A stretch of DNA of 64,000 nt from Bacteroidia bacterium (GTDB lineage: Bacteria > Bacteroidota > Bacteroidia > B-17B0 > Aurantibacillaceae), in the NCBI GenBank assembly GCA_016787445.1, contig JAEUTQ010000083.1:1-64000 (forward strand). Reading direction: 5' to 3'. Below the pieces are notes generated by a model, which was given only the letters and a program-made list of their open reading frames with translations, had not been told where the DNA came from and made no database searches. This document shows, in pieces, positions 1 to 64,000 of the stretch. Position 1 is the stretch's first letter. Every line of letters starts with the position of its first letter. The translations under genes and the position numbers were made by a program.

Positions 1-1533
1 TATTTCAAAGCACACAAAATTTACACGACCAACAATTATGAAAGTAAATTAGGAATACTATCCAATAACATTGGTACCATTTATCAAAAGTTAAAACAGA
101 TTCCAAGTTCTAATGTTTATTTGAGACGAGCCTTTGAAGCAGGGAGAGCAAAGGGCGATTCGATGTTAATGGCAATGGCCACTCATAATTTGGGGGTTAA
201 TTATTTGGTAACACAAACTCCCGATTCAGCCATTTCCTATTTTAATAAGTCGTTGGGATATGTGAGCAGATACGATGAAGGACCGGGACACATTTTTAAT
301 TACGAACAGTTAGGCGCAGCCTATTTGCTCAAGAAAGATTATGGAAAGGCCGGAGATAACTTTAATAGGGCCATGCAAATTTCAGAACGCACCGGCATTA
401 CATCCAGTAAAATGGAATTGAGTCGGCAGTTATCTGAAGTGGCGGAGAATAAAAGTAATTACAAGGAAGCCCTCAAGTTTTTAAAGGATTATCTATTGTT
501 AAAGGACTCTACCTCTATTGAAAAACTAAGAAGCGAAGTTTTAAAGACTGAGTTTGAAAACGAATTAAAGCAGCAAAAAAAATTACAACAACAAGAGCAG
601 AAGAATCGTGACGCGATTTCCAAAGCAAAAATTGAGGCGCAGAATAAAGTAATTATGGCCGTTGTTGTAGCCTTAATCGTTGTGTTGTTTTTAGTAGCCT
701 TTGTGTTTAAAGAATATCGTCAGAAGAAAAAAGCAAATGACATTATCTCCAAACAAAAGGAATTAGTAGAGCAAAAGAATACCGAAATTTTATCTTCTAT
801 TAGTTATGCGAAGCGAATTCAAAGTGCTTTACTAACGAGTGATTTGTATTTAAAAAAACACCTTCCGGATTTTTTTGTATTGTATAAACCAAAAGATATA
901 GTAAGCGGCGATTTTTATTGGGGATTAGAAAACAAAGGCGTGTTTTATTTAGTGGTAGCAGATTGTACCGGACATGGTGTGCCGGGTGCATTCATGAGTT
1001 TGCTGAACATCTCCATTTTAAACGAGATTATTATTGAAAGAAACATTTCAGAGCCCGATAAAATATTAAACGAGGCACGCAAAGACATTATTCGTTCGTT
1101 GAATCCTGAAGGTGGTGATGAAAGTAAAGACGGTATGGATTGTATTCTGTGTGCATTTGATTTTAAAGCAAACAAACTAAAATATGCTTGTGCAAACAAT
1201 TCATTTTATTTGGTGCGAAACGGAGAAGTAATAGTATCTGAAACTAATAAAATGCCCGTGGGGAAATCGCACGACGATACCATTCCTTTTGCCATGCACG
1301 AATTGAGTTTACAAAAGGGTGATACTTTATATTTAATTACAGACGGTTATGCCGATCAGTTCGGTGGACCAAAGGGAAAGAAATTTAAGTACAAGCAGCT
1401 TCAGGAAGAAATTCTTAAAGCAAGTATCTTGTCAACCTCAGAGCAAAAGGAAAAACTAAGTAAAGTGTTTGAAGACTGGAAGGGTGCATTGGAACAGGTG
1501 GATGATGTTTGTATTGTAGGTTTAAGAATTTAA
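1..1533 (+). CDS. TPR-coiled coil-SpoIIE phosphatase (5' truncated)
   Basis: The frame is open to the first base of the window, so the gene begins upstream; the TTG at 121 is not a convincing start. The visible part has TPR-like helices, a coiled coil rich in K/Q, one membrane segment (about 655-715, VVVALIVVLFLVAFVF), a short second coiled coil, then a PP2C-type SpoIIE phosphatase domain from about 860 to the end. Metal-binding motifs are visible: VSGDFYW, DCTGHGVPGAFM and LITDGYADQFGG. Known family members dephosphorylate Ser/Thr on an anti-sigma or SiaC-like partner in response to signals sensed by the N-terminal part. It lies 9 bp before a paralogue of the same layout and close to SiaC and SiaB homologues, the expected substrate and counter-acting kinase. 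Confidence 0.9.
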   Translation, partial: YFKAHKIYTTNNYESKLGILSNNIGTIYQKLKQIPSSNVYLRRAFEAGRAKGDSMLMAMATHNLGVNYLVTQTPDSAISYFNKSLGYVSRYDEGPGHIFNYEQLGAAYLLKKDYGKAGDNFNRAMQISERTGITSSKMELSRQLSEVAENKSNYKEALKFLKDYLLLKDSTSIEKLRSEVLKTEFENELKQQKKLQQQEQKNRDAISKAKIEAQNKVIMAVVVALIVVLFLVAFVFKEYRQKKKANDIISKQKELVEQKNTEILSSISYAKRIQSALLTSDLYLKKHLPDFFVLYKPKDIVSGDFYWGLENKGVFYLVVADCTGHGVPGAFMSLLNISILNEIIIERNISEPDKILNEARKDIIRSLNPEGGDESKDGMDCILCAFDFKANKLKYACANNSFYLVRNGEVIVSETNKMPVGKSHDDTIPFAMHELSLQKGDTLYLITDGYADQFGGPKGKKFKYKQLQEEILKASILSTSEQKEKLSKVFEDWKGALEQVDDVCIVGLRI

Positions 1534-1542
1534 GAATTTACT

Positions 1543-3546
1543 ATGAGAGTTATTCGTTTTATTATTTTTCTGTTTTTAGTGTGTTGCATCACTATTCGTG
1601 CTAACGCGCAGCAAGACTCAGTTCGCGATTTAATTGCAACAACGCAGAACGATTCGATAAAAATCATGGCCTATACAGGATTAGCATTCAGTAAACTGAA
1701 TAAACCAGCAGAAGCGCTTCAAGTAATTTCCGAAATGCGTTTATACGCACAAAGCCTGAAGGATGAAAAGTGGCAGGCTTTATGTAAGCGAAAACTGGGC
1801 ACACTGTATCATCGCTTAAACTATTTTGATAAGGCGCTTGAGTATTATATTGAGTCGGCAGCGGTTTTTGAAAAGCTGAATGATAAAGATGGAATCGCCA
1901 ATTGCTACAATAATATTGCTAATGCCTATGCCAGCAAGGGCGAACTTACCTTAGATAAAAATTATTATGAAAGAGCTACTGAATTTCATTTAAAGTGTAT
2001 TGACCTCCGACGACAAAGCGACACCTCTCAATTGAGTAATTCATATAACAACATTGCTATTGTATACATGTATCAGGAAAAATGGGATTTAGCATTGGAA
2101 TATTTAACTAAAGCTTACAAAATATTTTCCGTGGTTCCGGAAGGTGCCGGCGGACTTGACATGGTTACAATTAATCTTGGCGATCTTTATTTAAAGAAAG
2201 CTTTAAAGGAAAGAAAGCCGGAAGATTTTGATAAGGCCATGGGTTATTTCAAAAACCGTATGGATGCCTATAAAGGTTCCGGAGCCAACGACCGACAAAT
2301 AAAAGTGTTATCAAGCATTGGTCAAATTTTATGCGAAACAGGTAAGTGCAGAGAGGCAATGAAGTTATTGAGAAGAGCCATGGATATGAGTTTGCAAATA
2401 AAAAACAAGGGCTCTATTATGGAAACATCCTACTTATTGGCTGAAGCCCTCGAAAAACAAGGCGATTTAGCCGGCGCTATTCAATACATGAAGCTCTATA
2501 ACCAAACCAAGGATTCTTTGGTAAACGAAAGAAATACGAATGCCATGGAGCAAATGCAAGCTTTATATGAATCAAACGAGAAGGATAAAGAAATTAAATC
2601 CTTAAGCAGTGAAAATGAAATGCAAGCCATGCGTGTAAACAGGCAGAGAACAGCCCTGGTGACTTTAATCGGAGGACTCGCGCTTTTGGTAATAGTTGCA
2701 CTATTGTTGTTTAACCGATATAATATTAAGAGAAAAGCGAATGTTGAACTGGCGCGTGCTTATCAGAAGATAGAAGTAAAAAACAATCAGATTACAGACA
2801 GCATAAATTACGCCAAGAGAATTCAAACCGCGATTCTTCCGCCGCAGGAAGCAATAAAAGCACATTTAAAGAATCATTTCATTTATTATAGTCCGAAAGA
2901 TATTGTGAGCGGTGATTTTTATTGGTTTACCTATCATAATAACAAATCGTTTTTCGCGGTGGCGGATTGTACCGGACATGGTGTTCCCGGTGCCTTGATG
3001 AGCATGATTGGAAATACTTTGCTAAATGAAATTGTAAATCAAAAAAATATTTTAGATCCCGCTGAAATTTTATTCCATCTTAACGAAGGCGTGATAAAAG
3101 CTTTACGTCAGAGTGGAGTTGATATCATGGAGCAAGACGACGGCATGGATATTTGTGTGTGTTACATCGATGACAAGAAGAAAAACGAATTGCAATACGC
3201 CTCTGCTAACTTAAGTATTTATGTAAAGAGTAATGGTGTAGCCAAAGAATTGAAAGGCGATATTTTCTCCATTGGAGGAGGACTTGGTTCTTCCGGCAAA
3301 ATGTTTCAAACAAAAACAGAATTATTGAAGGAAGGCGATGCTGTCATCATGAGTACAGATGGGTATTACGATCAGTTTGGAGGAAACAATAATTCGAAGT
3401 TTCTGGTTTCTAACTTTGAGAATCTGATTACACAAATAGATTTTGTAAACGGACAACCACAGCAAATACTTAAGGAGAAATTGGAAAACTGGAAAGGTCA
3501 ACGTCATCAAACAGATGATGTTTTAGTTGCCGGATTTATTATTTAA
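1543..3546 (+). CDS. TPR-membrane-SpoIIE serine phosphatase
   Basis: A 667-residue protein with an N-terminal signal peptide (ending near ANAQ), TPR repeats over about residues 70-330, a coiled coil, one membrane helix near 370-390 (LVTLIGGLALLVIVALLL), and a C-terminal SpoIIE/PP2C domain (about 440-667) with VSGDFYW, DCTGHGVPGALM and STDGYYDQFGG. The TPR part is predicted periplasmic and the phosphatase cytoplasmic. It is a paralogue of the gene just upstream (9 bp gap, probably one operon). Its TAA stop overlaps the stop of the convergent siaC-like gene. By analogy with SiaA of Pseudomonas it would dephosphorylate the SiaC-like protein; that is inference from family and proximity. Confidence 0.92.
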   Translation: MRVIRFIIFLFLVCCITIRANAQQDSVRDLIATTQNDSIKIMAYTGLAFSKLNKPAEALQVISEMRLYAQSLKDEKWQALCKRKLGTLYHRLNYFDKALEYYIESAAVFEKLNDKDGIANCYNNIANAYASKGELTLDKNYYERATEFHLKCIDLRRQSDTSQLSNSYNNIAIVYMYQEKWDLALEYLTKAYKIFSVVPEGAGGLDMVTINLGDLYLKKALKERKPEDFDKAMGYFKNRMDAYKGSGANDRQIKVLSSIGQILCETGKCREAMKLLRRAMDMSLQIKNKGSIMETSYLLAEALEKQGDLAGAIQYMKLYNQTKDSLVNERNTNAMEQMQALYESNEKDKEIKSLSSENEMQAMRVNRQRTALVTLIGGLALLVIVALLLFNRYNIKRKANVELARAYQKIEVKNNQITDSINYAKRIQTAILPPQEAIKAHLKNHFIYYSPKDIVSGDFYWFTYHNNKSFFAVADCTGHGVPGALMSMIGNTLLNEIVNQKNILDPAEILFHLNEGVIKALRQSGVDIMEQDDGMDICVCYIDDKKKNELQYASANLSIYVKSNGVAKELKGDIFSIGGGLGSSGKMFQTKTELLKEGDAVIMSTDGYYDQFGGNNNSKFLVSNFENLITQIDFVNGQPQQILKEKLENWKGQRHQTDDVLVAGFII

Positions 3547-3917
3547 TTCTGAATAGTTTCAATAGGCATTTGGCAGAGTTTTGAAAAACGCTCGCCGGAT
3601 AATTGCATATCCTTATCGCCTTTATCAAAATACCATTTAATGGCCACCGACTTTGTTTTCGATAATTCCTTTAAGAGCGAAATTATCTTAAAGATTTGTT
3701 TAGAGGAAGAAGTATTGAAATATTCCAGTTTAAATTCGGCAGTTGTACTAGAAGGTGCATTATTCAAATACACACTCAACCATTCGATGACCGGTTGGTA
3801 GAAAGTGGCGGAATCTTCAGGTAATGATTTTCCACTGATGCTAAGTAAGCCATTAGTTTTATGCAGCGTAACCGCCGGTGTGTCTTCTGTTGCCTTTATT
3901 TCATAGACATATTCCAT
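3543..3917 (-). CDS. siaC: SiaC-like regulatory phosphoprotein (DUF1987)
   Basis: A 124-residue protein that fits the DUF1987/SiaC family in length and pattern, including the phospho-acceptor region YFNTSSSKQI, where SiaC carries its regulatory Thr in the same YFNTSS context. In Pseudomonas, SiaC is phosphorylated by SiaB and dephosphorylated by SiaA and controls a diguanylate cyclase; here the output partner is not visible. Its start codon touches the end of the SiaB-like gene (shared base 3917), so the two are translationally coupled. It is convergent with the SpoIIE phosphatase gene, with overlapping stop codons. Confidence 0.85.
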   Translation of the reverse strand: MEYVYEIKATEDTPAVTLHKTNGLLSISGKSLPEDSATFYQPVIEWLSVYLNNAPSSTTAEFKLEYFNTSSSKQIFKIISLLKELSKTKSVAIKWYFDKGDKDMQLSGERFSKLCQMPIETIQN

Positions 3918-5038
3918 TAAAAAGCAATAAAAGCATTAATAGATAAAAAGGAATATGAATTAGCACAACTCACAACGGTATAATCAATATTATTACCGCT
4001 TTTCATTTTAATATCAATGAAGCCGAGTCCCGCACCTTTTTGTCCGGGTTCTTGTTCTTTGACAATGGTATCAGAATATAAATCTTCGAGTTGTGAATCG
4101 TTGAGCGAATTAACCAAATCAATCTTTTGTTTCAGCGCATTGACTTCCGAATTATTGATGTAATTACCGGATGAGATGCAACAACCTTTATCATTACTCG
4201 ACACAATTAAAATCCCGTGCTTGCCAAGAGATTCTTTATTAGGCGTAGAAGCATGATTGCAAATATTCTGCAATAGCTCTACCATTACGTTCACCGTTTT
4301 TCTTTTAAAGGCCAGATCATCATTTTTACTTACGCTGCCTTCGGTCATGGTGAGGAGACTTTTTAAATTCTCGTGCGTAAATACACCCTGATAAATTAAA
4401 TTGATTTTATGTTCCTTGGTAAAATCATGCAAACGCATAATATTATCCGGACTGTTATTTAATTCTGCCGTACTTTTTTCGGAATGAACTTTTGTGTTGA
4501 AGTAGAAAAAAGAAGAATTATCTTTTAGCTTGCGGAAATGATACAAAAGTTTATTTCCTGATTTACGTGCCATTTCAATTAGACCTAAACCGGCGCCGCC
4601 TTTATCGGATAAACCCGTGTTTTCCAAAACGTATTTAGAATATTCTTTCAAGCCATCCGGATCCAGCGAATTGATTTTTTCAATGCTGCTGCTTAATTCA
4701 GCTGTTTTAGAATCGTCAATAATATTTCCGCTCGTCAGAGAGTATTCGCCGTTTTTATTAAGTACCACAAAAAAAGCGTGATTTTCTTCTGATTGTGTTA
4801 AGTCCTGATGGCGGGTAATGTTTTGTAAAGTTTCTACCATCACAAAATAAACCTTCTTTTGAGTTTTAGATGACTCACCCGTAAGGTTCATGTTGGTTTC
4901 GGAGAGGGAAAGAATTTTATCCGTCAAATTCGGATTAAAAATGCCTTTGTAGACATAACTTAAGTTATAATCTTCCAACTCCTTAAACAAAATAAAGAGT
5001 TGTTCGCCGCTAATGCAGTATGTGGCCGTAGAAAGCAC
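3917..5038 (-). CDS. siaB: Tandem SiaB-like protein kinase (DUF6272 x2)
   Basis: A 373-residue protein made of two similar SiaB-type domains (about residues 1-185 and 200-373). Each half carries the family's helix (FVMVETLQNITRH and NVMVELLQNICNH) and a glycine-rich segment (GGAGLGLIEMARKSG and KGAGLGFIDIKMKSG), resembling the GHKL-like ATP-binding fold of SiaB. A single SiaB is usually about 180 residues, so this is an internal duplication. It is coupled to the SiaC-like gene downstream and probably phosphorylates it. Whether both halves bind ATP cannot be told; the AGLG motif is kept in both. Confidence 0.82.
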   Translation of the reverse strand: MLSTATYCISGEQLFILFKELEDYNLSYVYKGIFNPNLTDKILSLSETNMNLTGESSKTQKKVYFVMVETLQNITRHQDLTQSEENHAFFVVLNKNGEYSLTSGNIIDDSKTAELSSSIEKINSLDPDGLKEYSKYVLENTGLSDKGGAGLGLIEMARKSGNKLLYHFRKLKDNSSFFYFNTKVHSEKSTAELNNSPDNIMRLHDFTKEHKINLIYQGVFTHENLKSLLTMTEGSVSKNDDLAFKRKTVNVMVELLQNICNHASTPNKESLGKHGILIVSSNDKGCCISSGNYINNSEVNALKQKIDLVNSLNDSQLEDLYSDTIVKEQEPGQKGAGLGFIDIKMKSGNNIDYTVVSCANSYSFLSINAFIAF

Positions 5039-5076
5039 ATACTAATATAAGTATTTTTGATATATTCCAAAACCCC

Positions 5077-5105
5077 ACCCCTATAGGCAAAAAGCCTATA
5101 GGGGT
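5077..5105 (-). terminator. Perfect 12-bp hairpin terminator
   Basis: ACCCCTATAGGC, a 5-base loop, then the exact complement GCCTATAGGGGT. It sits 8 bp after the stop of the PadR-operon gene ending at 5113 and before the siaB-like gene, where a terminator of the leftward operon is expected. A short T-run follows on the minus strand. Confidence 0.65.
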
Positions 5106-5112
5106 TTAGGTC

Positions 5113-6261
5113 TTATTTAGCACCTAGCATAGCTAAAGTAGCCTGGGTTTGCAGATTGGTAATGAAACAAGTGAGATCTTTTACATGGGGCTGAGCTTGC
5201 AATGCAGCATCAATTTCAGCGGCACGACCGGATACAGGCTCATTCATTTGTTCGTAGGTGTAGATTTTACTGTTTAATTTCGATTCAAAATCCACTACAG
5301 CCTCAATGAAATTTGCTTTTTCTGGAAAGGCATTAAATTGAACCGGTGTTAGAACAGTAGGAGTGATTTGCTCATCATTTTTAAGATAAGTTTGAAAATC
5401 AACACCTGCAATTCCGTTAATAATGGCATCCTTTAATTTATCGGCACTTTGCATAAATGCATGATAAGATTCCATATTCGCCTGATTGAGAGAATCAGGT
5501 TTAACTAGCATTTTCATGGTGTTTAAAGTCTGATTTTCGTTACGCATGTAATTAACGGTTGCTTTGCTCAGCGTTAAACTTGGCGACGCTTTCGGAAGCA
5601 CCATGGATAAAGCGGTACCCGCTAAAATCAGTACAGAAGTAACAATGGTGTTAACTTTCGTCTCAGGGTTTTTAATGCCGCTGATGAAGTAAAGCGGAAG
5701 AAACACCAATAGAACAATACTTAAAGTAACCGATAAGAGAATGCTGGCATAAGGCCAATGCATAATTTTGAAGAGAGAGGTGATGCCAACCATAGTAGCG
5801 GCAATGGAACCGGTAGCTAAAATGAGTTTATCTTTTGTGTTTTGTTTTTCCTTTATTTTTAAAGTGAACATAAAAGGAAGGAAAACCAAACTCATCGAAG
5901 CAATACCGAGCAACATTAATATGTTTGCTCCGGGCCAATGCATTACTTTAAATGAGGCGCCGAGAAGTGTAGCAAATGCGCCAAACAAGCCGCTGAAGAT
6001 CATTATTTTTTTCATTGTGTAATAGTGTTTAAAGATTAATAAATTGATGGTTTCTTCTTCTATCTCCCAGAGTTCGCTCTTGCAAAATTTGGGAATGGTT
6101 TGTTTATAGAAGTCCTCAAAGTCTCCATCATGACTGAGGTTTTGTTCAATAATGCAACAAACATGATCCAGGAGGTTTAACTGCAGGTCCTCCATCTCAA
6201 TGCCACGACGTCTTATGTCATCGAGAATAAAATCAATTTGTTTATCACTGATTTGGTACAT
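5113..6261 (-). CDS. Multi-pass membrane protein of the PadR operon
   Basis: A 382-residue protein. Residues 1-90 form a cytoplasmic module (starts ISDKQIDFILDDIRRRGIEM, ends ELWEIEEETINLL) that recurs at the start of the protein at 6865-7725. It is followed by about six membrane helices with two repeated KVMHWPGA / KIMHWPYA motifs, reminiscent of the hairpins in GldL, and a soluble C-terminal part of about 150 residues. No enzymatic motif is visible. It is the last gene of the PadR operon. Firmicutes often pair PadR with DUF1700 membrane proteins, and this may be an analogous signalling pair; function unknown. Confidence 0.8.
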   Translation of the reverse strand: MYQISDKQIDFILDDIRRRGIEMEDLQLNLLDHVCCIIEQNLSHDGDFEDFYKQTIPKFCKSELWEIEEETINLLIFKHYYTMKKIMIFSGLFGAFATLLGASFKVMHWPGANILMLLGIASMSLVFLPFMFTLKIKEKQNTKDKLILATGSIAATMVGITSLFKIMHWPYASILLSVTLSIVLLVFLPLYFISGIKNPETKVNTIVTSVLILAGTALSMVLPKASPSLTLSKATVNYMRNENQTLNTMKMLVKPDSLNQANMESYHAFMQSADKLKDAIINGIAGVDFQTYLKNDEQITPTVLTPVQFNAFPEKANFIEAVVDFESKLNSKIYTYEQMNEPVSGRAAEIDAALQAQPHVKDLTCFITNLQTQATLAMLGAK

Positions 6262-6268
6262 TAAGCGT

Positions 6269-6868
6269 TTATAATTGGTTTAAAACGGTCTTTAATCTAA
6301 ATTTAAAACGCTTGTCTGCCAGCGAATCTTCGGGGAATTTAGGCCCGGATAATGCTTTTAAGGAGTCGACATATATTAAATTCGCATACCTGTCAATTAT
6401 TACATTTAATGGGAATTTATAAGCGCGCAAAAGTTCTCGTTTGTAGTTTTTCTCTTTGTAAATTGAAAAAACAAAATCCTGACAGTTATACATGTATTTA
6501 AAATTCTTTGTTTTAATGCCTTCCTTATTTAAACAGCGCTTCGAGTAGCCCTCAGGCATTAAAGTGATAAATACATATCCAAAATTGTCTTTAACTGGTT
6601 CAACAATTGAATCTAGCATTGGCATTTGTTGGATACACGATAAGCAACCTGTATCCCAGATATTTATATAGAAGTATTTTTTGTCTTTAAGTTCAGGGTT
6701 TAATTTAATAAGCGAGTCCATAAACGCGGAACGGGCAACATTAATATTTATATCTTTCGGCTCAGTTTCACGAACTCTATATACGGCTTTATAAAAAACC
6801 TGGATCCCAATTAAAACAAGGTTTAATATCAAAGAGAAAAATAATATGATTTTTAATGACCTTTTCAT
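6269..6868 (-). CDS. Membrane-anchored thioredoxin-fold protein
   Basis: A 199-residue protein with an N-terminal membrane anchor (IILFFSLILNLVLIGIQVFY) followed by a thioredoxin/TlpA-like domain. The candidate redox motif is CLSC, in NIWDTGCLSCIQQMP, with a further Cys further on (SKRC). The start overlaps the stop of the gene upstream by 4 bp (ATGA type), showing coupling. Probably extracytoplasmic and involved in thiol redox or signalling within the PadR operon; the substrate is unknown. Confidence 0.78.
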   Translation of the reverse strand: MKRSLKIILFFSLILNLVLIGIQVFYKAVYRVRETEPKDININVARSAFMDSLIKLNPELKDKKYFYINIWDTGCLSCIQQMPMLDSIVEPVKDNFGYVFITLMPEGYSKRCLNKEGIKTKNFKYMYNCQDFVFSIYKEKNYKRELLRAYKFPLNVIIDRYANLIYVDSLKALSGPKFPEDSLADKRFKFRLKTVLNQL

Positions 6869-7725
6869 TTAATTTCATTTAAAATATTAATTAATTTTTT
6901 ATCGATGAAGGACATTGAAACAGAAGATTCATATAGTATCTTTCCGGATTTATTTATTAAAAAGGTTGTTGGAAATGAAATGCCAGTACGTTTTTTAAAA
7001 TTCCCATAGCCAACTAACAATTTCGGAACATCTTTTACATAAATTAGGTTGTGTGTTAAAGCTTCATTTTTAAGAATTTCTTTATCGACACTTTCATCAG
7101 AATACCGATATGCATACACAAAATTAATGCTACGATAAATTGCGGCTAGGGAATCATGCCTTTTCAAACTAATCGTTTCCGTCTTGATTTGCATATTATA
7201 AATTAGCGAATCCTCCATATTCATCTCGCCGTAATTAATATATGGGTATAAGTCGAAATTGAAGGTGATATAGGTATATTCTTTACTAATAATTTCTGGG
7301 TACTGCTGCTTCATTTTTAACTTAAAATCTTCTAAACCTTCTTCAAACGAAACTTTTTCAATTCGCTTCCATTCATTCTGGTATTTCTTTGTTTGGTAGA
7401 ATTCATAACCCAATCTAGCTAGTACAATAGCGTTGTAGCTTAAGGAAAGAACAAGTAATATGTATAAAAAGCGTTTCATTTTATAATAGTTTTTAAAATA
7501 TAAAAGGCCTACTGTTTCTTCTTCTATTTCCCAGAGTTCTGATTTAAAAAATTGTTTTATGGTTTTGTTGTATTTTGCGTTAAAATCATCTGTTTCTTTA
7601 AGCTCTCTCTCCAGTATACAGCAAATATGATCCAGGAGGTTAAGTTGCAGGTCCTCCATCTCGATGCCACGTTTTTTAATGTCATCAAGTATAAATTCTA
7701 TTTGCTCGTCAGAGACTCGGTACAT
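6865..7725 (-). CDS. Signalling-module protein with C-terminal thioredoxin-like domain
   Basis: A 286-residue protein. Residues 1-90 repeat the module of the 5113-6261 protein (VSDEQIEFILDDIKKRGIEM to ELWEIEEETVGLL). A single membrane helix follows (about 95-115), then an extracytoplasmic domain resembling a thioredoxin fold near its end (FPTTFLINKSGKILYES). No CxxC is visible, so it may be a non-catalytic redox-fold sensor. Its start shares base 7725 with the padR stop, so it is coupled to the regulator. Confidence 0.75.
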   Translation of the reverse strand: MYRVSDEQIEFILDDIKKRGIEMEDLQLNLLDHICCILERELKETDDFNAKYNKTIKQFFKSELWEIEEETVGLLYFKNYYKMKRFLYILLVLSLSYNAIVLARLGYEFYQTKKYQNEWKRIEKVSFEEGLEDFKLKMKQQYPEIISKEYTYITFNFDLYPYINYGEMNMEDSLIYNMQIKTETISLKRHDSLAAIYRSINFVYAYRYSDESVDKEILKNEALTHNLIYVKDVPKLLVGYGNFKKRTGISFPTTFLINKSGKILYESSVSMSFIDKKLINILNEIK

Positions 7726-8063
7726 TAAGCTTGCTTGGGCTTTATATCAAGCAAAAATTTCATGGTATTCATAAAGTCGGCAAACTCACTTAATTTTTCT
7801 TTCGTTAGTTTTTTACCTTCCGGACTTAATGAATAATATTTTCTAACGCGCTTACCAATAAATTCGGTTTCGGTAATTAAAATCCCTTCTGCCTCTAATG
7901 CATGCAGAGTAGGGTAAAGCGCTCCTTCCGTAATCTGAATTTTATCTTTGGTCATCTCTTTTACCATCTGGGTAATTTCATAACCATACATCTTCTTATG
8001 CTCGGCCAACAGTTTTAAAACGATGGTCTTTAAGGTGCCTTTTATTAATTCGGATGAATACAT
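7725..8063 (-). CDS. PadR family transcriptional regulator
   Basis: A 112-residue winged-helix protein of the short PadR type: MYSSELIKGTLKTIVLKLL, YGYEITQMVKEM, EGALYPTLHALEAEGI and the wing region RKYYSLSPEGKKL. Such proteins repress their own operon. It heads a leftward operon of four coupled genes, and a promoter with three regularly spaced ATACAT/ATGTAT hexamers lies just upstream (8093-8134), with an identical copy in front of the neighbouring gene at 8216-8926. Confidence 0.92.
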   Translation of the reverse strand: MYSSELIKGTLKTIVLKLLAEHKKMYGYEITQMVKEMTKDKIQITEGALYPTLHALEAEGILITETEFIGKRVRKYYSLSPEGKKLTKEKLSEFADFMNTMKFLLDIKPKQA

Positions 8064-8092
8064 GTTTTTCCTTTTATAATGTTTTACTTAAG

Positions 8093-8134
8093 ACAAAGAT
8101 ACATCTAAATCCAATACATAAGAAACCAATGTAT
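8093..8134 (-). promoter_or_regulatory. padR promoter with overlapping ATACAT operator array
   Basis: Three hexamers with constant 15-bp pitch: ATACAT at 8099, ATACAT at 8114 and ATGTAT at 8129, the last two forming an inverted repeat with a 9-bp spacer. On the minus strand the segment also holds a -7 element TATCTTTG (8101-8094) and a TTTC -33 element 20 bp upstream of it (8125-8122). A protein bound to the hexamers would cover the promoter, as expected for PadR autorepression. The 42 bp are identical to 8949-8990. Confidence 0.7.
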
Positions 8135-8215
8135 GTGAATATAGTGTAATGCAGTGATTCATAGGGTATAAAAATTTTTTGAAGATCAAGTTTCTAATAT
8201 TATGAAATGAAAAAT

Positions 8216-8926
8216 CTAATCGGAAAGATTATTTTCCAGTTCCTTTTTTACCTGTAAATAGAAGTCTTTTTGTTCCAGAGGGTTTATATTACCGCCGCTC
8301 CAAATTGCGCTTACTTTATTATGACTATCTAGTATGATACAGGTTGGATAACCGCCAATAACACAAAAGTCATTCATAGCTTTGTTTTTTGAAATGTTGG
8401 TTTGATAGGAATTGTACTTGTGTTCTTTGAGAAATTCCTTTAGGGTCAACATGTCATCAGTGTTTATAGCTAAGAAATAGGCTTTCCCTTCAAATTCTTT
8501 CTGTAATGAATTTATGGTTTCGATTTCTGCAATGCAGGGTCGACAAGAGGTAAACCAAAAATGTATAAAAACAGGCTTGTTCTTGAATTTAGAAATTGAG
8601 ATTGTTTTATCATTTACTGAGCGAAGTGGGGTGTTTGGGAATTGACATCCAATAAGATTTTTGATTATATTTTTGTTTACACTTAGGGGTGAAAACAAGC
8701 TATCTTCTACATTCTTTTTTATTTGATCCATTGAGCGAAACATTGTGTCTTGCCCGATTTTTAATCTTTTCAGACAGTCAGAAAAGCAATCCTGAGAGTT
8801 TATTTTAAAGGAAAACAAAAGAAATAACATTAAAATAAATTTATATCCACAAATATTTTTAGGCCGTTTTAATGCTTTTAAATTAATTCGTTTAAAAGTC
8901 ATTATTATAAATCTAGATGAATGCAT
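8216..8926 (-). CDS. TlpA-like thiol-disulfide oxidoreductase
   Basis: A 236-residue protein with a hydrophobic signal or anchor near residues 25-45 (FKINSQDC could be a cleavage or lipidation region) and a TlpA/ResA-type thioredoxin domain with the active site FTSCRPC, a YPTCIILD cis-proline segment and a C-terminal helix. Predicted to act outside the cytoplasm in thiol reduction or redox signalling. It is a single gene with the same 42-bp promoter-operator as the padR operon, so it is probably in the same regulon. Start may be 8926 or the Met at 8902. Confidence 0.85.
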   Translation of the reverse strand: MHSSRFIIMTFKRINLKALKRPKNICGYKFILMLFLLFSFKINSQDCFSDCLKRLKIGQDTMFRSMDQIKKNVEDSLFSPLSVNKNIIKNLIGCQFPNTPLRSVNDKTISISKFKNKPVFIHFWFTSCRPCIAEIETINSLQKEFEGKAYFLAINTDDMLTLKEFLKEHKYNSYQTNISKNKAMNDFCVIGGYPTCIILDSHNKVSAIWSGGNINPLEQKDFYLQVKKELENNLSD

Positions 8927-8948
8927 TTTAGGAAATGGATGAAATAAA

Positions 8949-8990
8949 ACAAAGATACATCTAAATCCAATACATAAGAAACCAATGTAT
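8949..8990 (-). promoter_or_regulatory. Second copy of the PadR-type promoter-operator
   Basis: Identical over 42 bp to 8093-8134: ATACAT at 8955 and 8970, ATGTAT at 8985, and a -7 element TATCTTTG on the minus strand (8957-8950). It lies 23 bp before the TlpA-like gene. The sequence beyond the core (to about 9034) is recognisably similar to that beyond the first copy but has diverged, so the core looks conserved by selection. Confidence 0.7.
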
Positions 8991-9054
8991 ATGAATATTA
9001 TGTAATTTGCTGATTTAGAGGGAGTAAAATTTTAAAAGTGGAATCACCCCCTCC

Positions 9055-9166
9055 CGCTTCGCGGAAGCGCACCCCCCTCTCCCTTGGGAGAGGGCTGGGG
9101 TGAGGGTCTGCTTTAGTCACTACTAAAACCCCTCTGTCCTGCGGACATCTCCCCTTATCAGGGGAG
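9055..9166. repeat. Cluster of palindromic intergenic repeats
   Basis: Four short inverted repeats in a gene-free stretch: CGCTTC/GAAGCG at 9055-9069, CCCTCTCCC/GGGAGAGGG at 9075-9094, TGTCC/GGACA at 9135-9147 and CTCCCCT/AGGGGAG at 9149-9166. GC content is much higher than in flanking DNA. They look like dispersed hairpin repeats of the type common between genes in Bacteroidota; one may serve as a terminator. Nothing else was seen between 9001 and 9233. Confidence 0.6.
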
Positions 9167-9233
9167 AATTTAGTCATGGTTCAATTTAGCCTTTATATTA
9201 ACGAATAGGCTCTCACCCTGCTAAAGAGTAAAC

Positions 9234-9809
9234 TTACTTCTTATACAAATTCATCTCGTCGATATACTGCCAGGCTTTTTCAGGTAAATAATGGCGCACA
9301 TCTTTTTTCTTTTTGATGGCATCGCGGATGAAGGTGGAGGAGATATCAATAAAAGGCGCCTGTGTGAGAACTACGTTAGGATGTTGTTCTAATTCACTTG
9401 ATTTAGCGCCCGGTCGCGGATATACATACAATTTATATTTCTTTAAAATCTCTTCGTAGTTTTTCCATTTATGGAAGTTCTCTAAATTATCCTGTCCAAT
9501 GATTAAACTAAATGTATGTTGAGGATATTTTTCTTTTAAATGCACTAAGGTATTTATTGTATAAGAAGGTTGAGGCAAATCGAATTCAATGGTGCTGCTT
9601 TTAAAACGCGCATCGTCTTCAATGGCTACGTTTACCATATACAAACGCTGATTCTGGTTGAGCAGACTGGCTTTTTCTTTTAACGGATTATGCGGAGAGA
9701 TAACAAACCACACCTGCTCCATATCGGTAAACTCCACCATGTAATTAGCTAAGGCCATGTGGCCAACATGAATGGGATTAAATGAACCGAAGAATAAACC
9801 TATGCGCAT
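9234..9809 (-). CDS. nadD: Nicotinate-nucleotide adenylyltransferase
   Basis: Transfers AMP from ATP to nicotinate mononucleotide in NAD synthesis. The nucleotidyltransferase motif GLFFGSFNPIHVGHM is at the N-terminus, and the ISSTFIRDAI (SxTxxR) motif is near the C-terminus. The start at 9809 (MRIGLFFG) gives 191 residues, usual for NadD; an upstream in-frame Met at 9836 would overlap the preceding gene and add nine non-conserved residues. Confidence 0.95.
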   Translation of the reverse strand: MRIGLFFGSFNPIHVGHMALANYMVEFTDMEQVWFVISPHNPLKEKASLLNQNQRLYMVNVAIEDDARFKSSTIEFDLPQPSYTINTLVHLKEKYPQHTFSLIIGQDNLENFHKWKNYEEILKKYKLYVYPRPGAKSSELEQHPNVVLTQAPFIDISSTFIRDAIKKKKDVRHYLPEKAWQYIDEMNLYKK

Positions 9810-9813
9810 TTTG

Positions 9814-10989
9814 TTATTGTGTTTTTGAAAGCTCAAGGTAAGGCACCTTCTCTTGTTTTTCTACATTATCCTTGTTTTTGTATTTAACTAGCGCCTTATG
9901 TTCTAAATCATCAAGTGAAATAACTTCACATTGAATTATTTCTGTTTTTTTAAGCATTCCACCTTTTGACCAATTAACCTTTTCTCCAATGGTAAATTTG
10001 TATTTTTGAATCTCTTTTGAAAAATTCTCTTTTTCAGAAAGGTACTTGTCTTTTGAAATTTTTTCTATTTCTAAATAGCCAACATCTGTTGTTTTTTCTT
10101 CCCCATATATATTTAAATATTTAATTGAGGCTTTGTGATTCGAATTATTTAATCCTACAACCTCTCCAACTTTTAAACTTTTCGACTCAATCCAACTAAC
10201 TTGTTCACCTACTAGAAATTTATACTTTTCAATTTCTATATTAAATGAAGTGACAAATTCGTTATACTTATTAATGTCTGCCTTTTCTAATTTCAAATAA
10301 TCGAAATTATCTGTTTTAACATCACCGTATATATCAAGAAATTTAACTTTAGCATCATGCTTTTCGTTATTTAACGAGACAACCTCGCCATATTTCAATT
10401 TTGAACCTTCAGTCCAACTTACCTTTTCTCCAATAGCAAACTGATGTTTTTTAATCTCTTCCAGTTGTTGTTCTTTATATTTATTAAAAGTTTCATTGTT
10501 AACTGGAGTTAGTTTTTCATAACTAATATTATCAAGTTTGTCTTCGCCGTATTCATTTAAATACTTAACGCTAGCTTTTTGTTTAGTGTTGTCTAATTGA
10601 AAAATCTCAGCATATCTTGGTTTCCCCCCTTCTTTATAACTTACCTTATCTCCACCCTTAAAGCCACCTCCTGTAATTTCTCTGCCAATGAATTTTATTA
10701 GTTGAGCTTTTTTATGATTTCCATCCTCGAAAATTATCCCATCAACATTATTGTATTTTTTTCTTACTCTTGTTAGCGCTTCTTTGTATGATTTATCAGG
10801 ATCATCCGGATTCCAATAAACGTCCCAAATGTCAATTACATCGTATGGGTTAACAGGAGTTGCTCCAACAAAAATAAAGACACCATCAACTTGTTTGCCA
10901 ACTTTGGCAAGAGAATAATCTTTTTCAGTTTGAGCAGCAAGACCACCCATCAAAGCAACTAGTGTTAAAAAGTAGGTTATTCTTTTCAT
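9814..10989 (-). CDS. Secreted protein with four SH3-like (KOW/Agenet-type) repeats
   Basis: A 391-residue protein with a signal peptide (MKRITYFLTLVALMGGLAAQ) and four tandem repeats of about 50 residues joined by charged helical linkers. Each repeat begins with a pattern such as IGEKVSWTEG, continues GEVVSLNN..H.A.VKFL, and ends YLKLEK, starting near residues 112, 184, 257 and 332. The pattern suggests small SH3-like barrels. No catalytic motif. Function unknown; it lies 4 bp upstream of nadD on the same strand, probably by chance. Confidence 0.78.
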   Translation of the reverse strand: MKRITYFLTLVALMGGLAAQTEKDYSLAKVGKQVDGVFIFVGATPVNPYDVIDIWDVYWNPDDPDKSYKEALTRVRKKYNNVDGIIFEDGNHKKAQLIKFIGREITGGGFKGGDKVSYKEGGKPRYAEIFQLDNTKQKASVKYLNEYGEDKLDNISYEKLTPVNNETFNKYKEQQLEEIKKHQFAIGEKVSWTEGSKLKYGEVVSLNNEKHDAKVKFLDIYGDVKTDNFDYLKLEKADINKYNEFVTSFNIEIEKYKFLVGEQVSWIESKSLKVGEVVGLNNSNHKASIKYLNIYGEEKTTDVGYLEIEKISKDKYLSEKENFSKEIQKYKFTIGEKVNWSKGGMLKKTEIIQCEVISLDDLEHKALVKYKNKDNVEKQEKVPYLELSKTQ

Positions 10990-11023
10990 GGATTAAGATT
11001 TAATATGTCATTTATAATTTCTG

Positions 11024-11152
11024 CGACCCCTACGGGGTCGACGGTTTCTAAAAATCTTTTTTCTATAATGCTACGACTCCTGCGGAGTCGAACATGGTGC
11101 GCTGTTTTTCTAATCTGTGTCGTGTCTCGACTTCTCCCGATAGCTATCGGGA
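11024..11152. repeat. Palindromic intergenic repeats
   Basis: Between the repeat protein and ribE: CGACCCC/GGGGTCG (11024-11040), CGACTCC/GGAGTCG (11074-11090) and the perfect 18-bp palindrome TCCCGATAGCTATCGGGA (11135-11152), followed by a CCTTCGACAGGCTCAGG-type element near 11175. The first two are variants of one hairpin. They resemble dispersed Bacteroidota repeats; no promoter was recognised among them. Confidence 0.6.
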
Positions 11153-11201
11153 CGACATGACACCTGTGCCGGCCCCTTCGACAGGCTCAGGGACCGCTTA
11201 T

Positions 11202-11786
11202 TTACTTCCCTAACATCTTCGCGATGTATTTTCCTACTATGTCAAATTCCAGATTCACTTTTGTGCCGCGCTCAATGGATTTAAAATTGGTGTGCTCAAA
11301 TGTGTAAGGAATAATATGAACCGAAAACATATTTGGCTTCGAATCCACCACTGTTAAACTTACACCGTTAATCGTGATACTGCCTTTCTCAACAGTAATA
11401 TGCTTAGGGTTGCTTTCATATTCAAATACAAATTCCCAGCTGCCATTTAAATTATTAACGCTAACACAAGTCGCGGTTGTATCCACATGTCCTTGTACAA
11501 TATGTCCGTCAAATCTTCCGTTGGCCGGCATGCAGCGTTCTAAGTTCACCACATCCCCAACTTTTAAACTTCCTAAATTGGTCCGCTTCAAAGTTTCGTC
11601 AATAGCGGTCACCGTATAACGATCGCCGTTTATTTTTACAACCGTAAGGCACACACCGTTATGCGCTACGCTTTGATCGATTTTTAATTCGTGTGTGATA
11701 GAGGAAGAAAAAGTAAAATGCACATTGCTGCCTTCTTTTTCAATGCTTTCTGTTTTTGCTAATGTTTCAATGATGCCTGTAAACAT
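11202..11786 (-). CDS. ribE: Riboflavin synthase alpha chain
   Basis: Catalyses dismutation of two 6,7-dimethyl-8-ribityllumazine molecules to riboflavin. The 194 residues show the two tandem lumazine-binding barrels: N-terminal MFTGIIE with SVAHNGVCLTVV, and a second half with GHVDTTA and GSITINGVSLTVV. Length and motifs are typical. The start follows the TlpA-like gene by 1 bp, so the two are probably cotranscribed. Confidence 0.96.
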   Translation of the reverse strand: MFTGIIETLAKTESIEKEGSNVHFTFSSSITHELKIDQSVAHNGVCLTVVKINGDRYTVTAIDETLKRTNLGSLKVGDVVNLERCMPANGRFDGHIVQGHVDTTATCVSVNNLNGSWEFVFEYESNPKHITVEKGSITINGVSLTVVDSKPNMFSVHIIPYTFEHTNFKSIERGTKVNLEFDIVGKYIAKMLGK

Positions 11787-11787
11787 T

Positions 11788-13023
11788 TTACTTTTTTAAT
11801 AAGAGTTGTTCTACTAAATGTTCTGTTTTCTCTGTGTATTGTACGTAAGCTTTTCCTGTAGCCGGACCGCTGAATCCGGTGTAAATACTTTTTACTTCAT
11901 GATTGCGGTCGAGTATAATGGTAGTTGGAAACGCGCTGATGTTGTTGAAGAAAGGCAAGCTCTCGGCGGCTTTTGCTTTTCCTGTTAAACCTGTAATCAA
12001 CACATCATAATCAACCATAAAGCGTTTTTTCAGACGTAAAACATTTTTCTTGGCTTTTTCAAAATCGTCGGTGCGTTCATAGGCTAAAGCAATAATTTCC
12101 AAACCGGAGTTTTGATATTTATGGTACACTTTCGATAAATACGCGGTCTCATCCATACAATTCGGACACCAGCTGCCCATCAACTGAATGATGACAACTT
12201 TGTTTTTATATTTCTCATCACTCAAACTTACTTTTTTGCCTTCTGTATCCGGAAAGGTGAAATAGATTTTTTCTCCCGGTGTTTTTAAAACAGTAATCGA
12301 CTCCGGATCTTTTAATTTGAATTGCTCATTGCGTTTCGCCACAAAATTTTCGGTACCGCTATTGCTGTAAAATACTTTTCCTTCCAAATCATTTACTTTT
12401 CCTGTTTTGTTGTTGGCCGTCATGAAAAACAAAAAAGCATGAGAACCATCAAAACAAGAGAGCGACATGTTTGAATTTTGCACCGCTCCTTCTAAATAGC
12501 GATAGTCGCCGGTTTCAGTTAAGAAAGTGCCGGTTACTTTACTTCCGTTTTGTTTAAAGATACCAACGGCTTTATATGCATCAGAAGTGCCTGCATTAAA
12601 TGTGACTTCATAGCGACCGGTAAAATCTACTTTTGGTTTAGCGCTTGTTATAAAGCGTGTAGCGTTGTTGAATACAGCTTCAAACGGAAGTACGTTCTTT
12701 GTTTTTTTAGTGTGATTAATCCAAATTCCATTTAAAGAATCACCTCGTAATGCCGTGCGGAATTCAGTATCAAACACCGGCATGTAAAAGTTAACAGAGT
12801 CACCAAACACGGAAACTTCATCTACCACAATTTTCTCGTCGGCATTGAGTACTTCAATAACAGGAGCATTGTTAACGTATTTTACGTTAAAGTTGAAAGG
12901 AAGAATGATTTCGTTTTTTGTTTCACTTAATGTAAGTACACCGCGCCAGGTACCGCTTTTAAAATTTTGTGGAAAAGCAATCGCAGTGCAGAAACAAAAA
13001 AGTATAATCAGTTTTTTCTTCAT
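11788..13023 (-). CDS. Secreted TlpA-like redoxin with N-terminal beta domain
   Basis: A 411-residue protein with a signal peptide (ending near IAFPQ), a beta-rich N-terminal half of about 250 residues, and a C-terminal AhpC/TlpA thioredoxin domain with active site GSWCPNCMDE and the segment FPTTIILDRNHEV. Proteins of this layout are common in Bacteroidota and are thought to reduce disulfides in the envelope. Its start touches the leuS stop (shared base 13023) and its end is 1 bp from ribE, so leuS, this gene and ribE form a close-packed run. Confidence 0.88.
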   Translation of the reverse strand: MKKKLIILFCFCTAIAFPQNFKSGTWRGVLTLSETKNEIILPFNFNVKYVNNAPVIEVLNADEKIVVDEVSVFGDSVNFYMPVFDTEFRTALRGDSLNGIWINHTKKTKNVLPFEAVFNNATRFITSAKPKVDFTGRYEVTFNAGTSDAYKAVGIFKQNGSKVTGTFLTETGDYRYLEGAVQNSNMSLSCFDGSHAFLFFMTANNKTGKVNDLEGKVFYSNSGTENFVAKRNEQFKLKDPESITVLKTPGEKIYFTFPDTEGKKVSLSDEKYKNKVVIIQLMGSWCPNCMDETAYLSKVYHKYQNSGLEIIALAYERTDDFEKAKKNVLRLKKRFMVDYDVLITGLTGKAKAAESLPFFNNISAFPTTIILDRNHEVKSIYTGFSGPATGKAYVQYTEKTEHLVEQLLLKK

Positions 13024-15950
13024 TACATCACAATGTTTACAATCTTCTTCGGAACAATAATCACTTTCTTCGGTTGTTTACCCTCTAAGTATTTGTGTGT
13101 TTGTTCGGCTTCCATCACCAGCTTCTCAATTTCCTGTACACTTAAATTAGCCGCTAATTCCAAATTGAAACGCATTTTACCATTGAAGGAAATCGGATAA
13201 TTAAAATTATCTTCTACTAAATGCGCCTCGTTAAATTCTGGGAAGGCCGCAAAAGCAATGCTTCCTTTGTGGCCGAGTTTTTCCCACAACTCTTCAGCAA
13301 CGTGTGGCGCGTAAGGAGATATTAAAACCAACAATGGCTCTAGTATCGCGCGCTTGTTGCATTTTAAATCGCTTAATTCATTCACACAGATCATGAAATT
13401 ACTAACTGAAGTATTAAACGAAAAGCGTTCAATGTCTTCCGTAATTTTCTTGATGGTTTTGTGTAATGTTTTTAATTCCGGTTTTGTCGGCGCATCTTCA
13501 CTCACCACAAAACTTCCTGTTTGGTAGAACAAGCGCCACAATTTTTTTAAGAATCCTGATACGCCGGTAATGCCATTCGTGTTCCAAGGCTTGCTTTGCT
13601 CCAATGGACCTAAAAACATTTCGTATAAACGTAAAGTATCCGCACCAAATTTTTCGCAAATGTCATCTGGAGTTTGAACATTATGCTTCGATTTAGACAT
13701 TTTCTCAACTTCAGGAGTTGTTTTAAAAATATTGCTACCGTTGTTATTAAAGCTTATGAACTCGTTATTTAGCCAATAACCTCCTTCACAAATGAAAGCA
13801 GCAGCACTATCTTCATTCCACCATTCTAAATGCTTTTTTATGTCTAGAACAGAGTTGCTAACATTATTTACATTAGCATACTTATCAGTTGAATAATCAA
13901 ATTTTGAGCTTTTGTCTATAATGTCAGAGCTAATGAATACATTTTTAATTGCAAGAGGTATATTGTGTTCTTCCAAAACACTGCCTTTATAAATATAAAT
14001 TAATCGCTTATTGTTATCGTCAGGATTTTTTTCTACCGAAATTAATCTATTGATTTTTTCGCTCATCCCCTGTATCATCCCTTGATTAATCAATTTCTTC
14101 GCAGGTTCATCCACAGCAATAAATCCTCTGTCAAATAAAAATTTAGTCCAGAAGCGCACGTACAATAAATGTCCGGTAGCATGTTCACTGCCGCCAATGT
14201 ATAAATCTACATTTTGCCAGTAGTCGGTTAATTTTTTATCGGCAAATGCTTTATCATTCTTCGCGTCCATATAACGCAAGAAATACCAGGAGCTTCCTGC
14301 CCATCCCGGCATGGTGGTCCATTCGTAATCGTACTGTCCTTTGTATTTCCAGTCTTTCGCGCGAGCCAAAGGCGGCTCACCGTCTTCCGTCGGTAAAAAC
14401 TTATCGACTTCCGGTAACACCAATGGCAATTCATTCTCAGGCATCACATGCGGAATGCCGTCTTTATAATAAACAGGAATCGGTTCTCCCCAATAACGCT
14501 GACGGCCAAACACGGCATCGCGTAAACGGTAATTGGTTTTACCTTTTCCTAAATTTCTTTTTTCAATTTCTTCAATGGCTTTTTTAATGGCTGCTTTTAC
14601 TTCGAGTCCGTTTAAGAAATCGGAGTTAATGCATTTGCCTTCTTTGGCGTCGTAAGATTGTTCCTGCACATCCGGTCCTTCCACTACCTGTAAAATTGGT
14701 AAGCCAAAATGTTTAGCGAAGCGGTGATCGCGCTCATCATGTCCCGGCACTGCCATTACCGCACCTGTTCCGTAACCTGCTAACACATAATCGCCCACCC
14801 AAATCTGTACTTTTTTTCCTGTGAACGGATGAATGACATAAGCTCCGGTAAATACGCCGCTTACTTTGGTTACGTCCGCCTGGCGTTCGCGCTCACTTCT
14901 GTTCTTGGCTTTGGTAACGTAGTCCAGCACTGCGGCTTTTTGTTCCGCTGTTGTAATTGTATCGACATATTCATGCTCCGGTGCTATGGTGATAAAACTC
15001 ACGCCGAAAATGGTATCCGGACGGGTGGTGAACACTTCCAGGTGTAAGTCAGAATTTTCAATTTGAAATTTCAAACTTGTTCCTTCGCTTCTGCCAATCC
15101 AATAACGTTGAGATTCTTTTAAACTTTCTGTCCAGTCGATAGTATCTAATCCATCTAACAAACGCTGAGCATAAGCAGTAATGCGCATGCTCCATTGTTT
15201 CATTAATTTTCTTTCTACCGGATGTCCGCCGCGCTCACTCACACCATCTTTCACTTCATCATTCGCCAACACAGTTCCTAAAGCGGGACACCAATTCACA
15301 TACGCTTCACCTAAATAAGTAAGGCGGAAATTCATTAACACATCGCTGCGTTTTTTCTCGTCGAAGTTTTTCCATTGCTCCGGTGTGAAAGCTTCCAGTT
15401 CTTTTTCAATATCTCCGGTTAAAATATCATGTGTTAATCCTTTGAATCCTTCTGTTTCAAAAATCTTAATTAAGCTCTCGATTGGTTCTGCTTTATTGTT
15501 GCGTGGATTGTACCAACTGTTGAAGAGTTGAATAAAAATCCATTGTGTCCATTTGTAATACGAAGGATCTGAGGTTCTCACTTCGCGATCCCAGTCAAAT
15601 GAAAAACCGATTTTATCTAATTGTTCACGATAACGTGCAATGTTCTGCTCTGTAGTTACCGCAGGATGTTGTCCGGTTTGAATGGCGTATTGCTCTGCAG
15701 GCAAACCAAAACTATCATAACCCATTGGATGCAGCACATTAAATCCTTTGTGGCGTTTATAGCGCGCCATGATATCGGAAGCAATATAGCCAAGGGGATG
15801 CCCTACATGTAAACCCGCTCCCGAAGGGTAAGGGAACATGTCGAGTACATAATATTTTGGTTTGGTAGAAGTATTATCTGCTTTAAATGGTTTGGTGTCT
15901 TTCCAAATCTTTTGCCATTTATTTTCTATGTCCTTAAAATTGTATTCCAT
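13023..15950 (-). CDS. leuS: Leucyl-tRNA synthetase
   Basis: Charges tRNA-Leu. Class I signatures are visible: the HIGH-type motif HVGHP near the N-terminus ([16 protein letters not shown]) and the KMSKS loop MSKSKHN. An editing (CP1) domain with TTRPDTIFG lies between them. The start at 15950 ([13 protein letters not shown]) matches the family; the longer frame to 16013 adds 21 unconserved residues. The region before KMSKS is expanded by roughly 100 residues rich in N/S/K, an insertion seen in some Bacteroidota LeuS. Confidence 0.97.
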
Positions 15951-16034
15951 GTAATCGTAAAAAGTGCTGTTTTTATAGAGTATACAAAGATAGCTTTTTA
16001 GAGGGAATGGCAAGGGGGGAATTTAATTACTTAC

Positions 16035-16160
16035 GTTACTTTTTGCATCGCCAAAAAGTAACCAAAAAGCTCTTGATGCCGAAAGGCGATTTTGCGCAAG
16101 AGGCAGGCGCAAACCGCGGTTAAAATTGCCGTCGGCTTAGGCCTCGGAGGAGGCAATTTT
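16035..16160. repeat. Long compound palindromic repeat
   Basis: GTTACTTTTTG and CAAAAAGTAAC form an exact 11-bp inverted repeat (16035-16062); further on AAAATTGCC and GGCAATTTT (16122-16160) pair around a GC-rich centre. High GC relative to flanking genes. It appears to be a dispersed non-coding repeat. No gene was found between 15951 and 16231. Confidence 0.6.
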
Positions 16161-16231
16161 TCCGCTATCGCTGCCCGGCATCAACCTTCGATAAGAATTA
16201 ATCTAACGTAATCACAATAGCTATAATATTC

Positions 16232-16930
16232 TTACTTCTCCTGACTTAATGAAGACATTAATCCTGCGGCAAAAGGTGTCCAAAGTCCTGTTTTTACGCC
16301 ACAATGTTTTAATGCTTTGCTCGTCCAAACATTGCAGGTTTTAAATATGCTATACTTACCATTAGCTTCATAGAACAGATCGTTTTCGCCATATCCTGGG
16401 TGATTGATTTTAGCCACATCGCAATCATTTTTGCAAAAACTTTCTTCAATGTATTCAATCAGTTTTTTATATTGAGATATACTAATTGTTAGTTTGATTT
16501 TGTTTTTATTGAGATTCTGAGGTTCTTTCAAGTAACGAACATGCATTGCTGTGCCGCCAAGCCCAAAGGCAGCATTGAATGCAGTTGAAATTTTTAAATC
16601 AGACCATTCCGGTGTATTTAAATAGAATCCCTTGTCGCCCCATCCAAATGCGATGTAATTAAGAGAAGAGTCAGGAACCATGAATGTATCACGACAAAAT
16701 GTGGTTTCCCAATTTTTGGTGTCATTGTTTGAGGGGAGAGCTATATCCGTATGAACTCCGTTTGACAGCACGTAAATTGTTATCTGATTTTCTTTTCCGG
16801 AAATGGGTTGACCATTTACAGAAATTTGTGGAAGACTAAATGCACAAAGGAGGTAAGCGACCACAATTAGTAAGACAGATAATATTGATTTAAATAAAAT
16901 CGATTTGATGATTTGAAAATTAGTATTCAT
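16232..16930 (-). CDS. DUF2459 / TIGR02117 family protein
   Basis: A 232-residue protein with an N-terminal membrane anchor (about residues 10-32) and the family pattern YVLSNGVHTDIALP, FGWGDKGFYLNTPEW and ALGHCGVKT-like ending (KALKHCGVKTGLWTPF). The family has conserved His and Cys residues suggesting a hydrolase fold, but the function is not established. It stands alone between repeats and a GNAT gene. Confidence 0.8.
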   Translation of the reverse strand: MNTNFQIIKSILFKSILSVLLIVVAYLLCAFSLPQISVNGQPISGKENQITIYVLSNGVHTDIALPSNNDTKNWETTFCRDTFMVPDSSLNYIAFGWGDKGFYLNTPEWSDLKISTAFNAAFGLGGTAMHVRYLKEPQNLNKNKIKLTISISQYKKLIEYIEESFCKNDCDVAKINHPGYGENDLFYEANGKYSIFKTCNVWTSKALKHCGVKTGLWTPFAAGLMSSLSQEK

Positions 16931-16996
16931 GCTCTGTGTTTATATATTGATAGCACAGTTCACAAAAGGTAACCTCTAAATAATTGTTAATGGAAA

Positions 16997-17497
16997 TTAA
17001 ACTGTGAACCTATACTTCGCGATTTTGTTGCCGTGTTCAATATCATCACCAATGTAGCTCATGCCTGTTTTTTCTAAAACTTTTCGGGAAGCAATATTCT
17101 CAATAGCGGCGCGACCTACAATTGTCTTTAATCCTAAATTCAGAATGCCGTAATTGAAGCAAGCGAGTGCAGATTCGGTAGCATAGGCTTTTCCCCAGTG
17201 AGACTCAAAAAAGCGATAACCTAAGTCAATTTCATCTACTTCAAGTATGTGTTTGAGTCCGCACCAACCAATAAACTCATGGTTGGATTTTAAATGCACG
17301 GCCCATCTTCCGAGCTTGTTTTTATATTGAGGAAGTATAACATCCAAAATAATTTTTTGTGCTTCTGCGAAGTTGACGGGTCCATCACCGGTATAGCGTG
17401 TAACATTGGGATTACTGTTTAAATCCACTAATAATTGCGCGTCTTCAGGAGTAAATTCACGTAAGTAAAGTCTTTCTGTTTCTAGAACGATTTTCAT
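16997..17497 (-). CDS. GNAT family N-acetyltransferase (RimJ-like)
   Basis: A 166-residue protein with the RimJ/RimL pattern: LETERLYLREFTPEDA at the start, HWGKAYATESALACFNYG for acetyl-CoA binding and NIASRKVLEKTGMSYIG near the end. It would transfer an acetyl group to an amine; the substrate is not predictable. It abuts the nitrilase-family gene upstream by 1 bp. Confidence 0.9.
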   Translation of the reverse strand: MKIVLETERLYLREFTPEDAQLLVDLNSNPNVTRYTGDGPVNFAEAQKIILDVILPQYKNKLGRWAVHLKSNHEFIGWCGLKHILEVDEIDLGYRFFESHWGKAYATESALACFNYGILNLGLKTIVGRAAIENIASRKVLEKTGMSYIGDDIEHGNKIAKYRFTV

Positions 17498-18292
17498 TTA
17501 TAACAGCTTAAAATCATCGGCATCTAAGCCTACAGGAAATACTTTTCTGAATTCAGAGAGGTAATTGTAATCTAAGGTTACCGTTTCAATGCTTTCTTCG
17601 TTGGCTTTGGTTTTGCTGATGATTTCACCGCGTGGATTAATCACCATGCTGTCGCCGCTGTGCGCGATATTATTACCATCGGCGCCAATACGGTTAACCC
17701 CAATCACGAAACATTGATTTTCGATGGCACGGGCAATTAAAAGTTGCTTCCAGGGATAAGAGCGGACCTCAGGCCAATTGGCAACGTAGATTAAAACATC
17801 ATAAGCCGCGGTATAAGAACCGTTATTTTTTGTGAAAGTATTTCTGCTCCATACAGGGAAACGCAAATCGTAGCAAACAAGCGGACAAATCTTAAACTCT
17901 CCAATGGCTTGAATGATTTTATTTTCTCCTGCCGAGTAATGTTTGTCTTCACCCGCCATTCGGAATAAATGACGTTTGTTATAAAAGCTGAATGTACCGT
18001 TAGGCTGCACCCAAAATAAGCGATTAAAATAATTCCCCTTCTCTTCAACAGCCACGCTTCCTGTAATCACTGTGTTTTTTTCTTTCGCCTTTTGTTGCAA
18101 CCAGGCGAGTGTTGGTCCGGATGCAGGTTCGGAAAGTTTTGAGGGATTCATGGTGAATCCGGTGGTAAACATTTCGGGTAATACAATCAAATCCGTTTTT
18201 TCTTTAACTGAAAGAAGTAGATTATCGAAGTGCGCGAGGTTTTTTTCGCGGTCTTCCCAAAAAAGTGAGGTTTGAATGAGTGTTACCTGCAT
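17498..18292 (-). CDS. Nitrilase-family amidase (omega-amidase-like)
   Basis: A 264-residue carbon-nitrogen hydrolase. The catalytic triad is visible: Glu in VLPEMFTTGF, Lys in YNKRHLFRM and Cys in PLVCYDLRFPVW. The spacing and RHLFRMAGED resemble the omega-amidase/YafV group, which removes ammonia from alpha-ketoglutaramate-type omega-amides as metabolite repair. The assignment to YafV rather than another nitrilase branch is by resemblance. Confidence 0.88.
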   Translation of the reverse strand: MQVTLIQTSLFWEDREKNLAHFDNLLLSVKEKTDLIVLPEMFTTGFTMNPSKLSEPASGPTLAWLQQKAKEKNTVITGSVAVEEKGNYFNRLFWVQPNGTFSFYNKRHLFRMAGEDKHYSAGENKIIQAIGEFKICPLVCYDLRFPVWSRNTFTKNNGSYTAAYDVLIYVANWPEVRSYPWKQLLIARAIENQCFVIGVNRIGADGNNIAHSGDSMVINPRGEIISKTKANEESIETVTLDYNYLSEFRKVFPVGLDADDFKLL

Positions 18293-18421
18293 AAAACAAA
18301 TGTAAGAAATTGTATTATATTCTTAACCCCGATGCAAGTATATAAGAGTTTATTTTTGATAGATATTTGATCGGGATTAACCATTCTAAGATTGAAACCT
18401 GCTTAATTATTTTAAATAGGA

Positions 18422-18452
18422 TTGGTTTCAATCAAGAATTGGTATAACTTTA
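18422..18452 (+). promoter_or_regulatory. Bacteroidota-type promoter before the glycosyltransferase operon
   Basis: TTGG near 18423 and the -7-like TAACTTTA (18445-18452) are about 20 bp apart, with the ATG only 4 bp after the -7 element, implying a leaderless or very short-leader transcript. The match to TAnnTTTG has one mismatch. Confidence 0.4.
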
Positions 18453-18456
18453 CAAC

Positions 18457-19221
18457 ATGCCACAAATTTCGGTTGTTATCATAACTTTTAACGAAGAAAA
18501 AAACATTGCCCGTTGTCTGGATTCGGTGAAAGAGGTGGCGGATGAAATTGTGGTGCTGGATTCATTCAGTACTGATAAAACCAAGGAAATCTGTGAAAGT
18601 AAAGGCGTGAGTTTTTATCAGCATAAATTTGATGGGCACATCCAACAAAAAAACAGAGCCATCACCTATGCCAAATTTCCGCATGTTTTATCCTTAGATG
18701 CGGATGAAGCCTTGGATGATACGCTTAAAAAATCCATTCTCGACGTAAAAAATAATTGGAGCAAGGATGGTTATTATATGAATCGCTTAACAAATTATTG
18801 CGGACATTGGGTAAAACATTGTAATTGGTATCCGGATAAAAAATTGCGATTGTGGGATAGCCGTAAAGGTGCGTGGACCGGAATTAATCCGCACGATAAA
18901 TATGAAATGAAGGACGGTGATAAGAATACAGGTTACTTAAAAGGCGATATTTTACATTACAGTTATTACAGCGTAGAAGATCACTATAAACAAGTAGAGT
19001 ATTTCACCACTATTGCTTCTAAAGCATTTTTCGAAGCGGGAAAGAAAGCGCCTATTTATAAATTACTGGTGAATCCCATCGCGAAATTTATCGATCATTA
19101 TATTTTGCATTTAGGATTTTTGGACGGAAAGGCCGGGTATTTAATTTCAAAAATTTCGGCATACGCCACGTATTTAAAATATAAAAAATTAAGAGAATTA
19201 TACCGTGCAAAAGCTGCCTGA
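18457..19221 (+). CDS. Glycosyltransferase family 2 (WaaE/KdtX-like)
   Basis: A 254-residue GT-A enzyme: SVVIITFNEEKNIARCLDS at the start, an SLDADEAL DxD-type metal site, and a C-terminal segment HYSYYSVEDHYKQ typical of the WaaE/KdtX group that adds sugars to the LPS core. It overlaps the GT9 gene by 17 bp, so the pair is coupled and probably builds lipopolysaccharide core. Confidence 0.9.
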   Translation: MPQISVVIITFNEEKNIARCLDSVKEVADEIVVLDSFSTDKTKEICESKGVSFYQHKFDGHIQQKNRAITYAKFPHVLSLDADEALDDTLKKSILDVKNNWSKDGYYMNRLTNYCGHWVKHCNWYPDKKLRLWDSRKGAWTGINPHDKYEMKDGDKNTGYLKGDILHYSYYSVEDHYKQVEYFTTIASKAFFEAGKKAPIYKLLVNPIAKFIDHYILHLGFLDGKAGYLISKISAYATYLKYKKLRELYRAKAA

Positions 19222-20188
19222 TAATTTTTCACTCATAATAAGTCGTACCGACAGTATTGGTGATGTGGTACTCACACTGCCAATGGCCGGCTACATTAAA
19301 AAGTATTTTCCTCACTGTAAAATTATTTTCTTAGGAAGAAACTATACGCGCGATGTAGTAGTATTATCGCAGTTTGTGGATGAGTTTGTAAGTTGGGATG
19401 ATGTGGAAGCAAGAAAAAATTTAAAAGCCGATTGCATCATTCATGTTTTCCCGGTAAAGGAAATAGCACAACAAGCTAAACAAAATGGAATTAAGCTTCG
19501 CGTTGGAACTACCAACCGTTTATACCATTGGATGACGTGCAATAAATTAATTTCATTATCGAGAAAAAATTCTCCATTACACGAGTCGCAGCTTAACTTA
19601 CAACTATTGAAATTTTTAGGAATTCCAACCGAATTAAAGTTGGAGGCTGTAAAAAACTATTACGGTTTTACAAATGCCGCAGCTTTGGATGAAGAGTGGA
19701 AAAACCTGATTGATTCAACAAAAACGAATGTGATCCTGCATCCTAAATCGAAAGGAAGTGCTAGAGAATGGGGCCTGGAAAATTTTTCAACTTTAATCGA
19801 TGCTTTAGATAAAAATAAATTTAAAATTTTCATCAGCGGAACGAAGGAAGAAGGACAATTGGTTAAACCACTTTTAGAAAAGCATAAAGACATAGTAGAT
19901 TTAACCGGTCAATTAAGTTTAAAGCAATTTATCAGTTTCATCAATCATGCCGATGCTTTGGTGGCCGCAAGTACAGGTCCGTTACACATTGCCTCTGCTT
20001 TAGGAAAAAAAGCAATAGGTTTATTTGCACCAATGCGACCAATACATCCCGGAAGATGGATGCCGGTTGGCGAAAAGGCAAATTATTTAGTATTGAATAA
20101 AGAATGCAGTGATTGCCGTAAAAACAACGATTGTCATTGTATACGTGAAATAAAAGCAAAACAAGTTGTAGATTTACTTAATAAATAA
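19205..20188 (+). CDS. Glycosyltransferase family 9 (heptosyltransferase-like)
   Basis: A 327-residue GT-B enzyme with the GT9 N-terminal pattern (IISRTDSIGDVVLTLPM) and C-terminal nucleotide-sugar site ASTGPLHIASALGKKAIGLFAP. A Cys-rich tail (CSDCRKNNDCHC) is typical of ADP-heptose LPS heptosyltransferases. Predicted to extend LPS core with the preceding gene. Confidence 0.9.
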   Translation: MQKLPDNFSLIISRTDSIGDVVLTLPMAGYIKKYFPHCKIIFLGRNYTRDVVVLSQFVDEFVSWDDVEARKNLKADCIIHVFPVKEIAQQAKQNGIKLRVGTTNRLYHWMTCNKLISLSRKNSPLHESQLNLQLLKFLGIPTELKLEAVKNYYGFTNAAALDEEWKNLIDSTKTNVILHPKSKGSAREWGLENFSTLIDALDKNKFKIFISGTKEEGQLVKPLLEKHKDIVDLTGQLSLKQFISFINHADALVAASTGPLHIASALGKKAIGLFAPMRPIHPGRWMPVGEKANYLVLNKECSDCRKNNDCHCIREIKAKQVVDLLNK

Positions 20189-20191
20189 AAT

Positions 20192-20267
20192 CGTCATTGC
20201 GAGCGATAGCGAAGCAATCCTGATAATAGATTGCTTCAGTCGGGCGCAGCCCTCTTTCGCAATGACG
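20192..20267. repeat. Nested inverted repeat (CGTCATTGCGA type)
   Basis: Outer arms CGTCATTGCGA (20192-20202) and TCGCAATGACG (20257-20267) are exact complements; inner arms GAAGCAATC (20211-20219) and GATTGCTTC (20229-20237) also pair. The whole can fold as a long hairpin between the GT9 and SDR genes. This is a familiar dispersed element in Bacteroidota and may also terminate transcription. Confidence 0.7.
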
Positions 20268-20278
20268 GAAAAACAAAA

Positions 20279-21076
20279 ATGAGTGTATTTAAAGATAAAG
20301 TGATTTGGATAACCGGTGCTTCTTCCGGTATTGGAGAAGCTTTGGCTTTGGAGTTCGCCAAGCGTGAAGCGCGACTTATACTTTCCGCGCGCCGTGAAGA
20401 TGAATTAAAGCGCGTGGCAAAAGAAACCAAATTACCGGATTTAGACATAATGGTTTTGCCGTTTGACTTGAAGGATACTTCCAATGCATCTGCCTTAGCT
20501 GCGCAAATCATGAATAAATTCGGACGTATTGATATTTTAATTAATAATGGCGGATACAGTCAGCGCTCAGAGGCCATTGTTACCGATGAAAAAACAGAAC
20601 GCGAATTAATTGAGGTTAATTATTTCGCGCACGTGAATATTACCAAGGCTGTATTGCCTTATATGAAGCGACAAAAAAACGGCCACATTGTTGTGATAAG
20701 CAGTATTGCCGGGAAGTTCGGATTTTATTTGCGCTCTTCTTACTCAGCCGCCAAACATGCTTTACACGGTTATTTTGAAAGTTTACGCTTAGAGACTGAA
20801 AAGCTCGGGATAAAAACCTTGATGGTTTGTCCGGGTAAAGTTAAGACCAATGTTTCTTTGAATGCGGTAAGTGATGGCGGCAAGCAACACGGACAAATGG
20901 ATGAGAGTCATGAGAATGCCATGAGTGCTGAAGTATGCGCTCAACAAATCATTAAAGGCATCATCAATCAAGATGAAGAAATTTTCATTGGTGGCAAGGA
21001 GTTATTAGCTGTTAAAATCAAACGATTCTTTCCAAAATGGTTTGGAAAAATTATTCGTAAGCAAAGTCCGTATTGA
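20279..21076 (+). CDS. Short-chain dehydrogenase/reductase
   Basis: A 265-residue SDR with the NAD(P) loop TGASSGIGEAL, NNGG, catalytic Ser in VVISSIAGK and the YSAAK pair. The start at 20279 (MSVFKDKVIWITG) is chosen because the longer frame would read through the nested repeat. It resembles the DHRS7/short-chain type acting on lipids or sterol-like substrates; the substrate is unknown. Confidence 0.9.
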   Translation: MSVFKDKVIWITGASSGIGEALALEFAKREARLILSARREDELKRVAKETKLPDLDIMVLPFDLKDTSNASALAAQIMNKFGRIDILINNGGYSQRSEAIVTDEKTERELIEVNYFAHVNITKAVLPYMKRQKNGHIVVISSIAGKFGFYLRSSYSAAKHALHGYFESLRLETEKLGIKTLMVCPGKVKTNVSLNAVSDGGKQHGQMDESHENAMSAEVCAQQIIKGIINQDEEIFIGGKELLAVKIKRFFPKWFGKIIRKQSPY

Positions 21077-21078
21077 TT

Positions 21079-21321
21079 TCCCGCAGATAGCGCGGATTTT
21101 CGCAGATAGTTCAACTTCATTCTACATTTCTTATTTGAGTTATTCAAAAAAAATTCTATGTGTTTTCGTGCTGAGGGCTTGAGATTTCGGATCTAATTCT
21201 ACTCTTTTTTTCTTCTTATGTGCAAGAAAATCTTAACCTCTCTTAACACCAAACTATGCGTTTAATCATATTTTTAAGAATGAAATTAAATTTACTTTGG
21301 ATATTCATTAAAGAAGCGCAA
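21079..21321. other. Intergenic stretch with CGCAGAT direct repeat
   Basis: Two CGCAGAT copies (near 21081 and 21101) flank GCGGATTTT, a repeat often seen between Bacteroidota genes. No operator or RNA structure was recognised before the next gene. Confidence 0.35.
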
Positions 21322-23097
21322 ATGTCACATACATTTCATATACCTGTCATGGGATTATGCTACACGGTAGATACACCACTTAAGGTAGCCAAGTTTGGAA
21401 TTAACTCAGTAGTATCGATTATAGAAGACACCTTAATTGAAAAGATGAGGGTGTACCATTCGAAAAAAAACAATATCGATTATGTACCTATCACGAATAA
21501 TGACGACGATTATAGAGCAAAACGCATTACCGGCTATTTAAATTTGATGAACAAGTTAATTAAATCGGAATTCGAAAAAATAATGGAGGAAGACATATTA
21601 ACAAGTAAGGCAATTAAAGAGATAGTAGATGTGTTTCCTGATGATTCTGAAATTAAAAAGCTTTATATGCAAATCAGGCAAAATAAGGATGAATTTGACA
21701 ATTTGGAACTGCAGGCAAAATTCATATCCTTATTAAATCCCGGAAGTATTGATGTTAACATCATGACTAAGTGTGACAATTTTACCTATGATAAAGAGGG
21801 GCAAAGACTACCTGAATATTATTCAGATGCGCACAGTGCATTACGCGGATACGCGCAAAGCGATTTGGAATCATCTGTTGTGTTTTCAGCAGGATTAAAT
21901 CCAAAACTATATAGTTATTGCGCTACTTTTGAAGATTTTTTACCTGATAAAAAGGGAAAAATCAAAAAGAAAATTATAGTAAAAGTCAGTGATTACAGAT
22001 CGGCATATATTCAGGGGAAGTTCTTAGCAAAAAAAGGATTAATTGTTAGTGAGTTTAGAATTGAGTCCGGATTAAATTGCGGAGGGCATTCTTTTATATC
22101 GGATGGTGTGTTGTTAGGACCGGTTTTGGAAGAATTTAAATTGAAGCGCGATACCCTAAGAAAAGAATTAATTGCGATGTGTAATGATTACTTGAAGCAA
22201 AACGGTAAGAAAACAGTGAGTGATAACTACAAAATTAAATTATCTGTTCAGGGTGGTGTAGGCACGTCTCAAGAACATAATTTTTTAATAAAATATTATG
22301 GCGTAGATTCAGTTGGATGGGGCAGTCCGTTTTTATTGGTACCGGAGGTCACTTTAGTAGATGAGAACACTAGAGATTTATTATCAAACTCAAAAGAGGA
22401 AGACTATTACTTAAGTAATGCTTCGCCTTTAGGAGTGAAATTTAATAATTTCAAACTTAGTACATCTGTTGCTACTATTAAGGAGAGAATATCAAAAAAC
22501 CGTCCCGGAAGTCCTTGTGTAAAAAAGTATTTAGCTTTTAATACTGAATTTACTGAAAAACCAATATGTGTTGCCTCACGCGAGTATCAGTCGAAGAAAA
22601 TCGAATCTCTGAAATCGATGAATCTTAAGCCTGAGGAATTTGAAAGAGAATTTAATAAAGTAGTTGAGAAGGAGTGTCTTTGTGAGGGATTATCTGTTGG
22701 AGGACTTATTACATATGGAATTGAGGATAAGAAACGGCCGCAGGGAGTTGCGGTTTGTCCGGGCCCTAATTTAGCCTACTTTAAGGGAACTTTTACGCTT
22801 AAGCAAATGATTGACCATATTTATGGTAGAACATCGCTTTTAGAAAAGGTTTCTCGGCCGAATATGTTTATTAACGAAATCGCGCTTAATATTAAATATC
22901 TCAAGAACATGAGAATTGAGGATATCGGGACGAAAGATTTAGTTCAAAGATTTACAGCATATAAACTTACATTGCTGACCAATATTCAGTATTACAAGGA
23001 AATGGTTTGGGAATACATCAACAAGCCCTCTTTATTGCCAACTAATTTCTTAATTGATTTATACGATAAAGAGCGCGAGCTTTTGGCGTATAACTAA
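21322..23097 (+). CDS. Large FMN-barrel-like protein, function unknown
   Basis: A 591-residue protein if started at MSHTFHIPVMG (21322); the frame is open from 21256. It has features of the nitronate-monooxygenase/glutamate-synthase type TIM barrels: an N-terminal HIPVMGLCYTVDTPLKVAKFG, an ESGLNCGGHSF segment like the xxAGGH motif, and QGGVGTSQEHNFL followed by VGWGSPFLLVPE, like the phosphate-binding loop. The C-terminal third is rich in Cys (SPCVKKYL, CLCEGLS, AVCPGPN) and could hold a metal or cluster. I know no assigned function. It stands alone. Confidence 0.6.
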   Translation: MSHTFHIPVMGLCYTVDTPLKVAKFGINSVVSIIEDTLIEKMRVYHSKKNNIDYVPITNNDDDYRAKRITGYLNLMNKLIKSEFEKIMEEDILTSKAIKEIVDVFPDDSEIKKLYMQIRQNKDEFDNLELQAKFISLLNPGSIDVNIMTKCDNFTYDKEGQRLPEYYSDAHSALRGYAQSDLESSVVFSAGLNPKLYSYCATFEDFLPDKKGKIKKKIIVKVSDYRSAYIQGKFLAKKGLIVSEFRIESGLNCGGHSFISDGVLLGPVLEEFKLKRDTLRKELIAMCNDYLKQNGKKTVSDNYKIKLSVQGGVGTSQEHNFLIKYYGVDSVGWGSPFLLVPEVTLVDENTRDLLSNSKEEDYYLSNASPLGVKFNNFKLSTSVATIKERISKNRPGSPCVKKYLAFNTEFTEKPICVASREYQSKKIESLKSMNLKPEEFEREFNKVVEKECLCEGLSVGGLITYGIEDKKRPQGVAVCPGPNLAYFKGTFTLKQMIDHIYGRTSLLEKVSRPNMFINEIALNIKYLKNMRIEDIGTKDLVQRFTAYKLTLLTNIQYYKEMVWEYINKPSLLPTNFLIDLYDKERELLAYN

Positions 23098-23705
23098 AAT
23101 TTGTTCATCCATTGGCAAATTAGAGAATACAAATCTGCCTGTAATGACAGCCCTTTATCTTTTGCGTACCAAAAATGAAGTTGTTTTACAAATTCATCAT
23201 GCGAAATTGTTGGATTTTGTGACTTGAGTGATTTAACCATTGAAGCAATTTCAGTTGGTCGTGGCCCCCAGTTACCAATTTCGCTATTTGTAAGAGAATT
23301 TGTACAAATGAGTTTGGGAATAGATTTAGAACCATTTGTAGAATATTGGTTCATCAATTCATCATTTTCATCTCTTAAAATTATTTTCAAGTGGATGCCT
23401 TCGTTAAGCTCCGAAATTTTGTGAATAATAGGAAGACACTGTGCGCTATCGCCACACCAAGCTTCTGAGATAACAAGCCAATCCCAATTAATCGACTTAT
23501 TATTCGTTAATAGTTTTGTGAGTTTTTCCTCAAGATCAATTTGTTTGTAGATGCGGGTCATTCGGTGAGCATTCAGTTTCGTTGCTTCAATTCTGTTTGC
23601 TGATTGTTCGCCTCCGGTTGTTGTATGATTAGCAGAACATTGTTGCGTTAGTTGATAATATTCGTCATACGAATAGAATCGGGTGTTTGTTTTAAGTTTC
23701 AACAT
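23094..23705 (-). CDS. Thioredoxin family protein
   Basis: A 203-residue protein of the thioredoxin_9 type: WLVISEAWCGDSAQCLPII contains Cys residues separated by four residues rather than a CxxC, and ends in helices (WYAKDKGLSLQADLY). The start at 23705 (MLKLKTN) is preferred over 23714. It is convergent with the FMN-barrel-like gene (4-bp overlap) and divergent from the RIC gene, and may share the FNR-type box between them. Confidence 0.82.
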   Translation of the reverse strand: MLKLKTNTRFYSYDEYYQLTQQCSANHTTTGGEQSANRIEATKLNAHRMTRIYKQIDLEEKLTKLLTNNKSINWDWLVISEAWCGDSAQCLPIIHKISELNEGIHLKIILRDENDELMNQYSTNGSKSIPKLICTNSLTNSEIGNWGPRPTEIASMVKSLKSQNPTISHDEFVKQLHFWYAKDKGLSLQADLYSLICQWMNKF

Positions 23706-23807
23706 GATATGCAAAGTAATAAAGCATATAAATAAATAAATATGATAAAACGCATAAAATTATAGGTGTTAAACAGGTGTGAGGTCAATGATATGTCATA
23801 TTTAAAT

Positions 23808-23851
23808 ATGATTATAATCATAAAACAAGCTATGCCTTCCATGTAGCTTTG
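23808..23851 (+). promoter_or_regulatory. FNR-type box and promoter of the RIC gene
   Basis: A perfect palindrome ATGATTATAATCAT (23808-23821) lies with its centre 33 bp upstream of the centre of a -7 element TAGCTTTG (23844-23851), which matches TAnnTTTG exactly. A start site near 23857 would put the box at about -41.5, the usual class II position for FNR-type activators. Confidence 0.78.
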
Positions 23852-23866
23852 TATAAAAAACAAGCT

Positions 23867-24826
23867 ATGGAAACTATAGATATTATTGATGTTACGGTTA
23901 TTGAACCAAAACTTAAGCATCCAACCATTTTTAACAAATTCGACGACATGGAGGGCGGTCAAAGCCTGATAATCTACAATGATCATGATCCCAAGCCGTT
24001 ATATTATCAATTACTTGGCGAAAGAGGCAATATCTTTAAATGGGAATATTTAGAGGAAGGACCTGATTATTGGAGGGTTAAAATCTCTAAATTTAATCCT
24101 AACGACAAAGAGGCAACAATTGGTGAGATGGTGAAGAATGATTACAGAAAGGCGGAAATATTTAAAAAATACGGAATTGATTTTTGTTGTGGAGGAAAAA
24201 AAACTGTCTCAAAGAGCTGTCAGGAAAAGGGTGTTGATGTTGTTGAACTCGAAAAGGAATTAAAAGCCTTAGATAATAACACACAAACACTTCCGTCGCA
24301 AGATTTTGATAGTTGGGAATTGGACTTTTTAGCAGATTACATATTAAATACACATCATCGGTATATAATTCAGGCTAATCCTGTTATTTTTGAATATACT
24401 CAAAAAGTGCAACGAGTGCATGGTGAGCGAAATCCGGAGTTGGTAGAAATTGCAAGTTTGTTTATGGATTTAATGAACGAACTTAATTGTCATATGATGA
24501 AGGAAGAAAAAATTTTATTTCCATACATTAAGAGTCTTTCCATATCCAAAAGACAAGGTAAAGAATTTGCAGCAGCAGGATTTGGCACAGTTGCAAATCC
24601 AATCTCAATGATGGAATCGGAACACGATGCTGCGGGGGAAATAGTAGAGAAGATCAGAAATCTCACCAATAATTATGCGCCGCCTTCAAACGCCTGCAAT
24701 ACCTATAGAGTTTCGTTCGCGAAGTTAAAGGAATATCAGGATGATTTATTTCAACATATTCATTTAGAAAACAACATTCTGTTTCCGAAGGCAATTGCGT
24801 TGGAAAAAGAATTACTCAAGGGTTAA
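23867..24826 (+). CDS. ric: Iron-sulfur repair di-iron protein with N-terminal DUF2249 domain
   Basis: Three parts are visible in 319 residues: a DUF2249 domain (residues about 15-70), a ScdA_N domain with YGIDFCCGGKK and KSCQEKG, and a hemerythrin-like domain with di-iron ligands in HHRYI, HMMKEEKILFP, SEHDAAGE and HIHLENNILFP. RIC/YtfE/ScdA proteins repair Fe-S clusters damaged by NO or oxidants. The start at 23867 follows the predicted promoter; the upstream Met at 23849 overlaps the -7 element. It heads a run of nitrosative-stress genes. Confidence 0.93.
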   Translation: METIDIIDVTVIEPKLKHPTIFNKFDDMEGGQSLIIYNDHDPKPLYYQLLGERGNIFKWEYLEEGPDYWRVKISKFNPNDKEATIGEMVKNDYRKAEIFKKYGIDFCCGGKKTVSKSCQEKGVDVVELEKELKALDNNTQTLPSQDFDSWELDFLADYILNTHHRYIIQANPVIFEYTQKVQRVHGERNPELVEIASLFMDLMNELNCHMMKEEKILFPYIKSLSISKRQGKEFAAAGFGTVANPISMMESEHDAAGEIVEKIRNLTNNYAPPSNACNTYRVSFAKLKEYQDDLFQHIHLENNILFPKAIALEKELLKG

Positions 24827-24878
24827 AGTTAGCCGGTATAAATGTTTGAGGCCAATTAAATTATAACAATTGGAAGCT

Positions 24879-25685
24879 ATGGTAATTACTGAAAACACCA
24901 AAATAAGTGAATTAATTAAGGCAAATGAAAAAGCAATTGACGCGATTGCCTCAATAAATAAGCATTTCGAAAAATTGAGAAATCCCATTTTACGGAAAAT
25001 ATTGGCGTCGCGTGTTACTATAGCTGATGCGGCGAAAATCGGAAACTCAAGTGTAGATGTTTTTTTTCTAAAGCTGGCCCACTTGGGATTTACAGTAAAT
25101 ACGAACGAAAAATCGGAGACACCCGAAACGCGAACAGATCATCACCTATGGCAACAAATGGAAAGTAAAACTGTAATGGAAATGGATGTGCGTCCGCAAA
25201 TCGCTTCTAATCTCGATCCGTTTAATGATATTTACAATTGTGTAAATAAACTTCAAGCGAATCAGGTTTTTAAACTTATTAATTCCTTTGAGCCAATTCC
25301 CCTAATTAAATTACTCCGACAAAAGGGATACATCTGTGAAGTAAAGAAGCAGAACGATGTTATTCTTACTTTAATAATGAAAACTGATTCGGTTCAAAAT
25401 GCTATGGAATCTGTTACTACTCATGAAGACACGGATTTTGATAAAACTGCTGCGCATTATCGAAATTGCACCGTTACAATTGATGTTCGTGAAATGGAAA
25501 TGCCAAAGCCGATGATAAGTATTTTGGAAGAATGTAGCAAGTTGCAATCAGGTCGGGCTCTGTTTGTGAAACATAAGCGTGTTCCACAATTTTTGTTTCC
25601 TGAGTTGTCCGCATTACACTTTCAATGGAAGCTAAAGAAGATAGACGAAGATAATGTACATTTAATTATTTACAAGAATGATTAG
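24879..25685 (+). CDS. DUF1858-DUF2249-DUF2249 protein
   Basis: A 268-residue soluble protein. Residues 1-75 match the DUF1858 helical domain (TKISELIKANEKAIDAIASI, ending LGFTV), followed by two DUF2249 domains (VMEMDVRPQ... and VTIDVREMEMPKPM...). DUF2249 domains occur beside NO-responsive proteins and are thought to take part in cluster or sulfur chemistry; the function is unproven. The ATG of the next gene overlaps its stop. Start 24879 is preferred over the TTG at 24870. Confidence 0.8.
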   Translation: MVITENTKISELIKANEKAIDAIASINKHFEKLRNPILRKILASRVTIADAAKIGNSSVDVFFLKLAHLGFTVNTNEKSETPETRTDHHLWQQMESKTVMEMDVRPQIASNLDPFNDIYNCVNKLQANQVFKLINSFEPIPLIKLLRQKGYICEVKKQNDVILTLIMKTDSVQNAMESVTTHEDTDFDKTAAHYRNCTVTIDVREMEMPKPMISILEECSKLQSGRALFVKHKRVPQFLFPELSALHFQWKLKKIDEDNVHLIIYKND

Positions 25686-26982
25686 CGTAACAAAAAATGC
25701 TCCACCGGCAAATATTGTCATTCCTCATTTTATTGCGGGAGCGTTTTCATTTCTTGTGTTATGTTTACTGATGGCGCTTTCGCCGGAGTCTTTTCAGTTA
25801 CACTATTTCAATCCTAATTTACTTGCCATAACACATCTCGGTGTTTTAGGATGGGCAAGTAATATTATTTTAGGAGCCTTGTATCAATTATTGCCTGTCT
25901 TAACACAGTCACCGCTGTACAGTACTAGATTATCACGACTTTCTTTTTTCCTATTTAATTTAGGGGTTGTAATGCTGGTGTATAGTTTTTATAATTTTCG
26001 AGTGGGTGTAATTATGCTTGTGGCGGCTGCCCTTTTGATAACTGCAGTGACGTTAGTTTTTGCAAATGTGTATTTAACAATAAAAAAGAGCGATAGTAAG
26101 GAAATCGCTCTTGATTTTATTTCAACAGCTATATTTTGGTTATTCGTTACAGCAGTAATAGGCACATTTATGGCAGTAAATTTTGTATATCCTTTTATCA
26201 GAACCGAGCATTTAACACTATTAAAAGTACATGCAAATGTTGGGATAGCGGGATGGTTTATCTTATTAATATTTGGCGTAGCCTCAAAATTGTTGCCTAT
26301 GTTTTTATTATCACACGGAGTTTCTGATAATAAATTAAAGCTCAGTTATTTTTGTATAAATAGTTCGCTGGTTATGTTTTTAACCGATGTTTTAGTATTC
26401 TGCACATTACAAAGAAGTATTATTTATTTTAGCATCGCTGCACTTGGCATTATTAGTTTTTTAACCTATGTTTATGAAATCTATAAAATAAGAGTAAGAA
26501 AAATACCGGATATTGGCATGAAACAATCTCTTATTGCAGTTGTATTTATACTAATTCCTCTTTTAATGGGATTTGCAATCAACAGTAATTTTTTGAAAGG
26601 AGAGTTAGCAAATATAAAATGCAGCATGATTTATCTGACCGCAACAGTTTTTGGAGTAATATCGTTGCTTATTCTCGGGCAAACTTATAAAATACTCCCT
26701 TTTATTGTTTGGATGGACAAGTATGGAAGTGTTGCCGGAAAAAGTAAAGTGCCGTTGCCTAAAGATTTATATTCCGAACCGCTGGCAAAACTACATTTTG
26801 TGCTATTTATGTTAGCTTTTCCTTTGTTTTTAACCGGAATACTTTTTGGGGATACTTTCATATTACAATTAGCGAATATACTTCTGGTTCTAGTAGCACT
26901 TTTGTATACTTACAATGTGCTAAAAATTTGCTACCCTCCGGCTTCTAATACTTTAACGAATATAAGCTATGGACGAACATAA
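25678..26982 (+). CDS. Oxidase subunit I-like 12-helix membrane protein
   Basis: A 434-residue protein with about 12 membrane segments. Two conserved His are in ITHLGVLGW and KVHANVGIAGWF, at positions like the low-spin heme ligands of CcoN/NorB, but the extra His residues of a full oxidase are not obvious. Such proteins accompany RIC and DUF2249 genes in Bacteroidota and are often named NnrS-like or oxidase-I-like. It overlaps both neighbours (8 and 14 bp). A role in NO handling is inference from context. Confidence 0.7.
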   Translation: MISVTKNAPPANIVIPHFIAGAFSFLVLCLLMALSPESFQLHYFNPNLLAITHLGVLGWASNIILGALYQLLPVLTQSPLYSTRLSRLSFFLFNLGVVMLVYSFYNFRVGVIMLVAAALLITAVTLVFANVYLTIKKSDSKEIALDFISTAIFWLFVTAVIGTFMAVNFVYPFIRTEHLTLLKVHANVGIAGWFILLIFGVASKLLPMFLLSHGVSDNKLKLSYFCINSSLVMFLTDVLVFCTLQRSIIYFSIAALGIISFLTYVYEIYKIRVRKIPDIGMKQSLIAVVFILIPLLMGFAINSNFLKGELANIKCSMIYLTATVFGVISLLILGQTYKILPFIVWMDKYGSVAGKSKVPLPKDLYSEPLAKLHFVLFMLAFPLFLTGILFGDTFILQLANILLVLVALLYTYNVLKICYPPASNTLTNISYGRT

Positions 26983-27295
26983 ACAGGCTAACGAAACTGA
27001 GCTCCATATTTTATCCTTGTTAAAAGGAGTAATAGATCCTGAATTAGGTATTAATATAATAGATCTTGGTCTGATTTATGAGATTAGTTTTTCTGAAATT
27101 AACGGCATTAAAATTTTGTTAACCCTCTCCAGTAAAGGTTGTCCGATGGGAGATGTAATTATTAAAATGATAGAGGAAGTTTTAGCGACTCACTATCCTC
27201 AACGTAATACACTTGTAGAGCTAACCTGGGAACCTGCATGGACGACAGACAGAATTACAGAAGAGGGAAGACACGAGCTAAATATGCATTATTGA
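26969..27295 (+). CDS. MIP18/SufT-like metal-sulfur assembly factor (DUF59)
   Basis: A 108-residue DUF59 protein with DPELGINIIDLGLIYEI and the SSKGCPMGD motif holding the conserved Cys. Family members (SufT, PaaD) help insert Fe-S clusters into targets. Its overlap with the membrane protein gene suggests it serves maturation or repair of clusters in this NO-stress operon. Confidence 0.9.
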   Translation: MDEHKQANETELHILSLLKGVIDPELGINIIDLGLIYEISFSEINGIKILLTLSSKGCPMGDVIIKMIEEVLATHYPQRNTLVELTWEPAWTTDRITEEGRHELNMHY

Positions 27296-27320
27296 ATATA
27301 TATAATTAAAATTTTAAACA

Positions 27321-27827
27321 ATGAAAATGATGAATCACCTCTTAACATTTTCGGCAATAATATTTGCTTTTATATCCTGTAGAAGAGAGGAACCGAAGGA
27401 AACAAAAGCGGCAACAACAGGCGTTGTTGAAGTTGATTATACTTATTTTGGTGATCCGATAACTGCCGAAGGAGCTATTGATGTCAACCAATTGACTACA
27501 CAGTTAGCAGGTAAAGATTCGGTATTTGTAAAGGTAAGCGGAACCATTGAGGAAGTTTGTCAAAAGAAGGGTTGCTGGATGAACGTTAACTTAGGTAATG
27601 AACAAAGTATGAAAGTACGCTTTAAAGATTATGCTTTTTTTGTGCCAAAAGATGCGGCTGGTCAAACAGTAATTATAGAGGGTTTTGCTTATAATGATAC
27701 TGTTTCAGTTGCAGAACAGAGACATTATGCAGAGGATGCAGGAAAATCAAAGGAAGAAATAGCAAACATTACGAAACCGGAAATTAGTATTTCGTTTGAA
27801 GCAAATGGCGTTATCATTAAGAAATAA
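27321..27827 (+). CDS. DUF4920 lipoprotein
   Basis: A 168-residue protein with a lipoprotein signal (FSAIIFAFISC, Cys as lipid site) and a DUF4920 domain with the VCQKKGCWMNV Cys pair, a beta-barrel seen widely in Bacteroidota. Function unknown; the Cys pair may bind metal. Cotranscribed with the RIC operon by spacing. Confidence 0.84.
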   Translation: MKMMNHLLTFSAIIFAFISCRREEPKETKAATTGVVEVDYTYFGDPITAEGAIDVNQLTTQLAGKDSVFVKVSGTIEEVCQKKGCWMNVNLGNEQSMKVRFKDYAFFVPKDAAGQTVIIEGFAYNDTVSVAEQRHYAEDAGKSKEEIANITKPEISISFEANGVIIKK

Positions 27828-28284
27828 ATTGGTTATTTGGACATTGATTTTTGTTGGCTTGTTGCTGTTAAATTGCAGTAGAGAAAGGGAAGCAAAAATC
27901 GAGACGACTGAGAAAACGGATTCAACTACTTGTGCAAAGCCACTGGTAAACCCAAATGGTGATAGCGAACTCGCTTTACTTATGCGTGCCATGCGCGACA
28001 CCACAAAAAGTTTTAAAGAAATGATAATGGCGGGTAAAGTACCAACTAAATTTCCTGATGTGTTTTTAAAAATTCATTCGGCGCAGCCAACAGATAATGA
28101 GACTAAGAAGCCGTCATTTAACGGTTTTGCCGATGGCTATTTGGCGGCGTTAAAAAATTTATCAAGTTCAGATGACCTCAATGTAAAAGTAAATTACAAT
28201 GCTTTGGTCCAAGCCTGTGAGAATTGTCATTCGGAACACTGTCCCGGCCCTCTTGGTACAATCCGCAAATTAAAATTGAAGTAA
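27805..28284 (+). CDS. Lipoprotein monoheme cytochrome c
   Basis: A 159-residue protein with a lipobox ending LLLLNCS, and one heme c site CENCH near the C-terminus (ACENCHSEHCPGPL); a later CPGP may provide an extra thiol. The gene starts inside the previous gene (ATG at 27805, 23-bp overlap), so they are coupled. Probably an outer-membrane or periplasm-facing electron carrier in the NO-stress group; a Met or His distal ligand cannot be fixed. Confidence 0.82.
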   Translation: MALSLRNKLVIWTLIFVGLLLLNCSREREAKIETTEKTDSTTCAKPLVNPNGDSELALLMRAMRDTTKSFKEMIMAGKVPTKFPDVFLKIHSAQPTDNETKKPSFNGFADGYLAALKNLSSSDDLNVKVNYNALVQACENCHSEHCPGPLGTIRKLKLK

Positions 28285-28312
28285 GAATTATTTAGATCTT
28301 TAAGACGGCTTG

Positions 28313-28326
28313 GTGATAAATATCAC
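28313..28326 (+). promoter_or_regulatory. Possible Crp/FNR-type site before TauE gene
   Basis: GTGATAAATATCAC: half-sites GTGAT and ATCAC are complementary around four bases. It differs from the other boxes at the outer base, and no -7 element lies at 33 bp; the nearest candidate TAATTTTA is about 49 bp away. Confidence 0.4.
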
Positions 28327-28394
28327 ATCATTATGTTTTATTAGGAATAACGCCGAATACCCTGTAATTTTACTATAAGATTTTAATAAACTTT

Positions 28395-29150
28395 ATGTCA
28401 TTAAGTTTTATAATAACGGCCTTTGTTTTATTTTTTGTAATAGCTACGTTATATTCTTCTATAGGGCATGCAGGCGCTTCAGGGTACCTGGCAATTATGG
28501 CATTACTTTCGTTTGCACCGGAGAGTATTAAGCCAACGTCATTAATTCTAAATATAATTGTAGCTGCCATTGCTTCTTATCGTTTTATTTCTCAGGGATA
28601 TTTTGATAAAAGAATATTCTGGGCTTTTGTAGTATTTTCAGTCCCGGCTTCTTTTATTGGTGGATTAATCATTTTGCCCGTGTTTTATTTTAAAGTGTTT
28701 TCGGGAATGTTTTTAATTGTTTCTGCCATTTTTTTACTAATCAAAAAGCAAAAGACCAATGAGGAAATAAAATCAGTAAAAAATTTGTGGTTGATGAGCG
28801 CGATTTTTGGAGCTGTCATCGGTTTTGTTTCCGGAATAATTGGGGTAGGTGGCGGCATTTTTTTGACACCGCTTATTTTAATGTTTGGTTGGACCCCCGT
28901 AAAAAATGTTGCCGGGATCTCAGCATTGTTTATTTTATTAAATTCTATATCGGGATTAATGGGACATTTATCTACGATTCAAGAGGTAGATGCAAATATT
29001 CTTTATTGGATGGGTGCAGTAATAGCAGGAGGATTACTGGGCTCCTATCTCGGAAGTAAAAAATTTAATCAGCGAGTGATAATATATTGTTTGTTTGTTG
29101 TGTTGTTAAGCGCCGGATTGAAATTTATTTTTGTGGATGCTTTGAAATAG
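28395..29150 (+). CDS. TauE/SafE family sulfite/anion exporter
   Basis: A 251-residue membrane protein with about eight helices in two halves, each with the family motif: SSIGHAGASGYLAI near the start and GIIGVGGGIFLTPLI in the middle. TauE/SafE proteins export sulfite, sulfoacetate or related anions, or take up others. Its 3' end overlaps the decayed DUF2490 reading frame on the other strand. Confidence 0.9.
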   Translation: MSLSFIITAFVLFFVIATLYSSIGHAGASGYLAIMALLSFAPESIKPTSLILNIIVAAIASYRFISQGYFDKRIFWAFVVFSVPASFIGGLIILPVFYFKVFSGMFLIVSAIFLLIKKQKTNEEIKSVKNLWLMSAIFGAVIGFVSGIIGVGGGIFLTPLILMFGWTPVKNVAGISALFILLNSISGLMGHLSTIQEVDANILYWMGAVIAGGLLGSYLGSKKFNQRVIIYCLFVVLLSAGLKFIFVDALK

Positions 29151-29857
29151 ACATCAATTTTCCGTTTCTTTTTTTCCCGAAAATTTATTGTTTGTGCAAT
29201 TCTAAGCCATAACAGATCGCTATGCTCAAAATTATAGGCACTATTTTTCTGTGCATATTGATATACATAAGTGAGATTGATCAGGAGATTGTCAGTTGGC
29301 TTATAGCCAAATCCTGCAATGGCACGGTTTTGGTCGTAATTGTAAACAACGGTGTTGCCAAAGTTCAGAAAGAGTTCATCTCCTGCAATTACATCTAGAA
29401 CTTTTAAAGACATGTCGTTGTGATTACGGGGTATGGTTAAATAAAATCGGTAGCGAAGTCTGAAATTGAAGAAGTCTGTTTTTGTAAGTAAAGAACGAAA
29501 ATAAGGCTATTCTAGACGAAGCCGATATGAAGTATAACACTTGTTAAAATTTTGTTTCATGAAAAATTCCTGATGACTGCGGCACTCCTCCCTTACAATT
29601 TTGTCGTTTTTATTTTGCGAGAAGTAGGCCCCGCCTAAGGCTGTGGAAAAAACTTCGTTGATTTGATATTGTATTGCTATTCTGGCAAGTGTTGCTGCTT
29701 TCTCAGAAATTGCCTTTCTTATTCGTATGCCTGCATCAAGTGGAAGACTCTATTTCGTGTTTAACTGTTATTGTCCATAAAATTGCAGTCAGTACTGTTC
29801 GGAGTAAGTAGTTTTTCTCTCTTGCGTAATTAGCCTAAATGAAATGGAAAGACTCAT
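29069..29857 (-). pseudogene. DUF2490 outer-membrane protein, decayed (four in-frame stops)
   Basis: Translated on the minus strand from an ATG at 29857, one register runs to the stop at 29069 and reads as a DUF2490 beta-barrel protein throughout (segments include SEQY, NTK, LDAGIRIRK, YRLRLE, FRLRYRFYLTIP and the 114-residue C-terminal piece from 29413). It is broken by TGA at 29789-29791, TAA at 29768-29770, TAG at 29750-29752 and TAG at 29507-29509. No frameshift is needed. The first and third stops fall where a Trp would fit. An annotator would see only the last third as a 114-residue ORF. This fills the otherwise gene-free stretch 29151-29958. Confidence 0.78.
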
Positions 29858-29958
29858 CAGGATGCTGATGAATGAGATAAAAGAGATTTATTTGAAGTAA
29901 TTTTCACATTGTATTTAAGGGTGAATAACGAATGGCAGAAGAAGACACAATGAATTCA

Positions 29959-30489
29959 CTATGCTTTTGGCCGGAAAACTTTTATTACCGCTTCATTCGC
30001 CGTTATGTAAGGACCGTTTAGTAAATCTATACAATAAGGAATGGCCGGAAATACCGCATCTAGACATTCTTTAATCGATTTTGGTTTTCCCGGGAGATTA
30101 ACAATTAAACTATTTCCTCTTATGCCTGCAGTTTGTCGCGATAATATAGCTGTTGGCACATATTGTAAACTTACTTGTCGCATAAGTTCACCAAAGCCGG
30201 GCATCATTTTTTTGCATACTTTTTCTGTGGCTTCGGGCGTTACATCGCGTAACGCAGGGCCTGTGCCTCCTGTTGTTACAATTAAGCAACATTTTTCTAT
30301 GTCTGCAAGTTCAATGAGTGTTTGTTCAATAAGTGTTTCTTCGTCAGGAATTAATTTATAAACGGGCGACCATTCATCTTTAATATAGCTGCGTAATGTT
30401 TCTTGGATGGCCTTACCGGAAAGATCTTCATACACACCGGCGCTGGCCCGGTCGGAAACGGTAACTATTCCTATTTTAATCATCTTCAT
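29959..30489 (-). CDS. mog: Molybdopterin adenylyltransferase
   Basis: A 176-residue MogA-type enzyme that adenylates molybdopterin before molybdate insertion. Motifs: IGIVTVSDRASAG, TTGGTGPALRDVTPEAT and GNSLIVNLPGKP. It is the last gene of the Moco operon. A second MoaB/Mog-type domain exists in the moaCB fusion upstream, so the two may be partly redundant. Confidence 0.94.
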   Translation of the reverse strand: MKMIKIGIVTVSDRASAGVYEDLSGKAIQETLRSYIKDEWSPVYKLIPDEETLIEQTLIELADIEKCCLIVTTGGTGPALRDVTPEATEKVCKKMMPGFGELMRQVSLQYVPTAILSRQTAGIRGNSLIVNLPGKPKSIKECLDAVFPAIPYCIDLLNGPYITANEAVIKVFRPKA

Positions 30490-30490
30490 A

Positions 30491-30880
30491 TTAAAGTGAA
30501 TCGTATTTGGAAAGGTCTTGGGTTTTATCCATCATTAATACATAAATATGTGCGGGATTAATCACATATATATCCATTCCGAAATTAATTATCTTATCAT
30601 CTTGTAATTTTTTCAGGTCATTATGATGTTTGTTATTATTTTCAAACACAAAAAAATGTTTATCACCAAAATAGTCGAGCACCTTGCTTACTACCATAAC
30701 AGGCGTGTCTTTAAATGTGTCTAAATGTTTGCCAAGTTCCGAATATGGGAAGCCGTATTCTTCCGCAAATATTTTATTTAGCATTTCATCGTCTTCAAAA
30801 AAATGGTCAAGGGATTTTACTTCCCAAATAGCCATGTTTTCAAACATCTTGTAATTCTTATCGTAATCTGTGATTGTCAT
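30491..30880 (-). CDS. Conserved hypothetical protein in Moco operon
   Basis: A 129-residue soluble acidic protein with no signal peptide or membrane helix; I do not recognise the family. Visible features are FEDDEMLNKIFAEEYGFPYSE and a C-terminal hydrophobic strand pair (DIYVINPAHIYVLMMD). It sits 1 bp before mog, within the operon. Confidence 0.6.
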   Translation of the reverse strand: MTITDYDKNYKMFENMAIWEVKSLDHFFEDDEMLNKIFAEEYGFPYSELGKHLDTFKDTPVMVVSKVLDYFGDKHFFVFENNNKHHNDLKKLQDDKIINFGMDIYVINPAHIYVLMMDKTQDLSKYDSL

Positions 30881-30891
30881 TGTATTTAATT

Positions 30892-31323
30892 TTAGTTTAT
30901 TGATTCTCCATTTTCATTGTATGTTTTTATTTGACCCGAAATAATGTCATTTAAAAATACACCTTCACTTTTTAAATGGCCATTATCATAATAATCATAA
31001 AAGGGCCCATTAAGTTTATCATTTTCATAATTCCTTTCTGTTATGATTATGCCGTTTTTGTTGTACATTTTCCATTTGCCATTTCTTTTGCCACGTTTAA
31101 ACACACCTTCCATTTGTTTAGTTCCATTTTCGTAATACCAAATCCACCTACCCTCATTAAATCCGTTTTCTCTACGCCCTTCGTGTTTTATTTGCCCGTT
31201 ATCATACTGGTCGGTATTTGGTGCATTTAAATATTTAAATATTATGTATGTGAAAACAATACTTAAAACAAATAATCGATGATATCTTAAAAGGGGTTTA
31301 TATTTTTTCCAGATAATTGCCAT
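30892..31323 (-). CDS. YwqK-type MORN repeat membrane protein
   Basis: A 143-residue protein with an N-terminal membrane helix (RLFVLSIVFTYIIFKYL) and about four MORN-like repeats of the YxNGxxxxEGxxxxGxxxGxWxxY type (for example YDNGQIKHEG and YYENGTKQMEG). Such YwqK proteins are common in Bacteroidota; the antitoxin label sometimes given is doubtful. It overlaps moaCB by 1 bp, so it is cotranscribed with Moco genes without obvious reason. Confidence 0.8.
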   Translation of the reverse strand: MAIIWKKYKPLLRYHRLFVLSIVFTYIIFKYLNAPNTDQYDNGQIKHEGRRENGFNEGRWIWYYENGTKQMEGVFKRGKRNGKWKMYNKNGIIITERNYENDKLNGPFYDYYDNGHLKSEGVFLNDIISGQIKTYNENGESIN

Positions 31324-32225
31324 TATTTTTTATGCTTCAACATTTTGAAGCCATGTAATACGTAGGGGAAAAGCGCATCCATGGTTTCTTTTGCACCATT
31401 TGTTGAACCAGGAATGACAAGCACTAAAGTTTCGCCAATTGTTCCTGCAAAACCTCTTGAAAACATAGCATAAGGTGTTCTGTTTTGACCGTAATTGCGA
31501 GCTACTTCCATGATGCCAGGAATTTCAACATCAATTAAACTTTTTATTGTTTCCGGAGTTTTATCTGTTTTTGTTAATCCAGTTCCGCCACTGATGATAA
31601 GTAAATCAATTTTTGAAGAAAGTTCCTTTACTTTTGAAGTTAGGATTTTAGGATTATCTGGTATAATTTCATACGATGTGTTGTCTAGGTTGTTTTTGTT
31701 AAGGGTAGAAAGAATTATTTGTCCGCCAACGTCTTCCTTCTTTTTGTTATAAATTGAATCGGAAACAATTAATACGGCAGATTTTAATCCTTTACCTGTA
31801 TCTTTTCTGAAGTCTGATTTACCGCCTTCTTTCTCGAGTAATTTTACTTTTTCAATTGTAATATCTTTATCAATTGGCTTTAGCATATCGTACATTGTCA
31901 TTGCCACAACAGAGGCTCCGTACATAGCTTCAACCTCAACTCCGGTTTTGTAAATGGTTGCTACTTCCACATGAATTATGATTTGCGTGCCGTTGACTGT
32001 ATGTGATATTTTTGTGTATTCAACAGGTAGAGGATGGCAATCGGGTATGACGTCACTGGTTTTCTTAACGGCCAGTAAACCTGCGGCTTTCGACATTTCA
32101 AAGACATCGCCTTTAGGCACTTTTTTATTTAAGATTGCTTCAATAGTTTCTAGTTTTGAAACAGACAAGAATGCTTCCGCAATAGCTCTGCGTTCTGTAT
32201 TCGATTTCGATAAAATATTTACCAT
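31323..32225 (-). CDS. moaCB: MoaC-MoaB bifunctional fusion
   Basis: A 300-residue fusion. Residues 1-155 are MoaC (cyclic pyranopterin monophosphate synthase): KAAGLLAVKKTSDVIPDCHP, GVEVEAMYGASVVAMTMYDM and the KEGGKSDFRK tail. Residues about 160-300 are MoaB/Mog-like: SAVLIVSDSIYNKKKEDVGG and IISGGTGLTKTDKTPETI. MoaC acts after MoaA, whose gene is absent from the window; MoaB adenylates molybdopterin. moaCB fusions occur in several phyla. Just downstream of moaE by 1 bp. Confidence 0.93.
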   Translation of the reverse strand: MVNILSKSNTERRAIAEAFLSVSKLETIEAILNKKVPKGDVFEMSKAAGLLAVKKTSDVIPDCHPLPVEYTKISHTVNGTQIIIHVEVATIYKTGVEVEAMYGASVVAMTMYDMLKPIDKDITIEKVKLLEKEGGKSDFRKDTGKGLKSAVLIVSDSIYNKKKEDVGGQIILSTLNKNNLDNTSYEIIPDNPKILTSKVKELSSKIDLLIISGGTGLTKTDKTPETIKSLIDVEIPGIMEVARNYGQNRTPYAMFSRGFAGTIGETLVLVIPGSTNGAKETMDALFPYVLHGFKMLKHKK

Positions 32226-32226
32226 A

Positions 32227-32673
32227 TTATTTATTTATTTTCCAAGTATGTGTATTGTCTTCTAATATTTCTTGTCCCCAAACGGGCAATTCTTTTTTTA
32301 ATCGTTCAACGATGTATTCACATGCTCTAAAGCTTTCTTTTCTATGACCGCATACAACCATTACCAGCAAACAAATTTCTCCTTTTGAGACTTCGCCAAG
32401 GCTGTGTAATACATGAACAATTTTTGTGTCAAATTCATTAAATGCGTCATCAAGAATACCGGTCATCACGTGTTTAGCCATTTCCACATTAGCTGTGTAA
32501 TTAATGGCTCGTACTGTTTTGTTTTTAATAATGTCATTTCTTACTTGCCCCATAAAAACTGAATAGGCACCGGAATCATGAAACTGTGTGCCATGTTGTA
32601 GTACTTGAGCTATTTTAGAAGCAGAAATACTACCATCTAAAAACTCAAAGCAATTTGTAAGAGATGTTTTCAT
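32227..32673 (-). CDS. moaE: Molybdopterin synthase catalytic subunit
   Basis: A 148-residue MoaE that, with thiocarboxylated MoaD, sulfurates precursor Z. Motifs: GAYSVFMGQVRND, VRAINYTANVEMA and the catalytic Lys region CGHRKESFRACEYIVERLKKELPVWGQE. Its partner MoaD is encoded as the C-terminal part of the mobA fusion in the same operon. Confidence 0.95.
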   Translation of the reverse strand: MKTSLTNCFEFLDGSISASKIAQVLQHGTQFHDSGAYSVFMGQVRNDIIKNKTVRAINYTANVEMAKHVMTGILDDAFNEFDTKIVHVLHSLGEVSKGEICLLVMVVCGHRKESFRACEYIVERLKKELPVWGQEILEDNTHTWKINK

Positions 32674-32674
32674 G

Positions 32675-33775
32675 TTAAATTAGTTTTATCAGTTCTTCAA
32701 TGCCGTTTTTGTACGAATAGATTTGTAGATCGATCAATTTTTCTTTTGCTAATTGAGCGGCTTTTTTACTCCTGACTCCGGATTTACAAACAAAGATAAT
32801 ACTGTTATATTTTTTCAATTCATCCATTCTCTCATTCAAAACGGATAAAGGAATGTTAATTATTTTATGGGAGCTGATAATGGGCAATTCGTTTTTTTCG
32901 CGCACATCAATTATTGTATAGATATTTTTTGGTATTTGTTGTAATTCAGACGCATCAATAACTAGTTTGTTTGAAGTAGAGCAAGGAATATCGTAAGTCT
33001 TATTAAGAATAAACTTTTCAGAAACTTTAGTTGTTGAATTTGAAGCCTCAAACTTAAAGAAACTTGTTTTTAAATTAATAGCATTAAGTAGTAGTAATTG
33101 ATTTGTCAAACAATTTGTTTTATCGGTATAGTACTTTAAAACTTCATTGGCTTGCATTACGCCCATTATGCCGGGTAATGTAGCAATTACGCCTGCGGCG
33201 TTACAATTTAACGACTGAGCATTTTTATCACTTTCAGGAAATATATCGGAGTAGGAAGCGCTGCGTGTGTTATTGCCTAAAATCATATTAAATGTTCCGA
33301 GTTGAGCCTCGGTTTGGTAAAGTGAGGCCGATACAAAGGCTAAATTGTTAAGTAGGCAAACGTCATTAATGAGATAGCGCGTTCCAAAATTGTCGCTACA
33401 ATCTACAATGAGGTTATATAGAGGAAATAGACTTAATGCTAAAGTAGCAGACAAAAATTGATTTTGAAATGTAATGTCAATAAAGGGATTAATAAGCTGT
33501 AGTTTGCCGGCAGCAACTTCTGCTTTGTATTTACCTACATCATTGGTTGTAAAAAGTAGCTGGCGCTGCAAATTGGATTCATTTACAATATCGCCATCCA
33601 GAATATGTATTTTTCCAATACCTGCAGCAGCCATATACTGTAAAGCTGGGCAACCTAATCCTCCTGCACCAATTAATAATACTTTAGCTTGTTTTAGACG
33701 TAACTGTCCCTCTAAACCAATTGCTTTTGTTTTTAATTGGCGGTCATATCTTAATATTTCATCGTTTGTGAGCAT
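32675..33775 (-). CDS. moeB: MoeB/ThiF adenylyltransferase with C-terminal rhodanese
   Basis: A 366-residue E1-like enzyme: GAGGLGCPALQYM nucleotide loop, NLQRQLLF and the catalytic region NCNAAGV. A rhodanese domain follows (about 270-366) with active-site VCKSGVRS. It adenylates the C-terminal Gly of MoaD, and the rhodanese can deliver sulfur. The zinc-binding CxxC pairs of E. coli MoeB are not seen (DIFPESDK, no CxxC; SNSTTKV at the second site). It overlaps nothing but follows mobA-moaD by 2 bp. Confidence 0.9.
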   Translation of the reverse strand: MLTNDEILRYDRQLKTKAIGLEGQLRLKQAKVLLIGAGGLGCPALQYMAAAGIGKIHILDGDIVNESNLQRQLLFTTNDVGKYKAEVAAGKLQLINPFIDITFQNQFLSATLALSLFPLYNLIVDCSDNFGTRYLINDVCLLNNLAFVSASLYQTEAQLGTFNMILGNNTRSASYSDIFPESDKNAQSLNCNAAGVIATLPGIMGVMQANEVLKYYTDKTNCLTNQLLLLNAINLKTSFFKFEASNSTTKVSEKFILNKTYDIPCSTSNKLVIDASELQQIPKNIYTIIDVREKNELPIISSHKIINIPLSVLNERMDELKKYNSIIFVCKSGVRSKKAAQLAKEKLIDLQIYSYKNGIEELIKLI

Positions 33776-33777
33776 GG

Positions 33778-34602
33778 TTATCCTCCGGAAAAGGGCGGCA
33801 TAACAGAAACAGTATCGCCGTTTTTAAGTAGTGTGTTTTGATGAATAATAATATTATTGTTAGCGAGGAGAAGATTATGTTTACCAAATTCAGGAAATTG
33901 TGACACGAGCTTCTCCCTTAACTCATCAGTGTTGTTAATATTCTCAAGTATTAAATTTGAATTACCAGCCAACTCGGCTAAGACACCAAATAAAGTGATG
34001 TTAATTTTTACCATTAAATATTTTTCTATTTCAATTAATTCTGTTGTTGTATTAATGTTTGTTAGTGAGGCTGGTGTTATGTCATTCGAATTACTGATAT
34101 CGATGTAGTGAACGTTTAGGTGTTGTAATGCGCTAATTACACTTAATTCATCTTTTTCGATGAGTGATTTAAGGGTTTCAGTAATCTTTTTATTATATAT
34201 ACCGCAAAGCGGCTCGATGTTATTATTGTGTATTAATACGCTTGCGTCTGAGCTATAATCGGCGTGTAATATTAAGTGGTTAATTACTGCATTGTTCAAT
34301 AAAGGCATATCACAACTAACAAAAAGATTATGTTGCGAGGAGGAGTGTTTTAATCCTGAATATATACCCGCTAAAGGGCCTTTATTTTTAATTAGATCTT
34401 CAATAATAGGGTACCCAAGGTAATTGTAGTTCGATGTATTGCTGATAATAGTAATAGAATCGGAGTGCGATTGAATGGCCTCGATAATTCTAACAACAAA
34501 TGGTTTACCCAAATGCAATACCAAACCTTTATCAGTGCCCATACGTGTACTTTTACCACCGGCAAGAACAAATGCATGAAGAGTATTTGGTTTTATTATC
34601 AT
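33778..34602 (-). CDS. mobA-moaD: MobA-MoaD fusion
   Basis: A 274-residue in-frame fusion. Residues 1-196 are MobA (FVLAGGKSTRMGTDKGL, SCDMPLL), which makes the guanine dinucleotide form of Moco. Residues 197-274 are MoaD (ITLFGVLAELAG), ending in the reactive SGG C-terminus that is kept free. An in-frame ATG at 34014 would start a stand-alone 78-residue MoaD, about normal size, so separate translation is possible. No stop lies between the two parts. The next gene, moeB, activates MoaD. Confidence 0.9.
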   Translation of the reverse strand: MIIKPNTLHAFVLAGGKSTRMGTDKGLVLHLGKPFVVRIIEAIQSHSDSITIISNTSNYNYLGYPIIEDLIKNKGPLAGIYSGLKHSSSQHNLFVSCDMPLLNNAVINHLILHADYSSDASVLIHNNNIEPLCGIYNKKITETLKSLIEKDELSVISALQHLNVHYIDISNSNDITPASLTNINTTTELIEIEKYLMVKINITLFGVLAELAGNSNLILENINNTDELREKLVSQFPEFGKHNLLLANNNIIIHQNTLLKNGDTVSVMPPFSGG

Positions 34603-34636
34603 CGTTATAGGCGCTAGTGAATAACGCTATGTATAT

Positions 34637-34960
34637 TTATAATATTTTGCTCTGAGCTTTTAAAAACTCATTAAATTTAAGTTTAATCTCCTTATAAAGT
34701 TTAATTACTTTTTCTCCTTCCAATGTTAAAACGCTGCCGCCGCCGCCTACACCGCCTGAAGCTTTGTGAACTAATGGCTTATTGTATTGTTTATTCATCG
34801 ATTCTATTTGCTCCCAAGCTTGTCTATAACTCATTTTCATTTCTTTCGCCGCTTTATTAATTGAACCGTGAAGTTTAATTTTTTCTAAAAGTGCAATTCT
34901 ACCTTCTCCTGCAAAAGTGCCTTTAGATGTTTCAAGCCAGATTCTTCCGTTGACATTCAT
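34637..34960 (-). CDS. ModE-like winged-helix regulator (no molybdate-binding domain)
   Basis: A 107-residue protein matching the N-terminal DNA-binding domain of ModE: GRIALLEKIKLHGSINKAAKEM and SYRQAWEQIESMNKQ, then GGVGGGGSVLTLEGEKVI. The C-terminal molbindin (TOBE) domains of full ModE are missing, so molybdate sensing by this protein alone is doubtful. It follows an FNR-type promoter (34968-35011) and precedes mobA-moaD. Confidence 0.85.
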   Translation of the reverse strand: MNVNGRIWLETSKGTFAGEGRIALLEKIKLHGSINKAAKEMKMSYRQAWEQIESMNKQYNKPLVHKASGGVGGGGSVLTLEGEKVIKLYKEIKLKFNEFLKAQSKIL

Positions 34961-34967
34961 TATTTTT

Positions 34968-35011
34968 CAAAAATATTTTATTTGTAAGTAATAATCAATG
35001 ATTATAATCAT
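34968..35011 (-). promoter_or_regulatory. FNR-type box and promoter of the modE-moco genes
   Basis: Perfect palindrome ATGATTATAATCAT (34998-35011), the same 14-mer as upstream of RIC, with its centre exactly 33 bp from the centre of a consensus -7 element TATTTTTG (34975-34968, minus strand). The box overlaps the end of moeA by a few bases. The start codon of the modE-like gene (34960) follows the -7 element by 7 bp, so its transcript would be nearly leaderless. Confidence 0.8.
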
Positions 35012-36204
35012 ATCAAATGATATTCTATGAATTCCCCTTTTTTAACCTCACTGGCATTTTCAGGTATTATGGCTAAGCAATTTGCCATTGCAAATGATGT
35101 TAATTTATAAGATTCCTGATCGGGGAGAATGGTAATTCCATTATCATCAACCGTCGCCTTTAAAAAGTGGGTTAAGCCGGCTTTCTTTTTATATTCATTC
35201 AGAAGCTTCGCTTTTTTAGGCAATGTATTAGCGGGTTTTACTGATGAGAGTGATTGTATGAATGGCAACACATATTCATATAGGCAAGTAAGTGTAGCGG
35301 CAGGATTACCGGGCAAACCAAATACAAATTTGTTTTTATTCCGTCCAAAGTAAAGTGGTTTGCCGGGCTTCTGTTTAATTTTATAAAATACTGTTTGAGT
35401 TTTTAAATTGGCTAAAGCATGTTGTACCAGATCATATTTGCCAACTGAAATCCCTCCACTCACCAAAACAATATCTGATTGTTGAAAGGCTTTTTTTAAT
35501 TGATTTTGTAATTGATTTAATGAATCCTTAGAATAGGAAGATCCGCTTATCTCAATGTTATACTCTTTTAAAAGTGCGGTTATCATTACAGAATTACTTT
35601 CATAGATTTGACCGGCGCCTAATTTCGAGCCGGGTAAAGCAAGTTCATTTCCGCAAACAATTATATGAACCTTTGGATTTTTTAAAACTTTAAGTTGAGC
35701 ATAGCCTGCAGTAACAGCAATAGCAATTTTTGCAGCGTTCATAATGCTTCCTTTTTCAAGGATTAATTCACCTCTTTTGAACTGGGAACCTTTATGTCTA
35801 ATATTATCATCTTTAGAGTATCCTGAGGCATTTAATTGTAATTTATTATTCGAGTCAACACTAACATGCTCCTGAGGAATTACAAGATTACAATTTAAAG
35901 GAACTTTTGCCCCTGTGAAGATTCTCACAGCAGTATTCGGATTTAACTTAATTTTTTTGTTACTGCCAGCACTAATTTCAACATCTGATTCTAAGTTTAT
36001 ATTGTCTAGTTTACCAAATGCTTCGGTATTTATTGCATATCCGTCCATTGCTGATTGATGAAATGGGGGCGAGTCACATTTGGCATAAAGATCTTCACCT
36101 AATGCCAGGCCAAAAACGTTATCAATATTCATTCTAAGTAGACCTTTAGGTCTTCGATTAGATTCTTCTAAAAGTTTGATTTTAGCCTCGTTAATTGAAA
36201 TCAT
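35008..36204 (-). CDS. moeA: Molybdopterin molybdotransferase
   Basis: A 398-residue MoeA that inserts molybdate into adenylated molybdopterin. Motifs: PPFHQSAMDGYAI, RIFTGAKVP, LVSGGISVGKYD and FGLPGNPAATLTC. Full length. It is the first gene of the leftward Moco set; its start codon is only 4 bp after the predicted -7 element (36209-36216), implying a leaderless mRNA. A second FNR-type promoter at its end drives the rest of the operon. Confidence 0.96.
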   Translation of the reverse strand: MISINEAKIKLLEESNRRPKGLLRMNIDNVFGLALGEDLYAKCDSPPFHQSAMDGYAINTEAFGKLDNINLESDVEISAGSNKKIKLNPNTAVRIFTGAKVPLNCNLVIPQEHVSVDSNNKLQLNASGYSKDDNIRHKGSQFKRGELILEKGSIMNAAKIAIAVTAGYAQLKVLKNPKVHIIVCGNELALPGSKLGAGQIYESNSVMITALLKEYNIEISGSSYSKDSLNQLQNQLKKAFQQSDIVLVSGGISVGKYDLVQHALANLKTQTVFYKIKQKPGKPLYFGRNKNKFVFGLPGNPAATLTCLYEYVLPFIQSLSSVKPANTLPKKAKLLNEYKKKAGLTHFLKATVDDNGITILPDQESYKLTSFAMANCLAIIPENASEVKKGEFIEYHLI

Positions 36205-36208
36205 AATT

Positions 36209-36252
36209 CAAAGTAATAAACAATGCTAAATTAAGAATATGATTAAAATCAT
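36209..36252 (-). promoter_or_regulatory. FNR-type box and promoter of moeA
   Basis: ATGATTAAAATCAT (36239-36252) and a -7-like TTACTTTG (36216-36209, one mismatch to TAnnTTTG) have centres 33 bp apart on the minus strand. The same box lies 82 bp before the fnr-like gene in the other direction. Confidence 0.75.
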
Positions 36253-36304
36253 CAAAAAACAGAACATATGTCTGCTCTCTAGGAGCACTAACAAGGTACT
36301 TTTG
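36239..36304 (+). promoter_or_regulatory. fnr promoter with shared FNR-type box
   Basis: Towards fnr, the same box (36239-36252) precedes a consensus -7 element TACTTTTG (36297-36304) with 55 bp between centres, about two helical turns more than at the other promoters. That is close to the class I position (about -62), consistent with autoregulation. Confidence 0.6.
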
Positions 36305-36327
36305 ATACAAATACAAGCCTCTCAGCA

Positions 36328-37056
36328 ATGGAAACAAAAAACATTCAATCTCCTAGTTGCGCAAATTGCATCACCTGTTCTCAAAGCATTTTTTCAGTCT
36401 TTAAAGGAGATGAACTTGCTAAGCTAAGCGCAAAGAAGCATTATCAATTATACAAGAAGGGACAATACATTTTTAAAGAGGGTGCTGAACCACGCGGTAT
36501 ATATTGCATTCATGATGGAAATGTAAAAATAACAAAGGCGAGTGAAGAGGGTAAGGAACAAATAGTGCGATTAGCTAAGCCGGGAAATTATATTGGGTAC
36601 CGTGCCTTATTATGTAACGATATCTATCAAGCTTCTGCAATGACGCTAGAAGATACACATGTATGTTTTTATCCGAAGGAAGTTTATTTCGAACTGCTAT
36701 ATTCAAAACCGGAAATCGCTGCTCAAACAATAAATATTCTCTCACGCGATTTAAGGTTTGCTGAAAACATGATGCTGAATATGGCACAAAAAAATGTGCG
36801 AGGAAGAGTCGCTGAAATTCTTTTAATCCTCGAAGAGTTTTATGGGATTTATGAGAAGGACGGAACCATTAACGCAACTTTTAAAAGAGAGGATATTGGG
36901 CATATCGTTGGAACAACTACCGAAACCAGCATTAGAATTATTTCAGAATTTGCAAAAGAAGGCATTATAGAATTAAAAGGAAAGAGAATACGAATAGTTG
37001 ATAGACAAAAAATTACGGAACTATCGAATCGTATGGACAATATTTTGAAAAAATGA
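36328..37056 (+). CDS. fnr: FNR-type oxygen/NO-responsive regulator
   Basis: A 242-residue Crp/Fnr protein. Candidate Fe-S ligands are Cys11, Cys14 and Cys17 (CANCITC) plus Cys113 (THVCFYP), which aligns with Cys122 of E. coli FNR; spacing of the first three differs from E. coli (CxxCx5C). A cyclic-nucleotide-type barrel, dimer helix and HTH follow. The recognition helix TTTETSIRII keeps the Glu and Arg of FNR that read the GA of TTGAT, but has Ile at FNR's Ser212, and the boxes here are ATGAT. It sits between moeA and the nar operon, both with such boxes. Start 36328 is preferred; the upstream frame from 36239 is in another register and is not used. Confidence 0.92.
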   Translation: METKNIQSPSCANCITCSQSIFSVFKGDELAKLSAKKHYQLYKKGQYIFKEGAEPRGIYCIHDGNVKITKASEEGKEQIVRLAKPGNYIGYRALLCNDIYQASAMTLEDTHVCFYPKEVYFELLYSKPEIAAQTINILSRDLRFAENMMLNMAQKNVRGRVAEILLILEEFYGIYEKDGTINATFKREDIGHIVGTTTETSIRIISEFAKEGIIELKGKRIRIVDRQKITELSNRMDNILKK

Positions 37057-37096
37057 TTAGAATCATATTTAAGTAAGTAAACCTTAGTCATATTTG
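37053..37096 (+). promoter_or_regulatory. FNR-type box and promoter of the nar operon
   Basis: ATGATTAGAATCAT (37053-37066) overlaps the fnr stop codon. A -7-like CATATTTG (37089-37096, one mismatch to TAnnTTTG) has its centre 33 bp downstream, as at the other promoters. It lies upstream of the first cytochrome gene, whose ATG at 37130 follows by about 28 bp. Confidence 0.72.
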
Positions 37097-37129
37097 TATC
37101 TGAATTTATCAGATAAAAAACTAAAAAAC

Positions 37130-38002
37130 ATGTTTATGAAAGGAAAGTCAATAATAAAAACTATAAGCATTTTTAGTTTATTTGTTGCTACCATACAATT
37201 ACCGTTAGCGGCGCAAAACGGTGAAGCAACGTTTAAACAATCTTGCGGCGTTTGTCACTCAATAGGTAAAGGCAAACTTGTGGGTCCGGATTTGAAGGAC
37301 GTGAATAAACGCAGAAGCGAAGAGTGGATTTTGAAATTTGTTAAAGGCTCACAAGCTTTTATTAAAAGTGGTGATGCGGATGCAAAAGCAATTTTCGATG
37401 AGTATGGAGGAATGGTTATGCCAGATCAAAATTTGAGCGATGACGCCATAAAGTCTGTTATTGCTTATGTTGCTGAGCAAAGTGGCGGTGCTGTATCAGC
37501 GTCCGTTGCCGAGGCAACCCCTAGCCAAACTGAAACAAAAGATACTGCTAACTTAGCGGACCTTATTTTAAAGGGAAGATTGTATTTTGAAGGAAATACC
37601 GCTTTCAAAAATGGCGGCGCTTCTTGTATCTCATGTCATAATGTAAATTATAAAGACATGATTGCTGGTGGTGTGCTTGCAAAGGATTTAACGAATTGCT
37701 ATGCCCGCTTAGGCGGTGATGCGGGAATTAGCGGATTACTTTCTTCACCGCCATTTCCTGCCATGACTCAGGCGTTTAAAAATAATCCTTTAACGCAAGA
37801 TGAGATAAAAGCCTTATCTGCATTTCTTCAAGATGTAGATAATCCTCAAGCACCACAAACTGCAGGAATGAACCCATTATTAATCGGCGGACTGATTGGA
37901 TTTATGATTTTATTCGGTTTAATACTTCTTGTATGGAATAAAAGAAAAATAAGATCGGTAAAAAGCGATTATCACGGACGTCAAATTAAAACTATTAACT
38001 AA
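37130..38002 (+). CDS. Diheme membrane-anchored cytochrome c
   Basis: A 290-residue protein with a signal peptide (ending near PLAAQ), an N-terminal cytochrome c domain with SCGVCHS, a second heme site SCISCHN, and a C-terminal membrane anchor (LLIGGLIGFMILFGLILLVW). It is the first gene of the nar operon and is related to the monoheme cytochrome at the end of it. It could pass electrons between the quinol pool, oxidase or nitrite/NO enzymes, or to Nar; this is unknown. The start at 37130 is chosen because the ATG at 37094 overlaps the -7 element. Confidence 0.9.
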   Translation: MFMKGKSIIKTISIFSLFVATIQLPLAAQNGEATFKQSCGVCHSIGKGKLVGPDLKDVNKRRSEEWILKFVKGSQAFIKSGDADAKAIFDEYGGMVMPDQNLSDDAIKSVIAYVAEQSGGAVSASVAEATPSQTETKDTANLADLILKGRLYFEGNTAFKNGGASCISCHNVNYKDMIAGGVLAKDLTNCYARLGGDAGISGLLSSPPFPAMTQAFKNNPLTQDEIKALSAFLQDVDNPQAPQTAGMNPLLIGGLIGFMILFGLILLVWNKRKIRSVKSDYHGRQIKTIN

Positions 38003-38018
38003 CTAAATCCTTAAAATT

Positions 38019-41000
38019 ATGAGCTGGATTGAAGATATAATTTCTCCGAAAACCCGTAAATGGGAAGAGTTTTACAGAAATCGTTGGCAACACGATAAAG
38101 TTGTTAGGAGTACGCATGGTGTTAACTGTACCGGCGGTTGTTCTTGGCAAGTATACGTTAAAGATGGAATTGTTGTTTGGGAAACACAAGCCTTAGATTA
38201 CCCTTTGTTAGAGGAAACTTTACCACCATATGAGCCTCGCGGCTGTCAGCGTGGTATCTCTTACTCATGGTATTTATACAGCCCAATTCGCGTAAAGTAT
38301 CCATTAATTCGTGGAGCTTTATTAGATTTATTTAAAGAAGAGAAACAAAAATGCGGTGATGCATATACCGCATGGGAAAGCCTTCAGAATAATCCTGAAA
38401 AAAGAAAGCGTTATCAAAAAGCAAGAGGTAAAGGAGGTTTCAGAAGAGCTAAATGGGATGAGATGGTTGAAATAATTGCAGCCGCTAACCTTTATACTAT
38501 TAAGAAGTATGGTCCAGACCGTGTAATTGGTTTCTCACCAATTCCTGCCATGTCAATGTTAAGTTATGCTTCAGGCGCTCGTTACCTACAATTAATTGGC
38601 GGTGTTAACTTAAGTTTCTACGATTGGTATTGTGATCTTCCTACAGCCTTTCCTGAAATATGGGGTGAGCAAACTGACGTTTGTGAGAGTGCCGACTGGT
38701 ACAATTCTAAATTTTGTGTGTCGATGGGTGCAAACCTTGGTATGACTCGTACACCTGATATTCACTTTTTCTCTGAGTCGAAACATAACGGTACTAAAAC
38801 AGTTGTAATGTCTCCTGATTTTAGTATGGTTGCAAAACACGCCGATCAATGGATTCCGTGTCATGCCGGTTCTGATGGTGCTTTTTGGATGGCAGTTACT
38901 CATGTTATTCTTAAAGAATTTCATGTCGACCGTCAGGTTCCATATTTTATTGATTATGTAAAACGCTATACCGATTGTCCTTTTATAGTTGAATTAGTGA
39001 AAGACGGCAATAAATATTTACCAGGAAAACTAGTTCGCGCTAATCGCATTTCAAAATATCAAAATGTTGAAAATGGTGACTGGAAATTCCTAAACATCGA
39101 TTCAGCTTCGGGTCGTCCTGTAATGCCAAAAGGCACAATGGGTCAACGTTGGGATAAAAAGAAAGAAGGCAACTGGAATCTGAAATACGAAGACGGTGAA
39201 GATAACTCAGTATTTGATCCAACATTAACATTCATTGATAAAAAAGACGATGTGTTAAGCGTAGAGTTTACTGAGTTTGGCTTGGATAAGAGAGCTGTTC
39301 GCGAAATCCCTGTTAGATATCTTGAAACTACTAATGGTAAAATTCCTGTTACAACAGTTTACGATCTTACCATGGGCCAGTATGGTGTTGGCCGTGGTTT
39401 ATCAGGTGAATATCCAAAAGATTATAACGACGAAAAGCAAGCATACACTCCGGCTTGGCAGGAAATATTTACCGGTGTTGGCCGTGAAACTGTGCTTCAG
39501 TTAGCGCGCGAGTGGGGTAATACTGCCGAAATAACAAAAGGTAAATGTATGGTTATTGTTGGTGCAGCGATTTGTCACTGGTTCCATAATAACTTAATGT
39601 ACCGTTCGGCTATCATGACTCAAATGTTAACCGGTTGTAATGGTGTAAACGGTGGCGGTATGAATCACTATGTTGGTCAGGAAAAACTTGCACCGGTTGA
39701 TTCATGGGGAACAATTATGTCGGGTAAAGACTGGCAAAATTCTACACGTTTGCAACAAGGTCCAATCTGGCATTATATTAATTCCGACCAATGGCGGTAC
39801 GATAATAATCAGGCTTTATACAATAAAGTACCGCATGGCAGTAAACTAGGTCATATGCACTCTGCAGATCTTATTGCTATGTCGGTAAGAAACGGATGGA
39901 TGCCGTTCTATCCTCAGTATGACAAAAACAACCTGCAAATAGCAAAAGAAGCTGTTGCTGCAGGTGCAAATACTGATGATGAAATCAAGAAATATGTAGT
40001 AGATAAGTTAAAATCAAAAGAACTTAATTACTCTGTGATGGATCCTGATAACGAAGTGAACTTCCCTCGTAACTGGTTTATCTGGCGCGGTAACGCTTTA
40101 ATGTCGAGTGCTAAGGGTCACGAGTATATGTTAGACCATTACTTAGGAACTCATACAAATAAAATTGCAGATGAAGTAGCGAAGGATGAAGTTCACGAGT
40201 TATTATGGCGTGAAGCTCCGAAAGGGAAAATGGATTTGATTGTTGATATCAATTTCAGAATGGATACTACTGCTCTTTATTCTGATATCGTGTTGCCTAC
40301 CGCTTCATGGTACGAAAAGGCAGATATCAATAGTACTGATATGCACTCGTTCATTCATCCTCTTTCTGCTGCTGTTCCTCCTGTTTGGGAAGCTAAAACA
40401 GATTGGCAGATTTTCCAGTACATTGCAAAAGCGTTTAGTGAAATGGCAAGAAATCACTTCCCTGCTCCTGTAAAAGATATTGTGAATGCTCCGCTTTCTC
40501 ACGATAGTATTGATGAAATATCACAACCAAAACTATTAGACTGGTATAAAGGCGAGTGCGAACCTATTCCTGGAAAAACAATGCATAAAATTGCAATTGT
40601 TGAGAGGGATTACACTCAAATCTATAATAAGTTTATTTCATTAGGACAAAACCTTTTAAGTAATCAAATTGGAGCACATGGCGTAAACTTTATGGCCGAT
40701 GATGTTTATAAAAACATGTTAAACGATAAACGTCACGTACAAAAAGTTAATAATACAGAATACCCTTCACTGAAAGAAGATATTGAAGCGATTAATGCTA
40801 TTCTTAAATTATCTTCCCTTACCAATGGAGAATTAACCGTAAGAGCCTACACCAACATGGAGAAGAAGACCGGTATGCCGCTCTTACAGCACGGTATAGG
40901 AAGTAAAGATGTGAAAATTGACTACAAAGATTTACAATCACAACCTCGCCGCTATAACAACTCACCACTTTGGTCAGGTTTAATGGATAACGGTCGGGCA

Positions 41001-41636
41001 TACTGTGCTTATACTTATAACGTTGATTGTCTTGTGCCTTGGAGAACTTTAACCGGTCGTCAGTCATTTTATCTAGATCATGATGGATATATTGCGTTTG
41101 GCGAACATTTACCTACTTATAAGCCATCTCCGAAACCTGAAGCTTACGGTGATTTGCGTAAAACCGTGAATGACGGTAAAGCAAAAATGTTGAATGTATT
41201 AACTCCGCATGGTAAGTGGCATATTCACTCTACTTATGGTGACACTCTTCGTATGTTAACATTATCCAGAGGTATGGAACCATGCTGGATGAGTGAGCAG
41301 GATGCCGCAGACTTAGGAATTAAGGATAATGATTGGGTAGAAGTTTACAACGACCATGGTGTGTATTGTACACGTGCTTGTGTAAGTGCACGTATCCCTA
41401 ATGGAGTTTGTATAGTTTATCACTCTCCTGAAAGAACTTACTCAATGCCAAAGTCTCAAATACGAGGTGGAAGACGCGGAGGCGGACATAACAGTTTCAC
41501 TCGTGTACATCTTAAACCTAATTTATTAATGGGCGGATACGGACAATTCTCTTACCACTTCAATTATTGGGGTCCGGTGGGGGTTAACCGCGATACTCAT
41601 GTATTGGTAAGAAGAATGGACAAATTAGAATTTTAA
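38019..41636 (+). CDS. narG: Respiratory nitrate reductase alpha subunit
   Basis: A 1205-residue molybdenum enzyme that reduces nitrate to nitrite. The [4Fe-4S] FS0 ligands His33, Cys37, Cys41 and Cys76 ([17 protein letters not shown]) have exactly the spacing of E. coli NarG (49/53/57/92). The Mo-Asp ligand is in [15 protein letters not shown]. No Tat signal is visible at the N-terminus, so the active site is predicted to face the cytoplasm. It is followed by narHJI. Confidence 0.97.
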
Positions 41637-41658
41637 TAATAACTAAATAAGTAGTATT

Positions 41659-43149
41659 ATGAACGTAAGATCACAAATAGCCATGGTTTTTCATCTCGAT
41701 AAATGTATCGGATGCCATACCTGTTCCATTGCTTGTAAAAACATTTGGACAGACAGAAAGGGCGCTGAATACATGTGGTGGAATAACGTAGAAACCAAAC
41801 CGGGCACAGGTTATCCTACTAAGTGGGAGAATCAGGAAATTTATAAAGGTGGATGGGAAAAAAACGGCGATACCGTTTCTTTAAAGGGCACAGGAAAATT
41901 TAAAGGCTTAAAAAACATCTTTCACAATCCGTATATGCCGGTTTTGGATGACTATTATGAGCCTTGGACCTATAAGTATCAGGATTTATTCACTGCTCCG
42001 GAAGGGGATGATCAGCCAACCGCACGTCCGGTTTCATTAGTAACAGGTGAAACAATTGAAGTAAAGAGCGGACCGAACTGGGATGATGATATGGGCGGCT
42101 CGCCCGACTTCGCGCGTCAAGACGTAAACCTTGAAAAATTATCTCCTGCTGAAAGAGAGGCTATGTTCCAATTGGAAAGAATGACCTTTCATTATTTACC
42201 TCGTATTTGTAACCATTGTTTAAATCCTGCGTGTGTGGCTTCTTGTCCGTCAGGCGCATTATACAAGCGAGGTGAAGATGGTGTGGTATTAATTAATCAG
42301 GAGCGTTGTCGTGCATGGAGAATGTGTGTTACAGCTTGTCCTTATAAAAAATCTTATTACAACTGGCATACAGGTAAATCAGAAAAATGCGTATTATGTT
42401 ATCCTCGCTTAGAAAGCGGTCAGGCTCCGGCTTGTTTCCACTCTTGCGTTGGAAGGATTCGTTACTTAGGAGTTTTATTATACGATGCTGATAAAATTGA
42501 AAGAATTGCTTCTGCAACTGACGAGAATTTAGTAGAAGCGCAATTAGAGATTTATCTTGATCCGTTTGATCCAGAAGTTATCAAACAGGCAGCTTTAAAT
42601 GGAATCGCAATGTCAACCATTGAAGCGGCACAAAAATCTCCGGTATATAAATTCTTAAAGGTTTGGAAACTTGCATTACCATTGCACCCTGAATTCAGAA
42701 CTTTGCCGAACTTATTCTATGTGCCGGCTTTATTACCGGGTATGGCAAACGTTCAAAACGGAATTTACAATACTACTAGCAAATCGTTGTGGCATGGAAT
42801 TGACGCAACACGTTTACCAATCAAATACCTTGCTTCCTTATTCTCAGCAGGAAATACTGATAAAATTGTTGAAGTTCTTAAACGATTGATGGCGGTACGT
42901 ATGCATAGAAGAGGGGAAACCGTAGGAGATTTATCGAAAGAAGAAATCAGCGCTGCAATGCACGAAATAAATTTAAACGGAAAAACTGCTGACGAAATTT
43001 TCAGACTAACATCTTTAGCAACATTCGACGAGCGTTTTGTGATTCCTCCTGCACATCGTGAAGAGTCAATTGAAATGCTTGAGAATACTGCAGATGTTAA
43101 AGGAAATACAGGCTTCGGATTTAAAGAACGACCAGCGCGCGGATTATGA
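41659..43149 (+). CDS. narH: Respiratory nitrate reductase beta subunit
   Basis: A 496-residue ferredoxin-like subunit with four clusters: CIGCHTCSIACKN, CNHCLNPACVASCP, CRAWRMCVTACPYKK (with Trp in place of a Cys, as in FS4's 3Fe-4S site) and CVLCYPRLESGQAPAC. It carries electrons from NarI to NarG. Its end overlaps the narJ start by 4 bp. Confidence 0.97.
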   Translation: MNVRSQIAMVFHLDKCIGCHTCSIACKNIWTDRKGAEYMWWNNVETKPGTGYPTKWENQEIYKGGWEKNGDTVSLKGTGKFKGLKNIFHNPYMPVLDDYYEPWTYKYQDLFTAPEGDDQPTARPVSLVTGETIEVKSGPNWDDDMGGSPDFARQDVNLEKLSPAEREAMFQLERMTFHYLPRICNHCLNPACVASCPSGALYKRGEDGVVLINQERCRAWRMCVTACPYKKSYYNWHTGKSEKCVLCYPRLESGQAPACFHSCVGRIRYLGVLLYDADKIERIASATDENLVEAQLEIYLDPFDPEVIKQAALNGIAMSTIEAAQKSPVYKFLKVWKLALPLHPEFRTLPNLFYVPALLPGMANVQNGIYNTTSKSLWHGIDATRLPIKYLASLFSAGNTDKIVEVLKRLMAVRMHRRGETVGDLSKEEISAAMHEINLNGKTADEIFRLTSLATFDERFVIPPAHREESIEMLENTADVKGNTGFGFKERPARGL

Positions 43150-43838
43150 TAAAAAATCCAAATATTTATACAGCAATAGCTGAGCTCTTCAGGTATCCCA
43201 GTGCGGATAGCCCTGTTAAAGCTTTGGCTTGCCAGGAACTGCTCGATCAGGAGTATCCTGAAGCAGCTACGTTGTTACTTCCTTTTACAAAACATTTCAT
43301 ATCGCTTAATGATGACGGAAGAGAAGAGTTATTTACAAAAACCTTCGATGTACAGCCTATTTGTTATCTTGATTTGGGATATGTAATTTTTGGTGAGGAT
43401 TACAAGCGCGGTTCATTTTTACTTCACATGCAACAGGAGCAAAGCAGCATTAATCATGATTGTAGTCCTGAGCTACCTGATCATTTATCGCATGTGTTGT
43501 ATTTAATAACTGTTCACTCTGATAAGGAATTCGTAAACGAGTTAGTAGCTAAAATACTTGTTCCGGGAGTAAAAAAAATGATCCAGGAGTTTGATACCGC
43601 AAAAATCGAACTGAAAATGAAAGTAATTAAAAAGCTCCACAACGCTTTAATTGCCGAAGAACTTAACAATGGCAATCTTTATCACAACGCGTTCTCAGCT
43701 TTATTAAAAATTTTTGAAGCAGACTTTAGTGATGCAATTTCTAAATACAATCCTAAAGAGGAAAATTTAGTAAGTGATTCGTTCTTTAATAAAAATAATT
43801 CAGTAAATCAATTAGTAAACAACTATAAAATCGATTAA
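43146..43838 (+). CDS. narJ: Nitrate reductase assembly chaperone
   Basis: A 230-residue TorD/NarJ-type protein that helps insert Moco into NarG. Segments IAELFRYPSAD and LGYVIFGEDYKRGSFL, with the LxYxxFGExxxRG pattern of the family, are visible. Start overlaps narH by 4 bp, and narI follows by 2 bp. Confidence 0.92.
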   Translation: MIKNPNIYTAIAELFRYPSADSPVKALACQELLDQEYPEAATLLLPFTKHFISLNDDGREELFTKTFDVQPICYLDLGYVIFGEDYKRGSFLLHMQQEQSSINHDCSPELPDHLSHVLYLITVHSDKEFVNELVAKILVPGVKKMIQEFDTAKIELKMKVIKKLHNALIAEELNNGNLYHNAFSALLKIFEADFSDAISKYNPKEENLVSDSFFNKNNSVNQLVNNYKID

Positions 43839-43840
43839 TT

Positions 43841-44566
43841 ATGCTAAACCAGTTGTTATTTATCGCGTTGCCTTATGTTGCTCTAGCAACATTTTTAGTA
43901 GGATCTATATATAGATACCTTTACAAGGGCTTTAAAGTTTCTTCATTATCTTCTCAGTTTTTAGAGGGACGAACTTTGTTCTTCGGAAGTCAGCCTTTTC
44001 ACTGGGGATTATTTTTTCTCTTTTTCGGGCATCTAATAGCGTTTTTATTTCCGTCTACATTAATTGCATGGAACGGACATACTGTTAGGTTGTTAATCAT
44101 CGAATGCGCTTCTTTCGCTTTTGGTATTAGCGCATTGTGGGGGCTTTTAGCTCTTGTTACTCGTCGCTTAACAAATAAGCGAGTACAAATGGTCACTAAT
44201 AAAATGGACGTAGTCGTTTATTTAGTTTTATTCATTCAAATAGTATCCGGATTGTGTGTGGCCTACTTTAATCGTTGGGGCTCTAATTGGTTTGCGGCTT
44301 TCCTTACACCTTATTTACGTTCTATTTTTGTATTTGATCCGCAAATCGACGCCATTTCAACTGTAAATTCAGTGTGGTTAAAAATACACGTTGTTTCTGC
44401 TTTCAGCATTATTGCAATCATTCCTTTTACACGCTTTGTGCACTTCTTAGTATATCCTGTAGATTATCTATGGAGAAGTTACCAGCAAGTGATATGGAAT
44501 TGGGATCGTCGATCTATCAGAACCAGCAGAGCCCATTCTTACGGAAAAAAATCGCTCAATAATTAA
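43841..44566 (+). CDS. narI: Respiratory nitrate reductase gamma subunit
   Basis: A 241-residue membrane protein with five helices. Heme b ligands are likely His in FHWGLFFLFFGHLIAF near the N-terminus and in KIHVVSAFSIIAIIPFTRFVHFLVYP at the C-terminus, as in NarI. It takes electrons from quinol and passes them to NarH. Full operon order is narGHJI. Confidence 0.95.
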   Translation: MLNQLLFIALPYVALATFLVGSIYRYLYKGFKVSSLSSQFLEGRTLFFGSQPFHWGLFFLFFGHLIAFLFPSTLIAWNGHTVRLLIIECASFAFGISALWGLLALVTRRLTNKRVQMVTNKMDVVVYLVLFIQIVSGLCVAYFNRWGSNWFAAFLTPYLRSIFVFDPQIDAISTVNSVWLKIHVVSAFSIIAIIPFTRFVHFLVYPVDYLWRSYQQVIWNWDRRSIRTSRAHSYGKKSLNN

Positions 44567-44583
44567 TTACTAAATTTTAAAAC

Positions 44584-45246
44584 ATGAAAACCAATATACT
44601 ATATATCAGTATAGGTCGCATACGCGGTTTGATACTGATAATCCTGTTGTGTTTATTTAGTGAAATGTATGCTCAGGACGGAAAAGCGTTATTTAAACAA
44701 AATTGTGGCGTTTGCCATACTACAACAAAGCAAAAGTTAGTTGGTCCGGGATTGGAAGGAATTAATACCACACGAAACGAAGAGTGGTTGATTAAGTGGA
44801 TTAAAGATTCGCAGGGAATGGTTAAAAGTGGTGATGCAACTGCAATTGAGGTTTACGAGGCAAGTGGGAAAATGGTTATGCCACCTTTTGCACAATTGTC
44901 AGACGGGGACATAAAAGCAATTCTTTCCTTTGTAGGAAATCCTGATGCGGGTACTCCGGTTGCAGTAGCTGCGCAAAACGTAGCCGTTGAACAACCTGTT
45001 AAAAGTGCACCCTGGAGTACCGGCACTAAAGTTTTCATTACGCTGCTGCTTACTTTAATCATCGGATTATCGGCTTATTTAATGGTTCTTAAATATAACT
45101 TGAAGCGATTAGGATATTCCTTTGATACATTGCCTTTGAGCGATCGGGTAAGTAAGTATCTAGAGCAAAATGGAAGGTTTTTAATGTTTGTAGGTGTAAT
45201 AGTATTAGCTATGATTATGAAATCTTGTATATCGAGTCTAATATAA
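44584..45246 (+). CDS. Monoheme membrane-bound cytochrome c
   Basis: A 220-residue protein with an N-terminal hydrophobic signal, one heme site NCGVCHT, a membrane helix (KVFITLLLTLIIGLSAYLMV) and a second hydrophobic stretch at the C-terminus (FLMFVGVIVLAMIM). Its cytochrome domain is clearly related to that of the first gene of the operon (LFKQNCGVCH versus TFKQSCGVCH; shared VKSGDA and MVMP segments). Its presence at the operon end suggests involvement in electron supply or transfer. Confidence 0.88.
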   Translation: MKTNILYISIGRIRGLILIILLCLFSEMYAQDGKALFKQNCGVCHTTTKQKLVGPGLEGINTTRNEEWLIKWIKDSQGMVKSGDATAIEVYEASGKMVMPPFAQLSDGDIKAILSFVGNPDAGTPVAVAAQNVAVEQPVKSAPWSTGTKVFITLLLTLIIGLSAYLMVLKYNLKRLGYSFDTLPLSDRVSKYLEQNGRFLMFVGVIVLAMIMKSCISSLI

Positions 45247-45269
45247 ATTGAATTGCTGTGTGTGTAATA

Positions 45270-45302
45270 AAAGCGGGTTACGATTTATTCGGCCCGCTTT
45301 TT
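45270..45302 (+). terminator. Terminator of the nar operon
   Basis: AAAGCGGG (45270-45277) pairs with CCCGCTTT (45293-45300), followed by T residues, 24 bp after the last cytochrome gene. Confidence 0.7.
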
Positions 45303-45330
45303 AATTTCGTACTTTAGTTAAAGTTGGATA

Positions 45331-45365
45331 AGCGAAGAGCAGAGATTTTTTCTCCGCTCTTCGCT
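45331..45365 (-). terminator. Hairpin terminator of nrdJ
   Basis: A 15-bp stem, AGCGAAGAGCAGAGA and TCTCCGCTCTTCGCT, with one mismatch and a 5-base T loop. The mismatch is a G-U wobble on the minus-strand RNA, so the hairpin is best for leftward transcription, ending nrdJ (stop at 45383). Confidence 0.7.
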
Positions 45366-45382
45366 ATTAGTAAGGCAATGGA

Positions 45383-47941
45383 TTAACCGCATTTTGAATG
45401 GCCGCAGCTTTTACATTTTAAACACCCTTCTTCGTAAATCAGTCCGCTAGGGTCGCCACAACTTGGACACTGCTTGTCCTTTGCCTGCGAACCGTTAGGA
45501 ATGAATTGTTTTAGTGCGCGCTCTAATCCGGATTTCCAGGTTATAATACTTTCGTTCGAGAAGTTAAGATTCTCTATTAAATCAATCACATGAATTAAAG
45601 GCATCCCATGTCGTAACACGCCTGAAATTAATTTAGCGTAATTCCAGTACTCTTTATTAAACGAACGAGATAATCCTTCAATGGTTACTTTGTATCCGTC
45701 TTTATCAAGATATTGGAAATCATATCGGCTTTTACCGCTCTCGTTTTTTGATTTAATAATCCAACCTTTACTAATCCACTCCGGTAAAATAAACGAATCT
45801 TCTGCTTTACCGGTGAAAATTTCATAAGGTCGATTGTCAATAATTCCTACAAAAGCAATCCATTTTTCATTATGATTCATGAATCGCATAATGGAAGCAT
45901 CTATTTTTGAAGGTCGTTTTGGAGGAACAGAATCTTTAAGATGTTTTGATTTTTCTTTTTCCTTGTCAGATACTAATACACCTGAACGTGAACCATCTCT
46001 ATAAACAGTAATACCTTTTAATCCTGCCTCCCATGATTTTAAATAAATATCGCCTACTAATTCTTCAGTGGCGCTATTGGGAAGATTAATGGTTGAACTG
46101 ATACTATGTGTGGTATATTTTTGAACAATGGATTGTAACAAAATACGTTTCTCCCAATCAATATCATTAGCGGTTGATTGAAAATACGGACTTTGCTCAA
46201 TGTTATTATTTCCGGTAATACCCATCCAATCCTTTAAACGGTGATGGTAAATCGTAAATTCCTGCCAACAGTCGCCAAGGTTGTCAACAAAATCAACTTT
46301 ACAATTAGGGTCGCCCGGATTAACTTTTTTACGACGCTTGTAACTTAATAAAAATACCGGCTCAATACCGGAAGATGATTGTGCTAAAATACTTATACTA
46401 CCCGTGGGTGCAACCGTACTAATGGAAATATTCCTTCTTCCATATTTGTACATTCTTTTTGTCACATCCGGAAATGAAGATTTAAACATATCTATAAATT
46501 CGGATTGATCTTCATATTTGTTATCGTAAGCTTCAAATTTTCCTCGTTCAATAGCCATGTCGATGGAGCTTTCAAATTCAGCTTTGCATTTCGTTTTCAT
46601 GATTTCATCTGTCATGGATAATGCTTCGTTACTGTCAAATTTAATGTTTAGTGCAGCGAGCGTATCCGCAAGGGCGGTAAAACCTAAGCCTGTTCTTCTC
46701 CCTTTTTTTCCGGCGTTGTACAATAAATTCCAGGTTTCGAGCTCTACTTTTTTAATAAAATCGGGCTCAGGATCAGACTGAACTTTCGCAATTATTTTCT
46801 CAATAGCCTCAAGTTCTAAATCTACTAAATCATCCATTAATCGTTGCGCTTCATAACTAATTTCATAAAATTTCTCAAAGTTAAATTTGGCATCAGAAGT
46901 AAAAGGAGAATCAACGAAATTGTACAAATTAAGTGCCATTAATCGACAACTATCGCCGCCCTGCATGGCAATTTCAGAACATGGATTAGTTGAAACATTT
47001 TTAAATCCGGGATAAATGGATGACGTAGAATAGTGATGTTGTCTGTCCCAAAAGATGATTCCCGGCTCAGCCGTGTTATGCGCACATTTTGTGATTGTTT
47101 TCCAAAGTTCTCTTGCATCAATAGTTTTTGTTATGCTTGGGTCTTTTGAGTCGACAGGATATTTTAATGTGAATTTAGTTCCGTTTTTCACAGCAGTCAT
47201 AAATTCATCTGATACTTTTATAGATATGTTAGCCCCGGTAATTTTTTTAAGATCTTGTTTTATTGTAATAAACTGTTCTATATCAGGATGAGCGATATCC
47301 ATAGTAATCATTAAAGCGCCTCTTCTTCCGTTTTGTGCTACCTCTCTAGTTGTACTTGAGAATCTGTCCATAAATGAAACGGCACCGGATGTGGTTCCGG
47401 CCGCGTTACTCACATTTTGTCCGCTCGGACGTAGACTAGAAATATCTATGCCAACCCCACAACGGCGTTTAAATAATTGCGCCATTTGTTGATCTGTATA
47501 AAAAACACCTCCATATGAATCATATATTTCCGGTAATACGATGCAATTTGATAATGAAGCGATCACGTGCTGATTTCCTAGCGAAGACATTACACTGCCT
47601 TGCGGAATGACATATTTGAATTTATGAAATAAATGAAAAATCGACTCTTGAGTAAGTTCTTCTCTTTTTTTGCCATAATGAGACAGTTGATTTTTCTGAT
47701 TTTCTTTTGTTTTATAAATCGATTCAACACGTGCGAATTCTTTTGCCATGCGTCTATGCATCTCAACTGGAGTGCTTTCAAGAAAATTCCCTTTCTTATC
47801 TTTCATAGCATACTTGCTCAACCATGTGTTAGCTGCCAATTCATCACCGTTGAAATACTCCAGGCTTTTACTCAGAGCCTCAGCGAAGGTGTATGTGCCG
47901 GTAGCGCTTTTAGTTTCTTTTTTATTTTCAGTTGTAATCAT
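45383..47941 (-). CDS. nrdJ: B12-dependent (class II) ribonucleotide reductase
   Basis: An 852-residue enzyme that makes deoxynucleotides with adenosylcobalamin instead of oxygen-dependent radicals. Visible: GNQHVIASLSNCIVLPE, SFMDRFSSTTREVAQ, NPCSEIAMQGGDSCRLM and a C-terminal zinc-ribbon (CPSCGDPSGLIYEEGCLKCKSCG). It can work with or without oxygen, fitting an organism that shifts to anaerobic growth. An FNR-type box lies between it and the divergent radical SAM gene. Confidence 0.95.
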   Translation of the reverse strand: MITTENKKETKSATGTYTFAEALSKSLEYFNGDELAANTWLSKYAMKDKKGNFLESTPVEMHRRMAKEFARVESIYKTKENQKNQLSHYGKKREELTQESIFHLFHKFKYVIPQGSVMSSLGNQHVIASLSNCIVLPEIYDSYGGVFYTDQQMAQLFKRRCGVGIDISSLRPSGQNVSNAAGTTSGAVSFMDRFSSTTREVAQNGRRGALMITMDIAHPDIEQFITIKQDLKKITGANISIKVSDEFMTAVKNGTKFTLKYPVDSKDPSITKTIDARELWKTITKCAHNTAEPGIIFWDRQHHYSTSSIYPGFKNVSTNPCSEIAMQGGDSCRLMALNLYNFVDSPFTSDAKFNFEKFYEISYEAQRLMDDLVDLELEAIEKIIAKVQSDPEPDFIKKVELETWNLLYNAGKKGRRTGLGFTALADTLAALNIKFDSNEALSMTDEIMKTKCKAEFESSIDMAIERGKFEAYDNKYEDQSEFIDMFKSSFPDVTKRMYKYGRRNISISTVAPTGSISILAQSSSGIEPVFLLSYKRRKKVNPGDPNCKVDFVDNLGDCWQEFTIYHHRLKDWMGITGNNNIEQSPYFQSTANDIDWEKRILLQSIVQKYTTHSISSTINLPNSATEELVGDIYLKSWEAGLKGITVYRDGSRSGVLVSDKEKEKSKHLKDSVPPKRPSKIDASIMRFMNHNEKWIAFVGIIDNRPYEIFTGKAEDSFILPEWISKGWIIKSKNESGKSRYDFQYLDKDGYKVTIEGLSRSFNKEYWNYAKLISGVLRHGMPLIHVIDLIENLNFSNESIITWKSGLERALKQFIPNGSQAKDKQCPSCGDPSGLIYEEGCLKCKSCGHSKCG

Positions 47942-48068
47942 ATAATATTTTTTGATGCAAGTTATTTCAATAAAATCGACACGATGGGCTTGAAGGATGC
48001 GACTTATTCAGTTTGTTTCTAACATTTAAACTTTAATCAGAAATTATTTTTAAGAATTAATAAGTAAT

Positions 48069-48082
48069 ATGATAATTATCAT
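48069..48082. promoter_or_regulatory. FNR-type box between nrdJ and radical SAM gene
   Basis: Perfect palindrome ATGATAATTATCAT. Its centre is 51 bp from the radical SAM start codon (48127) and about 134 bp from nrdJ. At 33 bp downstream to the right is TAACTTAC, a weak -7 match; no strong one was found on either side. Confidence 0.55.
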
Positions 48083-48126
48083 TAAACATCCCTTGTTTAA
48101 TTAGTAACTTACATATATTATTTGCC

Positions 48127-48897
48127 GTGATTCTTTTTGATAAAATCGTATTTGGACCTGTTGTCAGTCGGCGTTTTGGAAAATCGTTAGGCATTAATCT
48201 TTTGCCTTTAGATAATAAGGTGTGTAACTTTAACTGTATTTATTGTGAGTGTGGTTGGACAAATGTTAAAAACACTAAAGTTAAGTATACAAGTTATGAA
48301 GATGTTGTTTCTGCAATGCAAATTAAATTCAAGGAGTTGGGACAAAAAGGAGATTTTCCGGATGTGATAACTTTTGCAGGAAATGGTGAGCCAACAATGC
48401 ATCCGCAATTTTTGAGAATTATCGACGATACTATTCGATTGAGAAATGAATATATGCCAATGGTAAAAATTGTAATTCTCTCGAACGGAGTATTAATGAA
48501 TAAACCGGATGTTTTAGAAGCACTGTTGAAGGTTGATTTATGTGTTATGAAGTTAGATGCGGGTAATGGTAAGTTGTTTAAAATAATCGATCAACCATTA
48601 AATAATAAGAGCATCAATTGGTATGTTCAAAATCTAAAGAAACTAGGGGATAAATTAATTATACAAGCAATATTTCTTAAAGGCGTGTTTAATAATGAAT
48701 TTATAGACAGCACAGATGAATCAAATCTGAACGATTGGCTAAATTATGTAGTGCAGTTGCGCCCAAAGGAGGTCATGATTTACACTATAGATAGAGAAAC
48801 TCCGGCTAAAGAACTGGAAAAAATCCCAAGTGACATTTTAAGTAATATTGCTCTAAGAGTAAATGAAGCGGGAATTAAGGCAAAAGTTTATTCGTAA
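48127..48897 (+). CDS. Radical SAM protein (COG0731-like)
   Basis: A 256-residue protein starting with GTG. The SAM cluster motif is CNFNCIYCECGW (CxxxCxxC), followed by GNGEPTMHPQF. It has the pattern of the small radical SAM family akin to wyosine-type proteins in COG0731, whose role in Bacteria is unassigned. It is not MoaA (no C-terminal second cluster seen) nor the class III activase. It may be induced with anaerobic genes through the box upstream. Confidence 0.85.
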   Translation: MILFDKIVFGPVVSRRFGKSLGINLLPLDNKVCNFNCIYCECGWTNVKNTKVKYTSYEDVVSAMQIKFKELGQKGDFPDVITFAGNGEPTMHPQFLRIIDDTIRLRNEYMPMVKIVILSNGVLMNKPDVLEALLKVDLCVMKLDAGNGKLFKIIDQPLNNKSINWYVQNLKKLGDKLIIQAIFLKGVFNNEFIDSTDESNLNDWLNYVVQLRPKEVMIYTIDRETPAKELEKIPSDILSNIALRVNEAGIKAKVYS

Positions 48898-48952
48898 GTT
48901 GAAATACAATTTCAACTTCAATCATAATTCATGAAATAACTTATTCTAATAA

Positions 48953-48984
48953 TAGTTTTGTAGAATCTATATGATGTAAGTCAT
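48953..48984 (+). promoter_or_regulatory. Possible promoter and imperfect FNR-type box before the HADH gene
   Basis: A consensus -7 element TAGTTTTG (48953-48960) is followed by ATGATGTAAGTCAT (48971-48984), an imperfect box (ATGAT/GTCAT). In this order the box would lie near the start site and might repress. No -7 match was found at 33 bp downstream of the box. Confidence 0.4.
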
Positions 48985-49036
48985 AGTGATTGTATTCCAA
49001 TTATTAGAATATTGTTTAACTCATAAATTTTATCAG

Positions 49037-51055
49037 ATGTCTTATAAATACAAATCTATTGAGCTTTCAAAAATTTCAGTTATTGGTGCCGGTCAAATTG
49101 GTCCGGATATAGCCTTGCATTTTGCAAAGAGCTTATATAAATACGATATAAAAATCAGTGTTCTTGATGTTTCATCTCTTGCCATTGAAAAGGCAAAGGA
49201 AAAAATATTTAAGAAAATAAATAAAGGAACTGAATCGGGTGTTTTCAAAATTGATCAAGCGGAAAGAATCAAGTCTTCAATTATTTTCACTACGGATTAT
49301 AAAGAGGTAGTAGGATCGGGATTGGTGGTAGAAGCTGCTACGGAAGATGAAGGCATTAAAGACAAAATATTTAAGCAGGTAGAAGCACTTACCGATACAT
49401 GTTGTATATACTTATCAAATTCTTCGCATATGCAGCCGGAAGTGATATTTAAAAACATTACGGATAAGTCGAGATGTTTAGTAGCGCATTATTTTTTTCC
49501 GGCCGAAATTAATCCAGCTATTGAAATAGTACCGGGAAGAGATACTAATTTGGACATTACCAAATTAATACTTGGTTTTTATGAGTCCATTGGTAAAGTT
49601 CCTGTAAAGGTAAAAAGTTCATATGGTTATGCAGTTGATCCGGTGTTTGAAGGAATTTGTCAAACGGCAATTTTGTGTTTAGAAAGTGGGATGGGAAATG
49701 AGAAGGAAATTGATAAAGCTGCGGTAAAAGCCTTAGGTCTCGGCGTAGGACCTTTTACGGCTTTAAACCTTACAGGTGGTAATCCTATAACAGCACATGG
49801 CCTTGATGAGTTGGGACGTTTAATAATACCTTGGTTTAAAACACCCGAGACTTTAAAAAGGAAAGTTGCAGAAAAAGCAAATTGGGAAGTCGCACAAAGA
49901 GGTGAAAATATAGAGCTGACAAAGTACAGGGAAGAAAAATTGGTGAATGAATTTCTTGGGGCTTATTTTGCGTTATCAAGTTATATTTTAGATTTAGAGA
50001 TAATTAACATCAGCGATTTCAATATGATTTGCGAAATTTCTTTGGTGATTAAGGCGCCATTCGAACTAATGAATTCGATTGGTATAGAAAAAGCCTCCCA
50101 CTTAGTAAAAGAGTTTTGTGTTAAACATAAAAACTTTCCTTTCCCAAAAACTTTAGAGCAAGCAAATAAAGCAGGAGGCTGGCAACTGAAGGATATTGTT
50201 TCTGAAAAAATTGATCAAGTTGCCACCATCACAATTAGAAGACCAAAAGTTCTTAATGCTCTTAATTTAAGCGTACTAATGCAGATTCAAGAAGCACTTG
50301 AAGAATTTAAGCAGGATGCTTCGATTGAGGCTTGTGTAATAACCGGATTTGGCACAAAAGCGTTTGTATCGGGAGCGGATATTAATATGCTTGCCGCTCT
50401 AAAAAATCCGCAAGAAGGTTACCAAAATTCTCAAACTTTTCAGTCTATTTTAAATTACATAGAAAATTATTCTAAACCTATCGTGTGTGCCATGAATGGT
50501 TTTGCATTCGGTGGCGGAAACGAACTGGCTATGGCATGCACAACACGTATCTGTAAAAAGGGGCTGCCTGTTTTGGTTTGTCAACCTGAAGTTAATTTAG
50601 GATTTATTCCAGGCGCGGGAGGCACACAACGATTGCCAAGAATTATCGGTGTTGAGGCAGCTGCCGAAATATTAAGAACCGGTAAATCAATTAGTGCAGA
50701 AGAGGCGTATCAATTAGGGTTGGTTTATAAATTGACAGAAGGAGATTTGCTGGAAGAAGCTGTAGATGTAGCGAAAAAAATTGCAGCAAAAAGCATCGAT
50801 ATAAAAATTATGCCAAGGGAACCAATTACAAATAACGGAAATCCAAAACAAATTGATCTTGGACACTTGAGTAAAAAAATCGACGAAATATTAACTAAGG
50901 CCATTTATGAAGGTTCGCGTTTAAGTTTGAAGGAGGGCTTGGAGCTTGAATCAAGAATGTTTGGTGAATGTTTAAAAACCGAGGATATGAAAATTGGTTT
51001 GGAAAATTTTAAATTAAATGGACCAAAGCAAAAAGCAGTATTTAAGCATAAATAG
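49037..51055 (+). CDS. 3-hydroxyacyl-CoA dehydrogenase / enoyl-CoA hydratase fusion
   Basis: A 672-residue bifunctional beta-oxidation protein. N-terminal half is 3HCDH (VIGAGQIGPDIALHFAKS NAD loop; HYFFPAEINPAIEIV with the catalytic His), followed by the C-terminal 3HCDH domain and then a crotonase domain with SGADINML and the two glutamates in GGGNELAMAC and PEVNLGFIPGAGGTQRLPR. Order is the reverse of FadB/FadJ and is like archaeal-type fusions. In this locus it may oxidise ring-opened products such as 3-hydroxypimelyl-CoA. The start 49037 (MSYKYKSIELSK) is preferred over 48986. Confidence 0.9.
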   Translation: MSYKYKSIELSKISVIGAGQIGPDIALHFAKSLYKYDIKISVLDVSSLAIEKAKEKIFKKINKGTESGVFKIDQAERIKSSIIFTTDYKEVVGSGLVVEAATEDEGIKDKIFKQVEALTDTCCIYLSNSSHMQPEVIFKNITDKSRCLVAHYFFPAEINPAIEIVPGRDTNLDITKLILGFYESIGKVPVKVKSSYGYAVDPVFEGICQTAILCLESGMGNEKEIDKAAVKALGLGVGPFTALNLTGGNPITAHGLDELGRLIIPWFKTPETLKRKVAEKANWEVAQRGENIELTKYREEKLVNEFLGAYFALSSYILDLEIINISDFNMICEISLVIKAPFELMNSIGIEKASHLVKEFCVKHKNFPFPKTLEQANKAGGWQLKDIVSEKIDQVATITIRRPKVLNALNLSVLMQIQEALEEFKQDASIEACVITGFGTKAFVSGADINMLAALKNPQEGYQNSQTFQSILNYIENYSKPIVCAMNGFAFGGGNELAMACTTRICKKGLPVLVCQPEVNLGFIPGAGGTQRLPRIIGVEAAAEILRTGKSISAEEAYQLGLVYKLTEGDLLEEAVDVAKKIAAKSIDIKIMPREPITNNGNPKQIDLGHLSKKIDEILTKAIYEGSRLSLKEGLELESRMFGECLKTEDMKIGLENFKLNGPKQKAVFKHK

Positions 51056-51065
51056 GTTTGCGTTT

Positions 51066-51797
51066 CTAAAACATATTACTACTAATACTTTTTCCTCCAT
51101 CAACATAAATTACCTGGCCGGTTATAAATTTAGTAATTTCCGATCCCAGAAACATGACGGCATTGGCAACATCTTCTGGTTGGCCTATGTTATTAGTTGG
51201 CTGTGCATTTATTAGAGATTCTAAAACATCAGGTTTTAAATTTTGTGTGAGGGGCGTGTTTATTAATCCCGGAGCAACAGCGTTAACACAAATGTTGTAC
51301 TTTCCAAGTTCAAGAGCAAGCACTCTGGTTAAACCTATGACACCGGCTTTCGAAGCTGAATAATTTGATTGCCCTTTATTACCAAGCCATGCACGCGATG
51401 AGATGTTTACTATCCTTCCGAAATTTTGGGCTTTCATCATAATAGCGGCCTGTTTGCACATCAGCCATGTTCCTTTTAGATTTACATCAATAACTTTATC
51501 GAAGTCTTCTTCGGGCATATTCCAAATCATATTGTCTTTTATTATGCCGGCATTATTTACTAATAAATCAATCTTATCAAAAGTGGCCTTGACAAAGTTA
51601 AACAACTGAATGATGTCGTTTTTTTTGGTGATGTCGCATTTAAAATAATGACAATCGGAATTTTCAATTTTCTCCGTGTCGACTAATCCTTCTAAAATAT
51701 CAGACACGATTACAATATAGTTTGATTCAATTAATCTTTTGGTAATGGCAAGGCCGATTCCTCGCGCACCACCCGTTACTATGGCAACATTTTTCAT
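51066..51797 (-). CDS. FabG-like short-chain dehydrogenase
   Basis: A 243-residue SDR: VTGGARGIGLAITK, NNAGIIKDN, catalytic Ser in VNISSRAW, YSASK and the C-terminal GQVIYVDGGK. This is typical of 3-oxoacyl-ACP/CoA reductases. Located between the HADH fusion and the bcr operon and divergent from the latter, it may act on a CoA ester of the aromatic or ring-cleavage path; substrate unproven. Confidence 0.88.
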   Translation of the reverse strand: MKNVAIVTGGARGIGLAITKRLIESNYIVIVSDILEGLVDTEKIENSDCHYFKCDITKKNDIIQLFNFVKATFDKIDLLVNNAGIIKDNMIWNMPEEDFDKVIDVNLKGTWLMCKQAAIMMKAQNFGRIVNISSRAWLGNKGQSNYSASKAGVIGLTRVLALELGKYNICVNAVAPGLINTPLTQNLKPDVLESLINAQPTNNIGQPEDVANAVMFLGSEITKFITGQVIYVDGGKSISSNMF

Positions 51798-51879
51798 GGC
51801 ATAAACAACAATTTGATTCAGTTAAATAACGAAGCAAATCGCAGTGATATGAAGGTATATTAATCCATTATTTCAAAGT

Positions 51880-51923
51880 ATGATTGAAATCATATTAAAA
51901 CTTTTATCATAGTTCTAAATTGG
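51880..51923 (+). promoter_or_regulatory. FNR-type box and promoter of the bcr operon
   Basis: ATGATTGAAATCAT (51880-51893) has its centre 33 bp upstream of the centre of TAAATTGG (51916-51923), a -7-like element with one mismatch to TAnnTTTG. The bcrC start codon is 51 bp further. Leftwards, TACCTTCA lies 33 bp away on the minus strand, a weak match towards the SDR gene. Confidence 0.68.
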
Positions 51924-51973
51924 ATATGTGATTAAAGAGCAGATTTTAGAACACAAGATTTTAAAAATTAAGA

Positions 51974-53170
51974 ATGAAAAAACTATCCGAACTAATAAAT
52001 GAATGCAAGGAATTAGCATTTGATTTATCATACACCAGAGCTAAACAATGGAAGGAAGAAAAGCCTGGAAGAGCCATTGTAGGGTACATGCCTATTTATT
52101 TTCCAAGAGAAATTGCTCATGCGGCAGGAGCCTTACCGGTGGCTATTTTTGGCGGTGGCGACAGAAAACAAATTATTAAGGGGGATGCATATTATCAATC
52201 CTATATCTGTCACATTCCGCGAAGTATAATTGAACTAGCATTAGATGGTCATTTCAAGTCGTTCGACGGTTTTGTGTTTCCATCAATTTGTGACGTTATC
52301 AGAAACCTATCGGGCATATTCAGACAACTTAATATTGGTTCTTTTATTAAGTACTTGGATTTTCCGCAAAATTTTTCGAAAGATATCGGAGGCGTTTTTT
52401 ATAAACAGGAAATGGAGCACATTATCCATTACCTTACCTCTATCACTAAAAAGGAAGTGACGGCAGAAGCCTTAAATCATTCAATAGATCTCTATAATAA
52501 GAATAGAGAAATGATTGATTTTATTTACAAAATCAGACAGGATTTTCCATGGCGACTCAATATGGAAGATGTTTATTATATCGTTAGGGCAGGCACAGTT
52601 ATTCCTGTTGAAGAGCACAATAAATTGTTAGAGCAAGTTTGCTATCATATTAAGGAAAACATCGGTACCCCGCAAGATAAAGTCAAGGTAGTTGTATCCG
52701 GTGCTTTTTGCGAACAGCCGGCAGTTGGATTAATTAAGGCAATTGAGGAAGCAGGTTGTTATGTGGTGGATGATGATTACCAACTTGGTTCGCGAATGAT
52801 AATCGGGAATATTGATGCTCAATCAAGCGATCCGCTAATGGCACTGTCTATGGGATTTATTAAACAAAGTCAATATTCTTCATCTATATATGATGTCAGC
52901 AATCCAAAGGAATATCGTTTAGCTAAGATTGTAAAAGACCGCGGCGCAGATGGTGTAATTTTTGCCTCAGCTAGTTTTTGTGACCCGAGTTTATTGGACG
53001 CGCCAATTTTCCAGAATGCATTTAATAAAATGGGAATAAGATATATTGCATTTCAATACAGCGAAAATATAAATCAATACAAAGTAATTAAAGAGCAAGT
53101 AGGAGCTTTTTCGGATTCCATTAAATTATGGGAAGATGAACCTGCTACTGTACAGGTAACAAATAAATAA
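51974..53170 (+). CDS. bcrC: Benzoyl-CoA reductase subunit C
   Basis: A 398-residue subunit of the ATP-dependent benzoyl-CoA reductase, which reduces the aromatic ring of benzoyl-CoA to cyclohexa-1,5-diene-1-carboxyl-CoA. Segments specific to BcrC rather than hydroxyacyl-CoA dehydratases include YMPIYFPREIAHAAGALP, YQSYICHIPRS, FPSICDVIRNLSG, VSGAFCEQP and SASFCDPSLLDAP. The Cys residues would hold a [4Fe-4S] cluster near the substrate. First gene of an operon in the order bcrCBAD, as in Thauera. Confidence 0.95.
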   Translation: MKKLSELINECKELAFDLSYTRAKQWKEEKPGRAIVGYMPIYFPREIAHAAGALPVAIFGGGDRKQIIKGDAYYQSYICHIPRSIIELALDGHFKSFDGFVFPSICDVIRNLSGIFRQLNIGSFIKYLDFPQNFSKDIGGVFYKQEMEHIIHYLTSITKKEVTAEALNHSIDLYNKNREMIDFIYKIRQDFPWRLNMEDVYYIVRAGTVIPVEEHNKLLEQVCYHIKENIGTPQDKVKVVVSGAFCEQPAVGLIKAIEEAGCYVVDDDYQLGSRMIIGNIDAQSSDPLMALSMGFIKQSQYSSSIYDVSNPKEYRLAKIVKDRGADGVIFASASFCDPSLLDAPIFQNAFNKMGIRYIAFQYSENINQYKVIKEQVGAFSDSIKLWEDEPATVQVTNK

Positions 53171-53178
53171 TTAGCGTT

Positions 53179-54465
53179 ATGGCACAAGAAGCACAGAAAG
53201 AAAAAAGTATGGTTCTTCAAAAGGAAATGGTTGAAGGATTATTTGATGCATTATCTAAAGTTAGTGAAACAGGTAAAAAGGTATGTTACACGTTTGTTCC
53301 CGGAAATTTGTCTGAATTAATTAGAACATTCGATATGTTACCGGTTTATCCTGAAATAAACGCTTTACAAAGTGCCATGCGAAAAAAATCCGCATCCTAT
53401 ATTAAGGAAGCGGAAAAGCATGCGCATTCTGAAGATGTGTGCACATATGTGAAATGTGATGTTGGGATGTTAATGAAGGGAAACATTGGACCAACAGGGC
53501 AAAAATTACCTGAACCGGATATTTTATTATTAAGCTACACAGGTTGCTTTACGTTCATGAAATGGTTTGAAACATTGAAGCGCGAATACCCTAACGCAAA
53601 AGTAATTATGCTTCATACTCCTTATCAGGAAAACGCTAAAATGACTCCTGAAATGGTACAATACATGGCTAAGCAATTGCGTGATGAGGTTATTCCCGTA
53701 ATGGAAGAGGTAAGCGGTGTAAAATACGATGAAAATAAACTTAAAAAGATTCTTGGGTATTCAAAGGAGGCAGGTGATTGGATTGCAAAGATATTCGATA
53801 CCACTAAACATAAGCCCTCTCCTATTGATGCCTATTTTGCGGGAGTATATTATATAGGCCCTATTAATATTGGCTTTAGAGGAACACCGGAAGCGGTAGA
53901 ATATTATAAGGAGTTGTATAGTGAAATTATGCAAAGAGTCGAAAAAGGTTTAGGACCAATTACGCCGGAGGGAGAGATGAAAGAGGAGAAATATAGATTG
54001 GTAGTTGAGGGTCCGCCAAACTGGACAAACTTCAGAGAGTTCTGGAAATTATTCTACGATATGGGAGCAGTGATTGTCGCGTCTTCCTATACTAAAGTTG
54101 GCGGAGTTTATGATATGGGTTGGAGGCATGATGCATCTCGACCGTTAGAAACCCTGGCAGAATATTGTATGAATTGTTACACCAACCTTAACCTTCCTCA
54201 GCGAATTGAATTATTATCAAAATGCATCAAAGATTACAAGGCGGATGGATATATTACAAATTCCATTAAGAGTTGCAATTCTTTTTCTGCCGGACAATTA
54301 GCCATGATGCGTGAAATTGAAGATAGGATGGAGGTGCCTGTAGGTTTTATTGAATCAGATTTGGTTGATCCGCGGTATTTTTCATATTCAAATATTAAGA
54401 ACAGATTGGAGTCTTATTTCCAAATGCTGGGCCAACGAAAAATGATGGAGAATCAAGAAGTATAA
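53179..54465 (+). CDS. bcrB: Benzoyl-CoA reductase subunit B
   Basis: A 428-residue partner of BcrC in the ring-reducing module. Features of BcrB: SEDVCTYVKCDVGMLMKGN, LLSYTGCFTFMKWFETLKREYP, YYIGPINIGFRGTPEAVEYY and HDASRPLETLAEYCMNCY, ending in IESDLVDPRYFSYSNIKNRL. Cys in DVCTYVKC and elsewhere are candidate cluster ligands. It follows bcrC by 8 bp. Confidence 0.95.
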   Translation: MAQEAQKEKSMVLQKEMVEGLFDALSKVSETGKKVCYTFVPGNLSELIRTFDMLPVYPEINALQSAMRKKSASYIKEAEKHAHSEDVCTYVKCDVGMLMKGNIGPTGQKLPEPDILLLSYTGCFTFMKWFETLKREYPNAKVIMLHTPYQENAKMTPEMVQYMAKQLRDEVIPVMEEVSGVKYDENKLKKILGYSKEAGDWIAKIFDTTKHKPSPIDAYFAGVYYIGPINIGFRGTPEAVEYYKELYSEIMQRVEKGLGPITPEGEMKEEKYRLVVEGPPNWTNFREFWKLFYDMGAVIVASSYTKVGGVYDMGWRHDASRPLETLAEYCMNCYTNLNLPQRIELLSKCIKDYKADGYITNSIKSCNSFSAGQLAMMREIEDRMEVPVGFIESDLVDPRYFSYSNIKNRLESYFQMLGQRKMMENQEV

Positions 54466-54487
54466 AACACTTTAAACTAAAGTAAAA

Positions 54488-55906
54488 ATGAAAAAATATT
54501 ATTTAGGAATTGACTTAGGTTCTACTACCTCAAAAGCTGTGATAGTAAACGAGAACGATGAAATAGTTGGAAGAGGAATCACAAATACACGTGCAAATTA
54601 TAAAGTAGCGGCCGATATTGCTCGTGAGGAGGCTATATATGACGCACGATTTACTTTACTTCAAAGAAAAGTTGGCGCTGAAATGATAGACAAGCCCGAA
54701 TTTAAAAAGTATTTAAAAGATCTACGAAATGTATTTCAATACGGACAGTTCAAAAGAAGAATGGACAGCTTGGAGAAAACACTGAGGAGTACCGTCTTGG
54801 CATTTACTTATGATAACAAAGAGGCCATAATAAAAGCATTAAACAGCATTATAGAAAGTATTCGTCCGCAAATTCATAACGGGTTTATTAATGAAAATCT
54901 AGGATCTAAAAATCAATTTTTCCGCGATATTGTAAGTGAAAGATATAATGCAGAGGTAGAAAAATATCCCGCTGAGTTTTATGAACCATTATTGTTGGCC
55001 TTTGATAAAAGTATTACTCCTACTGAAAACGAAATGGTACAATACAATTTTAAAGAGTTGATTTATGAGTCAATGAAAATTCTCGATGAAAAATATAAAG
55101 GATTGGCGGATGAACAAGAAGATGGCAGTAAAGAAGATTGGTATTATGCCGAACTCAATGCTATAAAAAATAATTATAAAACAGTAGAGCATACTTTAAG
55201 ACAGCACATTACTGATATTGCGGATGAGGATATTCACATAGCAAAAATGGTGGGGACCGGTTATGGTAGAGCATTGTTGCCTTTCCCTGAAGATTGCATT
55301 AAGTCAGAAATTTTATGTCACGCCTTTGGAGCGCATGCCGTGTTTCCGAATACAAGAACTGTGCTTGATATTGGTGGGCAAGATACAAAAGCGATTCAGG
55401 TAGACAGACATGGTTTAGTGACGAGTTTTCATATGAATGACAGATGTGCTGCCGGTTGCGGAAGATACCTTGGTTATATTGCGGACGAGTTCGGACTTTC
55501 CTTAAATGAATTAGGCCCCGAAGCGAATAAAGCTTCAAAAGAAACCACTATATGCTCAACATGCACAGTTTTTGCTGGTGCTGAAGTTAAAGAATTACTT
55601 CACAATGGTGAGGAACGCCCAAATATTTTGGCGGGTTTACACAAAGCAATTGTTCAACGAGCCATGTCATTAATAGCACGATCGGGAGGTGTAAAAAACG
55701 AATTTACTTTCACCGGTGGAGTGGCAAGAAATGAAGCCGTTTTAAAATATGTAAAACAAATGGTGCGCGGTTCCTACGGCGAAGTCACAATGAACATACA
55801 TACAGATTCAATTTTTATGGGCGCATTAGGAGGCGCAATGTTTGCAAGAAGAAATATTAATGCCGACTTACCTGTTCAGGAAAAGGCAACAAATGAAACA
55901 TTATAA
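54488..55906 (+). CDS. bcrA: Benzoyl-CoA reductase subunit A (ATPase)
   Basis: A 472-residue BadF/BadG/BcrA/BcrD-type ATPase that drives low-potential electrons to BcrBC. ATP motif GIDLGSTTSKAV at the start, DIGGQDTKAI in the second half, and cluster ligands in MNDRCAAGCGRYLGY and CSTCTVFAGAEV. The central insertion (about residues 70-240) is usual for BcrA and makes it longer than BcrD. It has slightly more residues than Thauera BcrA. Confidence 0.94.
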   Translation: MKKYYLGIDLGSTTSKAVIVNENDEIVGRGITNTRANYKVAADIAREEAIYDARFTLLQRKVGAEMIDKPEFKKYLKDLRNVFQYGQFKRRMDSLEKTLRSTVLAFTYDNKEAIIKALNSIIESIRPQIHNGFINENLGSKNQFFRDIVSERYNAEVEKYPAEFYEPLLLAFDKSITPTENEMVQYNFKELIYESMKILDEKYKGLADEQEDGSKEDWYYAELNAIKNNYKTVEHTLRQHITDIADEDIHIAKMVGTGYGRALLPFPEDCIKSEILCHAFGAHAVFPNTRTVLDIGGQDTKAIQVDRHGLVTSFHMNDRCAAGCGRYLGYIADEFGLSLNELGPEANKASKETTICSTCTVFAGAEVKELLHNGEERPNILAGLHKAIVQRAMSLIARSGGVKNEFTFTGGVARNEAVLKYVKQMVRGSYGEVTMNIHTDSIFMGALGGAMFARRNINADLPVQEKATNETL

Positions 55907-55926
55907 TTAAACTATATTATACTAAG

Positions 55927-56787
55927 ATGAGCAAGTTAATTTATACAATGGGCGTGGATGTAGGGGGTAGTTATGTAAAGGCTGTTTTAATGCAATACGA
56001 CAACGAAACCGGCAACCATAAATTAATAGATAAGCAAACTGAAAAAATCAGAAAGCGAAATCCTAAAGATGTAGTGGTGGATGCTGTTGATATTATTCTG
56101 GATAGAAACAAACTAAATTATGATAAGGACATATCTTATCTGGCTTCCACCGGAGAGGGGGAGATGGTGATTAAAAAGACCGGTCATTTTTATAGCATGA
56201 CCTCACACGCGCGTGGAGGAATTTATTTTGCTCCGCAGGCAAAAACAATTGTTGATATGGGAGGTTTATATGTTAGAGCAATAAAGGTTGATGGCAGAGG
56301 AAAGGTTATTGATTATAAAATGACGGGACAATGCGCATCAGGATCAGGACAGTTCATTGAAAACATTTCACGATATCTTGGATTAGCAATTGAAGAGGTT
56401 GGTGAAATTTCACTAAAAGCAGATAACCCTGAAGTGCCATCAGGAATATGCGCAGTTTTGGCTGAGACCGATGTAATTAATCTGGTATCAAAAGGCCTCT
56501 CTACACCCAATATTGTAAAGGGTATAAATATTTCAATTGCACAGCGAGTGGTTAAACTACTAAGTTCTCTTAAAGCTGAATCGCCAATAGCATTGGTTGG
56601 AGGAATGGGAATGAACGCCGGCATGATACAGGCCATTGAAGAACTATCATCGGAAAGTAAAAAAAATAAACTTGTCTTTGTTTCTCATCCTGATGCAATT
56701 TATTCTGGTGCAATAGGCGCTGCATTATGGGGTGGATATCGATACTACAAGTTAAAATTAAAAAAGCCGGAGTTGTTAAGTGTTTAA
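55927..56787 (+). CDS. bcrD: Benzoyl-CoA reductase subunit D (ATPase)
   Basis: A 286-residue BcrD. ATP motif GVDVGGSYVKAVLM, ADMGGLYVRAI-type second motif (VDMGGLYVRAI), and cluster ligands in TGQCASGSGQFIE and SGICAVLAETDV. It pairs with BcrA around a shared [4Fe-4S] cluster. Fourth gene of the operon; the ligase gene follows by 10 bp. Confidence 0.94.
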   Translation: MSKLIYTMGVDVGGSYVKAVLMQYDNETGNHKLIDKQTEKIRKRNPKDVVVDAVDIILDRNKLNYDKDISYLASTGEGEMVIKKTGHFYSMTSHARGGIYFAPQAKTIVDMGGLYVRAIKVDGRGKVIDYKMTGQCASGSGQFIENISRYLGLAIEEVGEISLKADNPEVPSGICAVLAETDVINLVSKGLSTPNIVKGINISIAQRVVKLLSSLKAESPIALVGGMGMNAGMIQAIEELSSESKKNKLVFVSHPDAIYSGAIGAALWGGYRYYKLKLKKPELLSV

Positions 56788-56797
56788 AATTTGAATC

Positions 56798-58543
56798 GTG
56801 AAATATTTGGAGTCTGACATAAAATTAGGTGATGTTATTCCTAACATAGCTTTGTTTCTTAGTAAAAACAGTAAGAAGTTCGGCGATAAAATTGTTTTTT
56901 ATGAAAAGGATAATGATGGTATTTACCGGGGGATTTCATGGAATAAATTTTATGACGACATTCTTAATATATCTTACAATCTTAAAAATGCCGGATTAAA
57001 AAGGGGAGATAAAGTTGTTTTGTTTTCAAGAAACTGCTTAAATATGCTTGAAACAGAATTAGCCATCATGGCTTCAGGTGCTATTGCTGTTCCAATTTTC
57101 GCGAGTTTCAAAAAGGACACAGCCGAATTACTGATACAACATTCGGATGCGAAATATTTAATGGTGGAAGGCGAAAAACAATTAAGTGAACTCGATGAAA
57201 AATTAATTTTAAAAAAAATATGGACTTATGATAATAAAAAAATGGAGCGTCATAAGAATCTTTTTGAATATGCTGAATTGTTACATTCAAGAAAGGATTT
57301 AAACTATTCATTATGTGAAGACGCGTCGCCTGATGCTATTTGTTTGAATATGTATACATCCGGAACAATGGGAATTCCTAAATGCGTGCAACTAACGCAT
57401 AAAAATATTCTTTCTCAACAAGCAGCAATACATAAAATTCTTGGCATTAATGATACCGATAGATTTTTATCCTATTTGCCTTGGCACCATAGTTTCGGAG
57501 GGATATTTGAGTTGTTTTCATCGCTATACAACGGTTCAACATTTTATCTCGAAAGCAGCTATGGCAAAGACGTCAATAAGATTTTTGAAAATTGGAAACA
57601 GGTTAAGCCAACAGTATTCTTTAGTGTGCCAAAGGTATATCAGTCTTTATTCGAGTTAACGACGCAAAGTAAAGAAGCAGAGGAGGTGTTTTTTAATAAG
57701 GGACTTAAGTTTGTTTTTACAGCCGCCGCCGCATTACCGGAAAAATTATCTAACGAATTTGAAAAGCGCAAAATTCCGGTAATTGAAGGATGGGGATTAA
57801 CAGAAACATCTCCTTGTTGCACATTAACCGACCCATTGCTTAAAAGAGAAACAGGTGTTGTTGGTAAGCCAATTCCTGGTGTAAGTATACGAATTGCAGA
57901 AGATGACGAGATACAGGTAAAGGGGCCTAACGTGATGGTTGGTTATTATAAAAACAATGAAGCCAATCAGGATATTTTCACCAGCGATGGATGGTATCGA
58001 ACCGGAGACGTAGGAGAAATAACACCAACCGGACTTAAACTCATTTCAAGAAAAGACAGAATATTTAAACTATCTAACGGAGAAAAAGTTATCCCATCTG
58101 ATTTAGAAAAGGCAATAGAGCTGAAGTGTCATTATGTTCAATATGCAATTGTAGCAGGTAGCGGCAAAGAACATCCGGTTGCACTAATCTTCCCAAATAA
58201 AAAATTGCTTGAAAAACCCGATTACCAAATATCACCTGACGAAGGATGTTTTTGCCCCAGAAGTTTGAATGAATTGGGAAAATGTTTAACAGGATGTTTA
58301 GCAATCGCAAATGAAAGCATAGGGCAGAAATTCGCAAAAATTAAATCGGCTGCAATTATTCTTGATGAACTTTCGTTAGACACAAATACGCTAACACCGT
58401 CTATGAAAGTGGCGCCAAAAAATGTAGTTGAAAAATATCGCGACCATCTTCATAATTTATACGGAGATAATGTACCCGTTGGCGAGGAAGTATATATTGT
58501 TGAATTGGATACTCACAAACTGAATTCGAAATGTACCAAATAA
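56798..58543 (+). CDS. AMP-forming acyl-CoA synthetase (long-chain/COG1022 type)
   Basis: A 581-residue ligase starting with GTG: YTSGTMGIPKCVQLTHKN (ATP loop), GWGLTETSPCC, DGWYRTGDVGEI and a C-terminal LTPSMKVAP carrying the catalytic Lys. It resembles the long-chain fatty acid ligase group rather than the shorter benzoate-CoA ligases (BclA type). Within the bcr operon it probably activates the pathway's acid substrate; benzoate, an aryl-alkanoate or a fatty acid are all possible. It overlaps the next frame by 13 bp. Confidence 0.85.
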   Translation: MKYLESDIKLGDVIPNIALFLSKNSKKFGDKIVFYEKDNDGIYRGISWNKFYDDILNISYNLKNAGLKRGDKVVLFSRNCLNMLETELAIMASGAIAVPIFASFKKDTAELLIQHSDAKYLMVEGEKQLSELDEKLILKKIWTYDNKKMERHKNLFEYAELLHSRKDLNYSLCEDASPDAICLNMYTSGTMGIPKCVQLTHKNILSQQAAIHKILGINDTDRFLSYLPWHHSFGGIFELFSSLYNGSTFYLESSYGKDVNKIFENWKQVKPTVFFSVPKVYQSLFELTTQSKEAEEVFFNKGLKFVFTAAAALPEKLSNEFEKRKIPVIEGWGLTETSPCCTLTDPLLKRETGVVGKPIPGVSIRIAEDDEIQVKGPNVMVGYYKNNEANQDIFTSDGWYRTGDVGEITPTGLKLISRKDRIFKLSNGEKVIPSDLEKAIELKCHYVQYAIVAGSGKEHPVALIFPNKKLLEKPDYQISPDEGCFCPRSLNELGKCLTGCLAIANESIGQKFAKIKSAAIILDELSLDTNTLTPSMKVAPKNVVEKYRDHLHNLYGDNVPVGEEVYIVELDTHKLNSKCTK

Positions 58544-59733
58544 AGTCTACAGAGAAAATGAAAAAAATAATGAGTGATTATTTTCGCTCATTAGACACGG
58601 GTGAAAAGAAAATTGCCTGGTGTACCAGTGTTGGTCCGGCTGAAATACTTCGTTCTTTTGGTTTTGAAGTTTATTTTCCCGAAAATCATGGCGCCTTACT
58701 TGGTGCCACAAGAAGCGCAATGGATTACATACCGGAAGCTATTAAGTGTGGTTATTCAGGACATGTGTGTTCTTATACAACTGCTGATATTGGATCATAC
58801 TTAAAAAAGCAAAGCCCTCTAAAATCTCACTACGGATTAAAAGGCCATCCTAAGCCCGACTTGATTGCATACAACACCAACCAATGTAGAGAGGTACAAG
58901 ATTGGTTTAATTTTTTTGCGGAGGAATTTAATTGTCCGATAATTGGGATACAACCTCCAAGACATATTGATGAGATAACCGACGAAGAAGTGACATTGGT
59001 AGTAAGTCAATTTAAACGAATGATACCGGTGTGTGAAAAAGTGAGCGGCGTAAAATTTGATTTAGATAAATTTAAGGAAGTTGTTAAGTTAAGTAAAGAG
59101 GCTACTTTACTTTGGCAAAAGGTATTAAAAACATCCATCGCCGCGAATGCCCCTATTAGTTTTTTTGACGGTACAATTCACATGGGACCGATTGTTGTGT
59201 TAAGAGGAACACAGGTTGCGAAGGATTACTATACGGGATTGCTAAATGAGTTGGAAGAAAATGTAAAGAATAACATAGGATTTTTACCACAGGCTAAAAC
59301 AAGAATATTTTGGGAAGGAATGCCTATATGGGGCAAACTGCGAATGATGAGTGATTTGTTTTGTTCGAATCAGGCAGCTGTTGTAGCTTCTACTTATTGC
59401 AGCAGCTGGGTTTTTGATAAGTTCGATGAAAATGATCCTTGGAACTCAACTGCGAAAGCGTATACTGAAATATTTATAAACCGAAGCGAAAAGGCAAAAA
59501 TGAAAATGTTAGCGGAGTGGTTTAAAGAATATAAAATAGATGGCATTATTTATCACGATACCAAAACGTGTTTTAATAATTCAAATGCAAAATTCGGCAT
59601 GCCGCAAAGGCTAAAGGAAGCAACCGGAGTGCCGGCATTAATTATTGAAGGTGATTTGTGTGACCTGCGTTTTTTTAGCGAGGGCCAAAGCATCACAAAA
59701 ATTGAAACATTTTTAGAACAACTTCAAGAATGA
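58531..59733 (+). CDS. Orphan BcrB/HgdB-like 2-hydroxyacyl-CoA dehydratase family subunit
   Basis: A 400-residue member of the 2-hydroxyacyl-CoA dehydratase D-component family: GEKKIAWCTSVGPAEILRSFGF, SGHVCSYTTADIGSYL, GIQPPRHIDEI, VASTYCSSWVFDKFD and YHDTKTCFNNSNAKFG. These Cys (in CTS, HVCSY and KTCF) can bind a [4Fe-4S] cluster. It is distinct from BcrB and BcrC upstream and has no second dehydratase subunit beside it; the next gene encodes an ATPase fused to a dehydrogenase. The start may be 58531 or Met at 58558. Substrate unknown. Confidence 0.85.
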   Translation: MYQIKSTEKMKKIMSDYFRSLDTGEKKIAWCTSVGPAEILRSFGFEVYFPENHGALLGATRSAMDYIPEAIKCGYSGHVCSYTTADIGSYLKKQSPLKSHYGLKGHPKPDLIAYNTNQCREVQDWFNFFAEEFNCPIIGIQPPRHIDEITDEEVTLVVSQFKRMIPVCEKVSGVKFDLDKFKEVVKLSKEATLLWQKVLKTSIAANAPISFFDGTIHMGPIVVLRGTQVAKDYYTGLLNELEENVKNNIGFLPQAKTRIFWEGMPIWGKLRMMSDLFCSNQAAVVASTYCSSWVFDKFDENDPWNSTAKAYTEIFINRSEKAKMKMLAEWFKEYKIDGIIYHDTKTCFNNSNAKFGMPQRLKEATGVPALIIEGDLCDLRFFSEGQSITKIETFLEQLQE

Positions 59734-59737
59734 TACT

Positions 59738-61579
59738 ATGAACTCAAATGCGCCTATAAAAGCTGCAGTTATCGGATTAGGTCCTGTAGGCATGATTTTG
59801 GCAGTTAAATTGCGAGAGGCCGGTTGTGATGTGGCCCTGTGTGAAATTAATGAAACTAAAGCCAAAAAAATCAGAAGCGAAGGAATCATTCTCGAAAATG
59901 TAATTAATACAAGGGCGAAGTTTGATAAAGTGTATAATAAAATATCCGATTTAGGTTCGTTTGAACCTGAATATATATTTTTTGCTTTAAAAAGCACACA
60001 AACGTCCTCAGCGGCCAAAGACGCCGAGCAGTTAAATACGGAGAAGCTTACCGTAATATCTGCGCAAAACGGAATTGATACCGAAAATCTGCTTGTCGCA
60101 AGTTTCGGTGAAACGAAAACACTAAGGCTAGTTGTGAACTTTGCAGGAAATAATGTTGCGCCTAATATTACGAAGGTAACTTTTTTCACCCCCCCTAACT
60201 ATATAGGATCTGTTAATGACGCTAGAAAAGATAAGGCAATTCATCTGGCGGAATTATTAAATAAGGTAGACTTAAATACTGTTGCGGTTGATTCATTCGA
60301 ATTAGTTAAGCGTATTTGGGAAAAAACTATTCTGAACTCATCGCTCAGCGCATTATGCGGAGTTAGTCGTTTAACAATGGCGGAGGCAATGTCTGATCAG
60401 GATACGGTAGAATTAATAGAGCAGGTAATTTGCGAAGGTATTCAGGTTGCCGCGGCCGAGAAAATAAATTTTCCGGACGATTTTCTTCGACAATGCTTAA
60501 AATATTTAAAAAAGGGTGGCGACCATTTTCCCTCACTGGCCGTCGACTTAATTAATAATCGTCCAACAGAAATCGACTACTTCAATGGAAAAATAGTTGA
60601 TTATGGCAGAAAACATTATATACGAACTTCTTTAAATCTTGCTTTTACAAACATGGTGAAGGCTATGTCTAATAAAAATATTTTATCGAGGGTGCCGGGT
60701 GCTGCTTTTGATGTAAATAAAAAAATATTGGAGAAGGGTCTCGTTGATAAGTCGCAATCTAAAGCGCAATATAAAAAAACAAATTGCTATCTCGGGATTG
60801 ATTTAGGATCGGCATATACCAAATTTATCGTAATTGATGAACAGAAAAAAATAGTGTTTCGTTATTGCATCTCAAGCATGGGTCAAGACAGTCAAACCCA
60901 AAAAAACATTTTACAAACTATAGCGTCTAATTTTAATATAGTTTATAGTTGTGCAACTGGATACGGCCGAAAACACTTTGGAAATACCGACATTGTAAAA
61001 ACAGAAATTAACTGTGCGGCTGCAGGCGTATCATATTTTACACATGGCGAGAAGAATATAATTGATATTGGTGGAGAAGATATAAAAATTATCAGATGCG
61101 ATAAAGATAATAACGTAGCGAACTTTTATATGAATGATAAATGCGCTGCTGGCACGGGTTCCTTCTTGTCTGAAGCGGCCGAACGCGCGAATATTCATAT
61201 TCACGAAATGAGCTCGCTGGCCGAATTATCTTCTTATGAAAATGAGCTGAATAGTTTTTGCACAGTGTTTGCTAAAACAGAAATAATGAATTGGGTATTT
61301 GATGGTATGACAGCCTCAGATATTGCAAAAGGGATTTACATATCTATCGCAAATAAAATCGCAAAAATGAAAATAGACCCCGCCGCACCAACTGTGATAA
61401 TTGGAGGCGTTATAGCAAATCACCCATACTTAAAAAAAATCCTCGAAACTAAGTTCAATAAGGAAATTAAGGTTGTGAACAACCCACAATTTGTTGTGGC
61501 ATTAGGAGCGGCAGTTTTGGCCCGACAACATTTTTTAAAAAGCAAAGGAAAAGAATATAAAGAGCCCATTATTAATTGA
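59738..61579 (+). CDS. Fusion: PanE-type dehydrogenase + BadF/HgdC-type activator ATPase
   Basis: A 613-residue protein. Residues about 5-315 look like a ketopantoate-reductase/2-oxoacid reductase (PanE/ApbA): AAVIGLGPVGMILAVKL Rossmann loop, ISAQNGIDTENLL, KRIWEKTILNSSLSALCGVS and a C-terminal HFPSLAVDLINNRPTEIDYFNGK. Residues about 343-613 are a BadF/BcrA/HgdC ATPase: CYLGIDLGSAYTKFIV, NIIDIGGEDIKII, and cluster Cys in NDKCAAGTGSFLSE and NSFCTVFAKTEI. The usual GGQD is GGED. It follows the orphan subunit by 4 bp. I know no described protein with this order. Confidence 0.88.
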   Translation: MNSNAPIKAAVIGLGPVGMILAVKLREAGCDVALCEINETKAKKIRSEGIILENVINTRAKFDKVYNKISDLGSFEPEYIFFALKSTQTSSAAKDAEQLNTEKLTVISAQNGIDTENLLVASFGETKTLRLVVNFAGNNVAPNITKVTFFTPPNYIGSVNDARKDKAIHLAELLNKVDLNTVAVDSFELVKRIWEKTILNSSLSALCGVSRLTMAEAMSDQDTVELIEQVICEGIQVAAAEKINFPDDFLRQCLKYLKKGGDHFPSLAVDLINNRPTEIDYFNGKIVDYGRKHYIRTSLNLAFTNMVKAMSNKNILSRVPGAAFDVNKKILEKGLVDKSQSKAQYKKTNCYLGIDLGSAYTKFIVIDEQKKIVFRYCISSMGQDSQTQKNILQTIASNFNIVYSCATGYGRKHFGNTDIVKTEINCAAAGVSYFTHGEKNIIDIGGEDIKIIRCDKDNNVANFYMNDKCAAGTGSFLSEAAERANIHIHEMSSLAELSSYENELNSFCTVFAKTEIMNWVFDGMTASDIAKGIYISIANKIAKMKIDPAAPTVIIGGVIANHPYLKKILETKFNKEIKVVNNPQFVVALGAAVLARQHFLKSKGKEYKEPIIN

Positions 61580-61601
61580 TGATAAATTAAGACCTCACCC
61601 T

Positions 61602-62867
61602 ATGAAAATAAAAGGATTTCACGATAAAATAAAAGGAGTAGCAGCGATATATGACGATGTTTTTCTTATTAATGGAGCAAGAACACCATTCGGTAAACTG
61701 TGCGGAACCTTGTCGCAGGTATCGCCAACCGATTTAGGCATACTCGCGAGTAAGAACGCTTTACTAAAATCAAGTATTAATGCTGCCGATGTTGATCAGG
61801 TTTTTTACGCAAATATTGGTCAAAGCTCTTCCGATTGTTATTTTTTACCACGACATATTGCTTTGTACTCTGGCATTCCGCAATCAGTACCTGCATTAAT
61901 GTTGCAGCGTATTTGTGGCTCAGGATTTGAAACTATTATTGCGGGCGCAGAGCAAATTGCGGTAGGAAAATCGTCCGTTTCTATGTGTGGCGGAACCGAA
62001 AACATGTCTTTATCGCCAACAGTGAGTTTTGGAAACAGAATGGGGTATGCATTAGGAAAGATTGATTTTAAGGATATGTTATGGGAAGCGTTAAACGATA
62101 CCGCTGCGGTTCCAATGGGATGCACTGCGGAGAATGTGGCTGTTAAGTATAAAATATCAAAGGCAGATGCCAATGAGTACGCTAAGCTGTCTATCGACCG
62201 TTATATTAAAGCTAAGGCAAGAGGTTTTTATGAAGATGAAGTGTTAAAAGTAAACTCACAGCTAATAGAAGCTGAAGGATTAAAACCACGTAAAATAGCA
62301 CTGCCTAAATCAGTCAAAGATTTTTGTGTTGATGAAAATGTACGACCTGCCGATTTGGAAGCCATGGCCAATTTACCTTCTGTTTTTGCACATGACGGTG
62401 TGCAAACCGCGGCAAATTCGAGCGGAATAGTTGATGGCGCGGCAACTGTATTAGTTGCCGATAAATCTTTCATAGCAGCTCGTTCTATTAAGCCTTTATC
62501 AAAAATAGTGGCATCGGCAACGAGTGCATTAGATCCAAATGTAATGGGTTTGGGTCCTGTACCTACAATAAAATTATTGTTGGAAGTTACAGGTTTGTCT
62601 TTAAGTCAGATTGGTTTAATTGAAATTAATGAGGCGTTCGCAGCTCAATATATCGGTTGCGAGCGAGAATTAAATCTTAACAGAGATATATGTAATGTAA
62701 ATGGCGGCTCAATAGCTTTAGGACATCCTTTGGCTGCAACAGGCACGCGCTTATCCTTAACTATTTCGCGCGAAATGAAAGCGAGAAAAGTGAAATATGG
62801 AATAGCCTCTGCCTGTATAGGCGGCGGACAAGGCACCGCAATTTTATTTGAAAACACAGAAATATAA
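61602..62867 (+). CDS. Acetyl-CoA acetyltransferase (thiolase)
   Basis: A 421-residue thiolase II: catalytic Cys in LQRICGSGFETI, INEAFAAQY, NGGSIALGHPLAATG (His) and ASACIGGGQGTAILF (Cys). It cleaves 3-oxoacyl-CoA at the end of beta-oxidation of ring-opened products or makes acetoacetyl-CoA. It starts 22 bp after the fusion gene; an internal Met could shorten the N-terminal extension (about 20 residues before FLINGARTP). Confidence 0.92.
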   Translation: MKIKGFHDKIKGVAAIYDDVFLINGARTPFGKLCGTLSQVSPTDLGILASKNALLKSSINAADVDQVFYANIGQSSSDCYFLPRHIALYSGIPQSVPALMLQRICGSGFETIIAGAEQIAVGKSSVSMCGGTENMSLSPTVSFGNRMGYALGKIDFKDMLWEALNDTAAVPMGCTAENVAVKYKISKADANEYAKLSIDRYIKAKARGFYEDEVLKVNSQLIEAEGLKPRKIALPKSVKDFCVDENVRPADLEAMANLPSVFAHDGVQTAANSSGIVDGAATVLVADKSFIAARSIKPLSKIVASATSALDPNVMGLGPVPTIKLLLEVTGLSLSQIGLIEINEAFAAQYIGCERELNLNRDICNVNGGSIALGHPLAATGTRLSLTISREMKARKVKYGIASACIGGGQGTAILFENTEI

Positions 62868-62877
62868 AAAAAGGTTT

Positions 62878-63939
62878 ATGAAAGATAAAATCAAACAATG
62901 GCAAATGACTGAGCTTAAAAATGATTTTAAGTTAGTTGAAGCTGAACTACCGGTTATTAATGAAAATGAAGCTTTAATTAAAGTAGCCGGCTGTGGTGTT
63001 TGTCATACCGATTTAAGTTTTTGGTATGATGGTGTTCGTACAAAAAAGGAATTGCCTTTAACGTTGGGTCACGAAATTAGTGGACAAGTAGTTATGGGCC
63101 CACAATCTTTAAAGGGTAAAAATGTAATTATTCCGGCGGTGCTTCCATGTGGCGAATGCGAATTGTGCAAAAAAGGCAGAAGCAACATATGTCAAAATCA
63201 ATTAATGCCCGGAAATGATTTTCATGGGGGCTTTGCATCTCATATCGTAGTTCCGCATAAATATTTATGTCCGGTTCCAGATGCGGTTTTGAAGAAATAT
63301 AAGTTGGAAGAGCTATCTGTTATAGCTGACGCTATTTCTACACCGTATCAAGTGATTAAGAAATCAGAATTGGAAAAGGAAGAATTAGCTATTTGTATTG
63401 GGGTTGGAGGAGTTGGTGTATATGGAGCTCTTATCGCGAAAATAATGGGAGCCAAAGTTATTGCGATTGATATCAATGATGAAAAATTGGCACAAGCCAA
63501 AAGAAATGGTGTGGACGCAACTTTAAATTCAAAAGGTCTTGATATAAAGGAAATAAAAACGAAAGTGAAAGAAATCGCAAAAGAACTTGGCGCTCCAAAG
63601 TACGGTTGGAAAATTTTCGAATTTTCTGGAACCGCACAAGGACAGGATTTAGCTTTTAATCTTATAACTTTTACTTCCACATTAAGTATTGTTGGATTTA
63701 CCATGAATAAGTTGGAAGTAAGATTAAGTAACCTTATGGCATTCGATGCCAAATTAATCGGAACGTGGGGTTGTAAACCGGAGTTGTATCCTGAGGTAGT
63801 AGACTTAATTGCAACCGGGAAATTGGAAATTAGAGATTTCGTTCAAGCTTTTCCTATGAGTAGTATAAACGAAGTGTTTCAAAATACGTTGGCACATAAA
63901 TACAGTAAACGTTCTGTTTTAGTGCCGGATTTTAATTAA
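62878..63939 (+). CDS. had: 6-hydroxycyclohex-1-ene-1-carbonyl-CoA dehydrogenase
   Basis: A 353-residue zinc alcohol dehydrogenase matching Had of the Thauera-type benzoyl-CoA pathway: WQMTELKNDFKLVEAELP, VAGCGVCHTDLSFWYDG, IPAVLPCGECELCKKGRSNIC, YGWKIFEFSGT and MAFDAKLIGTWGC. It oxidises the hydrated diene product, using NAD, before ring opening. The start at 62878 (MKDKIKQWQ) follows the thiolase by 10 bp; the frame from 62848 overlaps it. Dch and Oah, the neighbouring steps, are not seen before the window end. Confidence 0.94.
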   Translation: MKDKIKQWQMTELKNDFKLVEAELPVINENEALIKVAGCGVCHTDLSFWYDGVRTKKELPLTLGHEISGQVVMGPQSLKGKNVIIPAVLPCGECELCKKGRSNICQNQLMPGNDFHGGFASHIVVPHKYLCPVPDAVLKKYKLEELSVIADAISTPYQVIKKSELEKEELAICIGVGGVGVYGALIAKIMGAKVIAIDINDEKLAQAKRNGVDATLNSKGLDIKEIKTKVKEIAKELGAPKYGWKIFEFSGTAQGQDLAFNLITFTSTLSIVGFTMNKLEVRLSNLMAFDAKLIGTWGCKPELYPEVVDLIATGKLEIRDFVQAFPMSSINEVFQNTLAHKYSKRSVLVPDFN

Positions 63940-63952
63940 TGTATCTCAGGAA

Positions 63953-64000
63953 ATGAAAGTACTATATAAAATATATTTTGCATTATATTTTTCAATATCT
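63953..64000 (+). CDS. 5' end of a further gene, cut by window
   Basis: An ATG at 63953 preceded by AGGAA opens 16 codons (MKVLYKIYFALYFSIS) to the window edge without a stop. The start looks like a signal peptide or membrane segment. Too short to assign. Confidence 0.4.
   Translation, partial: MKVLYKIYFALYFSIS

Follow-up and report, generated by a model that had tools for sequence, protein, structure and literature searches.

A PadR-linked promoter-operator conserved before padR in related Bacteroidia and carried by two promoters in one genome

The same 42 bp, ACAAAGATACATCTAAATCCAATACATAAGAAACCAATGTAT, stand before the padR operon and before a neighbouring TlpA-like gene in the window analyzed here (the whole stretch of 64,000 nucleotides). 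The initial annotation had pointed to this repeat, and both copies were found to be identical to the letter, spaced 856 bp apart and without a further exact occurrence in the 3.77-Mb genome. We consider it likely that the repeat is an ordinary PadR autoregulatory operator, in an arrayed form specific to its clade, which was captured together with the 5' end of padR by a thioredoxin-like gene. The putative operator is of a known kind and is conserved in the Bacteroidia relatives examined.

The padR product carries a PadR winged-helix domain at residues 15-87 (PF03551, E=4.2e-17), and a PDB search with it matched 37 sequences, most of them named PadR-type. The gene behind the second operator copy, here called tlpA, encodes both a thioredoxin/AhpC-TSA domain (PF00578, PF08534) and a CxxC motif (CRPC), as expected for the TlpA/ResA type. 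Three further genes follow padR (Table 1). The second gene of the padR operon gives a weak C-terminal match to ResA-like proteins. A derivation of tlpA from the TlpA-like third gene was considered and rejected, the match between them being limited to 22 residues around the CxxC. The GldL-like membrane protein is the usual neighbour of padR, following it in nearly all loci examined, and has three predicted N-terminal helices ahead of its membrane part. When this protein was modelled, the structure had no informative counterpart in the PDB; GldL of 7sax appeared only at E 1.3. Compared with the nearest relative, G052, the two genes directly behind padR (6269-7725 vs. L075 7100-8589) are 53% and 35% identical at the protein level within DNA that is about 96% identical, the first of them having retained just its N-terminal domain. 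Such a pattern suggests that sensor-type domains are replaced rapidly.

Table 1. Features of the padR and tlpA promoters and their genes, by position in the window.
Feature	Position	Strand	Basis or remark
GldL-like membrane protein, conserved N-terminal domain	5113..6261	-	GldL_N match
Third padR-operon gene	6269..6868	-	Weak TlpA/ResA-like match, CLSC motif
Second padR-operon gene	6865..7725	-	N-terminal domain same as that of the GldL-like protein, plus poorly conserved domain
padR, 112 aa	7725..8063	-	Pfam PF03551 E=4e-17; PDB PadR relatives
padR half-site array	8084..8149	-	15-bp pitch, 5 half-sites in phase
Operator core copy 1, padR promoter	8093..8134	-	42 bp identical to copy 2
-7 box TATCTTTG, padR promoter	8094..8101	-	Sequence; predicted +1 at 8089
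Central palindrome copy 1, ATACATTGGTTTCTTATGTAT	8114..8134	-	Clade consensus ATACATAAGAtTCTTATGTAT, from 85 loci
Segment absent from G052, 856 bp	8135..8990	.	End points anywhere within 42 bp
tlpA, TlpA/ResA-like thioredoxin gene, CRPC motif, 236-aa reading frame	8216..8926	-	PF00578, PF08534; ResA-like
Relic of first 30 padR codons, start of tlpA reading frame	8837..8926	-	13/30 aa, 55/90 nt identical
Operator core copy 2, tlpA promoter	8949..8990	-	Identical to copy 1
-7 box TATCTTTG, tlpA promoter	8950..8957	-	Sequence, same rule; predicted +1 at 8945
tlpA half-site array	8955..9005	-	15-bp pitch, 4 half-sites in phase
Central palindrome copy 2	8970..8990	-	85-locus consensus; genome search at <=3 mismatches

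Around the identical core, both copies have diverged flanks (100 nt at 82% in a repeat search). On the upstream side the similarity runs to 8188/9046, with an alignment score of 44, where 1000 shuffles reached at most 36, and on the gene side it enters the padR coding sequence, to about 7974/8838. The flanking duplication had been placed to about 8178 and 9034; it is real, but it is longer than proposed and includes the first 30 padR codons. Residues 1-30 of the tlpA product, MHSSRFIIMTFKRINLKALKRPKNICGYKF, align in frame and without gaps to residues 1-30 of PadR, MYSSELIKGTLKTIVLKLLAEHKKMYGYEI. The 13 identities compare with a mean of 3.1 and a maximum of 10 in 100,000 shuffles, and the 55 identical nucleotides with a maximum of 47, none of 100,000 shuffles reaching the observed value. 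Since this relic matches the 5' end of padR, the copied piece comprises the upstream flank, the operator, the leader and the first 30 padR codons. Behind this piece, a thioredoxin-like gene with its signal sequence was evidently joined.

The core had been described as three phased ATACAT hexamers. The triplet ATACAT-N9-ATACAT-N9-ATGTAT is present, beginning at 8099 in copy 1 and 8955 in copy 2, but the motif is larger: the padR promoter has five in-phase half-sites and the tlpA promoter four. On the gene strand the padR promoter reads TTACAC (8149-8144), ATACAT (8134-8129), ATGTAT (8119-8114), ATGTAT (8104-8099) and AAGTAA (8089-8084), with N9 between each pair, and the tlpA promoter reads TTACAT (9005-9000), ATACAT, ATGTAT and ATGTAT (8960-8955) at the same spacing. 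Both arrays are centred on the 21-bp palindrome. The fifth half-site has decayed to ATTTCA at tlpA (8945-8940), a loss that may result in weaker control of this gene.

Both promoters also share a perfect TAnnTTTG, TATCTTTG, into which the second ATGTAT of the array runs. This is the sigma-A box of flavobacteria, located at -12 to -5 (PMC9723704), and this position leads to the start points predicted in Table 1. Of the proposed overlap of the hexamers with -33 and -7 elements, the -7 part is thus well founded, while no clean TTG could be read at normal spacing at the -33 position of the padR promoter, where there is TTTC (8125-8122), with TTGG about 4 nt further upstream. Because a protein bound to the array would cover the promoter, repression by occlusion is the natural reading. 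PadR dimers would occupy the palindrome ATACAT-N9-ATGTAT and the neighbouring half-sites at 15-bp steps. They would thereby cover the promoter between about -60 and the start point, silencing padR together with the membrane-protein genes that follow it. Very likely, tlpA would now be under PadR control too.

In its own genome the operator is confined to these two promoters. A whole-genome search for ATACAT triplets at 15-bp pitch, as the initial annotation had suggested, returned only these sites at <=1 mismatch, as did searches of all 3.77 Mb with the 36-bp core (<=3 mismatches) and of the genome with the clade-consensus palindrome (<=3 mismatches, control 0). When 2-3 mismatches were allowed in the hexamer triplet, scattered matches appeared (11+8 in total, several of them these same operators), compared to 5+3 for the reversed pattern.

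Conservation was assessed at padR orthologues from 50 of the 87 genomes of the family and from 80 named contigs, which include Flavobacterium, Fluviicola and many metagenome genomes. ATACAT-N9-ATGTAT (<=1 mismatch) occurs upstream of padR in 75 of 82 distinct regions, as opposed to 9 of 1640 shuffled ones. The consensus of 85 anchored loci, ATACATAAGAtTCTTATGTAT aTTTGTcTT AtGTAT, is the 21-bp palindrome followed by a half-site 15 bp on. At least three half-sites stood in 15-bp phase in 77/85 loci, compared to 7-26/85 at shifted phases, and both the hexamers and the -7 box show strong conservation between species. One palindrome each (<=2 mismatches) was found in 33/87 family genomes, nearly always at the padR promoter, and the triplet pattern, too, is almost restricted to padR. 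In 16/85 loci (L131, L142, L157 and L159 among them) the -7 box predicts a transcript that begins with the A of the ATG, so that padR is seemingly leaderless, and the start and second codons, ATG TAT, are themselves the last in-phase half-site. Taken together, the pattern represents a strong comparative footprint of padR autoregulation. The link of this promoter-operator to PadR, claimed from the single genome, is therefore borne out before padR in the Bacteroidia loci examined, and within this genome it is limited to the two promoters.

Some loci show additional features. A TTGA-W-N1-2-TCA element, which may be the site of a second regulator, lies upstream of the operator in 18/85 loci (3.2 expected), in most cases some 30-45 bp ahead of the palindrome. 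In G047 (L084 6257-9728), two genes that by eye resemble those for choloylglycine-hydrolase/C45-type proteins are located between operator and padR, a further case of genes behind the operator and ahead of padR. G024, which carries two PadR paralogues, has a perfect ATACAT/ATACAT/ATGTAT triplet away from padR (L052 1501-1536), about 200 bp before an outer-membrane-receptor-like gene.

The canonical PadR box is an ATGT-N8-ACAT inverted repeat (PMC5428041, PMC3506622). It is not present in this operator, where the half-sites stand in the opposite order, ACAT-N9-ATGT. A closer parallel is cdPadR1 of C. difficile, a PadR-family protein that binds TACT-N11-12-AGTA in its own promoter (PMC5050560). 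Its inverted half-sites, with an AT-rich core, agree in pitch and order with TACA-N11-TGTA here, and cdPadR1 has two inverted-repeat sets and gives several gel-shift complexes (PMC5050560). The half-site letters differ (TACAT here, TACT there), by one letter per central half-site, although the outer half-site here reads AAGTAA/TTACTT. Our operator further differs in its continuous 15-bp array and in having two genome sites, compared to about 200 predicted in C. difficile. LmrR of Lactococcus lactis, also of the PadR family, represses its own gene and a neighbouring target, as proposed here, and places two dimers on one operator at lmrR and lmrCD; its half-site order is ATGT-N10-ACAT, however, its target is a drug transporter, and no such array is described (PMC5428041). 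The gene order, padR and then membrane proteins with an N-terminal helical domain, is that of HAAS-PadR dyads (PMC11237479) and of the Listeria LltR/LstR operons (PMC6624303), for which autorepression was shown (PMC6624303). We do not claim membership in the HAAS-PadR dyads: the protein encoded next to padR matched neither HAAS nor DUF1700 in Pfam even at E<=5, the GxP motif is absent from the N-terminal consensus of 38 sequences, and the membrane part is GldL-like.

The difference in half-site order from the textbook box could mean that the site is bound by some other regulator, or that it is a structural part of the promoter. We regard this as very improbable, as the motif accompanies padR orthologues across Bacteroidia and hardly occurs at other places in these genomes. 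A different question is why all 42 bp are identical. The initial annotation had read the unchanged core as the result of selection, and the hexamers are indeed under selection, as the between-species comparison shows; the -7 box is conserved there too. Selection alone is nevertheless an improbable cause of the full identity, since the two 9-bp spacers vary between congeners (7-11/18 identical to ours) and are identical at 18/18 positions between the two copies, for which the chance is 0.00014-0.026 at the local flank identity of 61-82%. That spacers free to vary should agree so fully points to exchange between the copies (gene conversion), or to the recombination that formed the locus, as the better explanation; this evidence is suggestive rather than conclusive, and copy exchange would not be needed if the whole core, spacers included, were constrained in this lineage. 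As a more general caution, an unchanged repeat core does not equal selection when copies can exchange sequence. Under the preferred reading, a PadR operator captured with the padR 5' end, the copies would either have exchanged sequence since or be the recombination joints themselves.

Two versions of this capture can be considered, and the comparison with relatives bears on both. G052 has an identical PadR and about 96% DNA identity around the locus; it lacks tlpA and has a single operator, with the left-hand flank of copy 1 on one side and the right-hand flank of copy 2 on the other. Three members of the same genus (G053, G054, G058) have the arrangement nadD-operator-padR, also with one operator. 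The difference may be due to an insertion in this genome or to a deletion in G052. The strong drift of the relic favours either an event that predates the G052 split, with the segment lost from G052 afterwards, or a foreign donor. According to the first version, which we judge about as probable as improbable, the upstream flank, operator and first padR codons were duplicated locally before the G052 split and captured tlpA, the operators stayed alike through selection and gene conversion, and the segment was later lost from G052 by recombination between the repeats. The two upstream flanks of this genome resemble each other (40/49) more closely than either resembles those of congeners (33-37 of 46-51), so the copies would seem to have arisen in this lineage or one near to it; the joint in G052 is exactly what a repeat-mediated deletion would leave, and the relic, at 55/90 nt, is too diverged for a local event younger than the split at about 4%. 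Against this, no genome in an intermediate state was found, and the three more distant congeners are single-operator as well. The second version, a possible but somewhat doubtful one, is that a cassette of operator, flank, tlpA and relic was recently inserted from a related species by homologous recombination at the operator, with the identical core being the joint. This would agree with the absence of the cassette from all four congeners, with the coincidence of the identical stretch and the end points, and with the presence of tlpA homologues (47-48%) in only two other family genomes, not beside any operator. However, these homologues were all that a donor search of the family's 87 genomes (the order level comprises the same 87) recovered, none of them a donor, and no foreign padR was clearly closer to the relic than the genome's own.

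In either version, the locus appears to have caught one step of regulon growth, in which promoter, operator and first codons of the regulator were copied onto an unrelated gene, and the single-operator state is preserved in a close relative. With its exact sequence defined, the operator of this PadR family becomes open to testing. The family is widespread in Bacteroidia and, in the open literature searched, undescribed, and a search for papers on the operator in Bacteroidetes returned none. A wider generalization, to which we attach clear doubt, is that the Bacteroidia PadR operator can be extended at a fixed 15-bp pitch, is filled by cooperative dimers and serves as a recombination joint for the capture of regulon genes. 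It would cover both the species in which the start codon, ATGTAT, is the last half-site and the captured genes that receive promoter and first codons.

Other features were seen beside the locus. Between the tlpA promoter and nadD there is a G+C-rich hairpin, CCCTCTCCCTTGGGAGAGGGCTGGGGTGAGG (9060-9115), with one copy only in the genome at <=1 mismatch. A 391-aa repeat-containing gene (9814-10989) separates nadD from the riboflavin synthase gene. G052 does not have it, the two genes being about 170 bp apart there, which makes it a second presence/absence difference beside the operator locus. Finally, the leucyl-tRNA synthetase gene (13023-16013) has stretches, including one after GMIQG, that are almost wholly unlike G052 inside otherwise about 95% identical sequence.
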